Part shown: positions 1-64,000 of the stretch, one piece after another | Layout of the letters: each line of letters opens with the position of its first letter | Position numbering within the stretch: position 1 is the first letter of the stretch | Source: Utricularia gibba | Taxonomy: Eukaryota > Streptophyta > Magnoliopsida > Lamiales > Lentibulariaceae | Direction of reading: 5' to 3' | Assembly: GCA_002189035.1 (NCBI GenBank) | Contig: NEEC01000004.1 | Location: forward strand, 1,240,001 to 1,304,000 | Length of the DNA: 64,000 nt | Notes under the pieces: model-generated | Database searches by the model: none | Told to the model about the DNA's origin: nothing | What the model saw: only the letters and a program-made list of their open reading frames with translations | Translations under genes and position numbers: made by a program

Positions 1-2
1 CT

Positions 3-227
3 GCAGGATCCCCTCTGCTTACCATCGAGAGAACCGTCAAGTATCTCTGTCCGGCAGATATAATTCCGCCATACATCGACGTCGATATCAGCGAGCTCGA
101 CGTCGGTCAGAAGATCGTCGCCGGCGACCTCAAAGTTCATCCTGCACTAAAGCTTCTAAGATCTAAGGGTGATCCAATATGCAAGATAAAGGGTGCTCGG
201 GCCTCCGATCAACGGAAGTCCAAGTGA
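3..227 (+). CDS. Ribosomal protein L25-like protein, C-terminal part (5' end outside window)
   Basis: An open frame from the left edge to TGA at 225-227 encodes about 74 residues containing RTVKYLCPADIIPPYIDVDI and ending in HPALKLLRSKGDPICKI plus a basic tail. This matches the C-terminal beta domain of plant proteins annotated as ribosomal protein L25/Gln-tRNA synthetase anticodon-binding-like, which are predicted to join mitochondrial or plastid 50S subunits and bind 5S rRNA. The first bases, ctgcag, look like an intron acceptor, so the exon may begin at about position 7. Only the last exon or part of it is present. Family is recognised from motif memory; compartment is inference. Confidence 0.75.
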   Translation, partial: AGSPLLTIERTVKYLCPADIIPPYIDVDISELDVGQKIVAGDLKVHPALKLLRSKGDPICKIKGARASDQRKSK

Positions 228-1879
228 GCCAAGCCTAACTTCCACCTTCTCTCTGTTTCTCTTTTTCCTTATAAGACAACCAAGAATCCCATGCCTAACT
301 CAAAATTACTACCCCTTTATTTAATATCATTTTTGTCTATAATTCCCAAATTACCTCTTATTTTAAAATCAATTTCACTTTATGATATAATACCCGTTGT
401 TTTAAAAATTTATTATTAAATAAAGTTTTCAATTAATTACAGTATATATTTATATTAACATCAATCGATTCATCCTTTTCAGACAATATGATGTAGTAAC
501 AATAAAATTATAGGTACAAATATGTTAACAATTGAGCCGCAATCAGTGATGATAGAACTTCTTTTATGTACGGAAAAGAAGTGGGCCTTGGGCCCAACTT
601 GATTCGAGAAATTATGGTAATTGACAAGGATGTTTAAATTATTTCGGAAAATCCAGTAATATAACTAATGTATTATTTGATTTAAATCTTTATATTTAAT
701 TTTTTATGGTTTTAAGAAATTATGTGTATTATTATATTTTTGTTGTAAAAATAACGATAATTAAAACATAGTATTTTTCAAAAATTAATGATTTGAAGCT
801 TTATGATCTGATAATATAATATATTAAAGTTGTGGAATTTTACATAAAAAATTAAAAGATATTTACTAATGTAATATCATAAAAATTATAAAAATGTAAT
901 CCAAAAACGTATATTCATCTTTTACATAAGTATTGATACTCGATAATTTCCAATACGAATATTGAAAACTAATACGTAAAATTTATGAATACAAATAACA
1001 ATTTTAGATTTGGATGAAGGTATATTGGTGTGTGTTAGACTATTTACTTAAAAATATTTTCGGGAATTATTCGTATTTAATAACAAAACTTGTTACGTAA
1101 TGTATTTTCAAAATCAAAAAGCGTTGTACACATTGTTGTATGAAGCTATTTGTTGTAGCAGAGTCCATATTCCACAAGTTAGGTCTCGTCGTCCTCGTAG
1201 ATGAGGCAGCCCTAAGTTTCCCATATGGAGACTTTTATTCTATTGACGCTAGATTAGGGAAAACCCTCCTCCTCCTCCACTAATTCATTACCCTAAACTA
1301 ATTCCAACCAAAATATTGGGTTCTGAGCTGCGTGACAATGAACAGAGATCGATCCCACTTGCTGGCTTCAGCACTTCAGAATGAAAGCTATTGCCTGCGC
1401 CCAAAGTCTTCCAAGTTGCAGCGACAGCGACACAACACACGGGCAGCTCTTGATAATTGCTTAGGATAGACCACCCCCCCACCTCAAGCCTTACAATTAT
1501 TAACTAACTAATGCATTATCTATGGACTTGTGGTGAGTTTGGATTCGAGTTCCATGTGAAAAATGGAGAACCCATTGGTGGGTTTGATGTCTAACGCACA
1601 GTCCCTTAAGGAAGCATCCTGATTTAGTTGTGCAGATGAAGGGTTGAACCCATTTGGGTAGGAAAGAAAGGTTGTTGTATATGTTGAAGTTCTTGTGTTT
1701 TGATTCGAAAAGGTTTTGGGATCCTGGGCTGCAATGCTGCTGCGTCCAGCTTGGACTGGAGTGTGTGAGGTCTTAGGCATCAAAATTTCAAAGTATCAAT
1801 GGTAAATGTGTCGTCTGTGTATAGGAACACTACAGGGATTAGTCATCGTATGTTCAAATCCAGGTTCATCTACGGGATT
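228..1879. other. AT-rich intergenic spacer between convergent genes
   Basis: About 1.65 kb between the 3' end of the L25-like gene and the 3' end of the WRKY gene. It is strongly AT-rich up to about 1140, with no convincing coding frame. The part nearest the WRKY stop (about 1290-1879) is less AT-rich and probably holds the WRKY 3' UTR. Short frames here carry no family signal. Confidence 0.6.
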
Positions 1880-3021
1880 TCAAAGAAAGCTGATGAGAAG
1901 AAGAATCGTAGCCTGTTGGGCTTGGTGCGTTCTTGATGAGATCATCGAGCTCCGGAAGAAGTCGTCGTCGAAGAGAAGCTCCGACATGGCGATATCATTG
2001 TAATCTTCCAGGCTTTCCTCTTTGATACGTATTTCATTTTCAGCAACCTGGGACTCCTCCTTGGTGCTCTTCATGGTTGCGTTTATGCTCTTCGATTCGT
2101 CTGAGGTTTTACTCGCGGGAAACTTTTGTCTCACGGTTCCGGCCAGTGAGTTCCGGCGGGTAGGCTGGCTGTGGCTGTGCTCCGCAGTGTATGTGATTAT
2201 GAATTTTCCGGGATCCGTGCAGCTTTGCTCCACTTGCTTTCTTGCTAAGCACCCCTTCGAGCTACTACACCTGTAATAGCTCCTGTGATCCATTCCCAAA
2301 AACCATCAGACTCCAATACAGCAGTCTAGTGGAAAATATTCAATCTTCGAGTTTAAATTTGCAGATCAGTTTCTGCTTCTAAAAATTGAAAAAATTTCAG
2401 GGAATTTGATGATTTGGACCTTGGAAACGGAGATCCCTTGATCGGCTTCTGTCCGTACTTCCGCCACGCCCACATATCGGAAGTAATCCCATCAGCAGAG
2501 ACCTGAATCACGACTCTCTTCTGATGATTCTTCCTGAGGAGAAGCAACACGAAGAAGAACCCTATTCAAAATGGATGCTCAGATGGGCGAAGCGTGAAAA
2601 AAATGAAGTCTTTCAATCACAACCTTCTCTTGTACTTAGGCGTGTAACCTGAATCAGTAACCCTAGAAGCAGAACTCGTGCTCCCAGATGAATGATCTGA
2701 TGCATCACGCGCCGGCTTCAGCTCCTCCTCTCCGTTCTGAGCTTTCTGCTCTTGGAAGTCAAGAATCGTGCAAGAGGGAAGTGGGTGGCTGACCTGGTAA
2801 AACTGCTTATACAGATCTTCCAGATCATCGCAGGGCCCCGCCGGAACCTCGAATATCTCCGGGAAACCCGCTAGGAATCCTTGATCATCACCAGCAAAAC
2901 CCGGAGCATCAGGGTTTCCACTATTCGTTTGGACATCTTCCACCTTCGACAAATCGTTGCTGGAGCCTCTGACTATCGCCCCCAAGCTCCAGTCCTCGGC
3001 ATCTGCTTGAAACCCACCCAT
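1880..3021 (-). CDS. WRKY transcription factor, group IIe (WRKY29/22/27-like)
   Basis: Three exons, 2624-3021, 2420-2533 and 1880-2282, join to 915 nt (304 residues). The second exon ends exactly at the conserved WRKY intron, splitting the Arg codon after SPFPR. The domain reads WRKYGQKPIKGS, then a C2-HxH zinc finger with YYRCSSSKGC and EHSH. The QKRVV segment before it and the PTRRNSLAG segment after it are typical of group IIe. N-terminal IVRG and LEDLYKQFY stretches are closest to WRKY29 among those I remember. It should bind W-boxes in the nucleus; WRKY22/29 act in immune MAPK signalling in Arabidopsis (family knowledge). Met at 3021 was chosen over an upstream in-frame codon because the family starts just before this segment. 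Oddities: Phe for Tyr in SPYPR, and a hydrophobic C-terminus ATILLLISFL. Confidence 0.93.
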
Positions 3022-5045
3022 TTGTCTGAGGTTGTTGGGGAAGGAGATGAAGGGAGGAGGCGGATCCTTGAGTTCCACACACAGAATACAAAGGGAGTAT
3101 ATAAACATAAATAAAATAGGGCAAGGACAGTAGCTCCCAGCCTACACATCTGTTCTGGATAATTTATTACATATCTTGAAAGGGGTTTCAAATTTCGATC
3201 TCATCTCCTCTTTTACCCGTCAAGCTTTGATGTCGTGTCCTGGAGATTAAATTAGGAACTCCCAATATTCCACATAAGAAGTGTGAAGGGAATTGCTGCA
3301 AGGTTCAGTTAAAGCTACAGAAAAAAACTGAGTTGCTCCAATCTTTTTAACCACACCCCAATGGCCTCCAAAGCCCTATAGAAAGTATAGACTAACCCCA
3401 GCAACCCAATATTTTGTAAGATGGAATTGTCTTTTGTTTCATTCCAAATAAGGATTAACGCCTCCAATGGCAGTCAGCCCGTAAAACAGCTGGTCTGTTG
3501 CTGACTTTTTTGTGTGAGGGCAGACGCTTCCTTGTGTTTATCTCAATTCTGTGACACGCTTTGGGGACGACTTTTGGAGAGGTCAAAGGCCGGAAACGTA
3601 AAAGAACACGGCTTGTGTCCATCAGAATGAATGTGAACACACAAAAAAAGAGAATGCAGCTTTGCTGAAAGTCTCGGACAACAAAATTGTGACGTTAGCG
3701 GAGAAGAATTGTCTATCAGATGAGTAACTCACTCCCCCAGATCGCTGATGCGCGTTACATGGTCACTTTCACGTTATCAGAAAGTGAAACATGGTGATCT
3801 AAGGAACCCATCCAAGATTTAAAAACGAGTACAAGTCGAGTCAAATAGTCGGTAATTAGGGGTGATTGGCATAAGGTAAGCATGTTGATGCACCATCTTA
3901 GAACATGGGAAATCCCTTGGTAGAGAGGGTGAGTAGGCCACTAAAGTAGGGGAGGTAAATTTCAAGGGTTAGGTACATAACACTAATTAAAATAAAATTA
4001 AGGGGTTCAAGATGCAATAACGTGGAGGTTAGGGTTACGTAGGAATCTGGTCATTTTGGGACGCCCACTCTCAATAATGCAATTAGATATTAGCCCCCCT
4101 CGTGCACTTAGATCCCACACCTTAATTATTATCTTTTTTGGCCCCCTAATTGTGAATAATAATAATCTTTTGTACATAATTACCAAATACCACATGCCTA
4201 TATTCTAATTTAAGCCGAGTCGTAAGGGCTCCTTTGGTAAAACGTGAAAAACCATTTTATGTTACAATAAATAAATAATCCTTTGTATTATATATTGAAT
4301 ATTTAGACAATTATGTATTATTGATATTATACTTATAAAATATATAAATGTAATTATAAGTTGTTATATTAAATAAAATTTTTTTAAATCATATATTTTT
4401 GTATGAATTAATTAATACTCAACTTAAAACGATCATATATATTAATTACTTAATATTGATCATTATAATACCGATTTGAAAGTGACATGACATTCCTGCA
4501 GACTGGACTTGGACATGATCATGGGTAGAGTTAGAAATGGTCATTTATAAAATTGTCCATTATTATATTTTATCACAAATACTTAAGCAAAAATTTTTAA
4601 TTAAGAATGACTAATTTTATCACACATTAAAAATAGTATGGTCAGATTTCTAATATATATGAGTTCGAACTTATCGGACTGTTGAAAAATAATTTTTAAA
4701 AGCAAATAAAATCTTTGCCATGTTTAAGTACCTCCTAAGTGTATGCAATTTTGCGGAGGAGTTTATGTCCTAAAAATAGAAATAGAATATATTCTATAAA
4801 GTTATTAAATTAAATTTTATCATGCTAAAAGGTTTTGATGTGAAGCATTAAGTGCACACATGATCTGTGTACTGTTTTTTCGTACCAAGGATTAAGGATA
4901 GTTGTGGGGGCTACTTCACTTTTTTCTTTTTACTGAGGTAAAAAAAAGGTGACTTTAACCGCTTGTGTATGAGGTTCATTTTTATTTGTTCGGCATCTAC
5001 AAAGTTACATGATTAACGAAGGGAAGAGAAAGCTTGATCGATGTT
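3022..5045. other. Intergenic spacer: WRKY promoter and spacer to MDAR 3' end
   Basis: About 2 kb. The first kilobase upstream of the WRKY start is less AT-rich and probably promoter plus 5' leader. From about 4200 to 4900 the sequence is very AT-rich with no coding signal. Small frames here (for example 3455-3640 and 4007-4195) show no family resemblance and no splice partners. Confidence 0.6.
3581..3844. promoter_or_regulatory. Candidate W-boxes upstream of the WRKY gene
   Basis: GGTCAA at 3581-3586 and AGTCAA at 3839-3844 are reverse-strand W-box cores (TTGACC and TTGACT), about 560 and 820 bases upstream of the WRKY start codon. WRKY promoters often carry W-boxes for auto- or cross-regulation. 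The six-base cores are common by chance, so this is a weak inference. Confidence 0.3.
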
Positions 5046-8464
<3,419 letters not shown>

Positions 8465-9054
8465 CTCGATCATGATCAAACTTTGCACTTTATATAACAG
8501 ATTGATGAAATGCGCATAATACAATATCTTGTTTCAAGGAAAATTCGGCCCTTGAGATCCTCCAAAAGTCACTTGGTTGACAAAAACCCAATGTAACCGC
8601 GGCTCCTTCGCATCCCAGAGGCCAATTCTTCATGGTGAATTTTCTAGTTCTTCCTTCCATCCACCACCGCGACAGTTTAAAAAAAAAAAAAAACCAAACA
8701 AAAAATCAATTTGGTTGCCAGCTGTTTCTACAAAAATGTTGTGATGGTGGGCCGATCCAGCCCTACGCAGATGTAGCCCATGAAATATGGGTATATTAGG
8801 CCCAAATAATATTGGACCTGGGCCGGCTTCGATTGTCCTAATTTCATTCATTGGCCTTGTCTGTGGTTGTGTTGCTTGTCCGAGAGATCAGGAGTTTGTG
8901 TGTTTGATAGGATCCGAAATCAAGTTTAAAGATGGAGCACAAATAACAAACATTTTCTACATGAACACATGTCAATGAACTGGAGGAAGCCAGTGAACAG
9001 TACACCTACTAAATACATGGAAATTACACAGAAACAAGAAACTGTTGCCACCTC
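8465..9054. other. Spacer between MDAR and AFR genes
   Basis: About 590 bases: the MDAR 5' leader and promoter at the left and the 3' UTR of the AFR-like gene at the right. An A-rich tract lies near 8680-8692. No coding frame is supported on either strand. Confidence 0.5.
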
Positions 9055-10169
9055 TCATGCTTGGTTGCCTGGTCTCCTTTTCCTGGCTGCACCGATGAAC
9101 TCCATGAGCACTCTCACTTCGTCCACCTTCTGCATTATCGACAGTTACTCCCCGTTGCTGCTGCGGAACAGCTGGAAAGGAAGAAGAAGAGGAGAGGAGC
9201 AAACCTGTGATGAAAAATGCTGCTGTACTGTGCTGACTAGCTGATCCTTGGAGGGGCTGGGGCACACGCTTTCCTGGTTTTGGATGTTTACAATTCATAC
9301 TTGAAGCTACTTACTACTGCAGGGATGATGATTAAAGAAACCGAATACGTACAAGATCAAAGGCTCGCCAGTATCTCCACAAGGATCCAGGACCAAGCTT
9401 TGCTAGATTCACTCTCTGAAAATGTGAACCAAATCATTCCATTCTCACACATTGCACTTTCTCAGAAAAGAGTAGTGCAGCATGATGTCTTTGGCTTAAG
9501 AGATGCTTGAATGCACTTACCGTTCGAGAAGTTCGATATCTGGACTGAACTTCCTTAGATCCGCTGCGGTTCATGGACTTCCTGGAGCCTGAAGATGAAA
9601 ACCATGGTGTGGAATTGCGGGCTTTCGGCTTGCTTCTTTTGTTCAAGTGTACGCCAGAGGCTGTTCAATAACTCGCATGATGCTCAGTGAATCTGTTTGG
9701 AAGAGTTGCCATGTTGATTTAATGGAGGAGACGGGTTTAGTTACTTACAGAAGCCACGGCGATCCTTCTCAACGATATCAGAACCGCTGCTACGATCATC
9801 AAAATCAGAATCATTATCTTCTTCGTTCCCAGTGGGAGGTTCGAGTACACTCAGAGCATTCCGCTGGAGTTTCACTTCAACCCCATTCTTCAGTACCTGT
9901 CATTACATACAAACAGCTCCTTAAACTTCCTAAAAGTTTGACAAAAGAGAAGCTTAATGCGCAAGAAGATGAAATACCAGCCAATGCCAACCACTGAGAC
10001 CAACAGCCTTCTTGACAACACCTTGTAAGCCTACCAGGACACTCTTTGTTCTGTTATTTCCTTTCACAATAACCTTTGTATGCCTTGGAAGAACAGATAG
10101 CTCCTCTACACAGCTTTCCTCTCGAAATGGTGATAAAACCCGTGAAGGGTATGATTCAGTTTCGGACAT
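9055..10169 (-). CDS. SAP30-like Sin3/histone deacetylase cofactor (AFR1/AFR2-like)
   Basis: Six exons (9978-10169, 9749-9896, 9521-9660, 9353-9415, 9205-9273, 9055-9129) join in phase to 228 residues. The protein has a conserved N-terminal block with VEELSVLPRHTKVIVKGNNR, then GLQGVVKKAVGLSGWHWL and NGVEVKLQRNALSVLEPPTG. An acidic and Ser-rich linker follows. The C-terminal block contains LWRYWRAFDL, CPSPSKDQLVSTVQQHF and EVRVLMEFIGAARKRR, matching the Sin3-binding domain of SAP30 proteins. In Arabidopsis the AFR proteins recruit histone deacetylase to the florigen gene FT (family knowledge). The start is uncertain: the same frame is open from an apparent acceptor at about 10232, so a further 5' coding exon is possible; Met 10169 is the conservative choice. 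Confidence 0.88.
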
Positions 10170-11662
10170 CTTGTCACTCGAATGGATTGCAGTAGCAAAT
10201 AGACACTCCCCCTTACTAGTTGCATAAAACACCTAATATCTCGAGCTGCTGAGGATACCCAGAAACCCAATCAGCAACGAGAATGATGAAAAAAAGCTCA
10301 ACTCTGCAAATGATGCTCTAGCCTGCTTCTTGCTTGAATGCTGTCTTGTGAATTCTGAGATTTCACTGATCTACACAGAAGAGCTCACGGGTGATGCGGT
10401 TTTGTATGCCCAAACTTGGAATTCACACTCTCAACTGTCACCATGGACTCTGAGCTTCAAGCCCGACTCCTGACAAATGCAGCAGAAACGAAAATTTGAT
10501 AAACAGGACAAGAATACCGGTAGGATAGGAAATATGGAGGTGTTCATTTGGATCGACAAGAACACACTTGGGAGATTGTGATTGCTGTGCATTGAATTTT
10601 CTTCTGTTGAAGGACAAAGTTGGATAACAATTAAATGAATCAAAACTTTAAAAAAATGACCGAAGACAGAGAACGGACCCCCACAGCCCAACTCATCCCT
10701 GTTCTCTCACAATCTCACAGACACACCCTTTGAAAATGGGATCTGCATTGGACTCTGTCACCCTACAATTCAGCTTCACCTAACAAGTATGGTGGATCAA
10801 ATTATAAAAACGTAGAGCCAAGACTTTGCAACCATAAAATTGAACTCCCCGAAGAAAAAGAAGCACTCCCCACTTCCCAGATTCGTTTTTTACCCAATCT
10901 GAAAACCGTACAGGAGCTCAGAAATAGAGCAGTGGAGAGGGGAATCGGTAGCGGAGTGCTTACAGTAAAGCAGGCTTCAGCTTCATCCCCCACCAAAACC
11001 AATTCGAGATGACAACTCAACAATGGGAAACACGGTAACCAGAACATCAGATCTCCCAATTCAAATCCGAATAGAATGCGCAGCTTGAAGGAAAAGTAAA
11101 TCATACCCAGTTCACAGCTCGGCGTCCGCAATAGACCATTCCAGCTCCTGGTCAAAGCAAGCGGGGCATTACCAATCATGTACCTCGGCAGGGGAAAGGA
11201 AAAGCAAATGGGAAAAAGATAAAAACTTTATTCAAATTTCAAGAGTGGGAAGTCACTGTTCCGTGGGGAGAGAGATTAGTCTGGATTAGGATCCGAACAC
11301 AGCACGCACTAAATGCTGACCAACTGTCATGGAATTTAGACATGGGGTCCGAGGAGACGACTCAGATGAGCAACATTTTTGTAAAAAATCTCTGCTTTGA
11401 CAACACACTAGCACAGGAAAGCCGCCCTCACCCATACCTTTCCACCTATTCTTCTTCCTCATGTAGTGTTCGTGACAAACAGGAACAGGACACCGGAACT
11501 CAGTACGCAGTTTCAATGTGCCTGGAAATCAAGCTAAGGAAGTCGACACGGTATTGCGCAACTTGTTAGTAAATGTTTTATTCAATCAGCGTTACAATCA
11601 GTTCAGGGGCCAATAAAGAAGGGTTTCCAAGGCAACTCGATAACGGGAAACGGAGTAAAACC
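10170..11662. other. AFR 5' leader region and MCTP 3' flank
   Basis: About 1.5 kb. On the minus strand the part next to the AFR gene has a splice-like acceptor at about 10232 and probably carries non-coding 5' exons and a leader intron. The right part (about 11290-11662) should hold the MCTP 3' UTR. A 125-codon minus-strand frame at 10802-11179 has no family signal and is rejected as a gene. Confidence 0.4.
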
Positions 11663-14656
11663 CTACAGCATACCATCCGTTCTCGCCGGGAGACGGCGGA
11701 AGTAGTTGACGGTCACGGACGGGAAGCGGTGGCGGAAATTGGGATGCCTCATCACATACATCCCGCCCAAAGCGGCAAAGATCTGAAACGGCGTGACGTA
11801 CAAAATCAACGCCGCGGCAATACAAAAGAGCAGGAAAATGGTGGTGGCGCGGGGATCTCTCCAGCTCAAAATCGATTGAAATCGTTCACCTTGAGTCGCA
11901 ATGTCACCTACAACCGTCTGGATCCTTCCCGAAAGACTTCTCAGACGATCGTATCTCAGTTTCACCAGATCCGGATTCTGAGTGGGAAACGTGTCGAATT
12001 CTTCATCGAGTTCATCTGGATGCACAATTTCCGCCTGCGATATCTTTGTGCTCATGTGAGGTGGGTGTCTCGGCCGAAATCGGAAATTCCAGATTCCGAT
12101 TAGGAACATGTAGAGGAAAATTGTTGAAAGGATCAAGTCAGGGAAGGAGATGAGCATCAGATACAGGGCGTGAACAAGCACGGTGGTGATCGGATTCTTC
12201 CACAGACAGATATCCCGGAACCAACTCCCGGCGGCGATTACGCCACCGAAAACCGAGGTTAGCCTGAAGAAATTGGCTTTGCTTTTACGCATACTCCATA
12301 GATGAGAATCAACATCGCACATGTACTCCACGATTTCCCTTCTCAGCGGCGGCTCAGCTCGAGCTAATCTTGTTGCTACAAAGTTTACAGCTTGATGTCT
12401 CAGAATCTCAAGCTGCATCATAGAGAAAGGCATGATATAGTGCATTTTTGGCAGCAAGGGCATGGAGTAAACATGGAGCATGTTGACGAATGAAGTGCAA
12501 GAAAACCGTATGGCCAAGTGAAGCTCCCCCATCTTCTTTACTCCCGAAGGATGAAGAACCAACAATGGATAGGAATGTGTGTATACTCGACCAGTTTGGA
12601 GGGTCGAAATCCGAATTCTGACCTTTCCGATTTTCTTGTCGATGCTCCCATCGGAGATGAGCTGATTGTTGTCGAAAACACCCACTGTTAGAACTGTTGC
12701 TGGGTCAAATACCTCCCAGACGTATTGCTCATTGTACTTGGGGGAGAGATTGCCCATGACAGTTCTAGTTCTCACCCATTTGTGGCCATATTTCGCCACG
12801 CAGTATGTATCGGATGTTCCTTTGCCGTCACGGGTTTTCATGGGGTGAAGCCCTGCTGCATTCAGGATTCCGAGCTCTAAAACTCCAATAGCCGGCTTCC
12901 AGAGCTGCTTCGCTGATGGGCGAAGATCGCTGCTGTAATGAGTAGATTCATTAAGAACATGGTATCCTCCTTCCAAGCAAGCTCTAATATGAACTCTGCC
13001 AGAAAAGCTGTCCTTCCCCTGATCAGCGCCCGCAGCTATCGGCTTTTCGAGGTTAAACCAACGAGAGGGAAGAATCCGATCATCAGCCCGCTTCGGCACC
13101 ATGTTCAGTGGTACAATGATTCTGCCAATGGTTTCCTCTTTCCCAGGAGCTACACGATCTTCAACCGTAAGGATAAGAGGATCTTCAAATGGCTCTGCAC
13201 TTACAAAAAGCAGGTCTTCATCCCATGTTGGATTGAAATTTTTAGCTTGAGTTGGTCTTGTTTTCATGACTTGGTTCCCTAACTGAGCCTTTACATAACA
13301 TTCAGGAATCCTTGTCTTATCTTGTGGGATCATATCCTGTGCTTCGATTATGGAAACTCTTACATACCACAGGCGTGGTGCATGATACACTTTCGAGCGG
13401 ATCTGAGTAGAAGCAGCCACCATGCTGTCGATGGAGGATGCAGCATCAGAGTGACATGCATCAGGAAAAGCTTCATCTGCCTGAGTTCCAATCCAGACGG
13501 AGAGCATCAGATCACCCTTGATTTTATCTCCCTTCTTGTCCATCAGACAGTACCACTCAGGAGCCAAAGGGCTATCTGGAGGAACACGAACAGGGACCTC
13601 ATGGAAATCTAACTTGACCAAGCCAACGAAGTCATCTTTGGGGATAGCTTTGTCCTTTACTTCAACTTCTACCACAGCTGCTTGTATTCTTTCTCTGGAG
13701 AAGGCAAAAACTATGTCCCAAACAGGGTTTGGCTGCTTCTCAATGTGCTTGGTAACTCCTTTGTAGTTCCCAATTCTCACCTCTACGTACGGATCACCTT
13801 CTGCTGCTGGTAAATCACGAGCCTTCACAACTCGAACGAATAAATATTGCATTTTCTCAACAAGGTCATATGTTCCTGCAGAAGCTCTATCATTCCTCCT
13901 TACAACACGTCCTCCGACAACATGGACACCACCAAGCAAAGGGCTAGTTTCCTTGAGTGCATAATCAACTGGCTGTGGAGGTGGAGCAGGGTTCATTTTC
14001 ACAACATTTGGAGCTGCTGGTTCTGGAGCCTTCATCGCATCAACCACATACTCTGTTGCCGGATGCAGTAGCTCATGGGAGACATCTGGCTTCGGTACGG
14101 TGTTGTGCTTTCCCCCAGGTTTCACAGATTCTGGTACTGGTTTCTTAATTGTTTTTGCAGACACCTCTTCATGTTGCTCACCTTCAGAAAATGCAGGCAT
14201 TTCAATTTGCTTAGCTTCTTTGCCATTGTTGTGATGAACTTTGACAGTTGGATCATCTGTGACATAAAGCTTGAGGGCGAGCTCTCCTCGAACACGCGAA
14301 AAGACACCCCTCTTCTCCAGCGGATAATGTAGAACAACAGCATCGGCGGATGGAACAAATGAAGCTCCACTGATGCTAACTTTTCCCAGGAACCTTCTTG
14401 AGTCACCTTCCTTGGCATTGTTGTTATAAACATATGCTTCAAGAGCAAGAGTGCGGAGAACTGCAGGATCTGGAATGCTGAAGTGGAAGCTCTCATTCCA
14501 AACTGGATTCAGATCCTTCTCTCTGACAGTGGACTGAAGCTTCTTGCCATCAAAATGAAGCTCCACATAAGGACTAGAAGATCCCTGGCCGTCCTTCGCC
14601 ATTAGATTATGAGCACTAACAAGTTCTACACAGAGCTTCAGGCTACCAGAGGCCAT
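11663..14656 (-). CDS. Multiple C2 domain and transmembrane region protein (MCTP)
   Basis: A single intact exon encodes 997 residues. C2A lies near residues 6-105 (KLCVELVSAHNLMAKDGQG), C2B near 270-390 (YLFVRVVKARDLP), C2C near 425-540 and C2D near 595-715 (GVLELGILNAAGLHPM). The C-terminal phosphoribosyltransferase_C-type region from about residue 840 has two hydrophobic hairpins, one with FPDLILSTIFLYMFLIGIWN and one with IFLLFCIAAALILYV. MCTPs are ER membrane proteins that bind lipids through C2 domains and tether ER to plasma membrane, notably in plasmodesmata (QUIRKY, FTIP families). Met 14656 was preferred over an in-frame upstream Met at 14725 because the first C2 strand starts directly after it. 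The C2B loop after DLP is shorter than usual. The exact subgroup was not assigned. Confidence 0.93.
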   Translation of the reverse strand: MASGSLKLCVELVSAHNLMAKDGQGSSSPYVELHFDGKKLQSTVREKDLNPVWNESFHFSIPDPAVLRTLALEAYVYNNNAKEGDSRRFLGKVSISGASFVPSADAVVLHYPLEKRGVFSRVRGELALKLYVTDDPTVKVHHNNGKEAKQIEMPAFSEGEQHEEVSAKTIKKPVPESVKPGGKHNTVPKPDVSHELLHPATEYVVDAMKAPEPAAPNVVKMNPAPPPQPVDYALKETSPLLGGVHVVGGRVVRRNDRASAGTYDLVEKMQYLFVRVVKARDLPAAEGDPYVEVRIGNYKGVTKHIEKQPNPVWDIVFAFSRERIQAAVVEVEVKDKAIPKDDFVGLVKLDFHEVPVRVPPDSPLAPEWYCLMDKKGDKIKGDLMLSVWIGTQADEAFPDACHSDAASSIDSMVAASTQIRSKVYHAPRLWYVRVSIIEAQDMIPQDKTRIPECYVKAQLGNQVMKTRPTQAKNFNPTWDEDLLFVSAEPFEDPLILTVEDRVAPGKEETIGRIIVPLNMVPKRADDRILPSRWFNLEKPIAAGADQGKDSFSGRVHIRACLEGGYHVLNESTHYSSDLRPSAKQLWKPAIGVLELGILNAAGLHPMKTRDGKGTSDTYCVAKYGHKWVRTRTVMGNLSPKYNEQYVWEVFDPATVLTVGVFDNNQLISDGSIDKKIGKVRIRISTLQTGRVYTHSYPLLVLHPSGVKKMGELHLAIRFSCTSFVNMLHVYSMPLLPKMHYIMPFSMMQLEILRHQAVNFVATRLARAEPPLRREIVEYMCDVDSHLWSMRKSKANFFRLTSVFGGVIAAGSWFRDICLWKNPITTVLVHALYLMLISFPDLILSTIFLYMFLIGIWNFRFRPRHPPHMSTKISQAEIVHPDELDEEFDTFPTQNPDLVKLRYDRLRSLSGRIQTVVGDIATQGERFQSILSWRDPRATTIFLLFCIAAALILYVTPFQIFAALGGMYVMRHPNFRHRFPSVTVNYFRRLPARTDGML

Positions 14657-16575
14657 GGAAGCAAGAAGCAAATGTGAGGAGAGAAATGTTGGAAAAACTC
14701 CCACTCTGAAATGATTAGAATTCACTTGAATTTCACTTCCCCTTCAATGAGCAGCATCGAGACCTGCATCTGCAAACAAACAACTGGGAAGAGAGAATAA
14801 CATCACCCACTGGAGAAAAAGACTGGTCCAAACAAGAAAAAAGGTACTACAAGACGCCATCTTCGAAATGATTAAAAGACAGAACCGAACTCCCAAGCAC
14901 CCCAAAATCAAGAAAAAGTTGAGTTTGCATAAAGCTAAGGTATCGGGCCAGGCGCAGGAATTCAGTAAGATTCTACTCTGCTTTTATCATCATACACTCT
15001 ACAAGATGCCTTCTTCCCCAGTGTATTTCAGGGATTCCTCCAAATAGAAAGTAGCATTGGTTCTGCTCTACACTCCACATTAACTGTCCAAATTCAATGC
15101 CCGAAAATGAGTGGGAGAGATACACTTTTACCTCGCAGGCTGAAAACTCTTGACACAGCTGCGTTTCACTGAATGCAACGCAATGAAATGACACAAGAAT
15201 GGAATGGAATGCAGTGGAGAGAGTGAAGCTTTTACTATCTCCCATGTCTCCATTAAATTTATGTTTTCTATGGGCACCCTCTTCTTCTCAGTGTGGGGGA
15301 TGGGTTACCACTGTCTTTTCTGTGTGTTGTCTACCCCTCCTTCCTCATGCATTCATTCCAGACAGACACCTTCACACTTCATGGCTTCACTGATCATTCC
15401 AAACACCTCATTCTATACTTGGTTTCGCAGGGTGTAATGCAATTGTACAAAAGCACAGACAATGCTTCCAAATCAAATGATTTGCAGCACTGCAAAGTGA
15501 CACCAAGATTTTGAATCTTCAGTTTGGGAAGAACAGCTGGTCCACCACTCACCCACACCCATACCCATCTTTTAATGATTTCACTCACACATTTTATTTT
15601 TTATTTTTTGTCAATGTTGGAATTGACGACCACTTTCTTTAAAATTGTGAAAACTGACAAGGTGACACCTCTGTGCAGTTAAGATGTTCGGAATTTTATT
15701 ATATTTAAAAAACGTGATAAAAAAAAAGAAAAAACTACGGTTGTCTGTGGTTCACAACGGCTGGGCTACTGGGCCCATCTTCTGCTGCATCTACACAGAG
15801 TACGAACATGCAGGCCCAGGCCATTAATGGGCCTGCCTTGTGAGCCCCCCTACCAAACCCCTCATTTTTTTATGGAGTAATCATTCTCAAAATTTCAAAA
15901 CAAAGGAAAAAAGGTAAATTTTGAATGACCAAAAAATATTGAATTATTTTTACAAATGATTCAATTACGATTTTATCGAATTTAATTAAATTCCTATCAG
16001 GATTTGCATTTCAAAACGACTCAATCGTAATTCAATAGTGATTCAAGTAATGAATTTTATTTTATGTTTAAATTCATTAAAGTAGAATACTCATTAATGT
16101 AGCATAGAACTTAAAAAAAATGATACTAAAAATTATTACCAAGTATTATCTTTCAATTTTGTATGAGAAAAAAGAAAAAAAATATAAATTAAGATGTTTG
16201 AAGGTAATTGTCAAATAATTTACAAGTATTATTATTTAAAATGAAAATATTTACATACACATGAAGTTCACCTCACTACTTATATTTATTTGAACTTAGC
16301 TTTTAGATGAATTTTGTATAGAAGTGTTTAAAAACAAGTGAAAGAGACTACTCCACACTCCCAAAATGACTACTTCTGATGAATTTTTCGGTGTGCCACG
16401 CAATGTATTCCTGCGAGTTAACAAAGAACTTGTGTTGTAGACAATGCGGTGCAAAGTGAGACTGAATGACCCAAAGAACCGCACCTGCTGATTCAGCTAT
16501 ACATGTATAATATATATATGTGTATCATTTGAAGGTTTAAACCGTGTAAAGAGTAGAGGAGATTCTGAGTTTTGT
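14657..16575. other. MCTP promoter/leader and 3' flank of the NT-C2 gene
   Basis: About 1.9 kb. The first 900 bases upstream of the MCTP start are mixed composition with small random frames; MCTP genes may have leader introns, but I cannot place one. From about 15590 to 16490 the sequence is AT-rich with no coding signal. Confidence 0.5.
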
Positions 16576-19500
16576 TTAAGATGCTCTGTGTGCATTCTTG
16601 AGGTTACGAACTTTCATGACAAGTTGCTGTCTCTCCCCTTCAACTTCTGCAAACTTGAGACTTATCTCTGAGTATCTCTCTTGCATTTCCTTGAGTTCTG
16701 CTTCCATCATCTGGTTCTTTTCCTTGAGGTGTGCCATTTCGTCATCATGATGCCCCTTGTTTACATAGGTAGGCGCACCTTCTGGTAGTGGCTCATCTGA
16801 GTTGCTGTACCTGTAAGCAAGAGTTCACTCATTTGTTTGTTTCACCAGGTTTTTTTTTTTTTTAATTCGAAGGGCTGTACCTGTTTGCAGCATCTGATCC
16901 TTGATGAGCATTTCTCACTTCCGTTGTTGTGTCCTGGTCATGCACAAGACTTGATACCTGCACCCCGAAAGAGAGAAGTGGGTTTCATGAACAATATGTG
17001 GGAGCGGGAGCAGAGCAATTGGAGTAAGGTATTTTATCAGTCAGCAACGAGAAAAAGATCCTAGTGGACTGTCCATTTTCAACCTGAAGCTAAATCTGTG
17101 AGTTGATATCTAAAAGGAGATGTCAAACTGGAGCTGCAAAGTTTACCAACCTTTTCAACTCCATTTTCGGAACAGGTTATACTGTTCTGGCTGAGCACAT
17201 CTATTCTCCGTTCAAGTTGTTGGATTTTGCAGAGAAGATTCTTTTCCTTCTCCATGTATGACTTGGTTGACATTTCAAGTGCAGATTCCTTTGACTTAAT
17301 ATCACCCTAATTGTAACAGAGCACGGTAAGTAATGATATTTGATGTATGTGATGAAGAAGAGAAGCTACAAGATTTACCTGCAGTGACTTGATTTTATCC
17401 TTGAGATTAGCAACCTCTTTGGAGCTGCGAGAGCTAGATTTTGGAGATACCTTGACTGCATCTCGGCCACTGCCATCTTTTATTCTCTTCTCCATGCTGA
17501 TCAATGTGTCTTCCTTCTTCTTCAGCTCACTCTTTAACTGGGATACTTGTTTGGACAAGTTCTCTTTTTCTAACTTGTTTTCAGATATAGAGTTCTTCAA
17601 TTCTATGTTTTGGGTCTGGAGAGAATCCACGTCCGCATGCAGATTAGCAACGATCAACTCCTTTTCATCCATCAGATCTCTCATTTGATTCAGCTCCTTC
17701 TGTGACTTCTCAGAATCTGTTTCCAGTTGCATAATTTTGTTTCCAAGTTCAAATGTTTTATCTGCCTCTACTGCATCTTTTTCTTTCATTTGTGCCACCA
17801 TTTGTTCCAACTCGTTCTTCATACTCTCCTTAATATCCATTTCCTCACACAGATGTCTGATCTTTCCCAAATGTGTTTCATTCTCATTCTTGAGCAGTGA
17901 AATCTCACACATAAGAAGCCTTTTGGTTTCGCCTGCATTGCTTTGCTGATCCTGCAGCTGCAGTTCTTTATCCTCGATCTCAGACTGCAATCTTTTGGTC
18001 TCATTCGTTAACGAGCTCACTTGGGAAGCAAGTTGCTCCAATCTTATCTCGTTCTGGCTCTTGATGAGCTGGGCTTCTTCAGAACCTTTCTTCATCATTT
18101 CTTCCAAGTATGCCTTCTGCAAACGGAGCTCATTTGCTTCTGCAATGGCTTTTGTAGCCAGTTTCTCATTGGCCTGAAAGGTCGATTCCATCTGCAGTGA
18201 AAGCCTTCGGAGCTCTTCCTGAAGCTGGGTTGCTGTGTTTGAATTACTCAAACGCGTCTTCCTCAATGCTTCCTCAGCCACCAGTGCCCTCTGCTCCTGC
18301 TCAACTCTGCAACAAATAGCGTCTTCAATATCAGCTTTAAATCCCTGCGCCTGCTTCTCAAATTCAGCTTCCAAGGTCTTTATAAGACCTTCAAGTTCCC
18401 TAACTCTCGCAGATGCAACTTCTGATTCACTTGACTGACTCTTCAATTTCTCCTCAAGCTTCTGTATCTGGGACTCAAGTTCTTGTGTTAGTGTACATGA
18501 AGATGAACATTCGTACTGCATTTTAAGCTGCTCCCGAAGCTGGATCTGCTGAAGCCTGTGAACCATTTCATGATTTTCTTGCTTCAGTATTTCATAATCA
18601 AGTGCTAGCTGCTCCATCTGCATCTCTACTTCTTCTTTATCCCGCTTGGTTATTTCCAACTCACCTTGCAAGCTCATGATATGCTGCTCCTTGTCATCAC
18701 TCCCAGGATCAAGATTGTTCATTGATGCCAGTCGACACAATTTATCGTCCATTTGCATCTCCAAGGATCCATCTTTGAGCTTCACTAAATCCTGATTCTT
18801 CTGTTCCAACATTTCATCAAGGTCTTGAACAGCAAGAATAAGCTCAGAGTTCGATTCTTGTGTCTTTTGAAGCTGAATCCGAAGATTGGAATTGAGTTCC
18901 TTTTCATGATTCAGCTCTTGTCTGAGTTCTTCCACAGTAGTTCTGAATTCATCTCCTTCATATCCAGCACCTTTCACACTGTCCATCTGCCTCTCCAAAA
19001 CTCTCATGTTCTTGCATTCCAACCGCAGCATGTCCCTCTCCTCCTTCAAGCTCGTAACTTCTCTGGAAAGCTCTTGAACTCTTTTGTTCTCTTTGGTGAT
19101 CTGTTTACGAAGATTCTGCAGTTCCAATTCAGACATCTCAGTCTGCCTTGATAGCGCGGCGACCTCCGCTTTGAGCTTCTCCACCATATTATCAGATGCT
19201 TCATCCAAATTTATCCTCATGAAATTCTCCCTTGGAGTACTCAGAGAATCCTCTGTGCTAGTCTCAAGAATAGAGTTCCCCAGCCACTCCCACTGTGATC
19301 TGCAGCTTTCCTCATGTACTGCACTTTTCGTGAGTCCATTCGGCCCTCGATGAAAACGGTTGCTCTTGATCTCCGGCTGCCAAGGGATTTCAACTCCATA
19401 GCTGCTGCCGGAGCTTGAAACAGTGAGATCAGAGCCACTTGATCCCTTGGCCTGAGGACTTGAGATTATATGCCCATTGCTTTTAGTTTCATCAGCATCT

Positions 19501-20557
19501 TCATTGCTCAACTGGGATTTTAAACTGTGACCCTTGTAATTGGATGGAACATTCTCTCCTACTTCAGCCTCCCTGCTGATGCAACAGTGAAATTTTTTAT
19601 CCTGTCAGATGCAAAGGAAGCAAGGCATCAATGGCAAACCTCTTATCGTCAGAATCCGCCATCCGTTGGATCGATACCTATATCAAAAGACGAACAGCAT
19701 TTCAGGAAACAAGCAAATCCATAAGAGTTCAACAACAGATGCAGGCACTCACATTCAGTACAGCTTCAGCTTTAGAGCTCTTGAGGGGCAGAGAGACCAA
19801 TGTGACATCATTTGAATCTATGAAGTTTGAAAGATCAAGGGAAGCTTCTCCAATAACTCCTGATTTGGATGATCCCTGAAAGTACACAACAGAGAAGCAC
19901 TAGTTACCTCTGGACAGGCATTAGAAAAGGCTGTCCAACACCACACAATATAAGATCCACACCGTTGCTACGATGAAGTTGTACATCTTCCGGTGAAACT
20001 TCCCGGATTTCATGTCAACATTGAACTTCACAGTTTCGTAAACTGGATTCTCCCAAAGACAGCTCCCATCTCGAACTGCCGACTTATCTGATTTTGCACT
20101 CGGCTTTCCAGCATCCGCCGGAATAACAGTCACAGTCAAGGCATCTTCTCCCACCGACGGCACCTAAAGTTTCAAAAGCAGATCTACCTCACTCCAATCT
20201 TGTCATATAAGTTATGTAAAATCAGGTGAAAAAGGATGGATGAATAGCATAGCAGATACTCTACTGTTGCATTCCTTTGTTTCTTTTCTCTTCTTTTCTA
20301 GCAAAAGGGCCCTATCCCCCGCCCACATTACTCGAATCTAACGTAACGTGCAACACAAGAAACGCCACTAGAATGAATTCAACAGCCTGAGAATCCGCAG
20401 ATTCGAAAATGACCAAAAATGAAATGCAGTTAAACCGATCAATTCAAGAAGCAGAGCAAACAGAGAATCCGAGAAATACCTTGGCAGCATGGAACTGGAG
20501 CTTGAAGACAATCCTAACTTTACTCCTCTCACTCCTCCATCTCGCCGATTTAAACAT
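16576..20557 (-). CDS. NT-C2 domain coiled-coil protein (myosin heavy chain-related)
   Basis: Eight exons (20480-20557, 19963-20163, 19753-19875, 19640-19677, 17379-19572, 17151-17306, 16881-16957, 16576-16810) sum to 3102 nt and 1033 residues without a break. It starts MFKSARWRSER and continues with the NT-C2 domain, including DALTVTVIPADAGKPSAKSD and RDGSCLWENPVYETVKF. A large exon then gives some 700 residues of heptad-rich coiled coil. The C-terminus RNLKNAHRAS is typical of the family. Plant relatives are annotated as myosin heavy chain-related or EEIG1/EHBP1 N-terminal domain proteins; the domain resembles membrane-binding C2 folds, and a role in organelle or cytoskeleton tethering is inference. 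There is no motor domain. The fifth exon has tandem CAG acceptors (CAGCAG) at 19573-19578, allowing a one-codon difference. Confidence 0.92.
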
Positions 20558-23122
20558 TTTCACTATGCAACCCTCAACTCCCCCCACTTCATACTTGCCA
20601 GAAAAACTGAAGTTCAGGGGAGGCCCTCCTCAAACTCCCCCCAATGCAAGCGAAATCCCGATCACCCACTTCCAATTTCTACATTCTCCGGCCAAAACTA
20701 ACTAAACACTCAAATGGGTAACTAACGATCCACACGATCAACGCTTTCATCAAGCCGCAGCGGCGGTTGGTGGCCTACAAGCTGCACCAGAGCAATCAAA
20801 AGAGTAGCAGAATTGGCAAGGAGAGAAACTCGTAGCTCAGATCTGACGATGAAGTTCCCTGAAGCGTAAATCTTCCTCAGGTTGCCGTCCTAGAAGCGTT
20901 AGTTGCCATGGGGACATCGGAGAAGGGGCGCGTGTCCGACTCCGCGAATGGACAGGTCTGTTGCTTTTCTCTTGGTATTTAAAAGCCTCCTTAAGTGGAA
21001 GGAAAAAGATTGAAAATCGAATTCTTTTCCTTTATTCCATTTGAGTAAAATAAAAACAACAAATCATTTGATTGGTTACATTGCAACCACTCGGTTGCTT
21101 AGACTCCCCCATTCCAAAAATACCATTCTCAAACTTATTACAATAAGATAACTCCAAATATCCAAATCCTAAGTTCTTAGGTATCTATTCCACGACATTG
21201 AGAATCACGACATTTAAAAAGGACTCAAACCCAAGTAAGCATGCAATAATCTTAAATGAATCTTACATCCATTATAGCATTTTTAATATTACATAATGAT
21301 TTTTATCCAAAAATAGAAAATATAAAATTATGTGAATTAGATATCCAAAACGAACAATATTGTATAAATAAAAAATGATTCATTACATTAAGATGAAAAT
21401 ATTTGAGCATGTTTGTATAATATAAGGCTCCGAATACTTTACTTCAAATGGATTCTAAAAAAATACTTATTTTAAAATATGAAATACTCTGAGATTTTTT
21501 ATTTTTTTGAAATATAACTATTTATAAAATAGAATCTAATATTTGACCATAAGTGCAATCTATCTCACATAGGAAAATAAGAAAAAAAAAATATATTAAA
21601 TATCTAATTACATTTCTCACATAAATAAAATTAAATGTCCGCTAATATTTACCTATTTTATTACTATTTATGAATGAGCGGACAACATAGGGATGAAGTG
21701 AAGGAGAGACAGATTCGTAATTAATAGTATTTTATGGGAGTTTCGGGGATAATAAGTGGACTGGGAGGGCATTTATGACATTCAATAGGGGTTGGAAACC
21801 TCACCAAAAAAGGTGGGGTCTACACACCGGAATAGGCGAAGGCCGTTATTATGAGCTACGCTGAAATGTCTCCCTTACACGAACGCCTTTTTCCTCCCCG
21901 CATTAACTGTTTTAACTGCACGCCTTTTGTAATAAAAATTTAACTCCCCTTATTTTTCATTAATAGTTATAGTCCAGACTCTTTGGTACTTGGCACTAGG
22001 ACGAATTAAAACGCATGCCACTTTTTATAGTACCAACAAATCCTTCTTCTAGTGAAAATGCTCTAAAAAATCATATGCTTTTTACGGGGGGGGGGGGCAT
22101 TGAATTCAAGAGCAACGTGCCACTTGACATCTTGGTGACCAAAATAAATGTGATGGGAGCCCCATGGCCTTGTCGTGTGCAATAATACTATTTGGGGTGT
22201 GAAGGTGGTTTTTTATTATTTTTGAAAATAATATAAGTTAGAAATAACTAGTTTTAAATGATAATTATTTGATGAATTAATCATTCATTCATAATAATTT
22301 AAACTACCAAATATATTGATTAATTTTTTTTACATTTTTTAATTTTAGCTTTGGAAGACTAGGGTATTTTTTTGACCACTTATTTCTTAATAGTGGCTGA
22401 CCTATTTTATATTATCTTTGCTCTACGGCAATCTCGTGCCCACATAGACTCGGACTCGACCCGACCCGGACATGGAGGTGATTTGCTTGTTATGGAACCA
22501 AATCGACTGAGATTGGAAATCAGTTATTCTTACCATGCAGTAAAAATGCCTAAATCGCAACAAAATCAAGCATCGACACATAAATAAAAGCCTCTGGAAT
22601 TCCATTTCCAAATGTGAGGGATTTTGTGGGAAACTCGTGATTTTAAATTTTATTCTCAATTTCTTTAGAAAAAAAAAATGCTGCATTAAATAATTAGTAT
22701 TTTAATGCAATTATATTCAGTATTGGCGTAATATAATAATTTAGAATTTTACATAATGTGTGCATTGAAGTTTTTCTTAGTATAGTAATGGGCCGTAATT
22801 TATTTATTAAAATTCTACCTCAATAATAATGCAACCTTATTAATTTTATGTGAATTTATAATTTGATATTTAATTTGGTAGTGATATTTTTAGTTAGGAA
22901 GTTCTCCGTTCAGACGGAAAACTGTTGCGTTTGGCCCAACGCGTCACGTGCGTCCCTCCTGTCCAATCTTCAAACCTCGTATTTCTGTATGAGACATTCG
23001 CAGTGTCGCAGTGTCATGAAAGGAAGGGGAAGAGTCCAAAGTTGCTCTTTTTCTGCAAGGGTATGGGGATCAACGCGCCTCCCTGAAACTGGAACTGAAA
23101 GGACAACGTCCCATATTGACGA
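20558..23122. other. Intergenic region between divergent NT-C2 and PERK genes
   Basis: About 2.6 kb of probable bidirectional promoter and spacer. The first 400 bases are the NT-C2 gene leader. From about 21000 to 22900 it is AT-rich, with a 12-G run at 22086-22097. A frame at 22372-22587 has no recognisable family and sits in AT-rich sequence. I see no RNA gene or transposon ends. Confidence 0.5.
22086..22097 (+). repeat. Run of 12 G
   Basis: Twelve consecutive G residues in an otherwise AT-rich spacer. Such runs are length-polymorphic and prone to sequencing error; no function is suggested. Confidence 0.9.
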
Positions 23123-24993
23123 ATGTCTTCTTCGCCGCCAGCGCTGTCCCCCCTTCCGCCGCCTAGGCCTTCCTCGAATATCGGCACCGCTGTATGTGCT
23201 CTCGGAATAGGAATTGGAGTCGGCGGAGGAGTCGTCCTTCTGTTATTAGGCATTAGCGTATTTTTATATATACGGCACCGCCGTGTTCGCCTCCCTGGAT
23301 CCACTTCACCACCTATTGGAGATTTCCCCTGTGGCGGAGAGAACCCATCAGGAATCTCGACTCTTCCGCAGCCTTTCTTCACTAACAGCCGTAGCTCCTC
23401 TGTTTTACCTTGCTCAAGAAATACATTCAGATTCGAAGAACTAGCCGCCGCGACGGACAATTTCTCCGCCGCCAACCTCCTCGGACAAGGCGGCTTCGGA
23501 TATGTGCATAAAGGAACACTCTCCGGCGGAAGAAAAGTCGCAATCAAGCAACTGAAACCCGAAAGCGGCCAAGGGGAACGAGAATTCCGAGCGGAGGTTG
23601 AAACAATAAGCCATGTTTACCACAAGCATCTGGTGCCCCTCTGCGGACATTGCATTTCAGGGGAAAAGAGGTTGCTGGTCTATGAATATGTTCCAAATCG
23701 AACACTCGAGTTTCATCTACATGGTAACTGTAAGATTCAAGATTAAGAATCCATTGCATCCCTGCAAACCTGGTGAATGAGCTTCGGATTAATGCAGGGC
23801 ATGGAAAGGTTAGCAACATGAACTGGGCAACAAGGATGAAAATCGCCATTGGTGCAGCTAGAGGATTAGCCTACTTGCATGAGGAATGTAAGGTTTACGG
23901 TTGCCCTTACATGTGTTGGTGGTATGTCTTAGGATCTACAGCATCTGCAGGCTCTCCGAAGATCATACACCGGGATATCAAATCTGCAAACATTCTTCTC
24001 GATGAGAACTTCGAGCCGAAGGTAGACAGCAGCATTTTCCATTTCCAAATGAACTTTGAAGGCAGTTTTCTTTGTTGCATTTCGTCGAACAGGTTGCAGA
24101 CTTTGGCCTCGCTCGCTTCTATTCTGATTCAGATTCTCATGTCTCCACTCGGGTGATGGGAACTTTCGGGTAATCCATTTTGCTCCTCCGTCTCCATGGA
24201 CGTTCATTTCATTTTGATGAGAAAATCGATACACACAACTGCAGATATTTAGCCCCTGAATATGCTCTCACCGGAAAATTGACGGACAAATCCGATGTAT
24301 TCTCCTTCGGCGTTGTGCTTCTGGAGCTAATCACCGGCCGGAAACCGATCGATAAATCGCAGAGATATCTCGACGATAACATCATAGACTGGGTAAGCTG
24401 GTGATGACTTGAGATATGCATCGATTGAAGATAACGCTGAGTAATCCATGGATCCATTCAGGCACGGCCTTTGCTCGCACGATCTTTGGAGAAGAAAAAC
24501 TTCGATTCAATCGCCGATCCAAAGTTGCAGCAGGATTACGATTCCGATGAGATGACGCGGATGGTGACCTGCGCTTCCGTCTGCGTTCGTCATCTAGCTC
24601 GCCGCCGACCGCGAATGAGCCAAGTACTAACCACTCAAATTCAATCTAAATCAGAAGAAATATCGTGCTAACCAAATGTTGACGCAGGTTCTCCTTGCAC
24701 TGGAAGGGAAAACGCCTATCGATGAGTTGAAAGCGGAGATTCCACCTACATGGGCACCGGAGTCGTACGGTTTGCAGTTGACGTTGGAACATGACGCATT
24801 GTACAACACCAAAGAGTACAAAGACGACCTCATCAAGTTCAGGAGCATGGCACTGCAGGGGCTGAAAGTCATCAGCAGCGACTGCAGCGGGCCATCCAGC
24901 GACGACCGCCCCTTCGGTTCGAGTAGCGAGCTTCTCACGGCTGCTACAGTAAAACCTCCAAGCTTCCCGGAGAATCTGCATTCGACAATTTAA
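23123..24993 (+). CDS. Proline-rich receptor-like protein kinase (PERK family) with very short ectodomain
   Basis: Seven exons (23123-23723, 23798-23887, 23951-24021, 24093-24169, 24245-24392, 24462-24623, 24688-24993) give 484 residues. Only about 18 Ser/Pro-rich residues precede a transmembrane helix (about residues 20-48, [15 protein letters not shown], then RHRR). The kinase follows: glycine loop [16 protein letters not shown] lysine, catalytic [23 protein letters not shown], and [20 protein letters not shown]. All key residues are present, so it should be an active Ser/Thr kinase at the plasma membrane. The pattern [14 protein letters not shown] before the kinase is typical of PERKs, which are linked to cell-wall sensing in Arabidopsis. 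The second exon donor must be GTAAGG at 23888 (HEE then a split Cys codon). The tail after the kinase is Ser-rich. Confidence 0.92.
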
Positions 24994-25165
24994 ATAAATT
25001 AAAATTGGCTCCCAACTTTCCGGAAATATGCCCCTGAACCTAATAATAAGTTTGCGAATGAGAACGCCTTCTGGGAACCTAATAGGAAGTTGCTGAATAC
25101 AAAGTTCAGGGTACTGCGTGCTGGTACAGCCAGCATCAACAAATAGAGTGCATAATGATGGAGGT

Positions 25166-26438
25166 TCACACCACCCTGGTTAACAATGGCTTGCCGGAGA
25201 AGTGAGCTTCTAGGTTCCCCAACACCAAGTCAGCCATCTCCTGGCGCGTTTCCACTGTGCCGCTCCCAACGTGAGGCAGGAGGACGACGTTGTCGAGACC
25301 AAATAGCTGCTCGGGAGCATGAGGTTCGTTCTCGAAGACATCAAGGCCTGCGCCACCTAAACGCCCCTCCAGGATGGCTGAGACAAGCTCAGGCTCATCA
25401 ACATGGCCACCTCTTCCGATGTTGATGAGTATTCCCTTTGGACCCAATGCTTCCATCACCTGCCGATTCACAATGTGCCTCGTTTCTGGGGTTAGCGCAC
25501 AAGCCACTACTAAGATGTCACTGTTTGAAGCAAGTTCAAGGACACTTGGATAGTATTTGTAGTTTGTGTCTGGTTTCTGGGATCTTGAGTAGTAGTTTAT
25601 GGGGCAATCGAATGCCGCTGCTCGGCGTGCGATTGCTAACCCGATTCTACCCAGGCCAATGATTCCCACCCTTTTTCCACTGAACTGCAAGTCAAAGAAG
25701 ACTAGATCGGAGAGGGAAACCACGCCCATAAATGCAACAAATCACAAACAGAGTGAAGGTGATGAAGAACACGAAAGAATTCCAACAGAATACTACTCCA
25801 GCATATATCAGGGATCAGAGCCTAGCCTAAAAACTTCGCATTCAACACAGGGCAAGCAACAATTTCCTTACTTCTTTACGAAATTTAACAAGAAAGCTAA
25901 AAGAAAGCAGGAGAATCTACACCACCACAGCATGGCACAAATCAATTCCAAGAAATAAACGAAATATGTAAAATTCCCAGACTGAGCAGAGCGATTTCAA
26001 TTCAAAGCTTCAAACCTTTGTAGTCAATTTGAATTCACTCCTTTTCCACGAGCCACTACGCACGTACTTATCACAGGCAGAAATCTTCCTGAGAACCGCC
26101 AGCGCCAGCCCGATCGCCAAATCAGCGACATCATCGGTAAGCACATCAGGAGTATTGGTGACTCTGATCCCTTTCTCGCCGCATTTCTTCAAGTCAATTT
26201 TATCCACTCCGACGCTAAAACTCGAAATTATTTCCAGTTTCGGCAACGCGTCAATCAATATTTCATCGACTCCCACCACCGCATTACCTACTGCCCCGCG
26301 GATCACCTCCGCATGCTGCGCGACGAACTCTATAGGATTAGGCTGAGTCCAGTAACGGTACAGTTTGAAGCGCTTGTCAAGTTCTTGTTCCAAATAGCTG
26401 TGAAACGGAGCCATCAACAAAACTCCGATCGACTCCAT
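25166..26438 (-). CDS. HPPR: Hydroxyphenylpyruvate/hydroxypyruvate reductase (D-2-hydroxyacid dehydrogenase)
   Basis: Two exons, 26016-26438 and 25166-25684, encode 313 residues, the length of Coleus HPPR as I remember it. Motifs in order: MESIGVLLM start, substrate-domain [15 protein letters not shown]-binding [10 protein letters not shown], and the catalytic Arg, Glu and His of this superfamily in [23 protein letters not shown] and LLPHVGSG. The enzyme reduces hydroxypyruvate or 4-hydroxyphenylpyruvate with NAD(P)H. In Lamiaceae it supplies hydroxyphenyllactate for rosmarinic acid; in other plants it is a cytosolic photorespiration bypass (HPR2). Sequence likeness to Lamiales HPPR is from memory. 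The frame is intact. Which substrate it prefers cannot be told from sequence. Confidence 0.93.
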
Positions 26439-26724
26439 TCTTCTTTCCCTTCAACGATGAACGTCGCCAGATGCGGCGTGTCGCTTTCTGGCAACGACGG
26501 CAGCGGTTCAGAAGCGAGGGAGTGCAGTGTGGCTAATAGTGAATTCATTCGGGGATTTTGTACCTGAAATTATGAATCACAATATTTATTATTTATTCCG
26601 AAAATATTTAATCCAAAAAATCAGCAAAAAACGAATGCTGTACATAGGCTGCTGCTGCCTACTTTAAACACAGGAAAACTACACATAAGTTGGTGATTGT
26701 ATGCTCAACCATGAATAGATATCA

Positions 26725-29700
26725 TCAATCCTGGCACTGCAAGCTTTTCTTTATACTCAGCAATGTGCAAGAGACGAGGGTGCTGATCGAATCTACGGAA
26801 TCGGCTGCGATTTTGATCGAAGAAGAGTTGCTAACAAGTATCTGGAGTACCACAGTGAGCACAGATCCTCCTGAGCTCTTCTCTTCTGATGCTGAAGTGA
26901 TGAGGATTGGCTTGGACTCGATTCCATCAGGAAGTATTGAGAAACCTGAAGGAAGGATTTGTATGCTGGTTAACTCACGACCAGCAATGACAGATTCCAT
27001 GGCACTGATGTCCACTGGAGAGTAAACCACCAATGACTCGGATGAATTTGTGCTGCTATCTTGAAGCAGCCACATCTTCTGTTCACCCGCCTCCATTGCC
27101 TAAATCCCAAGTCATTTTTATACATTGAAAATTTGGTAGTATGTTGAAGGTATCATAGGAAGGAATGCTTACTAGGCATGTGACAGCGTTTCCTCGATCC
27201 TGACCTTTAGCCAAGCTTGCAATCAGGCGTATTATGCTTTCCTTGAACATGATGTCCCACTGAAGTTTGATGATTTTGAAAATCAGTATACGAGCCATAA
27301 TGAGAGTGTTTTCCAAGTGGGAAGTGAGCAAACCTCATGCCTCCGTTGTTCGTCTCGCAGGAAATCGAACAATGTTTGGTGGCTTAGGGGGAACCATGCA
27401 CAAGATGCAGCAGACAAGATCGTTCCGAGAGGCTCTCCATTGTCATTGTGGTTCCTGCGAGATGCCACAGTGATGCCATCTCCAGTTTTTTTGGAGATTT
27501 TGCTCCATAAATTGGAGCTAGAAGCTCCTGCTGCTCTGCAGAAGCTGGAAGTCATTCTTTGTGCCAGTTTCAAAATGCTCTTCTTCCCAGCTAGTGTTGG
27601 CACACCTGTTTCCATAAGGGCCCATTAAAGTCATCGTCGGTGAAATGTGTTCAAATTTTCATGGTGATGGCATTGTAGAAAACGCGAGTCATTACCACTA
27701 GAGTTCTTTGCAGGAACATTGGTCGCAACAAGAAACACAAGCCGCTCACATTCTTGTTGCAGAGTGGAAATCCAACGCTTTGCACTGAATGCTAGACCAG
27801 TGTTAACTACGGTTCTGTACAAAGAACAAACCGAGGTTTTCTGACATACTAGATGTTCCACCCAAGTCACCTGAAAATACAAACAAGCACAGAGTCAAGA
27901 AACTAGACTCATTGATCCAATAATTCTTCCCATCCTCTCCAGCCGATCTTGAAAAGTCTCAAAAGATAAAGGTACACCTCTAATAATTGCATTTTCTTAC
28001 AACCTTAGAGTGGCCGTTGGATTTATCCTCGATGATACAACCAGAGGGGCGCTTTCTCCATTTGACCCCTGACGAATTGATGCCATCTTCAAGTTCCTCG
28101 ATGGAGACATCCAGAATGGCCCACTTTGAGGTGTTAAGTTGTTTGCAATGACGAAAAAAGTAAATTTGTCTTGCAGGTACCATGGGAGTTAACATTTGAA
28201 TCTCTGCATGAATCTGCAAAATGATCAAGTTTGGAAAACTTCCTTCTCTGTAAATAAATTAATAACATAGGATTTCCATGAAAACTTGCCAAAAGAATAG
28301 CTCGATCCTTATTGTCCCCTTCTCCATTGTTGATAACTTCAATAGTCTCAGCTTCCACGACCAAGCTAGGAAACAGCTTCTTCCATTGTTTCTACATTGA
28401 GGTAATCACACGCACTGATTTAATTAAAAGCCAAGAGCTTAGTGCCATGGTTCGAGGAATCGAAATCTTACCACATCCAAGAAGCTTTGAACAAGCCATG
28501 GAAGACCCGCAAGGATCGTCCCACTGTCTCTGGATGCCTCTATGGATTTCTTAGGCTCAAATGTTTCGGAGCCTTGAAGAAGAAACTCTTTAACATACTC
28601 ATCGTAATTAAGTATTTCTCTACCCGTTTCATAGCTTCTGATCCACAAAGGCTCCCCATGGTTGCCATTTTACTCAATTCCTCCATCGACTGGTTTACTA
28701 CCTCCACAATACGTGATTTATCAAGCTGAAAACCGCTGGAAGAAGCAACCAAGTGGCTTCTATTTTCTGGATCACCACCCTCACAGGGATACAAGGAGAC
28801 GTTTGATGAGGCTCCATGGCAGTATGTTCGGTTAATATACTGGAGCTTTTCCACCTTGTTACCATTTTCCATGAGTAAGATACTCTGAAGCAACCGACAG
28901 ACGAAATAGATAAAACCTCAATCGTGTACCTCAGCTCTGAGCTTGGAGTTCTCGATTCTAAGTCTCTGCTCTTCCCCGCCGGTGGCATGGTTATCGGGGA
29001 ATCCGCACATGGGACACGAAGTCGTTTTCGCAATTTCCCGCAAAGCTTTAATCTCGTCGCGGAGTCTGTCGATTTCACTCTTCAGCAAGGAATTCTCGTG
29101 GCGCTCTTGTATTGCCTGCGTATGAAGAAGAGGTGAAGAAGCGAGCGCATAGACGCAAACAGTATTAAGAATGATTAGCAAACAATTAGGAGAGTAAGGG
29201 ATGGCTAATTACCTTGACTTGAGTTCGCCGGTTTTGAAACCAGAACTTTACCTGCCTCGGATGAAGACCTAATCTTTTGCTTAACTCCAGCCTCTGCTTT
29301 TCATCTGGATGAGGCGATTCTTTGAATAGCCTGCAGTATTTTTTTGCAATCAAATTAGGGCGTAATCGATTGGTAACTGGAGGCAACCTGCGTATGTGCG
29401 TGTGAAAGGAGGAGAAATGTGGTTTGGCTCGACATACGCCTCCATTTGGCGGATTTGAGCCGTCGTGTGCCGGTGAAACCTTTTCCTCTTCTTCTTCTTA
29501 TCGCCGCCATTCCCGTCATCATCCTCCTCATCGTCGTCTGCATTCCCCTGTTCTCCTTCTCCAAATTCAAAATCGTCAGCCGATCGTGACTTCCCCTGCC
29601 CCGAGTTCTCGCTGCTCACCTCCGCCGAAACCTCATCCCTCCCTCCCCCGTGCGCAGCGTCGACACTCGCCGAGCCCCGAAAAATACCAGCCTGATGCAG

Positions 29701-29854
29701 AAAACAAGATGGCCCTCGTCAACCACATGCACGAAACACAGAAAAATCGGAACCTCAGTCGAGATCGAGAGATGAATACCAGAGAAAGTGATAGAGTTGG
29801 CGCACCAAGAAAGTCGCCGGCGGCGGCGGCCTCAGAATCCGAGAATTTCGACAT
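26725..29854 (-). CDS. GL2: HD-ZIP IV homeodomain protein, GLABRA2-like (one-base frame break)
   Basis: Eleven exons: 29780-29854, 29438-29691, 29213-29330, 28930-29115, 28472-28854, 28290-28391, 28004-28213, 27696-27870, 27334-27605, 27173-27259, 26725-27099. Corrected length would be about 745 residues (Arabidopsis GL2 is 747). Visible parts are SPALSLSL-like [16 protein letters not shown]-like block, acidic stretch, homeodomain ([16 protein letters not shown] to [13 protein letters not shown]), leucine zipper-loop ([18 protein letters not shown]), and the START and HD-SAD regions ending in [16 protein letters not shown]2 controls trichome, root-hair and seed-coat identity in the nucleus. 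Exon 28472-28854 is 383 nt where 384 is required: after KMATMG the frame shifts at CCCC 28654-28657, then resumes as [19 protein letters not shown]. The intron at 28214-28289 uses a GC donor. The start is ATG 29854; the upstream in-frame codon is GTG. Confidence 0.9.
28214..28289 (-). other. GC-AG intron in the GL2-like gene
   Basis: On the minus strand the exon ends CTTTTG and the intron begins GCAAGT, the strong consensus for GC donors, and ends TTTTGCAG. Both flanking exons are in phase 0 (RAILL then IHAEIQML, matching the START region). The only nearby GT would leave the wrong phase. GC-AG introns are a known minority class spliced by the major spliceosome. Confidence 0.8.
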
Positions 29855-32091
29855 GCTCACGGAGCTCTCATGGCCGGTTTTACAACTTTTTTGCTGTTTT
29901 GTGCAGCCGGTTCTTCCTTCCTTTCTTGTTTATTTTATTTTTTGTTTTTTGGGTGGCCGATAGCTATTCCTTTTTCCGAGGCTTTTGCCTAGTTTTTTTA
30001 AACGCTGAAATTATCCATTATTTTATTTTATTTTATTAAATACTCACTATTTCATTTCTTTTTTTCAATACCACCCTCCCTCCAAAATAAAACTAATTTC
30101 CCAATTATTGGGCGCAATTACCAATTTCAATTTGGACTGGGATTGACTTAATATGAAATGACTATAACGCCCAGGTACCTGATCCACTGATTGGATAGGC
30201 TGTCCTGAAATGATGGCGTGGGACGTCAATCAAAAGCGGCGAGTGCGTGATGCAACGAGTCCCAATTCCAAGATATTTTTCTGAAAAAGAAAAAAAAAAA
30301 GACGAGTGCGGTGCCCAATTTTCAAAGATGCACCTCGTGCCTTATTCCACTTCAAACCCCAAAATTTTTTATTTTAAATATTTAATATTATTTTTCATAA
30401 ATAATATAATATTTTTTTTAGCACCCAGCCACTTTATAGTTAGATACAATAATATAACTCATGTAGGGAATAACCTGCCGCGAACATGTTCCTCAGTCAT
30501 TTCTACTTTTAGAATAGCATTATTAAAAAAAATTATTATAAAATACGAACCATTTTTGTTTGTGGAAATCAATAACAATATTTTGGTATAATAGTTTAAT
30601 AATAATCAAACCTTATATTCATTAACATGTTTATCAAAAAGATGTAATTATCAGCACGCGTACATGCTGTGTGTAAGAATGCTCTTGGATGGGGTTCGGT
30701 TCGATACCAGCAAGAATCGGAGTCGAATCGGATTAAATATTTGTCCTAATTTTGATTCCAAATAATAATCGATTATAATTTTTTTTATATTAAAGATTTT
30801 AAATATTAATCATCTCAAATCTAAATTATATTTTATTTTATTAATATATAAATAATAAATTTATATCATCAACTTTAAATAATGTATGTACTTGTTTATA
30901 AAAATATAATATATTACACAATTAGTATTATAAAACAATTATTTATATAAAAATACAAAATAATCGATTTAAATTCAAATAAACAGTTCATAAGAATTCA
31001 AACCATTTATAATTGGTTATTATAACTTTTTATCCATATTCAGACTATTTATTTAAATAACTTTGACTTTAGACGATTTCGGATAATATCTGATCCATGA
31101 ACATTTCTAGTTATGCATAACCAAGGTTATGGACACATCTCTTTGGAAAGGGTGGGGTGTCACGTTCAGAGTTTGGGTAGTGAATGGGGAAGACAAGGCA
31201 ACAACTGGGAGAACACATGATGATATGGAGGATGGTGACAAGTGCTGAGGTAGAAGACAGTCATCACTGACCTACCACAACCACACGAGAATGACACCCG
31301 CTATATCTATCAATATAAATGCATTATTTATTATTCTGCTTCTTCATACACAATAACTCTCAACCCCACAGTTATTCAAAAATAGAATCTTACTCTATAC
31401 CAATTTTATTTTAAAAATATTTTTTCAGAAGAAAAAACTGATTTTTGGATAATTTTTTAAAATTATAATATTTTAAAAAGGAAACAAAAATAATTTATTA
31501 CAATCTAAAAGTTGTCCGTCACTCATCTCATGAATGCATTTGTTTGGTAGGAAGTTATGTCATAATTTTCACGCGACATGCACTTTGTCTGTTGCAAATC
31601 AAACCGATCAATTTCCGGATTTCTTTCTTTTTCTTTTTGATTAAATAAAAAAGTTGTCATAGTTGTTGGGCTGAGGCCCAATTGAATTTCTGGGTATGTG
31701 TGGGCCCACTGGACTTCGCCCTTTCGTCATCAAACTGTTCGTCTTCGTCATCGTCCTTCTGTAGCTACATGCTGTGATCGAGTGTTTAGGGGCGGGGTTT
31801 CATGAATACTCAACCGGATAAATGAGAAAAGGCCCCAAAAGGAAAACGAGGGAAGTCGGCAGATGAGAGGGGTGTGTTTTTGTTTATCAAGAAAAAGAAA
31901 TGCGACGATGAAGTTGCGTGCGGTGCTCTCTCTTGTTCGAAACGGAGGAGGCGGGGACACTAGCCATTAATCAAGGGTTCTGCTTGCTGCTTGTGGTTGA
32001 GGACATACTACTATTGTGAAGGTGGGCGGTTCCACATATTTATTCGCATGGTGTGAGTGAAACTGGCATTTGTTGCTACTACCTACTCTTC
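29855..32091. other. Divergent spacer between GL2-like and malonyl-CoA synthetase genes
   Basis: About 2.2 kb. The left 200 bases are the GL2-like leader and promoter, with T-rich tracts. From about 30000 to 31640 it is strongly AT-rich without coding signal. The right part (31640-32091) is probably the leader and promoter of the plus-strand gene. A 70-codon minus-strand frame at 31748-31960 is not supported. Confidence 0.5.
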
Positions 32092-35000
32092 ATGGGCGTA
32101 TTTATAGCAAGCAACAGTCTTTACGGCCGTGGTGTCGTGAAGCATTTTGCTTGCTTTCAATTGGCTCGTTCAGCGTTTCGGGTCTTTAAAATCTCCGGTC
32201 GTTTCCCTGTTTTCTCCGCCAGCTTTTTCAGCTGCCGTTCCTCGGCTTTTTCAGGTAACCTTCTTCGCGGTACTATCCTGCATCTTCTTAGTCTGTACAT
32301 CAATGTTCTGTAAAATTCGTGGGAATCGAGTTGGTCGTGATTTATTCTTGAGTTTTGTTGCTCTGTTTTATGGGAGTCGATTAAGTAAAATGAGAATTGT
32401 ATGTGAACTTCTTCAATGGCTAAAGCTTTTGCATTCCATGTGCTCGAGAAAAAATTGAACATCGTATGCATCGTTGCCTGTGTTCGAAGTACCAATGAAC
32501 CGTTCCTCTGGTTCGTGCAATCTAGAAATAATTGAGTAACAATATTTCCCGTTTGTAGTTTATGGTTTCTTAACTCATCTGTGTATGTTATAACCATATG
32601 GAGAAAAAGAAGTTAATCACCCTTCTTCTGTCTTTGTTTGAATTGTCCACATTGATTGTATTCCATGCTATCTCAATGTCCAGAGACCCAAAATACTCTG
32701 GTTATGGAGATTGTGAAGTCGATAAGCCAGATTGGAACTACGTCTTCCCAACGTGTGGCTATAAGGGCAGATGGCAAATTTCTTAACTATCACCAGTTGT
32801 TCCTATCAGCAAGGAATATAGCTGGTTTATTATTATCTTCAACGAGCTTAAATGTTGTGAGTTGACGATGGATGTCTACTTATGATTTTTTGATCTTAAT
32901 AAGGATAAACGGATTATATTTTGGTATTATGTAAAGGACAATGAGGAAAACAGGGGTCTTGGTGGAGCCAGAGTAGGAATCGTTGCAAAACCCTCTGCTG
33001 AGTTTGTTGCCGGAGTATTTGGAACATGGCTATGTGGTGGTGTAGCAGTGCCTCTGGCGTTAAGCTACCCTGAGGCAGAGCTACTTCATGTGATGAATGA
33101 CTCGGTGCGTATTATTTTCATGTAGTCCTCTCAAAATCCTGAAGTTGATTTTCGAATCAGCGGTTTTTTTTGATATCATTGTAGGATATCAAATTTATCC
33201 TGAGCACTGAAGATCATCAAGAACTAATGACTTCTGTTGCAGCCAAGGCTTCAGCTCAGTTATCACTTTTTCCTCCCACTCAAAGCTCAACTCTTCAGTC
33301 ATCTGAACACTCTGGCGAAAACAGAGAAGTAAATGGCAACGGATGCTCTCAGGATGTTGGGTTTCCTCACAAGATTGGTGGTATGCTGCCCTTTTAATCA
33401 TGATATTCTGTTTGGAATTGGCATGCTAATACTGATGGAATACGTTGGTCTGTTGTGTAGGAGATGATCCTGCATTGATAATATACACCAGTGGCACCAC
33501 TGGCAAACCTAAAGGAGTAGTGCACACACACAAAGGTGTTCTAGCACAGGTACGTGCTTAGGGATTGTGTTCCTGTTTCCGATTTTAAATTGAGCTTTTA
33601 GACGCAATCTCTAACTATTCATTTTGCAACTTATGTATCAAGAATCTAGATTGGCATTCCATGCTCAAAGTTATTATCTGCATTTTGCAGTAGTTTTTGG
33701 TTTGCTTTCAGTTTTATTATTCAAATTTGGTAAGCTGGATCTTTTGTCATCAGGCTCAAATGCTGAAAGATGCCTGGGGATACAGGTCCGATGATCAGTT
33801 CTTGAACAGCCTGCCACTTCATCATATCCGCAAATTATACTTTTATCTTAGAGATGTATTGATTTATTCGTTTTCAACACCACAACATTGGCATTCTTAA
33901 CTGTATATATACACGTGCATGGCCTGTTCAATGCGTTGCTTGCCCCTCTCTATGCTGGAGCTACGGTAACCTTCTCATTTATTCCTCTGATGTTTTATGA
34001 GAACTGATGCTTTGTCGTGAAGATTGATACATATCTCATTTATCCCTCCGTTCAAGGTTGAATTTATGCCAAAATTCAGTGTGAGGGGAATCTGGCAAAG
34101 ATGGCGAGAGTCTTACTCTGAAGATCAGGATATGTCGTTGGGTGTTGTGACTGTGTTTACGGGGGTATGCTAATGATTTGTTTTAGCAATTTGAAATTTG
34201 TTTCTCCTGTAATACGCTGCCTAACTTCTTGCAATGTCACCATTTCTCTCTTTCGCATCCAAAGGTTCCCACGATGTACACACGTTTAATACAAGGGTAT
34301 GAAGCTATGGATCCAGAGCTCCAGTCTGCTTCAGCTGCTGCTGCAAGAAAGCTGCGTCTAATGGTAACATTGGATGAGAAGCATTGTTGCACATTTCAAG
34401 GCCACGAGCATATCATCCTAATTGAGCTTCGGTTGTTGGCAGATGTGTGGTTCCTCTGCTTTGCCCCTTCCAGTCATGCAACAGTGGGAAGCCATCACTC
34501 ACCACAGGCTGCTGGAACGATATGGAATGACTGAGGTTGCTGTTTTCTCTCTTATGCCAATGCACACTCTGTTTCCAACTTCAATTTGACCAATGGTTTC
34601 CATTTTCTTCAGTTTGTGATGGCTCTTTCTAACCCACTAGATGGAGAGCGTAAGGGAGGGACTGTCGGGAAGCCGCTTCCTGGAGTGGAGGTTAGTTTCC
34701 TCGATCAGACAGCTTGGTTTTCATAACTTTGGCCTTTTGCACGATGTAACATGGCTTTGAGAAAAACTACCACAATAAACTCAAAGACTAGTCCTTTACT
34801 TGCAAAAGGCCAAGATCATTGCTGAAGAAGGAAGTGAGAATGCTGGTGCAGAAGGTGGTGAGCTTTGCATCAAAAGCCCCTCATTGTTTGAAGGGTATTG
34901 GAAGCTTCCAGGGGTAAACTTTTTCGTTGTCGACGCATGAAATTACATGTCTGAAGTTTCTGAAGCTTCATCATGGTTCTCATGTATGAAAACTTTCAGG

Positions 35001-35783
35001 TCACCAAGGATTCATTTACAGATGATGGATTCTTCAGAACCGGAGATGCCGCAAGAGTTGATGAAGATGGATACTACATCATTTTGGGACGTATGTTTTC
35101 TAAATTGCCATGAACTGTAATCTTATCGTTCCACATTCTGAGCCGGACCCTGATTTAGGCACTAGTGCCGACATCATGAAGGTCGGGGGATACAAGCTGT
35201 CTGCTCTTGAAATCGAAGCTGTTCTTCTGGAGGTTCATCTCTTAACTGTCAACTTCAAAAACTAGATTTGGTTGCTTTTTTTCCCCCGGTTTCTTGAACT
35301 TTGCCTGCCTTTGCAGCACCCTGCAATTTCAGAGTGCTGTGTGCTGGGGTTGCCTGACAAGGCCTACGGTGAAGCCGTGACTGCAATCGTTGTTCCTGAT
35401 TCCTCAGTAAAAAGAAGGCGTGACGAGGAAATGAAACCCGTTCTTTCACTGCAAGAGCTTTCCTCATGGGCCAAGGACAAGCTTGCACCATACAAGGTTC
35501 CCCCCGCACAGCAAGAGTTGTGTAGTCCATTCATTTTGAAGCTTTTAGTTGGCTAATTATGTCTCATGTTGTTCATCACAGATACCGACTCGACTGCTTG
35601 TGTGGGAGTCTCTTCCTCGAAACGCCATGGGAAAGGTGCTCTAACTGATCCATGCACACAACGCATCTTTTTGCTTGTAATTGTGCATATCAGGAAGCAA
35701 TATCACTTGGTTTGTTTGCATCATTGAATCAGGTGAACAAGAAGGACCTGAAGAAAAGGCTGAGTGATGAGGTTCCCATGTAA
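32092..35783 (+). CDS. AAE13: Malonyl-CoA synthetase (malonate--CoA ligase), AAE13-like
   Basis: Seventeen exons join to 614 residues: 32092-32254, 32684-32856, 32937-33104, 33185-33380, 33461-33549, 33754-33823, 33913-33965, 34057-34164, 34265-34363, 34443-34535, 34613-34690, 34809-34913, 35000-35090, 35159-35232, 35317-35496, 35582-35635, 35733-35783. Motifs: [18 protein letters not shown], the AMP-binding P-loop [39 protein letters not shown], and the acylation lysine in [15 protein letters not shown]. The enzyme activates malonate to malonyl-CoA with ATP, clearing malonate in mitochondria and feeding malonyl-CoA-dependent reactions. The first exon encodes about 54 Arg/Ser/Phe-rich residues like a mitochondrial presequence; an internal Met at 32704 would give a 553-residue cytosolic form. 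Arabidopsis AAE13 is reported as dual-localised. The sixth intron is AT-AC. Confidence 0.92.
33824..33912 (+). other. Probable U12-type AT-AC intron
   Basis: The exon ends CTTCATC at 33823 and conserved coding resumes at 33913 with ACGTGCATGG, giving [22 protein letters not shown], as in AAE13. Between them the intron starts ATATCCGC (U12 donor consensus ATATCCTT) and ends in AC. A branch-site match ATTCTTAAC lies at 33893-33901, with the adenosine 12 bases from the end, the usual U12 spacing. No GT donor fits the phase. Confidence 0.8.
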
Positions 35784-35952
35784 CCAGCAAAGACTTGGAT
35801 TGTGAGATGCGAATGCATGGTCTTTTTTTTTTCCATGTTTTCAAACTGTCATCCGAAACAGAACTGACGATGGTTTGAAAGAGAAGGTTTTCCAAGATTT
35901 ATTTTGCACAAGGGATAGAAATGGTATGCACTAATCAAGAGATTCATAACCA

Positions 35953-37955
35953 TTAACTTAAAATGTTACCTACAGAAGAAGAATGTTGTGTATCAGGAGC
36001 AGACACTTGAATGTAAACCATTTGCGTGTAACCATTGAATACAGGAGCATCGAGTTTTGACAACCCGAGTCTTCGAAATAGGCTGTACTTACCATCTTCG
36101 ATGATCGGTGAGCGTGCACGAGCAGGATCATATCTTGTCTGGTGAGTGAGTGAAGGTCCGGCAACTGGGGGCAGCTCCCAGTAAGCATCAAGAACCGATT
36201 CTACATACCTGCTGTTCTCAAAATGTTCCGCATGTGTGATCTCTCTGCTGGTATGGTTAAAATCATCACGCATCTGCCCCCGCACCCCCCACCATGCCTC
36301 ACCATAACCGCACAGCTCATCGATACCGATGGCTTTGTCCCAGAATTTCTTCCTTTTGTTTCTGATCCGAGCTTCATCACTGTCCTTGAAACAACTGTGT
36401 CCACCACCTGTACAAACAGATAGTTCAAGTTCATCAACAGAAGGCAAGTCCGGAAATCGCTAGTTACATATGGAATGGAGTGAAATATCCAAGTTTATTA
36501 AATCCGCTCAGTTTGTCCATTAAACTTTCACCCCATTACATTCCCCTCATACTGCAAAGGTTCACACCAAGGATCACGTCTTCGTCTCTAACTCTGCCAT
36601 CAAAGGATATTTTTCAGGAAACAGGCATTCGCGCATTTGCATGCAAAAAACCTATCATAGGCTCGTTCCATTAAACTCCTTTTCCATCGTGGCCGAAGTA
36701 ACATGGTTCCTAGTTTACGTTGGACCTCTATCTTCATTCAGATGGAAACGCTAACTCACAATCCATAGTCACTGATGACGAAAGAGAAACCCACCTCTTA
36801 TGTAATACTGATCACATATTTGTCTAAGGGAATAATGATCCCCTGTTCCGGTATCGTAGTTGTCCTCAAAAATCAGATGGACGAAACCAGCATTCACCGC
36901 TTGCTTTAATCTACCCAGCATAAAAAAGGATGTAAGAGAAATTCAATACGTGTGGCCATTCCATATTTAAGGAATAGATCACAAAAGTTTCTAAACAAGG
37001 TAACTTTACCTTTTAAGTTCACTCTGATGGTCATCAAAGAAGACAAGAACCCTGCTTGGATCTTTGATCCCATGTTGAGCCATCACCGTTGGCCAATCCA
37101 TGGATCTGAAATCCACAAAAGCCTTCCCAGCGAAGTAAGTGCAATTTGCATCTACATAAGCCTGACCCTTGTTAAGGTATTTTCCAGGATGGCGAGGTGA
37201 AAGTGAGACAATTGGCTTGTCCCGCATTGCTTGCCGCAGAATCCATGTCGAATGACCCTTGAAAGCACCGCTCTCAATCATCAAATCTGGTTTCAACCAT
37301 CGAGTGATGAACCAGAGACCAAAACTGTGGTCGAAGCCCATCCCATACACGTTGTTCTTAATGGGTCTCGTCTCATATATTGGCACAAATTCTTCGACTC
37401 CAGCAAGCAAATCTTTGTAAGTCCACTCTACAGATTTCCCGTGCTTCGATCTGCCTTTTAATAACAACAGAAAAAACAAATGTTATAAAAACATCTTCCA
37501 GCTGGATCAAACTAAAGCGATTAAATGGTTCACATTGCTCCCGATTTTCCAAGACCGAGCTAATTAGGAAGAATGCGAGGGGCGCAGAAGAGTTGAAACT
37601 TACACCATGGAACGCCAAGAGATTCGAAATCCGACTCGTCATTGCTAAACCCCAAGAACCTCAATCTAGCGAAATGATCAGAGTATGTAGCCGAAATACA
37701 TACCAAATCGTGAGTACGACCAATCGCAGACGCGATACTCACAACAACGAGCGCAATTACAAGAATCGGCCACGCATAACCCTTCCGAAACAAGTACCTA
37801 GTAACCCGCACCACTCTCGATACCGGCTTCGGAGCCTTGGACTCGTCGCCAGTGTGGTCATCTGCAACTCCGATTCCGTCACCGGCACCGGCGGGAGGGG
37901 AGCGCCGTGCAGAGATGGAAACAGCTCTCTCGAGAAACTTGCTCCCCGTAACCAT
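35953..37955 (-). CDS. Uncharacterised plant membrane protein with methyltransferase-like domain
   Basis: Four exons (37604-37955, 37010-37454, 36795-36910, 35953-36407) join to 455 residues. Residues about 58-78 (AWPILVIALVVVSIASAI) form one transmembrane helix behind a basic segment, suggesting a type II membrane protein. The luminal part is highly conserved in plants as I remember it: DLMIESGAFKGHSTWILRQA, VLVFFDDHQSELKR, IFEDNYDTGTGDHYSLRQIC, GEAWWGVRG, and YWELPPVAGPSLTHQTRYDP. The IESGAFKGHST segment resembles motif I of Rossmann methyltransferases of the CmcI type, with FFDDH and FEDNY as acidic strand ends. No function is established to my knowledge; a Golgi or ER enzyme is inference. 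Its 3' end faces the malonyl-CoA synthetase gene 170 bases away. The frame is intact. Confidence 0.8.
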
Positions 37956-38204
37956 TTCACACTACGGTTTACCAAACCAACCTCACACCCCTTAGGAGTA
38001 ATTTATTTATTATTCCGTTCCCATTTTAACCTGCAAATTTGATATTTAACATCATGAAATTCCATTGTTTTATTTCAATTTTTGGCATTGAAAAAAAAAG
38101 TAACAAATATATATATTATTTTATTTACTTTTTTGGTATAGAAAAAAAAGTAACAAAAAAGAGGGCCAATATTATTTGAAAATTGATGGGGAAAAAAGTG
38201 CCTG

Positions 38205-40036
38205 CTACAGGTATAGCCTAATCAGCTCATCACTCACTGCAGATGGAGATAGAACACCAAGATCTGTAAACAGAAGAGTAAGATACTGAGGAGGAGTATA
38301 GTCGCGGGCTGATGTTTCGACCTCCACTTTCGACGGAATCGGAACGCCGAAATCAACAGGATGAAGAGCAGGAACCATGTCTTTCTGATCCAGAGGATAG
38401 AGGCGAGCAAACTGCACAAGCATTGTGTCATTTGGATGAGTAGATTGAAGTTCTATGGTTGTGAGAAGATTGGTGTTCACCTTGTAACTTTCTGCAGCAA
38501 CGTAGACTGGTTTGTTCATGCTTTTAGCCACCAGTGCAATTTGGTAAGTACCCATCATGTTTATTATGCCTCCGCTCTCGACAACACCGTCTGCTCCAAC
38601 AAACACCATGTCTACCTCATCCATGGTATATGCCACAGCAGAGTCAATCAGGAGCTTAACAGGGACATCAAGCTTGGCTAGCTCGTTTGATAATCGCAGG
38701 CCGGTCCTATCTGGTCTTCCTTCTGCATTGCATGGGAATAGTGGTATACACAAGAAGATAACCAAATGCTCTTACAGAAACTTGATGTAAATAAATAACC
38801 GGGTATCTCTAATATTTTCCCTATACTCTTAGATAGCAAGTGGACGGGCTGTTCTCCCATCCTCAACATAACATGCTAGAGGTACTAACAGTAGTGTTAG
38901 TAAACGTCAAAGCCTCACAGAGCCAAAGATAATAAGCGAAGTTCATAGTCATGCAGTTGTTTCACCAGCATAGCTATCAGCAGGCTCAGAAAACATCTAC
39001 CAAAGGTAAGAATGCAAGTAACTTGTCATCGCATTCACGGGTGACAAGATAGGAGAACTGAGATTTTGCGGTCATGATTCACCATAAGATCTAAAGATCT
39101 GCAATTGGTAAGCTCAAATTAAAAGTACCTGTACAGAGAACTCGAAAAAGTTTATTATTTTGCGCAGCTGTCCTCAAAGCTTCTAGCACAACCCTGGAGA
39201 AACCATGGACTAAAATTGTGCAGCCATCAAAAATGAAATCTTGGCATAGCATCCCAATGATTCTACGCGCCTGCATAATTAAGGAAGGAAAAAGTTTAAT
39301 GACGAAATAGGAATAAAATGAGAAACCCAATGGGGCAAAACCTTGTGTGATATTTCCCCAAACTTCTCTGCGCGCTCAAGAAGTCGAGATTTTGCTGAAT
39401 TGAAGTCCTCGTATTCTACAGCAGAGGTTCGTGTCACATGGCGCATAAAGAGATCACACCCCGCTGACAAAGAAATGGAAGTAGTATCCCATGACTGCAG
39501 ACGAGCATCAGAAATGCCTAAACTTAAGTTGCCAAAAAAAGAGCGTATCTTCCATTCTTTTGCAGTTCGAGGGAATGAATGAAGACTGCCCTTACCTTTA
39601 GCAAATCAGAAGCCTTTTTTAGCTCAATTTCAAGCTCCATCATCGTGGTCGCTTGACTAGATCGAATGACGGATGCCAAAGCCCTAATCGCCGCCACAGC
39701 TTCAGCCAATTCCGGCTGTTTCCGCCAATTATTGAACTCAGCGACAACACTAAAACTCTTGTTCTCTTCCTCACCACCGGAGGCGTAACTCTCCGAGGCG
39801 GAATCTTCCGGCTGACCACCAACTGCGGCTTGCGCCTGAGCCAACCAGTCGCTCGTCACGACGCCGTGATGCGCCGCACGGGTTTGATAGTACATGGAGA
39901 CATTAGAACCAGGATTCTGCGCAGCCACGGCAGTGGGCTCCTGAGAGAATGGACGGCCGCCGGAATTCGCAGAGGTGTCATTTTGCTGCTGCGCCATGTT
40001 TCTCTCGAGAACGAAAGACGCTGATCTGTACCACAT
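38205..40036 (-). CDS. Translation initiation factor eIF2B subunit alpha
   Basis: Five exons (39596-40036, 39342-39494, 39129-39270, 38481-38722, 38205-38411) give 394 residues. Recognised segments: MWYRSASF start, YYQTRAAHHGVVTSDWLAQA, EFNNWRKQPELAEAVAAIRA, FDGCTILVHGFSRVVLEAL, GADGVVESGGIINMMGTYQI, PSKVEVETSARDYTPPQYL and the C-terminal SDELIRLYL. eIF2B is the guanine exchange factor for eIF2; the alpha subunit is regulatory and forms the homodimeric core in the cytosol. The last intron (38412-38480) is 69 nt, has GT-AG ends and no in-frame stop, so retained transcripts would add 23 residues. An in-frame non-ATG codon upstream at 40051 was not used as start. Confidence 0.94.
38412..38480 (-). 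other. Stop-free 69-nt intron, multiple of three, in eIF2B alpha
   Basis: The intron begins GTGAACACC and ends TTGTGCAG on the minus strand, between VYVAAESYK and FARLYPLDQKD. Its 69 bases read through as 23 sense codons in the flanking frame. The homologous proteins I remember lack this insert, which supports splicing; retention would be translation-compatible. Confidence 0.75.
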
Positions 40037-42791
40037 CTGATTCGATGGCAAATTTGCCCGTACAGAAACCAGAATCAGAACATATGCGGCTCCAACGCCG
40101 ATGAACTAAATGGGCCACAATAACAACCCCATCATCCGGCCCAATAATTAATGGGCTTCCTCCTCCGCCCAAAAGTAGAAACCGTGTCGGGCTTCGCGTG
40201 TCTTCTTATACAAGGTATCAGCATACGCCATTGACCATATATTATACGAGGTTGCTGTAATCATGATACCTTCAAATACCCATTCTAAAAATATCATTCA
40301 AGAAAAACCTCACAATTGAATGGTATCAAATCATATTATTTTGTATGTGAAAAAATTGTTTTTAAATGTTATTTATATATATTGATCTACTCTTACAAAT
40401 TTAAACCGAAATGTCTTGATCTTTGAAATAAGAGTATACATGAATGTAAAGTATCATAAATCTTTAGAAAAAAGAGTAAAATCAATTGCCAGACAACAAA
40501 AATTTTATTTAGAATTTAGATTCTTCACATTACACTTATAATTGATGGGCTTTAAATACAAATTTGTGTAGGGCCTAACACAAAAAAAAAATCTCACAGA
40601 TCTGGTTTTAAGATAAGGTTTCATGATTGGATTAAAACATATGTCATCGAGGCATATAGAGAACTCCTATTGTCATACTTATTATTTAAATACCACAAAA
40701 AATTAAGGATATAATTTGTGCGACTTAATAAATAAATTTTATTTAATTAATAAGTAGAATTTATTATACAAGTAAATACAAAATAAGATGAAGCAGTATA
40801 TTTGAAATTAAGTAACTTTTTTATTAAATAAGTCACATTTTCTTAATTTATATGATAAGTAAATGAAATAATTAAAATGAAAATAAGTTAAGAATAAGTA
40901 TAAATAAAATTAGAAGTTAAGTTTTATATTAAATAAAGATATTTTTTAAAATACCCTAAACTTGTTTATCCCTTGTTAAATCTTCTTCTTGTGAGACATA
41001 CAGAAATACTTCTTATCGATCATGCTCATTATTAGACATGTTCCTTATCGGACTTGGATGCCTTCTTACACGTCAGTATTATTATCATGATATTTAAAAA
41101 TTTTAATTCAAGAATGTCTATTTAATTTATCATGAATTTACAATTATAAAAAAATTTAAAATGGACAAGGCCGGTTGATGTGGGCCGTGGGACACTATAA
41201 TGTGTGATGGTTATGATCCTACAGCCGACCACACCATCACTGTCTTTTTCAATCTTCCTCCCAACAATCATTTTTTTTACCTTTAATTATTTCGCATTTA
41301 ATTTTTACTATAAATAAATATAGTATTTTTTTTAAATTACACACGCCATTAATTATTCACGTATACATTCTGTTCAAAGGTTGGCGAGGACGTTCCATTG
41401 GACCCGGATGCATTTTTTTTTCAAAAACAAAAAGAGAACCAGAAGGGGACACGTCGAGGATTTTGTAGTGTTTATTTTTGTTTTCTGTTTATAGTAAAAT
41501 TAAATATATATTATATTATAATATTATTGAAATTAATTATCTAATTGATCGAATGAATATATACATGTGAAATCAAAGTATATAATAAACATTGATTATA
41601 TTAGAAAAAATTAGACACAATCCATTATTATTAATTTATAATTTTTCATATACTTGATTATTTCACTTTTAAATTTTAATGTGAGATTTTTTGTTCTAAT
41701 ACCCACTCTCAAATCAAACTAGTATTTGATCCTATTCAGATTTATTTTGTTCTTTTGTGATTGTAGATAGTGATCATGTGGATCTATTTAATTTTTATTA
41801 TCTAAATTCAACACATCTTCTTGTTTTTTTTTAATCGAAATTTAGGTTAATATGAAACCCATATTGTCCACCCAAGTCATGTTGCAAGTCGAACACTACA
41901 ATACTATATTAAAATTAAGTATCTGTAAGGTTAATCTTTATAATATGATATATATTTCTTATATATTTGCGTTTCATATATGTTTCCTCACCCATCCGAT
42001 TCTTAACTACAAAAAATAGAATTTTTATCCAATAAATAATAGAGACATACTATTTTTCTAGGTAGAGACAAGATAATATGCCAACCCAACTGCATTATAT
42101 TGCTCTTGTCACCAATTTCGGAAAAATGGGTGCAAAAAATGATTAAAAAAAGAAATTAAAATATGATTAACAAAAACTAATTGAAATTATATTATATTTT
42201 CCGGTTGAACATATTCTATTTTTCTGTGTTTTCCTAATGATATTTATAAACGGAAAAGAATATAGTGGAATATTGATTAAAAAAACCAAGAGATATTGTT
42301 TTTTAAAAGATATACGTTAGGGTTGTTATCAACATGGTCGGGACACGTGGACCAATCATCGCAGAGCTTCCAGACATTTCCGTGAGGTGTCATCACGTTG
42401 ACAGCTAATACTTCCACCGCCCAGACAACCAGGCAACAAAACACAACGTTAAAAATAACTAGAAATATTTTTTTTTTTCAAATTTCTCAAAAAGACCAGT
42501 ATAAGGTTTAATTTTCACCATTTTTTTTTTACATAATCGCCTCTTGGAATTTCCAAATTGATTAAGAATTACGTTTTTATTAAAACGGAATTATCAAAAA
42601 AATTATAATTACGAAAAACAAAAATGGAAAAAAGAAAAGAATAATTGGATAAGATTTCCACGTGTCTCCATTTGATTGAGTTGCTCGTCCTATATAAACG
42701 TGAGAAGGAACTTCCTGCGTTCTCGCCTTTGAAGGAAGTATTTTTCTAAGAAATTATATTTTTTAAAGAAATAATACATTTCTGTTGAAAA
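40037..42791. other. AT-rich intergenic region with TIP2 promoter at its right end
   Basis: About 2.75 kb between divergent eIF2B alpha and TIP2 genes. It is AT-rich almost throughout, with no coding frame of note. The rightmost 450 bases carry G-box and TATA elements listed separately. No transposon ends or RNA gene recognised. Confidence 0.6.
42344..42698 (+). promoter_or_regulatory. TIP2 promoter elements: two G-boxes and a TATA box
   Basis: CACGTG occurs at 42344-42349 and at 42659-42664, and TATATAAA at 42691-42698, about 95 bases before the TIP2 start codon. G-boxes with ACGTG cores are bound by bZIP (ABA-response) and bHLH factors, which would fit water-stress or light control of an aquaporin. 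The elements are seen; their use is inference. Confidence 0.55.
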
Positions 42792-43725
42792 ATGCCTGCG
42801 ATCGCATTCGGCCGATTCGATGATTCCTTCAGCGTCGCCTCGATCAAAGCCTACCTCGCCGAGTTCATCTCCACCGCCCTGTTCATCTTCGCCGGCGTCG
42901 GATCCGCCATTGCCTACAGTTAGTCACCTCTGTTTTTACGTTCTTACTGCAACATACAGGAGATCCTGGTTTATGTGAAGGATCCCTTTAGCCATGCATG
43001 TTTATAGAAATATTTGATTTTTTGTTTCATTTTGCGGCAGACCATTTGACCTCCGACGCGGCGTTGGATCAGCCGGGCTCGTGGCTATCGCAGTGGCCCA
43101 TGCTTTTGCTTTGTTCGTCACCGTGTCGATCGCAGCCAATATTTCCGGTGGCCACGTCAACCCTGCCGTCACCTTTGGCCTAGCCGTTGGTGGCCAGATC
43201 ACGATTCTCACCGGAATCCTGTACTGGGTCGCCCAGCTTCTCGGCGCCATAGTTGGTGCATTCTTGATTAAATTCGTCACCGGATCCGTAAGACAAAAAT
43301 TTGATTAATTATTTAACGTAGAATTTCTCTAACATGATCCTTAATTTTCTCCTCAGCCGACTCCCACTCACAGCGTCGCCGCTGGGCTCGGAGCATTCGA
43401 AGGCGTGGTGTTCGAGATCATCATCACATTCGCATTGGTCTACACCGTCTACGCAACGGCGGTGGATCCCAAGAAGGGGTCAGTAGGCACGGTGGCACCG
43501 ATTGCCATTGGGTTCATCGTGGGAGCAAACATTCTGGCCGCCGGCCCATTCTCCGGCGGTTCGATGAACCCAGCTCGCTCCTTCGGCCCCGCCGTGGCCA
43601 GCGGGGACTTCTCTGGGAACTGGGTCTACTGGGTCGGCCCACTCATCGGCGGCGGCCTCGCCGGCGTCGTCTACACGTACGTGTTTCTGCCAAGTGAGCA
43701 TGCGCCATTGGCTACAGACTACTGA
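42792..43725 (+). CDS. TIP2: Tonoplast intrinsic protein aquaporin, TIP2 (delta-TIP) type (one-base frame break)
   Basis: Three exons, 42792-42918, 43041-43287 and 43357-43725, would give 247 residues. Both NPA boxes are present ([17 protein letters not shown] and [18 protein letters not shown]), with six hydrophobic helices. TIP2 marks are [56 protein letters not shown] and C-terminal [10 protein letters not shown]. These channels carry water and ammonia across the vacuolar membrane. The middle exon is 247 nt where 248 is needed: the frame breaks at CCGGGCTC (GGG at 43075-43077), where one more G restores [13 protein letters not shown]. In the raw sequence the protein would stop early. Composition is GC-rich compared with its surroundings, normal for this family. 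Confidence 0.92.
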
Positions 43726-44672
43726 ACCAACAAGGGTTCTCGGGAGGCGTTCTTGTAATTTTCAGCTTCTTTGGGGTCTTTCGCAATTTCACTTTCGAAT
43801 TTCAGTTTCATGCTTGTCTTTGTAACATCTGTTTGAAACTCCGACAATTTGTCTTCAAGTCCCAATCTTGTTTTCCTTCTCCATCACGTGATTTATTCAC
43901 TTTGTGCTTCTTAGAAGACCAAAAAAATTTCGGGATGCATTAACAATATTAGTATATAAATGGGCACTCGTTGTCATAAATATCTAATGTTTTTAAAATT
44001 AGAACGATTAGTATTCGATGTTTAATGAAAATAACATAATTAATCTCTACTGTTATATTCCTCAAATTTTGACGTACCGGGTATATTTAATCTTCAATTT
44101 TTGACATATCGAATATATTTAATCTCTAATCTTTTTAGTTCAAATATTTTTGGTTTTCAATGTTAAAATACCATTTATAATTGATATTTAATATTTAAAA
44201 ATCGAATATATTTTATCTATATTATTTAATAATTAAGCAAAATTGCTCTTTCCATTTTCTCTATTATTTAATAATCAGCGGCGGTAGGAGATAGATCGAA
44301 AATAGTAAAATTAAATTAAATAAAAAAATTGGGTTTTTAAATTAAAGATTGATTTTTTCATTAGTGTAAATAATGAGAATTATTTTTATCCGATTTGGAA
44401 ATATTGAAAATAAATTATTTTAAAATAGTGTAGATTAAAACACCATTTTGGAGATCAATTATGTCATTTAAATAAATAATATGAACTATTGTCACAATTT
44501 TCCCGTATATAAATTAATTAAAATAAATAATTTTTGTTTAAAGATAATGATTTAATTTCAATCATATTTAATTACAAAAAATTAAAAGAATTATTGAATT
44601 TCCGTGTCATCATTCTTTTTTTTTTTTTCTTTCTAGACAAGAAATTACATCCTCCCAAAAGGGATGACTGGA
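43726..44672. other. 3' flanks between convergent TIP2 and membrane-protein genes
   Basis: About 950 bases. The first 170 are a likely TIP2 3' UTR; the rest is AT-rich (43900-44640) and without coding signal. The plus-strand frame at 44534-44902 is the shadow of the last exons of the minus-strand gene. Confidence 0.6.
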
Positions 44673-46390
44673 TCAAGAAGCAGCTCGAGAGTTGTAAGAA
44701 TGATGAGGCTGACGAACAACCAGCAGCACTGAATCCACTGACTTTCGCCTCCCTCGACCAGTTGGCTGTCAAATACACACATATTCCATTCACAATTAGA
44801 AAGGGAACGGAAAAAGCTTCGATCTTTGAGCACCCCGTTTTCGAACAATTGCTGCTGAACATTTTCTGGGCTGCACTTACCACTGCCATGTGCCATTCGT
44901 AGCTTGTGATTTCGTTGAATGTCCTTGCGTCCATTTCCTGCAGAGTGACACCAACGGAATGCATAAGTTTTGAAGCATTTTTAGCAGCTGCATTGTTGCT
45001 TCTATGAGCCTTACGATACTGCTAACAGGAAGCACTCTGGCATCGCATCTGGGCCGCTGAATCGGCATGGCTGTGAATCGGGGAGTGAGTTCTTGTGCTC
45101 TGAAGATCCACCTGCAGTTCATCACAACAGATGCATCATTTTCTACAGTGATGAATTTGGAAGATGCAAACTTCCTGAACTACAGCTTACCCGATATAGA
45201 TGAAAACAAAGAGTTGTGCTGTTTCTCGGGCGAGCATCCGGATGGGGTAGCTTTTCAGTGAACCAAAAGCATTGGTCATGATCTGAAAACACAAGTGGAA
45301 TGACTTCAACATGTTGATTTCTTTGAAACTCTACTGCAGCGGACTGATCTGTACCGCAAGTTCTAGCAAGGCAACCACATGTACAGCCACTCGAAATCTC
45401 CTGTGAAATGACAGTTGAAGGTTTAGCCAATGTCCATGCCGGTTCATGGTGGAAATGCAAGAATAGTGAATATCAGAGGGAATCATACTTGAACATTATG
45501 TACTTGTAATATGTTGAATCATGCATTGTAACGACTTGCTCAGCTTCCATGAAGCCAAGTTGCTCTCTTAGAAGAATGATGTTGGAAGCAATGTGTGTCA
45601 GCACAACGTAGAATGCCACTACATAGTTCACAATGAGGATACTCTGCAAGAACATGATGAGACTTCTAACTTAGAAAGCAATTCTACATCAGTGCAAATC
45701 GTGATGAACAACAAGCTCACATTGAAGTAAGGCAGGGAAGCCTTGTATCCAACAAGAGTGTAGTACAGCAAGCAGCTTAGGACGGCGATCTTCCGCCGGT
45801 CGGAGAGGGAAAGCCGTTGAAAAGTGATGCAGTAGCCGTGTGAGATGAGGAAAAAACAGACAAACGCAGATGTATGGAAGACCACACTTATGATGTACGC
45901 TCCAAATGACAGCCACAGAGAGCATACGTGTGCGTAGTAACATGAGTTCCTTCAAGAATCAAAGATCAGGGAGTGTAAAAAGTAAGTAAACAAGTCTTGA
46001 GGAATGTGATGCAATGTAGATGTACCAGAAGATAAAAGATAATGAGAACTGCAGAGTCTTCATCCAAGGGATGGTGCTGAGCATCCATTGCAGTGTATTA
46101 TCCTGTGCCAAACAATAAGATGTACATTTTTTAGCACTAATCTTAAAATACCTACAACACTCCAGAACATTCCCAATTATTTTTCCAAATCGCAGTGGAT
46201 AGAGACAGAGATATAGAATCAAACTGATTATGGAATGTTGGAGAGTGACCTCAAACCGGCTATTCGAGTATGTGTTGATCGTCCAAGTGACGGCGGAGAA
46301 GCCCCAGACGACGGCGGCGGCGAGTTGGAGGGGAGGGATGAATCTGTAACCGGGGTTGAGATCGTGGCTGGAGCTCGTTGAATTTTCCAT
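44673..46390 (-). CDS. Uncharacterised plant multi-pass membrane protein
   Basis: Nine exons (46250-46390, 46026-46102, 45721-45949, 45489-45643, 45355-45400, 45191-45282, 45015-45111, 44881-44937, 44673-44765) sum to 987 nt and 328 residues, all phases consistent. It starts MENSTSSSHDLNPGYRFIPP and has about six to seven hydrophobic segments, including LAAAVVWGFSAVTW, FSLSFIFW, FLLISHGYCI-like CFFLISHGYCITF, VNYVVAFYVVLTHIASNIIL, and AQLFVFIYIG. Conserved cytosolic stretches are LSLSDRRKIAVLS, LREQLGFMEAEQV and EMDARTFNEITSYEWHM. I remember close plant homologues but no function; a seven-helix receptor-like topology is possible. One exon is only 46 nt. The last exon was chosen because it reads KSVDSVLLVVRQPHHS, like the homologous tail. 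Confidence 0.72.
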
Positions 46391-46575
46391 ATTCACAGGC
46401 GCTTGAAACTTGAAATTTGAAAAGGTGGAGTTTCAAAGAGGAATTTGACAAAATACTCCAAAAAGGGGGGGTTTGTTAGATACCTTTAAAATTTTGTATA
46501 GAATACTTATATTTAATGTGAGAGAAAAAATAAAATAATAATATATTTGATATAAAAATAGTTAATAAATAATGA

Positions 46576-46601
46576 TATATAATATAATATAATATAATAT
46601 T
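46576..46601. repeat. aatat/AT microsatellite
   Basis: Several tandem taata-type units in an AT-rich spacer; probably length-polymorphic. Confidence 0.7.
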
Positions 46602-47335
46602 TTAAATTAAAATGTTAAAATAAATCAACATAAATATTTTTTGAGTAATAAAAATAAATAGTATTTTTATATCATAATATAAAATTAAGTTATATTCATG
46701 ATTTATCATTCCCAAATACAATAACAAAAGTTTACATTTTCATATGTTTTAAGAATAAAATTTAACCAACTTTAAAAAATAAAAACAATAATCTTATTTT
46801 TTTGCATGGGTATAATTGCAAATCAAATACACACATAATAAAAATTGGATTATTTTTTGAAATTAGAAAAAAATAGACATGGGTATATTGTAATTCATGG
46901 TTCAACCAAATTTATTATTTTTTTAGAATGAAAACCTATTAAAACAAACAGATAAATCAGTATTTTAACCACAATTCCACCGTTTTCGTTTTTGACCATA
47001 TTTTCGAGATATTATTATTTATTCTTCGTTCACCTATCAAGAAGCCCTAAGGTTGAGCCCCTCCCCTCCCCATGTGCATGTGTCCCGTACAAAGGCATTG
47101 GGCCCTTGGATTAAAGCTTCCCACCCATCCCCATGATTCTCATACCAACTTTCCTCGCGTCTCAAGCAAACCCCGTGTCCGACGCGGTAAGTTAACACTC
47201 GAGACTCGTCCTGAAAGACACGGCCAGGGTGAAGAATACCTTGAATGCGGAGCAGAAGCAGGTTGGTTTTACATCAAAAAAACACAAAAAATGAAGCAAT
47301 GGGCTGGCTAAAGGGAGCGGTCTGTATAATGGAGC

Positions 47336-47355
47336 GGCTTGGCTTGGCTTGGCTT
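47336..47355. repeat. Four tandem ggctt units
   Basis: A perfect 5-bp repeat of four copies, 50 bases beyond the GATA stop codon on the 3' side. Confidence 0.85.
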
Positions 47356-47403
47356 TTACCCACCTACTACTGGCTGGCTATGGAGCTGGAGGCTGGAGGG
47401 GGA

Positions 47404-48473
47404 CTACATCATGTGCCTTAAATCGTGGCCGCTGAGGATGGCGTTGTGGTGATGGATCATGAAATCATCGCAGCCGTTGAATATCGAAACATGACCCATC
47501 ACTTGCTGTTGTTGTCGCTGCTGCTCCTTCTGGCGACGGAGCTCCAGCACCTTCCGGTGGGAGTTGGAATGCTTATTGGACACGAATGTGGGGCTCGCTG
47601 CGGGTCGATACTCCGGCACCAGCCGCCCCGATTTGTACCGCACGCCGCAAGCGTTGCACAGCGTTTTCGGGCCCATCGGTCCGGTCCTCCATTGCGGGGT
47701 CTTCTCCGACGCGCAGTGGAGACATTTCCGGCCGGTGGGAGCTGCTTCCGTGGTGCTGCTGTTGTTCACATTGTTGCTACCACCGCCACCAGTGTCCTGC
47801 TTCTTCGCCGCCGCCGCCACGTGGAGGACGCGTGACGACCAGTCGCATGGCGGCGCGCGTGGGCGTTTGCTACGGGCTTTTCCCGGCACCGACACGTCCG
47901 GGGGGAACGTCGCCGGAGGCGGCGTCGGCACCTGCACCGGTGCCGGAATGGCGGTGATGGAGGATGACGTGTCGGTGGCGGTTGCGGTTGCGGGAATTAG
48001 ACAGCCAAGGTCCTCATTTGAGAAGGATTCTTCCACGAAATTGGACAGCCACTCCAGCTCCGCTAAATCATCGTACTAATTCGACAGCATTTTTCAGCAA
48101 TCAAACCAAATTCCGACATTCCCGGCAAACAAAACAATTCGCCATAACACAAAAAAATTGAAAAAAAATTTACCGGAACACAGAGTTCGTTTCCAGGAAA
48201 TTGGGAGGAGGAATCGGTGAGAGAGCTCCGGCAGGATATTTTCCCCTGGCAATGCAGCGGCTCCGGGCCACCGGAAACCGAGGAATTGCAGCTCTCCACA
48301 GGTGTCAGAGTGGAAGAATCACCGGAATTCACCAGAAACCCATCCGGGTCAGTAATCCCTTCATCTTCCTTGGAAAAATCAAGCAAATCATCCATAGTGA
48401 AATGGGCACCGCCATTGCCGTTCTTATTATCTCCCGATGAAAACTCACAGTGATCGGAACCCAAATACTCCAT
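47404..48473 (-). CDS. GATA zinc-finger transcription factor, plant class A
   Basis: Two exons, 48174-48473 and 47404-48075, encode 323 residues. The C-terminal finger is C-X2-C-X18-C-X2-[21 protein letters not shown], then [20 protein letters not shown], the hallmark of plant class A GATA factors (GATA1 to GATA14 group). A basic segment [10 protein letters not shown] precedes it, and the second exon opens with the conserved [19 protein letters not shown] region. The N-terminus has an acidic [11 protein letters not shown] block. It should bind WGATAR sites in the nucleus, often in light-regulated promoters. Met 48473 is the first ATG in frame and fits the family; an upstream in-frame GTG at 48497 was not used. 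Ala/Thr/Pro-rich low-complexity stretches lie between blocks. The frame is intact. Confidence 0.93.
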
Positions 48474-50780
48474 CAAATCACCCAATTCTTTTCTCACCAG
48501 GCCTCCAGGAACAACGAAGAAGAAGACGAAGAAGAGAGAGAGAGACAGACAATTGCCGAAAACAATTAGGACAAAGCAGAGAGAGAATAGAGAGTGAATT
48601 TCCTACTTTTGGAAGAGAGCACTGCCCTCCCTGTATTGAAAGTGAGGTGAGGCGAGACGAGGTGAGGTGAGGTGGCCTTTTCACGAGTGAAAGCAGGGGC
48701 ATTTTCGGAACCCCCGCCTCAAAAATATAATATTATTATTAAACAAATCCAATCCAGTCCTCCCTTTTTTTAAATTCAAAACCTGGGTTGCTTTCTCTCC
48801 TTTACATTTACCTCTTTCACTCTTCCCATTTTACCCTCAAAAAACGATCACTCAATCCCATACATACATAAATAAATCCCTTTTCGATTTTGCGTAGGAA
48901 TAGATCTAACCCTAACGCAATTTGTGGCTCCCACCCACCCCATTTTTTAATCAAACAAAAATAATAATGTTTAATAAATTAATTAATTACACATGGCATT
49001 ACCGTCCGTAACGCACGACGACGTTTCATGGTAGTGACAGGCACGGTCCATACACGTGGCGCGCTATGGTTGGGCCTCCGGGTTTCGTTTTCTTTACCCC
49101 TTCCCTATGAAATGCACCCTCTCAAGGTCCACGAGGACACGTGTTTTTTCGTGCGAAATTATTTTCAATATTATTGACCACGGGCCTGGCCTGGCCTGCT
49201 TTACTTTTTCAGAAGGGGCTTTTTTCTCCTTTTTTTTTAAAAAAAAATTATTTTCGAAATAAAAAAAATGTATTTTCTGTGGGGTGCCCTAAATGCAATC
49301 AGAGTTATGAGCCAAGTTTTTGGTTGTGGTTCTCCGTCAACCAACCTTCCTAAACCCTAATATTTAATATTTAATATCCATATTAAAATTGGGGAAAAAA
49401 AAGAGGAAAAAAGACGTAAAGGGAAAGCGTGTAGGGGCATTTCTTTATATCTTTTTAAAATATTTCTCTGTTATAATTATTTTATTTGGGGAGGAGTTCA
49501 GGATCCGCAGGGTCACATGTGGCCACAATTATTATTTTATTTTTGTGTTTTTAGTTTTCGAATGGGGCCCGTGTGTTTACGGGTCGGGGCAGACCCACAC
49601 TAACTGACTCCGGAGTCCGAACTCTAAGAGGCCGGGGCCCGAAACGTAATTGGGCCAACCCGCGTCAATATGAAACATTTACTGCTATGTCACATGATCA
49701 TCAAATTACTCTAATAATCTATTCTAGATTAAAAGTAGAAATTTTGGAATTTTTTATGAATTATTTTATCTATTCTAGAAATTTTTAAAATATTTGTGCA
49801 TTGTGATTATTAAAAAAGCACTAATTTGGATGTGTATCAAATAGGGCTTTAGGCTCCATTGAGTTTAGTTTTATTATCAAATACTATTAATTTTTTTTTT
49901 TCGAAAAATCCAAAAATTTTAAAAACACTTCTTACTTTTAAAAGCCTTTGAAAGCTTCTACTGTGTTGCCTTTGGCTTGAACAAGTTATACAAAAATACT
50001 TTATTATTAAATAAAAATGACTTTTGTTTCAAAAAACTTATAAATATAAAAGTAATTCTTAGTTATAAAAAGTTGAAAAATTGAAGCTTCTAATTTTTTT
50101 GAAATCACTTTTCAAGAAGCAATGTCAAACAAATCCTATTGTAAAAGAATTTCTACTTTTAAAAAATGATTCTAAATATGATTTTATCCTCAAACACAAA
50201 TGATTTATATTTTAAAAATAATATAAATTTAATAATATTTTATTTTAAAGAAATTAAATTACTTTTATTTCTATTTTATTAAAATATCTTATCAAAAATT
50301 ACTTTTGAATGAGTCAAATCAAATGGATTCTTAATTTAACGTGAATCTAAAAACGTTTTTATGGGTGAATAGAAGAAGTTTTTATTATATATAATTTCTA
50401 TGAATAAATTCAAACAATATTTGGATGATGCTCATACCAAACCAATCATGTTCGGAACGAGCTTATTTTATAATCAAATGATACATTTTACTAAATTTTA
50501 AGTTTATTATTAATAATTTAGAATGACATTTCTGAAAAATCATATTACCGTTACCATGATGTTCTTCATATTCTAGTTTCTAATTTGAAGTTGTTCTGCA
50601 CAACTTCTTCCTGGAGAAAAAATGTAGACCACAACAAAACGATCGGAATCGGAGGGGAAAACAACCATTTGCATTGTTTTTTCAACCAGAACACTGTTCA
50701 AAAAACAGATAGTTATTCAAAAGTTCTTTTTTTTTGTTTTAAGAAAAAAAATGGAAAAAGCCAAAGCAGAGAGGAGCATC
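48474..50780. other. GATA promoter and AT-rich spacer
   Basis: About 2.3 kb. Near the GATA start there is a purine-rich leader with AGAGAG and GAGGT repeats (about 48530-48675). From 49700 to 50580 it is AT-rich with no coding signal. Frames at 48437-48670 and 49056-49607 are low complexity and unsupported. Confidence 0.55.
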
Positions 50781-51278
50781 TCAGGGAGGGTCATCATTTT
50801 GCTGCATCAATCCCTTGTAGAATCTCATGATAAACTCTTCGGCAGCTTCATCAACTCTGGAATCCTCCTCCATCTCCATCTCCATCTCCATCTCCGGGAA
50901 CGGCGAATCCGTTATCCTCACCACCGGCGCCCGCCCGAACCCGGGGAGCACCGGCGACGCCGAGGCGCTTCGACTGACGATCTCTATCGCCGCCGCGAGC
51001 AAATCGCCATGTCTGGGCTTCTTGCTCTTGAGAGCGTGGAAAGAAGTGACGTTGAAGGTGGGACTATTGCTGCAGCTGAAGGTGTAGCTGCCGACCCCCT
51101 CGCCGGGGCTGCTCCCGGCGCCGAACATGAGGTTGCGATCGGCAGCTTTCCCGGCGACTCTCCGCTTCATCATGAGACCGAGATCCGCCAGGAGCTTTGG
51201 CTTGGAAACGCCTTTTCTGAGCATGAAGTACACAAGTTGAACCATTTTCCAGAACTTCTTCGCCAAACCCGGTTCCAT
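50781..51278 (-). CDS. DUF761 protein, Avr9/Cf-9 rapidly elicited protein 146-like
   Basis: One exon encodes 165 residues from MEPGLAKKFWKMVQLVYFML; a second ATG three codons upstream (51287) would add MQK. The N-terminal MLRKGVSKPKLLADLGLMMK, a central YTFSCSNSP, then VLPGFGRAPVVRITDSPFP and the C-terminal DUF761 motif SRVDEAAEEFIMRFYKGLMQQ match the ACRE146-like family. ACRE genes are induced quickly during Cf-9-mediated defence in tobacco (family knowledge); molecular function is unknown. A hexanucleotide repeat encodes a Glu-Met run just before the motif. A TATA box lies about 55 bases upstream of the start. Confidence 0.85.
   Translation of the reverse strand: MEPGLAKKFWKMVQLVYFMLRKGVSKPKLLADLGLMMKRRVAGKAADRNLMFGAGSSPGEGVGSYTFSCSNSPTFNVTSFHALKSKKPRHGDLLAAAIEIVSRSASASPVLPGFGRAPVVRITDSPFPEMEMEMEMEEDSRVDEAAEEFIMRFYKGLMQQNDDPP
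50868..50895. repeat. ctccat hexanucleotide repeat in coding sequence
   Basis: Four perfect ctccat units plus a partial one. On the coding (minus) strand this gives alternating Glu and Met residues. Being a multiple of three, length changes keep the frame. Confidence 0.9.
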
Positions 51279-53571
51279 TTTCTGCATAGGGAGAAGATGT
51301 GGTTCTCACGTTGCAAGTCTCCGCATCCGCGCCTGTATATATAGATAAGGAGTCCAGGGCAGGATGGGAAAAGCCCACCAAGTTGTACGTCTCGCAGCCA
51401 TTGTAGTACAATGCCGATCATTCAGACATCCTCGTCGGTTTATGCATCTGTGGGGTAAAACTGCAATTAGGGGACCAAACCGCAATTTGGGGGTTTTAGA
51501 AGGGCTATGATGATGATTAGTTTAAGTTCCTTTCAGGTGAGATAAAAAGCGTGGGAGGTTTTCTTCGCTTTGTCATAAAGCGCGCACGGGATGGGGTCGC
51601 TTTCATCCCCGCTTTTTCCATTTCTCTATCGATATTTCTTCCTTAGCACCAAAGGCTCGACACGTGTCTCCGTCGCATTGGGTGCAACCACGAGGCTCGG
51701 ATAAGCACAACCTTCTCTTTCTCTTGGTTTGGGTGGAATTGAAGATTTATTTCCTAGTCCCTCGGTTTCCCAAAATTACATTTTCACCTCAGAAACACCA
51801 AAATGCCTACGGCAGCCGTTTACACTGCACCGCCGTGTCGGGTCGGCATTGCCGTTCTCCTCAGCCCCTCGAGATGCTTCCCTTCTCTTCTGCTTCCAAG
51901 ACGACACCTGGCGCATCGGAGGGGCGGGAACTGTAGCAGGAGATGGAGATGCAGGGGATCGGAAGTTGGGAGCAGAGGTAGTGGTGGACAAACATTCCAT
52001 CCACGATCGGAACTGGGGGCCACGAGGCCTGAACTAACCGATAAAATATTATTACTTTTGTGCTCTTTCGTGGGAGCCTTCTGCCTCTGCCACTGCGTCG
52101 CCCCCAGTTCCCATCCCTCGTTCCTTCTGAGGAAATAAAGCGCCCGCCTCGTTCTTATCTCTCTTTCTCTCTCCCGGATGTCCCCGACAGAGACCTCCGT
52201 CCTATTCGTGTCAAAAGGAGAAGGGCATTTCGGGGTTTTCGTCTCTGATTCCCGGTACGGCCGCCCACTTTTCCAATTAACCCCAAATCAAATGCTAATT
52301 AGGGTTAACTGTTAACCCTCGTGATTCAATTCCCAATGTCGCCCCGACATAGTTTTAAATCTTTAGTAATCAATTTTAAAATTTTAAAAATGTATTATGG
52401 GGTATAAATCAATTCTTATTTTTTTTCACTCCAAACATTAATCATTTTTATTTTATCAAAATTTTAAATTCTGATAAATTTAATTTTAAAATGATTTTTC
52501 AACATTGGCATAGTGACTAGATTGGGAATCTAAAAATAAATGATTTGAACAAATCCAAGTATGGAATGTGAAAAGAGCCTCTCTTTTTTTTCCTCATGGG
52601 TTGCAATGATAGACACCACTTTTGAATGAATTACCAATTTTCAAATCATATGAAGAAATCAAAAGGCCCCTCACTTTTACTTTATTTTCTACTAAGCACC
52701 CCATGAGTTTTCATAATTAGCATCAAATGGACTTTAAAATATGTCAAATTGCAGGAAACACCCTCCCCCACCCATCTTTATCTATTCAGCACTTTGGATC
52801 AGTGGATGGTACCTTAGTTGCGCCTCCTTTTTTTCTAACTACATTTCATTTTCACCTCTGCGCCCCTCATGTTTCCCTAATTTCATTCTAATCCCTTCAA
52901 ATCCACAATAAAAAACTCAGCCGTAAAGGAGTCTTTAGCCATGCTTTTTTTTTCTATTCTACAAAAAGTTTCAAAATCACCAAAATGACAACCTTCATCA
53001 AAAATTTCAATCACTCTAAATACGATTTATGAGATATCAATTAATATATACAGAAGGGTTATCTAAAAAATGGTCATTATGCATTTCTCTCAAACCTAAT
53101 AGGATCAAGTTTTTATATATGCAATGTTCAATTTTATCAAATAATCAAAAGAGGATGGCTAATTTTTAATACATCCAATAAACCAATGTATTTGATAATA
53201 TAAACATCATTCACCTATTGTATTCATAAACAGACATGTCTAATTATTATATTTTAAATTGAAACATATATTGATAAAAAAATGACATTCATACAATATA
53301 TATGACCAAATAATCATGTTTTGTATATACGATATTATTCATTTTGAACATTACCGATATAAAACCTGATATGGGATTGGCTTCTGTTGGTCGGAGGCCT
53401 CACGCTAGAACAGAACCGGGTACCAGGCGGTCCGGGAGCGAGTCTAAGAACAGCAAGGGAAATATTTTAGAATAAGAATGATTTAAAGTAGATGATAATG
53501 AAATGGTTTTATGGCTTTTCCCATTCCAAAGTAAAGGAAACATGTACAGGATGGATGGATGGATTGACTGT
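51279..53571. other. Spacer between the DUF761 and CorA-like genes
   Basis: About 2.3 kb. The stretch 51650-52260 has higher GC and several overlapping frames on both strands, but none shows a conserved family, splice partners or a clear bias, so I leave it uncalled. From 52340 to 53380 it is AT-rich with no coding signal. 53400-53571 is a likely 3' flank. Confidence 0.45.
51336..51344 (-). promoter_or_regulatory. TATA box of the DUF761 gene
   Basis: TATATATAG on the plus strand reads CTATATATA on the minus strand, about 55-65 bases upstream of the start codon, a normal position for a plant TATA box. Confidence 0.55.
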
Positions 53572-55203
53572 TTATTGATGCAACAGGACATAGTCTGCGT
53601 TTTCCAAGCAAATATCACCTGCTGTTGGAGACAAAACATGGCGGGAGACAGCAGGCTTCTGCACTTGGGCATGAGATTCAGCCTCATGCTGAAACAACTT
53701 AACCAGCTCTTCCAACTCCAACTTCCTGACTTGAACCTGCTCTTCTCTAATGGGTCTCTTAAACCCAAGGTAGACCAACCCGACTGCGATGAGTATTACG
53801 GCTAAGACAAGGAGGAGACCGGAGAATAACGCGAAGGCGTATGGTGTACTGGTGGCACCAGGGATACCATCAACGTTGATACCAAATAATCCAGTTATTA
53901 TGGAGAGGACAAGGCCACACCCTCCAAAGACTGCTAGATTGTGGGTAATGGTCAGGCTCCTGTCTTGTAACCATGCACGAATTGTGCTCTGCATCACGTC
54001 TTGTATTGTAAACAAGCGCCCACGAACAGCCTCTTGCTCTTCAATCATTTGTCTTGTGCTTTTCACTATTCCTTCGAGGAGATTACTTGTCAAATTTCCC
54101 CTTAGCTGTTGCTGAAGCTCGAAAACAATCTCTTCCCTGGCGTGGAGAGACCATTTTACTCTGATCACCTGCCTGGATAATCTGGTTATTTCTTGGTTGA
54201 GTATCACACCGAATAGGTTTAGATCCTCATGAGTCCTCCTGTTGACAAACTTTAACTCAACTTCATCTGCTGCTCCAAATATGGATTTCCGAAATAGCCT
54301 GTCATCCCATCGTGCAAGGCGGCTAGCTAGAGTGGCAATAATTTCATGGACTGTCCTGGGTGTATTATAACCACCACCAAGAAGTAATTCCTGGACTTCC
54401 ATGATGCCTAAAACATTGATCCTCGATGCAAACGCTTTAACATGTAGAACTGTCACAAGAAAGTTCTGAGCATGCCAAGAGCGAACGACAATAGGGACGT
54501 CATCTTCATTAATATAAGGATCACCCACAGACTGCCCCAAAAGCTCAAAAAGGAGACCTCCAGCAACCCTCACAGGGACCTCATATAAAAGATGTTTCAT
54601 ACGCTCACTTATCAATCGGCTTTCATCTCTTAGAGCTAATGCAATCGCGGGGTGCAGCCACTGTGCAGAATTTAGCCATGTCTCAACATATGGATGGCCT
54701 GCAGAAAGGTGGCACCACCATGTTGGACCAGCTGGCCTTTCCCAATAAGGAGCAGCTAAATCTGCAACAGTGAGATCACTCTCATCATCCATCATATCAA
54801 TCTGCTGGGAGGTCTGCTCTGCATCTGCTTGCACTTTCTGGGTGAGTTCCGAGATCCTGTCCCAGCCAATTGGAACCCAACGATTTCCTTCACATCGATC
54901 AATGGTAATCGAAGCATCAAACTCAGGGTCCAGTTCATCCACCCGTGGTCTCCCTCCATGGTCATCCATTCCAATGATCGGTGGAGACTCCGAAAGGGGG
55001 CTTTTTTTCACATTCGCTTTAGCAGCTCCATCAGGATACCGTAGGTGATTTCCTTTAGATGATTGTGGTATTGCAGCAGGTTTTGGTGAAAATACTCTTT
55101 TGTGCCCTCTGAATTCAAAAGCACATATGAGTCCATCTTTCCATAGCTCACTACCCAAGGAATTCTTAGCTGAATGAAGTCCTGTAGGATTCTCACGCCT
55201 CAT
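53572..55203 (-). CDS. Plant CorA-like magnesium transporter family protein
   Basis: An intact single exon encodes 543 residues. A long soluble domain has RCEGNRWVPIGWDRISELTQ, GPTWWCHLSAGHPYVETWL and EDVPI-like NEDDVPIVVRSWHAQNF. Heptad-like helices follow, then two C-terminal membrane segments near residues 439-460 (VLSIITGLFGINVDGIPGA) and 475-500 (LFSGLLLVLAVILIAVGLVYL). The arrangement is that of CorA/MRS2 Mg2+ channels and matches plant proteins annotated CorA-like (At1g29820 group, from memory). The classic GMN signature is replaced by GIN, so selectivity or transport itself is uncertain. Met 55203 is the first ATG in frame; the leader upstream may contain introns. Confidence 0.85.
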   Translation of the reverse strand: MRRENPTGLHSAKNSLGSELWKDGLICAFEFRGHKRVFSPKPAAIPQSSKGNHLRYPDGAAKANVKKSPLSESPPIIGMDDHGGRPRVDELDPEFDASITIDRCEGNRWVPIGWDRISELTQKVQADAEQTSQQIDMMDDESDLTVADLAAPYWERPAGPTWWCHLSAGHPYVETWLNSAQWLHPAIALALRDESRLISERMKHLLYEVPVRVAGGLLFELLGQSVGDPYINEDDVPIVVRSWHAQNFLVTVLHVKAFASRINVLGIMEVQELLLGGGYNTPRTVHEIIATLASRLARWDDRLFRKSIFGAADEVELKFVNRRTHEDLNLFGVILNQEITRLSRQVIRVKWSLHAREEIVFELQQQLRGNLTSNLLEGIVKSTRQMIEEQEAVRGRLFTIQDVMQSTIRAWLQDRSLTITHNLAVFGGCGLVLSIITGLFGINVDGIPGATSTPYAFALFSGLLLVLAVILIAVGLVYLGFKRPIREEQVQVRKLELEELVKLFQHEAESHAQVQKPAVSRHVLSPTAGDICLENADYVLLHQ

Positions 55204-56295
55204 TACTTTATCAAATTGCAACAAAGATCTCTAGTTTATTCCACTTATACCATACTGAATGAAGGGAAATCTTCTCACGCGAACAAAAGATATCCAATTA
55301 TCTAATCACCCATTCTTCATCAAGTTTATGGCATGAACCGTAAATTTCACGAGCAGCCTGCATCATCAGAATCCAAAACCATTAGTTTTCTTCCCTTACT
55401 TTCAGAAAGTAATCTCTGATTCCAAAAAACCCGGCTTCAGGTCCTCCTATGCATTTGAACGCGTACCCATTTTTTCCCTAATGTCAAGGTCTGCATAGGA
55501 TGAACACTGTTAGGAAGCCAAAACTCGAAACAAAAATGAATAACCATTTTAAAGATATCTTCAGCACAACACCTCCAACTAATCCCTCATTACAGCGTCG
55601 TACTGAAAAAAATAATCTAAAAAACTAATCAAATGATCGGCTGCACTCCGTGAGCCTAACAGAAAACGTCGCAAAGTGCATCAATACAGAAATATAGCAA
55701 CAAGGTAAACCCTGACAGGAACCAACAGCAAACACTGCGAACAGCTGATATAATAGAACGTGGATACAAAGAAGATCCTAACCGTTTAACAGAGGAAGAA
55801 GCATTAACAGCAACAAATAACACTCCCAAACAACGCGGAGCTTTCATTTTCTGAAAAGAACCTCCGCTCTCCCTCCTCCAGTCATCTTTTCCCCTCTGGT
55901 TCACCTGGTCGCAGAGGTCTGCGCCACGACGAAAAGTTCACTCAGAGATTCGAGCCGAGATACCCCCGTGGACTGCATGACAGATAAGCCCGCCCAGGCC
56001 CGATAAATTCTCCAGGCAGGTCCTAGCCCAGTTGATCAAGCCCGCGAGAGCCTAGTGGATGTCATATTTTAAGCCCATTTAAAGCTCTATTTGGCCCAAT
56101 ATAAAGCCTCAATGTACCAGGTTGGCCCATGGGGCTATAAAAGAAGTGATTGTATTTGTCAATGCTCAAATTTACACACGTGGTTGTAAAGCTGGCCTGG
56201 GCATTTGTTTAAGTGAGAGGTATCCGAGTTCCATCGACAGGCATCCATGGCTGGGAACCTACTTCTAAGCAGCAGCGGCAATGACAGACATCATA
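55204..56295. other. CorA-like gene leader/promoter and 3' flank of the next gene
   Basis: About 1.1 kb. An open minus-strand frame at 55656-55904 probably lies in the CorA-like leader; it resembles no family. 55920-56290 is unremarkable. Confidence 0.45.
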
Positions 56296-57862
56296 TCATG
56301 ATTCAGAAGCTTCGTCGAGCCGATCAAGGAAGCCTTTCTGGGCAGTCTTCTGAAGAGCAGGGTTTCTGAAACACATGGCATGCGGGGATGCTTCTTCAAA
56401 CTTCGACCATAGTTCCTTCTTCAGTGTGTTTTCCCCTGGATGTTTGCCGCCCTTACAGTAACTGCTCAGCATTGTCCCCTTGATCATGGGAGTACTCTCA
56501 ACAGCGTCAATTCTGGTATTAACATCTGCACCAGAAAGAAGCACCTCATTCAAGAAGATGTTACAAGACAAGAGAAGGATGTGAATCATAAAGACAGTCA
56601 CCATCAGAAGCGCATCCATTCATAGGAAGCTTTGATTCACCAGGATTTCCCAATGGTTTCTCCTCCGGGGGCTCCATTATGACGCATGTCTTCGGAGGTG
56701 AAAGGATCCAATTTGGGGAGCTTTGTTCAAAATACTTCCTGTTCATTCCCAAGAGCCCAGAGTATTTCATAGTCAGTTCAGATTCAGAATCCAGCGACTC
56801 AGCAGAATCCTGAAGCTTAGCAGGGAAAGGAGTTTGTCTGTAAGTGGCCTTATTTCCTTTATCAGATGAATCTGATGCCGGCTCCAACAAAACACAAGAT
56901 TTCGGTGGTGACATATTCAATATAGGCTTAAGGTCAGCACAGAGCTTTCCCTCTTCTGGTAGTTCTCTGTAGAAGAACAATTGATCCCAAGATTTTCAAG
57001 ACCATTCGTTACAACAGGATCCAAAACTTTATCCTCATCAACTAAATCCTGAGCAATCACTTTCTGGATATCTTGGTCCAAAGATATCCTTTCAAACTTA
57101 CAGAGTGATGAAGCACTGGATTTAGATGAAAAGCCTTTGTCTTGAGATAATGGAGTCAGTAGAAATAACTGTCTACCGTGCTCAGTATTGTATTCATCTC
57201 TCCAGGAAACAAGAGGCGATGGAGAAACCAGAGATTTCTGTTGCTTAGTAATTTTAGGACTTTCAATGACATCATCTGGTTCATCATTTTTCACACAAGC
57301 TACGCTTGCTTCCTTTGAACCATCCAAAATAAGGGAATTTTGAAACCTGGGAATCCATGGCTGGAAACCAAAAAGGTCAGAACGAAATGCATGATAGGTC
57401 TAAAAAACCTAAAGGACACAACACGAAATTAACCTTGAGAGAAGCTTCGATTTCGGACAAAAAGTCAGATAATTCCTTTATTTTATCCCTAGATTGATTC
57501 CCCGTCGCCTGATTTGCTTGAACAACCAACCCTTCAATCTGAAACCAAATTAATAGAGAAACTCATACAAAATAACAAGATCTAAAACCACATCCTTCTC
57601 ATTTTACACTCCATCGTAATTACTCGAATCCGAAATCGGAAGCAAAATTAGATCGAAGTTAATGCATCCATTCCTTTACCTGCCGTAATATGGAGGAGAT
57701 TTGTGTACGCACAAGAAGTAAGCCAGAGCCATGGGCAGACTCCTCTCCTTTAATCGCAACTTTTTCTGCGCATCCGGTGAGATTGTTGACACGATTGGAT
57801 GCACATTTTGAATTCGGTAGTTTCCGCAATGGCTTCCTCGTAGTTCTGGAGTTCGGTCTCAT
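56296..57862 (-). CDS. Uncharacterised plant protein, possibly SKA3-like (one-base frame break)
   Basis: Four exons, 57680-57862, 57434-57538, 56602-57360 and 56296-56525, would give 425 residues. The N-terminus is basic and then helical (IEGLVVQANQATGNQSRDK). A middle region has LVSWRDEYNTEHGRQLFLLTP and two copies of a motif, MSPPKSCVLLEP and LSPPKTCVIMEPP. The conserved C-terminus reads GKHPGENTLKKELWSKF then GFLDRLDEASES. I recall plant homologues with this layout, some labelled spindle and kinetochore-associated protein 3; I am not sure. The third exon is 759 nt where 760 is needed: the frame changes near 56963-56970 between LGINCSST and ELPEEGKLCADLKP. The chosen start is the first ATG in frame. 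Confidence 0.65.
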
Positions 57863-59471
57863 TCCGCTTCTTCTTCTTCGTCTACGTCTACCCCTCGCCA
57901 ACGTTCGAATTTGAATTTCAACGACTGGAGGGGAAAATGAAACGGATACTTCCAAGTCCAAAATAGGGATTAGGGATTATTCCATATTCGCCGCCAGGAA
58001 ACGGTGTATTTGCAAATAAGCCCCAGAAAAATATTGCCTTTGAGATGTGGGCCCCGACATGGCAGACCACGGGAAGGCGTGTCCGCTGGCGTGTCTCAGT
58101 ATCCCATCCCATCTACAAAACCAGTGGCCCCACCAGTTGGGCATGTGCCATGACAGCTTGGCATTGTTAATTAGATTCTTTTTCTTTTTTTTTTTTTAAA
58201 AAAGTAGTATATATTATTTTCTTTTAATAAAATTAAGCATCTCGTGTTGGTCTTATCTAAAAAAAAGCATTTCAAACACCGCGGCTCGAATATTCAGCAC
58301 CGCGTGTTTGGTCAAATTCCCACGGGAACTGGGAACATCAAACATGCACTTCCAATTTATTTAATTCCAAAAATGTGTTTTAATTTTTAAAAATAACATT
58401 ATATAAATAATTTTACTATTAAACTACAGTGAATCTCATCCACCATCTTTGACAATTTTGGTCACCAAACATCCCCCTACCATTAGGATACATAAATTAC
58501 GTTTGAAAAAATCAATTTAAAATTAATGTTGTCAAAATTGAAAATTGCGATACAATAAAAATTGATATATGTTTGAAAATATTTTTTTCAAAATGGTTAT
58601 TATAGAATGAATTCATGTTTCAAGTAACTTTAAATAATTAAATGACATATTTAAAAGTATAAAGAAGAGCAACTTTTATCATCAGCTTTGTTGGTCATGG
58701 CGGTAGATATGTATACAATTCTCACGCATGTCCTGAAGTAGGAAGCTGAATCATGTCCCAAGTATGACAAGACGCTCGTGTTATTACAGTGTTTGACTTT
58801 GGTTGCTACGCGGTCTTCTCTACCTAACCGCCCCCATTGCTACAGAAACCTGTGTGTGAAACAGACCTAAGCGTGGATGCGTGAAGTACACTTGACGTGA
58901 AAAGGGTGTTTAGAGCATGTTTGGGTGGTGTTCCGGGAGGCTGTCTGTCTTTGCTTATGGAAACGGACAACGTTTCGAAGGGCGTGCTTGTAAACATTCC
59001 CTTGGCTGTTTTTCATAGGCAGCTTTTGTGGAAGTGAGAACACTGTTTGGTTTTTTAATCTGCGGTTTTTATTTGTATTTTAGGCAACCGAAAGAGAGAA
59101 AGAAAGAGGGAAAAAGGAAGCAGGCTGCTCTGTTCGCTTCTGTTCCGTGTGTGTAAAAGAAGACAATGACTGCCCGCCATAAAAGCAGCATCGCAATCCA
59201 CAAGTAGTTATAATTAATATGCTACTCCGTATTGAGTTGTTTGTGTACATAAATGGTTGTAAGTAAACGTCAATCAGCTTTCCTCTTGTGTTGTATCGTC
59301 TCCAACGTTTCTGTCTCCCTCTCTTGAGCCCTTCTTTGGCTGGTAAGAGTTCATCTTTTTATCTGGACTTGTGGGGTTTTAGGAGAGGCTAAGAATTCAG
59401 CTTCTGCTTTTGAAACCGTCTTCTTCTTTTTCTTCCTTTTAAGCTTGGTTTGTTCTGAATCAGCTGCAGAA
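57863..59471. other. Divergent spacer upstream of the Aux/IAA gene
   Basis: About 1.6 kb between divergent genes. 58140-58680 is AT-rich with a T-rich tract near 58180-58198. 59080-59471 is pyrimidine-rich and is the likely Aux/IAA leader. No coding frame is supported. I found no clear AuxRE (TGTCTC) cluster by eye. Confidence 0.5.
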
Positions 59472-60616
59472 ATGGAGGACTATTCGAGAAAACATGTGGG
59501 GTGTCGTCAGCTTCTGGATTTGATCCCTAGAAACAGAGACCTGGTAGTAAAGCAAGAAGAAGAATCAGTTACAGAAGAGGAGAGGCTTGAGCTGTGCCTC
59601 GGTCCACCTGGAGCTGCAGCAGAAACCAGAAACAGAGATAAAACTAGGCAAATCTCTTCTGGGTGCTGTTTTCCAAGCAAGAAGGCATCTTTTCTTCTTC
59701 ATCTTCAGATTCAGGAACCCTCCTCTGCCGAAACAGAGAAGAGGGCAGCTTCATCTTCTGCAAAGCCACCTCTCCACAACGGCAGCAGTTCTAATAAAAG
59801 GTTCCTTTTTTTTTCTTTCTTCTTTTTTACTGCTTCGTCCCATTGTTGTTGCAGATTCGTTGTATTCAATCCCAGCCTGATTTGTTGTTACCATCTTGTG
59901 TGATGCTCCTTTATGTGTATTGATCGTGGACCCTTTTCAAAGCAGGGCTGCTACCGGTCAAGTTGTGGGTGGCCCCCAGTTCGTTCATTCAGAAAACATG
60001 CTTCAAATGGGAGTTGTTCAAAGTTCCCTTCTGACGCATCTCCATCTCCAGCATCTGATACCTCCTCGAAAACCTTGTTTGTGAAGATCAACATGGATGG
60101 ACTTCCCATTGGGAGGAAAATTGACCTCAAAGCTTATGAAAGCTACGAGAAACTGACATCTGCAGTTCATAATCTCTTCACAGGCCTTCTTCCAGGTTAC
60201 TGCGCAACTTCATCCCCTGTTCCCAATGTTGCACTGAACACCTGGTTTAACATCCTGGGAATGTTTGCAGTTGGACACGAATCGCCTAGCGAGGAATACA
60301 CGCTGGTGTACGAGGACAACGAATGCGACCGGATGTTGGTCGGTGATGTCCCATGGGAGTAAGCTTCGTGTGCCTCCATTTCGAAACTTGCTCCAGCTCT
60401 CAACAAGTAATCTAACAGGTTTTGGGTTTCTGTGGCAGCATGTTCATCTCCAATGTCAAGCGATTGCGCCTGCTTAAGACCTCAGACCTGCCTCTTACAT
60501 CATCAGGTGAATCTACTTATCAAACAAGTGGCTTGTTAAGAATACACACACAAGTCTCAACTCCTGTATTGTTGTTATGCTTCATGTCAGATGGAGGCAA
60601 GAGGATTCTCAAGTGA
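59472..60616 (+). CDS. Aux/IAA auxin-response repressor, IAA18/26/28 type (one-base frame break)
   Basis: Five exons (59472-59800, 59946-60195, 60271-60358, 60439-60506, 60591-60616) would give 253 residues. Domain I has the EAR repressor motif in LELCLGPPG; the N-terminal LLDLIPRNRD is typical of the IAA18/26 group. Domain II is the degron GWPPVRSFRK, followed by domain III (VKINMDGLPIGRKIDLKAY) and domain IV (EYTLVYEDNECDRMLVGDVPWDMF), forming the PB1 fold. It binds ARF factors and TOPLESS in the nucleus and is degraded through TIR1/AFB when auxin is present. Exon 2 is 250 nt where 251 is needed: GTGGGTGGCC at 59964-59973 lacks one base, so VVG and PPVRSF lie in different frames, inside the degron itself. 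Confidence 0.9.
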
Positions 60617-61273
60617 AGATTGTCCGAAAGCCATTGGTATTGAATTCTTGTTTCCCTGTTGGGCTGGACAAGACGTTTGTTTAGGAGTAACATCTGTAGT
60701 GACAACCATCTTTTTTAACCTGCTTTTCCAAGGACATTTTTGTCGTACAACAGAAAGCTAAGACACGACATAAAACAAATGTATAAAAGCTGAAGTACTT
60801 GCTGTCAATGTTGTCAACTGCATATTAATCCCAAAATATTTGTGCATGCGAGCAACGGAACAAAACAACCTAGAGATAATACTTATGTGCGTTTACACTT
60901 CACTATCTATAGAAACTGCTTAAAAAAATATGCACCCAGTTGAATAGATGAAGCACATTTCCATGTTCCGCCGGCTTGATTTTTTTTTTTTTTTTGATCT
61001 TGGGATCAAAAAGAGTGCTCTAATCTGGAGAAAACAAGAAACAAATGAAATTCAGCAATGAGTAGGGTACTTACCCCGAGCTGCTGGCTTTCCTCCTCTA
61101 TTTCAGATTTTGTACAATCATAGAGTCCGAGCTAACATTGCCATTATGCAGTCGATGCAAGACTCATCCTGCTGCCGCTGCATAGGGGCAGAAAGAACCA
61201 AGACATGTATGCGTATAAAAATGAAAAGAAAAAGAAAAGCAGCCACCAGGGAAAGAATGTGTTATAGTATAAG
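60617..61273. other. Convergent 3' flanks of Aux/IAA and poly(A) polymerase genes
   Basis: About 650 bases. The left half is the probable Aux/IAA 3' UTR. The right half (61070-61200) has splice-like sites on the minus strand (a CTCGGG/GTAAGT donor near 61078 and CTATGCAG acceptor near 61180), so extra 3' exons of the poly(A) polymerase gene may lie here. Confidence 0.4.

Positions 61274-64000
<2,727 letters not shown>

Follow-up and report, generated by a model that had tools for sequence, protein, structure and literature searches.

Introns of the U12 type can have AT-AC or GT-AG termini, with the donor forms ATATCCTT and GTATCCTT, respectively. In surveys of plant genomes, approx. 0.06% of all introns are AT-AC (PMC6310983), and in Arabidopsis these account for approx. 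one-quarter of the U12-type introns (PMC7367187). The optimal distance between the branch point and the 3' splice site is 11-13 nt (PMC3584512), and an AT-AC U12 intron of the CBP20 gene has been published for other land plants (PMC5932401). In the literature collection searched, no paper links AAE13 with U12 introns, and the papers listed for minor introns name neither AT3G16170 nor ACSF3.

The window analysed here is a stretch of 64,000 nucleotides from Utricularia gibba (contig NEEC01000004.1, positions 1,240,001 to 1,304,000), in which a preliminary description had proposed a probable U12 AT-AC intron within a malonyl-CoA synthetase gene. The analysis supports this proposal through the intron borders, the branch site, the snRNA genes, and comparison introns. 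The features discussed below are as follows (positions within the window).

32092-32254, plus strand: upstream in-frame exon, which together with 32684-32703 would add a 61-residue N-terminal extension (GT-AG join over 32255-32683)
32704-35783, plus strand: coding region of a predicted malonyl-CoA synthetase (AAE13/MatB type); with the second ATG as the start, it comprises 16 exons and encodes 553 aa
33754-33823, plus strand: exon before the AT-AC intron, which interrupts the frame in phase 1; the exon ends with LNSLPLH and one base of the codon that follows
33824-33912, plus strand: putative U12-type AT-AC intron, 89 nt, ATATCCGC...TATATATAC
33824-33832, plus strand: donor ATATCCGCA; consensus ATATCCTT(T), with departures at +7, +8 (GC for TT), and +9
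33893-33901, plus strand: putative U12 branch site ATTCTTAAC, for which the consensus is TTCCTTRAY; its branch A is at 33900, and the intron ends 12 nt further on
33898-33900, plus strand: in-frame TAA, inside the branch site
33911-33912, plus strand: AC acceptor, from the sequence and junction enumeration
33913-33965, plus strand: exon after the AT-AC intron, starting ACGTGCATGG and coding for (H) and 17 further residues

Judged by its sequence, the product of 32704-35783 is a malonyl-CoA synthetase of the AAE13/MatB type. When spliced, the region translates without a stop across 553 residues from 16 exons separated by 15 introns. Over its whole length the protein is most similar to malonyl-CoA synthetases, its top NCBIfam match is malonyl-CoA synthase PRK07514 (7.5e-109, which lies under the bacterial cut-off of that model), and its top matches in the PDB are the malonyl-CoA ligases 3nyq, 4gxq, and 4fuq. 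The gene is present in a single copy in the genome (100.09 Mb, 516 contigs searched), where no paralogue was found for comparison, the remaining matches being relatives at 28-43% identity; the bacterial and archaeal contigs searched held distant relatives and nothing nearer. The 61-residue extension before the second ATG, which leads in frame to MEIVKS, is rich in Arg, Ser, and Phe, has few acidic residues, and looks like a mitochondrial leader. Because of this resemblance, the gene may produce two isoforms from two start sites. Just downstream, an oppositely oriented gene (36040-37960) converges on the synthetase gene, and its first exon encodes an apparent start of a single-pass membrane protein (MVTGSKFLERAVSISARRS...).

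Counting the GT-AG intron at 32255-32683, the synthetase gene has 16 introns, among which 15 are GT-AG and the one at 33824-33912 is the exception. All pairs of cut points that keep an open frame between 33754 and 33965 were listed (4047 junctions), and their products were scored against the corresponding segment of two malonyl-CoA ligases of known structure, in which it is unbroken (LPLFHVHGL in 3nyq, LPIYHTHGLF in 4fuq). Every top-scoring product results from the removal of 89 nt, and the AT-AC join reaches a score of 169. In contrast, the two GT-AG and five GC-AG joins that leave the frame open lose or replace the conserved 20-residue motif and score at most 96; no AG dinucleotide occurs between 33853 and 33960. 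Retention of the intron was likewise rejected as a way of reading through this region, since translation then ends ...HWHS* at the TAA. The exon before the intron reads ...CTTCATC up to 33823, the predicted junction is 33823/33913, and the AT start and AC end are fixed by the protein frame. The coordinates first given for the intron, together with its ATATCC start and AC end, proved exact. The accompanying claim that this is the only possible join requires some qualification: it stands in that no GT-AG or GC-AG join keeps the motif, but the same peptide is also obtained from an AT-AC join at 33826-33914 and from the nonsense-ended joins 33823-33911 and 33825-33913. Within this group, the ATATCC donor and the 12-nt branch spacing are found only in 33824-33912. 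Among recognised intron termini, AT-AC alone fits the protein at this position.

The branch site ATTCTTAAC matches TTCCTTRAY at seven of nine positions, and its CTTAAC core (33896-33901) is intact and placed 12 bases from the intron end, as had been described. Between the branch site and the exon lies CTGTATATATAC, without a polypyrimidine tract. The combination of a U12-like donor and branch site is absent from the other 15 introns of the gene. When base composition is taken from these introns and four registers are allowed at the junction that the protein fixes, ATATCC, AC, and a branch core at 9-14 nt would coincide by chance with a probability of approx. 1.8e-7; the combination appeared in none of 400,000 simulated sequences. 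The free pattern ATATCCGC-N(40-70)-CTTAAC-N(6-14)-AC, on the other hand, has two matches genome-wide and two in a reversed control; it is at the genome background, and the weight of the case therefore rests on the fixed position within the gene. Other matches to ATATCC plus a branch core in the genome are mostly due to chance. For example, one of them (L040) is a plain GT-AG intron of an apparent PFP gene in which ATATCC is coding. A separate observation concerns an AT-AC-like U12 candidate that is identical on two contigs (L030, G000:C414:3151066-3151155; L031, C415:5068-5157), which suggests that the end of another contig is present a second time as C415. This candidate lies in a gene that resembles a BUD20/ZNF593-type zinc-finger gene.

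The genome also encodes minor-spliceosome RNAs. A genome search placed one locus each above the Rfam cut-off for U11 (G000:C1:6785358-6785486), U6atac (C317:657018-657145), and U12 (C244:2301509-2301660). The U12 and U6atac genes are preceded by the element CCCACATCG, which we take to be the plant snRNA upstream element; the stretch upstream of U11 has a TATA-like box and no clear CCCACATCG element. No U4atac locus was found in the genome by a search that was silent in its controls too and is thus uninformative on absence, and a Pfam search for the U11-48K zinc finger, a domain of 25 residues, gave no match and is uninformative as well. Introns of the same kind occur elsewhere in this genome. 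The CBP20 gene, which was found by homology, contains an AT-AC U12 intron (ATATCCTTT ... CCTTAATATGTCCAAC) whose removal joins DEYRTDYDP/GRGGYGK, and AT-AC U12 introns in two transporters join conserved protein (for example FT/KYALTLSPVAMSLEELIP, ATATCCTTTT); having recognised their peptides by eye, we presume these transporters to be of the AVT1 type. The pattern ATATCCTT...TCCTTRAC...YAC has nine matches in the genome, compared with one for its reversed control.

Given the exclusive fit of AT-AC termini, the ATATCC start, the branch site at 12 nt, the U11, U12, and U6atac genes, and the textbook siblings, 33824-33912 is very probably a U12-type AT-AC intron of the synthetase gene. The anatomy of the intron, the exclusion of GT-AG borders, and the three snRNA genes are observed, and the splicing steps can be drawn from the known mechanism of the class. 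Accordingly worded, the U11 snRNP would recognise the donor core ATATCC, ATTCTTAAC would pair with U12, U6atac would take the place of U11 at the donor, and the adenosine at 33900 would attack 33824. Exon joining at the AC ending at 33912 would then restore ...LPLHHVHGLFN..., with the other 15 introns presumably taken out by the major spliceosome.

The intron class is a known one, uncommon but well precedented; the unusual part is the weak donor. The extended donor ATATCCTT is matched at six of eight positions (ATATCC), with GC at +7/+8. The preliminary description was correct in pointing to GC for TT after ATATCC, and +9 differs as well, so that +7 to +9 read GCA in the synthetase intron and TTT in all AT-AC introns checked in the genome. 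Several observations, among them the U4atac search without a match, were counted against the U12 reading. The TT at +7/+8 has been described as nearly invariant in the U12 donor consensus (PMC2831892). In crude two-strand estimates of duplex energy, the predicted pairing of the donor weakens from -6.9 to -3.5 kcal/mol for U11 and, for U6atac, from -9.9 to -4.5 kcal/mol. U12 is likewise predicted to pair less strongly with this branch site (-5.3 kcal/mol) than with the consensus (-9.2 kcal/mol). A compensating change in U11 or U6atac able to pair with GC was looked for and is not present; both genes carry the usual sequences (AAAAGGG and AAAGGAGAG). Nonetheless, a rice U12 intron also departs at +7 (GTATCCATCA, branch TTTTTCTTAACT; PMC7367187), and plant U12 introns were spliced poorly in protoplast assays (PMC5932401). 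As +7 to +9 of the donor would be unpaired with U11 or U6atac, the synthetase AT-AC intron probably takes longer to splice out than its siblings do, and incomplete splicing of 33824-33912 is plausible. Transcripts retaining it would end at 33898. It is tempting to speculate, although we regard the idea as unlikely, that the weak donor is a rate-limiting step through which minor-spliceosome activity gates synthetase output, with retained transcripts stopped inside the branch site.

Other explanations can be considered for this locus. A sequencing or assembly error, such that the true donor is the standard ATATCCTT or that a small error hides a different junction, has a slim chance of being correct. 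The two-base departure does fall exactly where the checked sibling introns have TTT; however, the exons on both sides are clean and in frame, and an error at +7/+8 would affect how strong the donor is but leave the intron in its class. Slimmer still is the prospect that the AT-AC donor has decayed and the intron is mostly retained, leaving the transcript largely non-productive or the gene losing its function. Three donor mismatches that break pairing with U11 and U6atac, and the stop that retention yields at 33898, would agree with such decay, whereas the intact state of the other exons and splice sites, the open 553-aa frame, and the single-copy status argue for continuing use. Because this single-copy gene is otherwise intact, loss of its function is unlikely. 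It is scarcely credible that the major (U2) spliceosome removes this AT-AC intron, or that the exon limits differ and the intron is GT-AG. AT-AC introns of the U2 type exist, but those described have G at +5 (PMC2831892), whereas +5/+6 are CC here and a U12 branch site lies at 12 nt; GT-AG and GC-AG joins destroy the conserved motif.

A U12-type AT-AC intron at 33824-33912 would correct the gene model, as automated gene finders limited to GT-AG and GC-AG introns would break the enzyme at the conserved HHVHGL motif. A natural plant U12 intron with a donor predicted to be unpaired at +7 to +9 also helps to ask how much of ATATCCTT is needed. With regard to known systems, the product of 32704-35783 shares its protein family and motifs with plant AAE13, bacterial MatB, and animal ACSF3, a likeness that extends to the possible mitochondrial leader upstream. 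The intron itself resembles other plant AT-AC introns of the U12 type, such as that of CBP20 (PMC5932401), in its AT-AC ends, its ATATCC core, and a branch site that is similar to TTCCTTRAY and lies within 10-13 nt of the 3' end. Like them, it is short, AT-rich, and the single intron of this kind among the GT-AG introns of the gene. Unlike introns of the CBP20 class, in which +7 to +9 of the donor are TTT, the synthetase intron has GCA at these positions.
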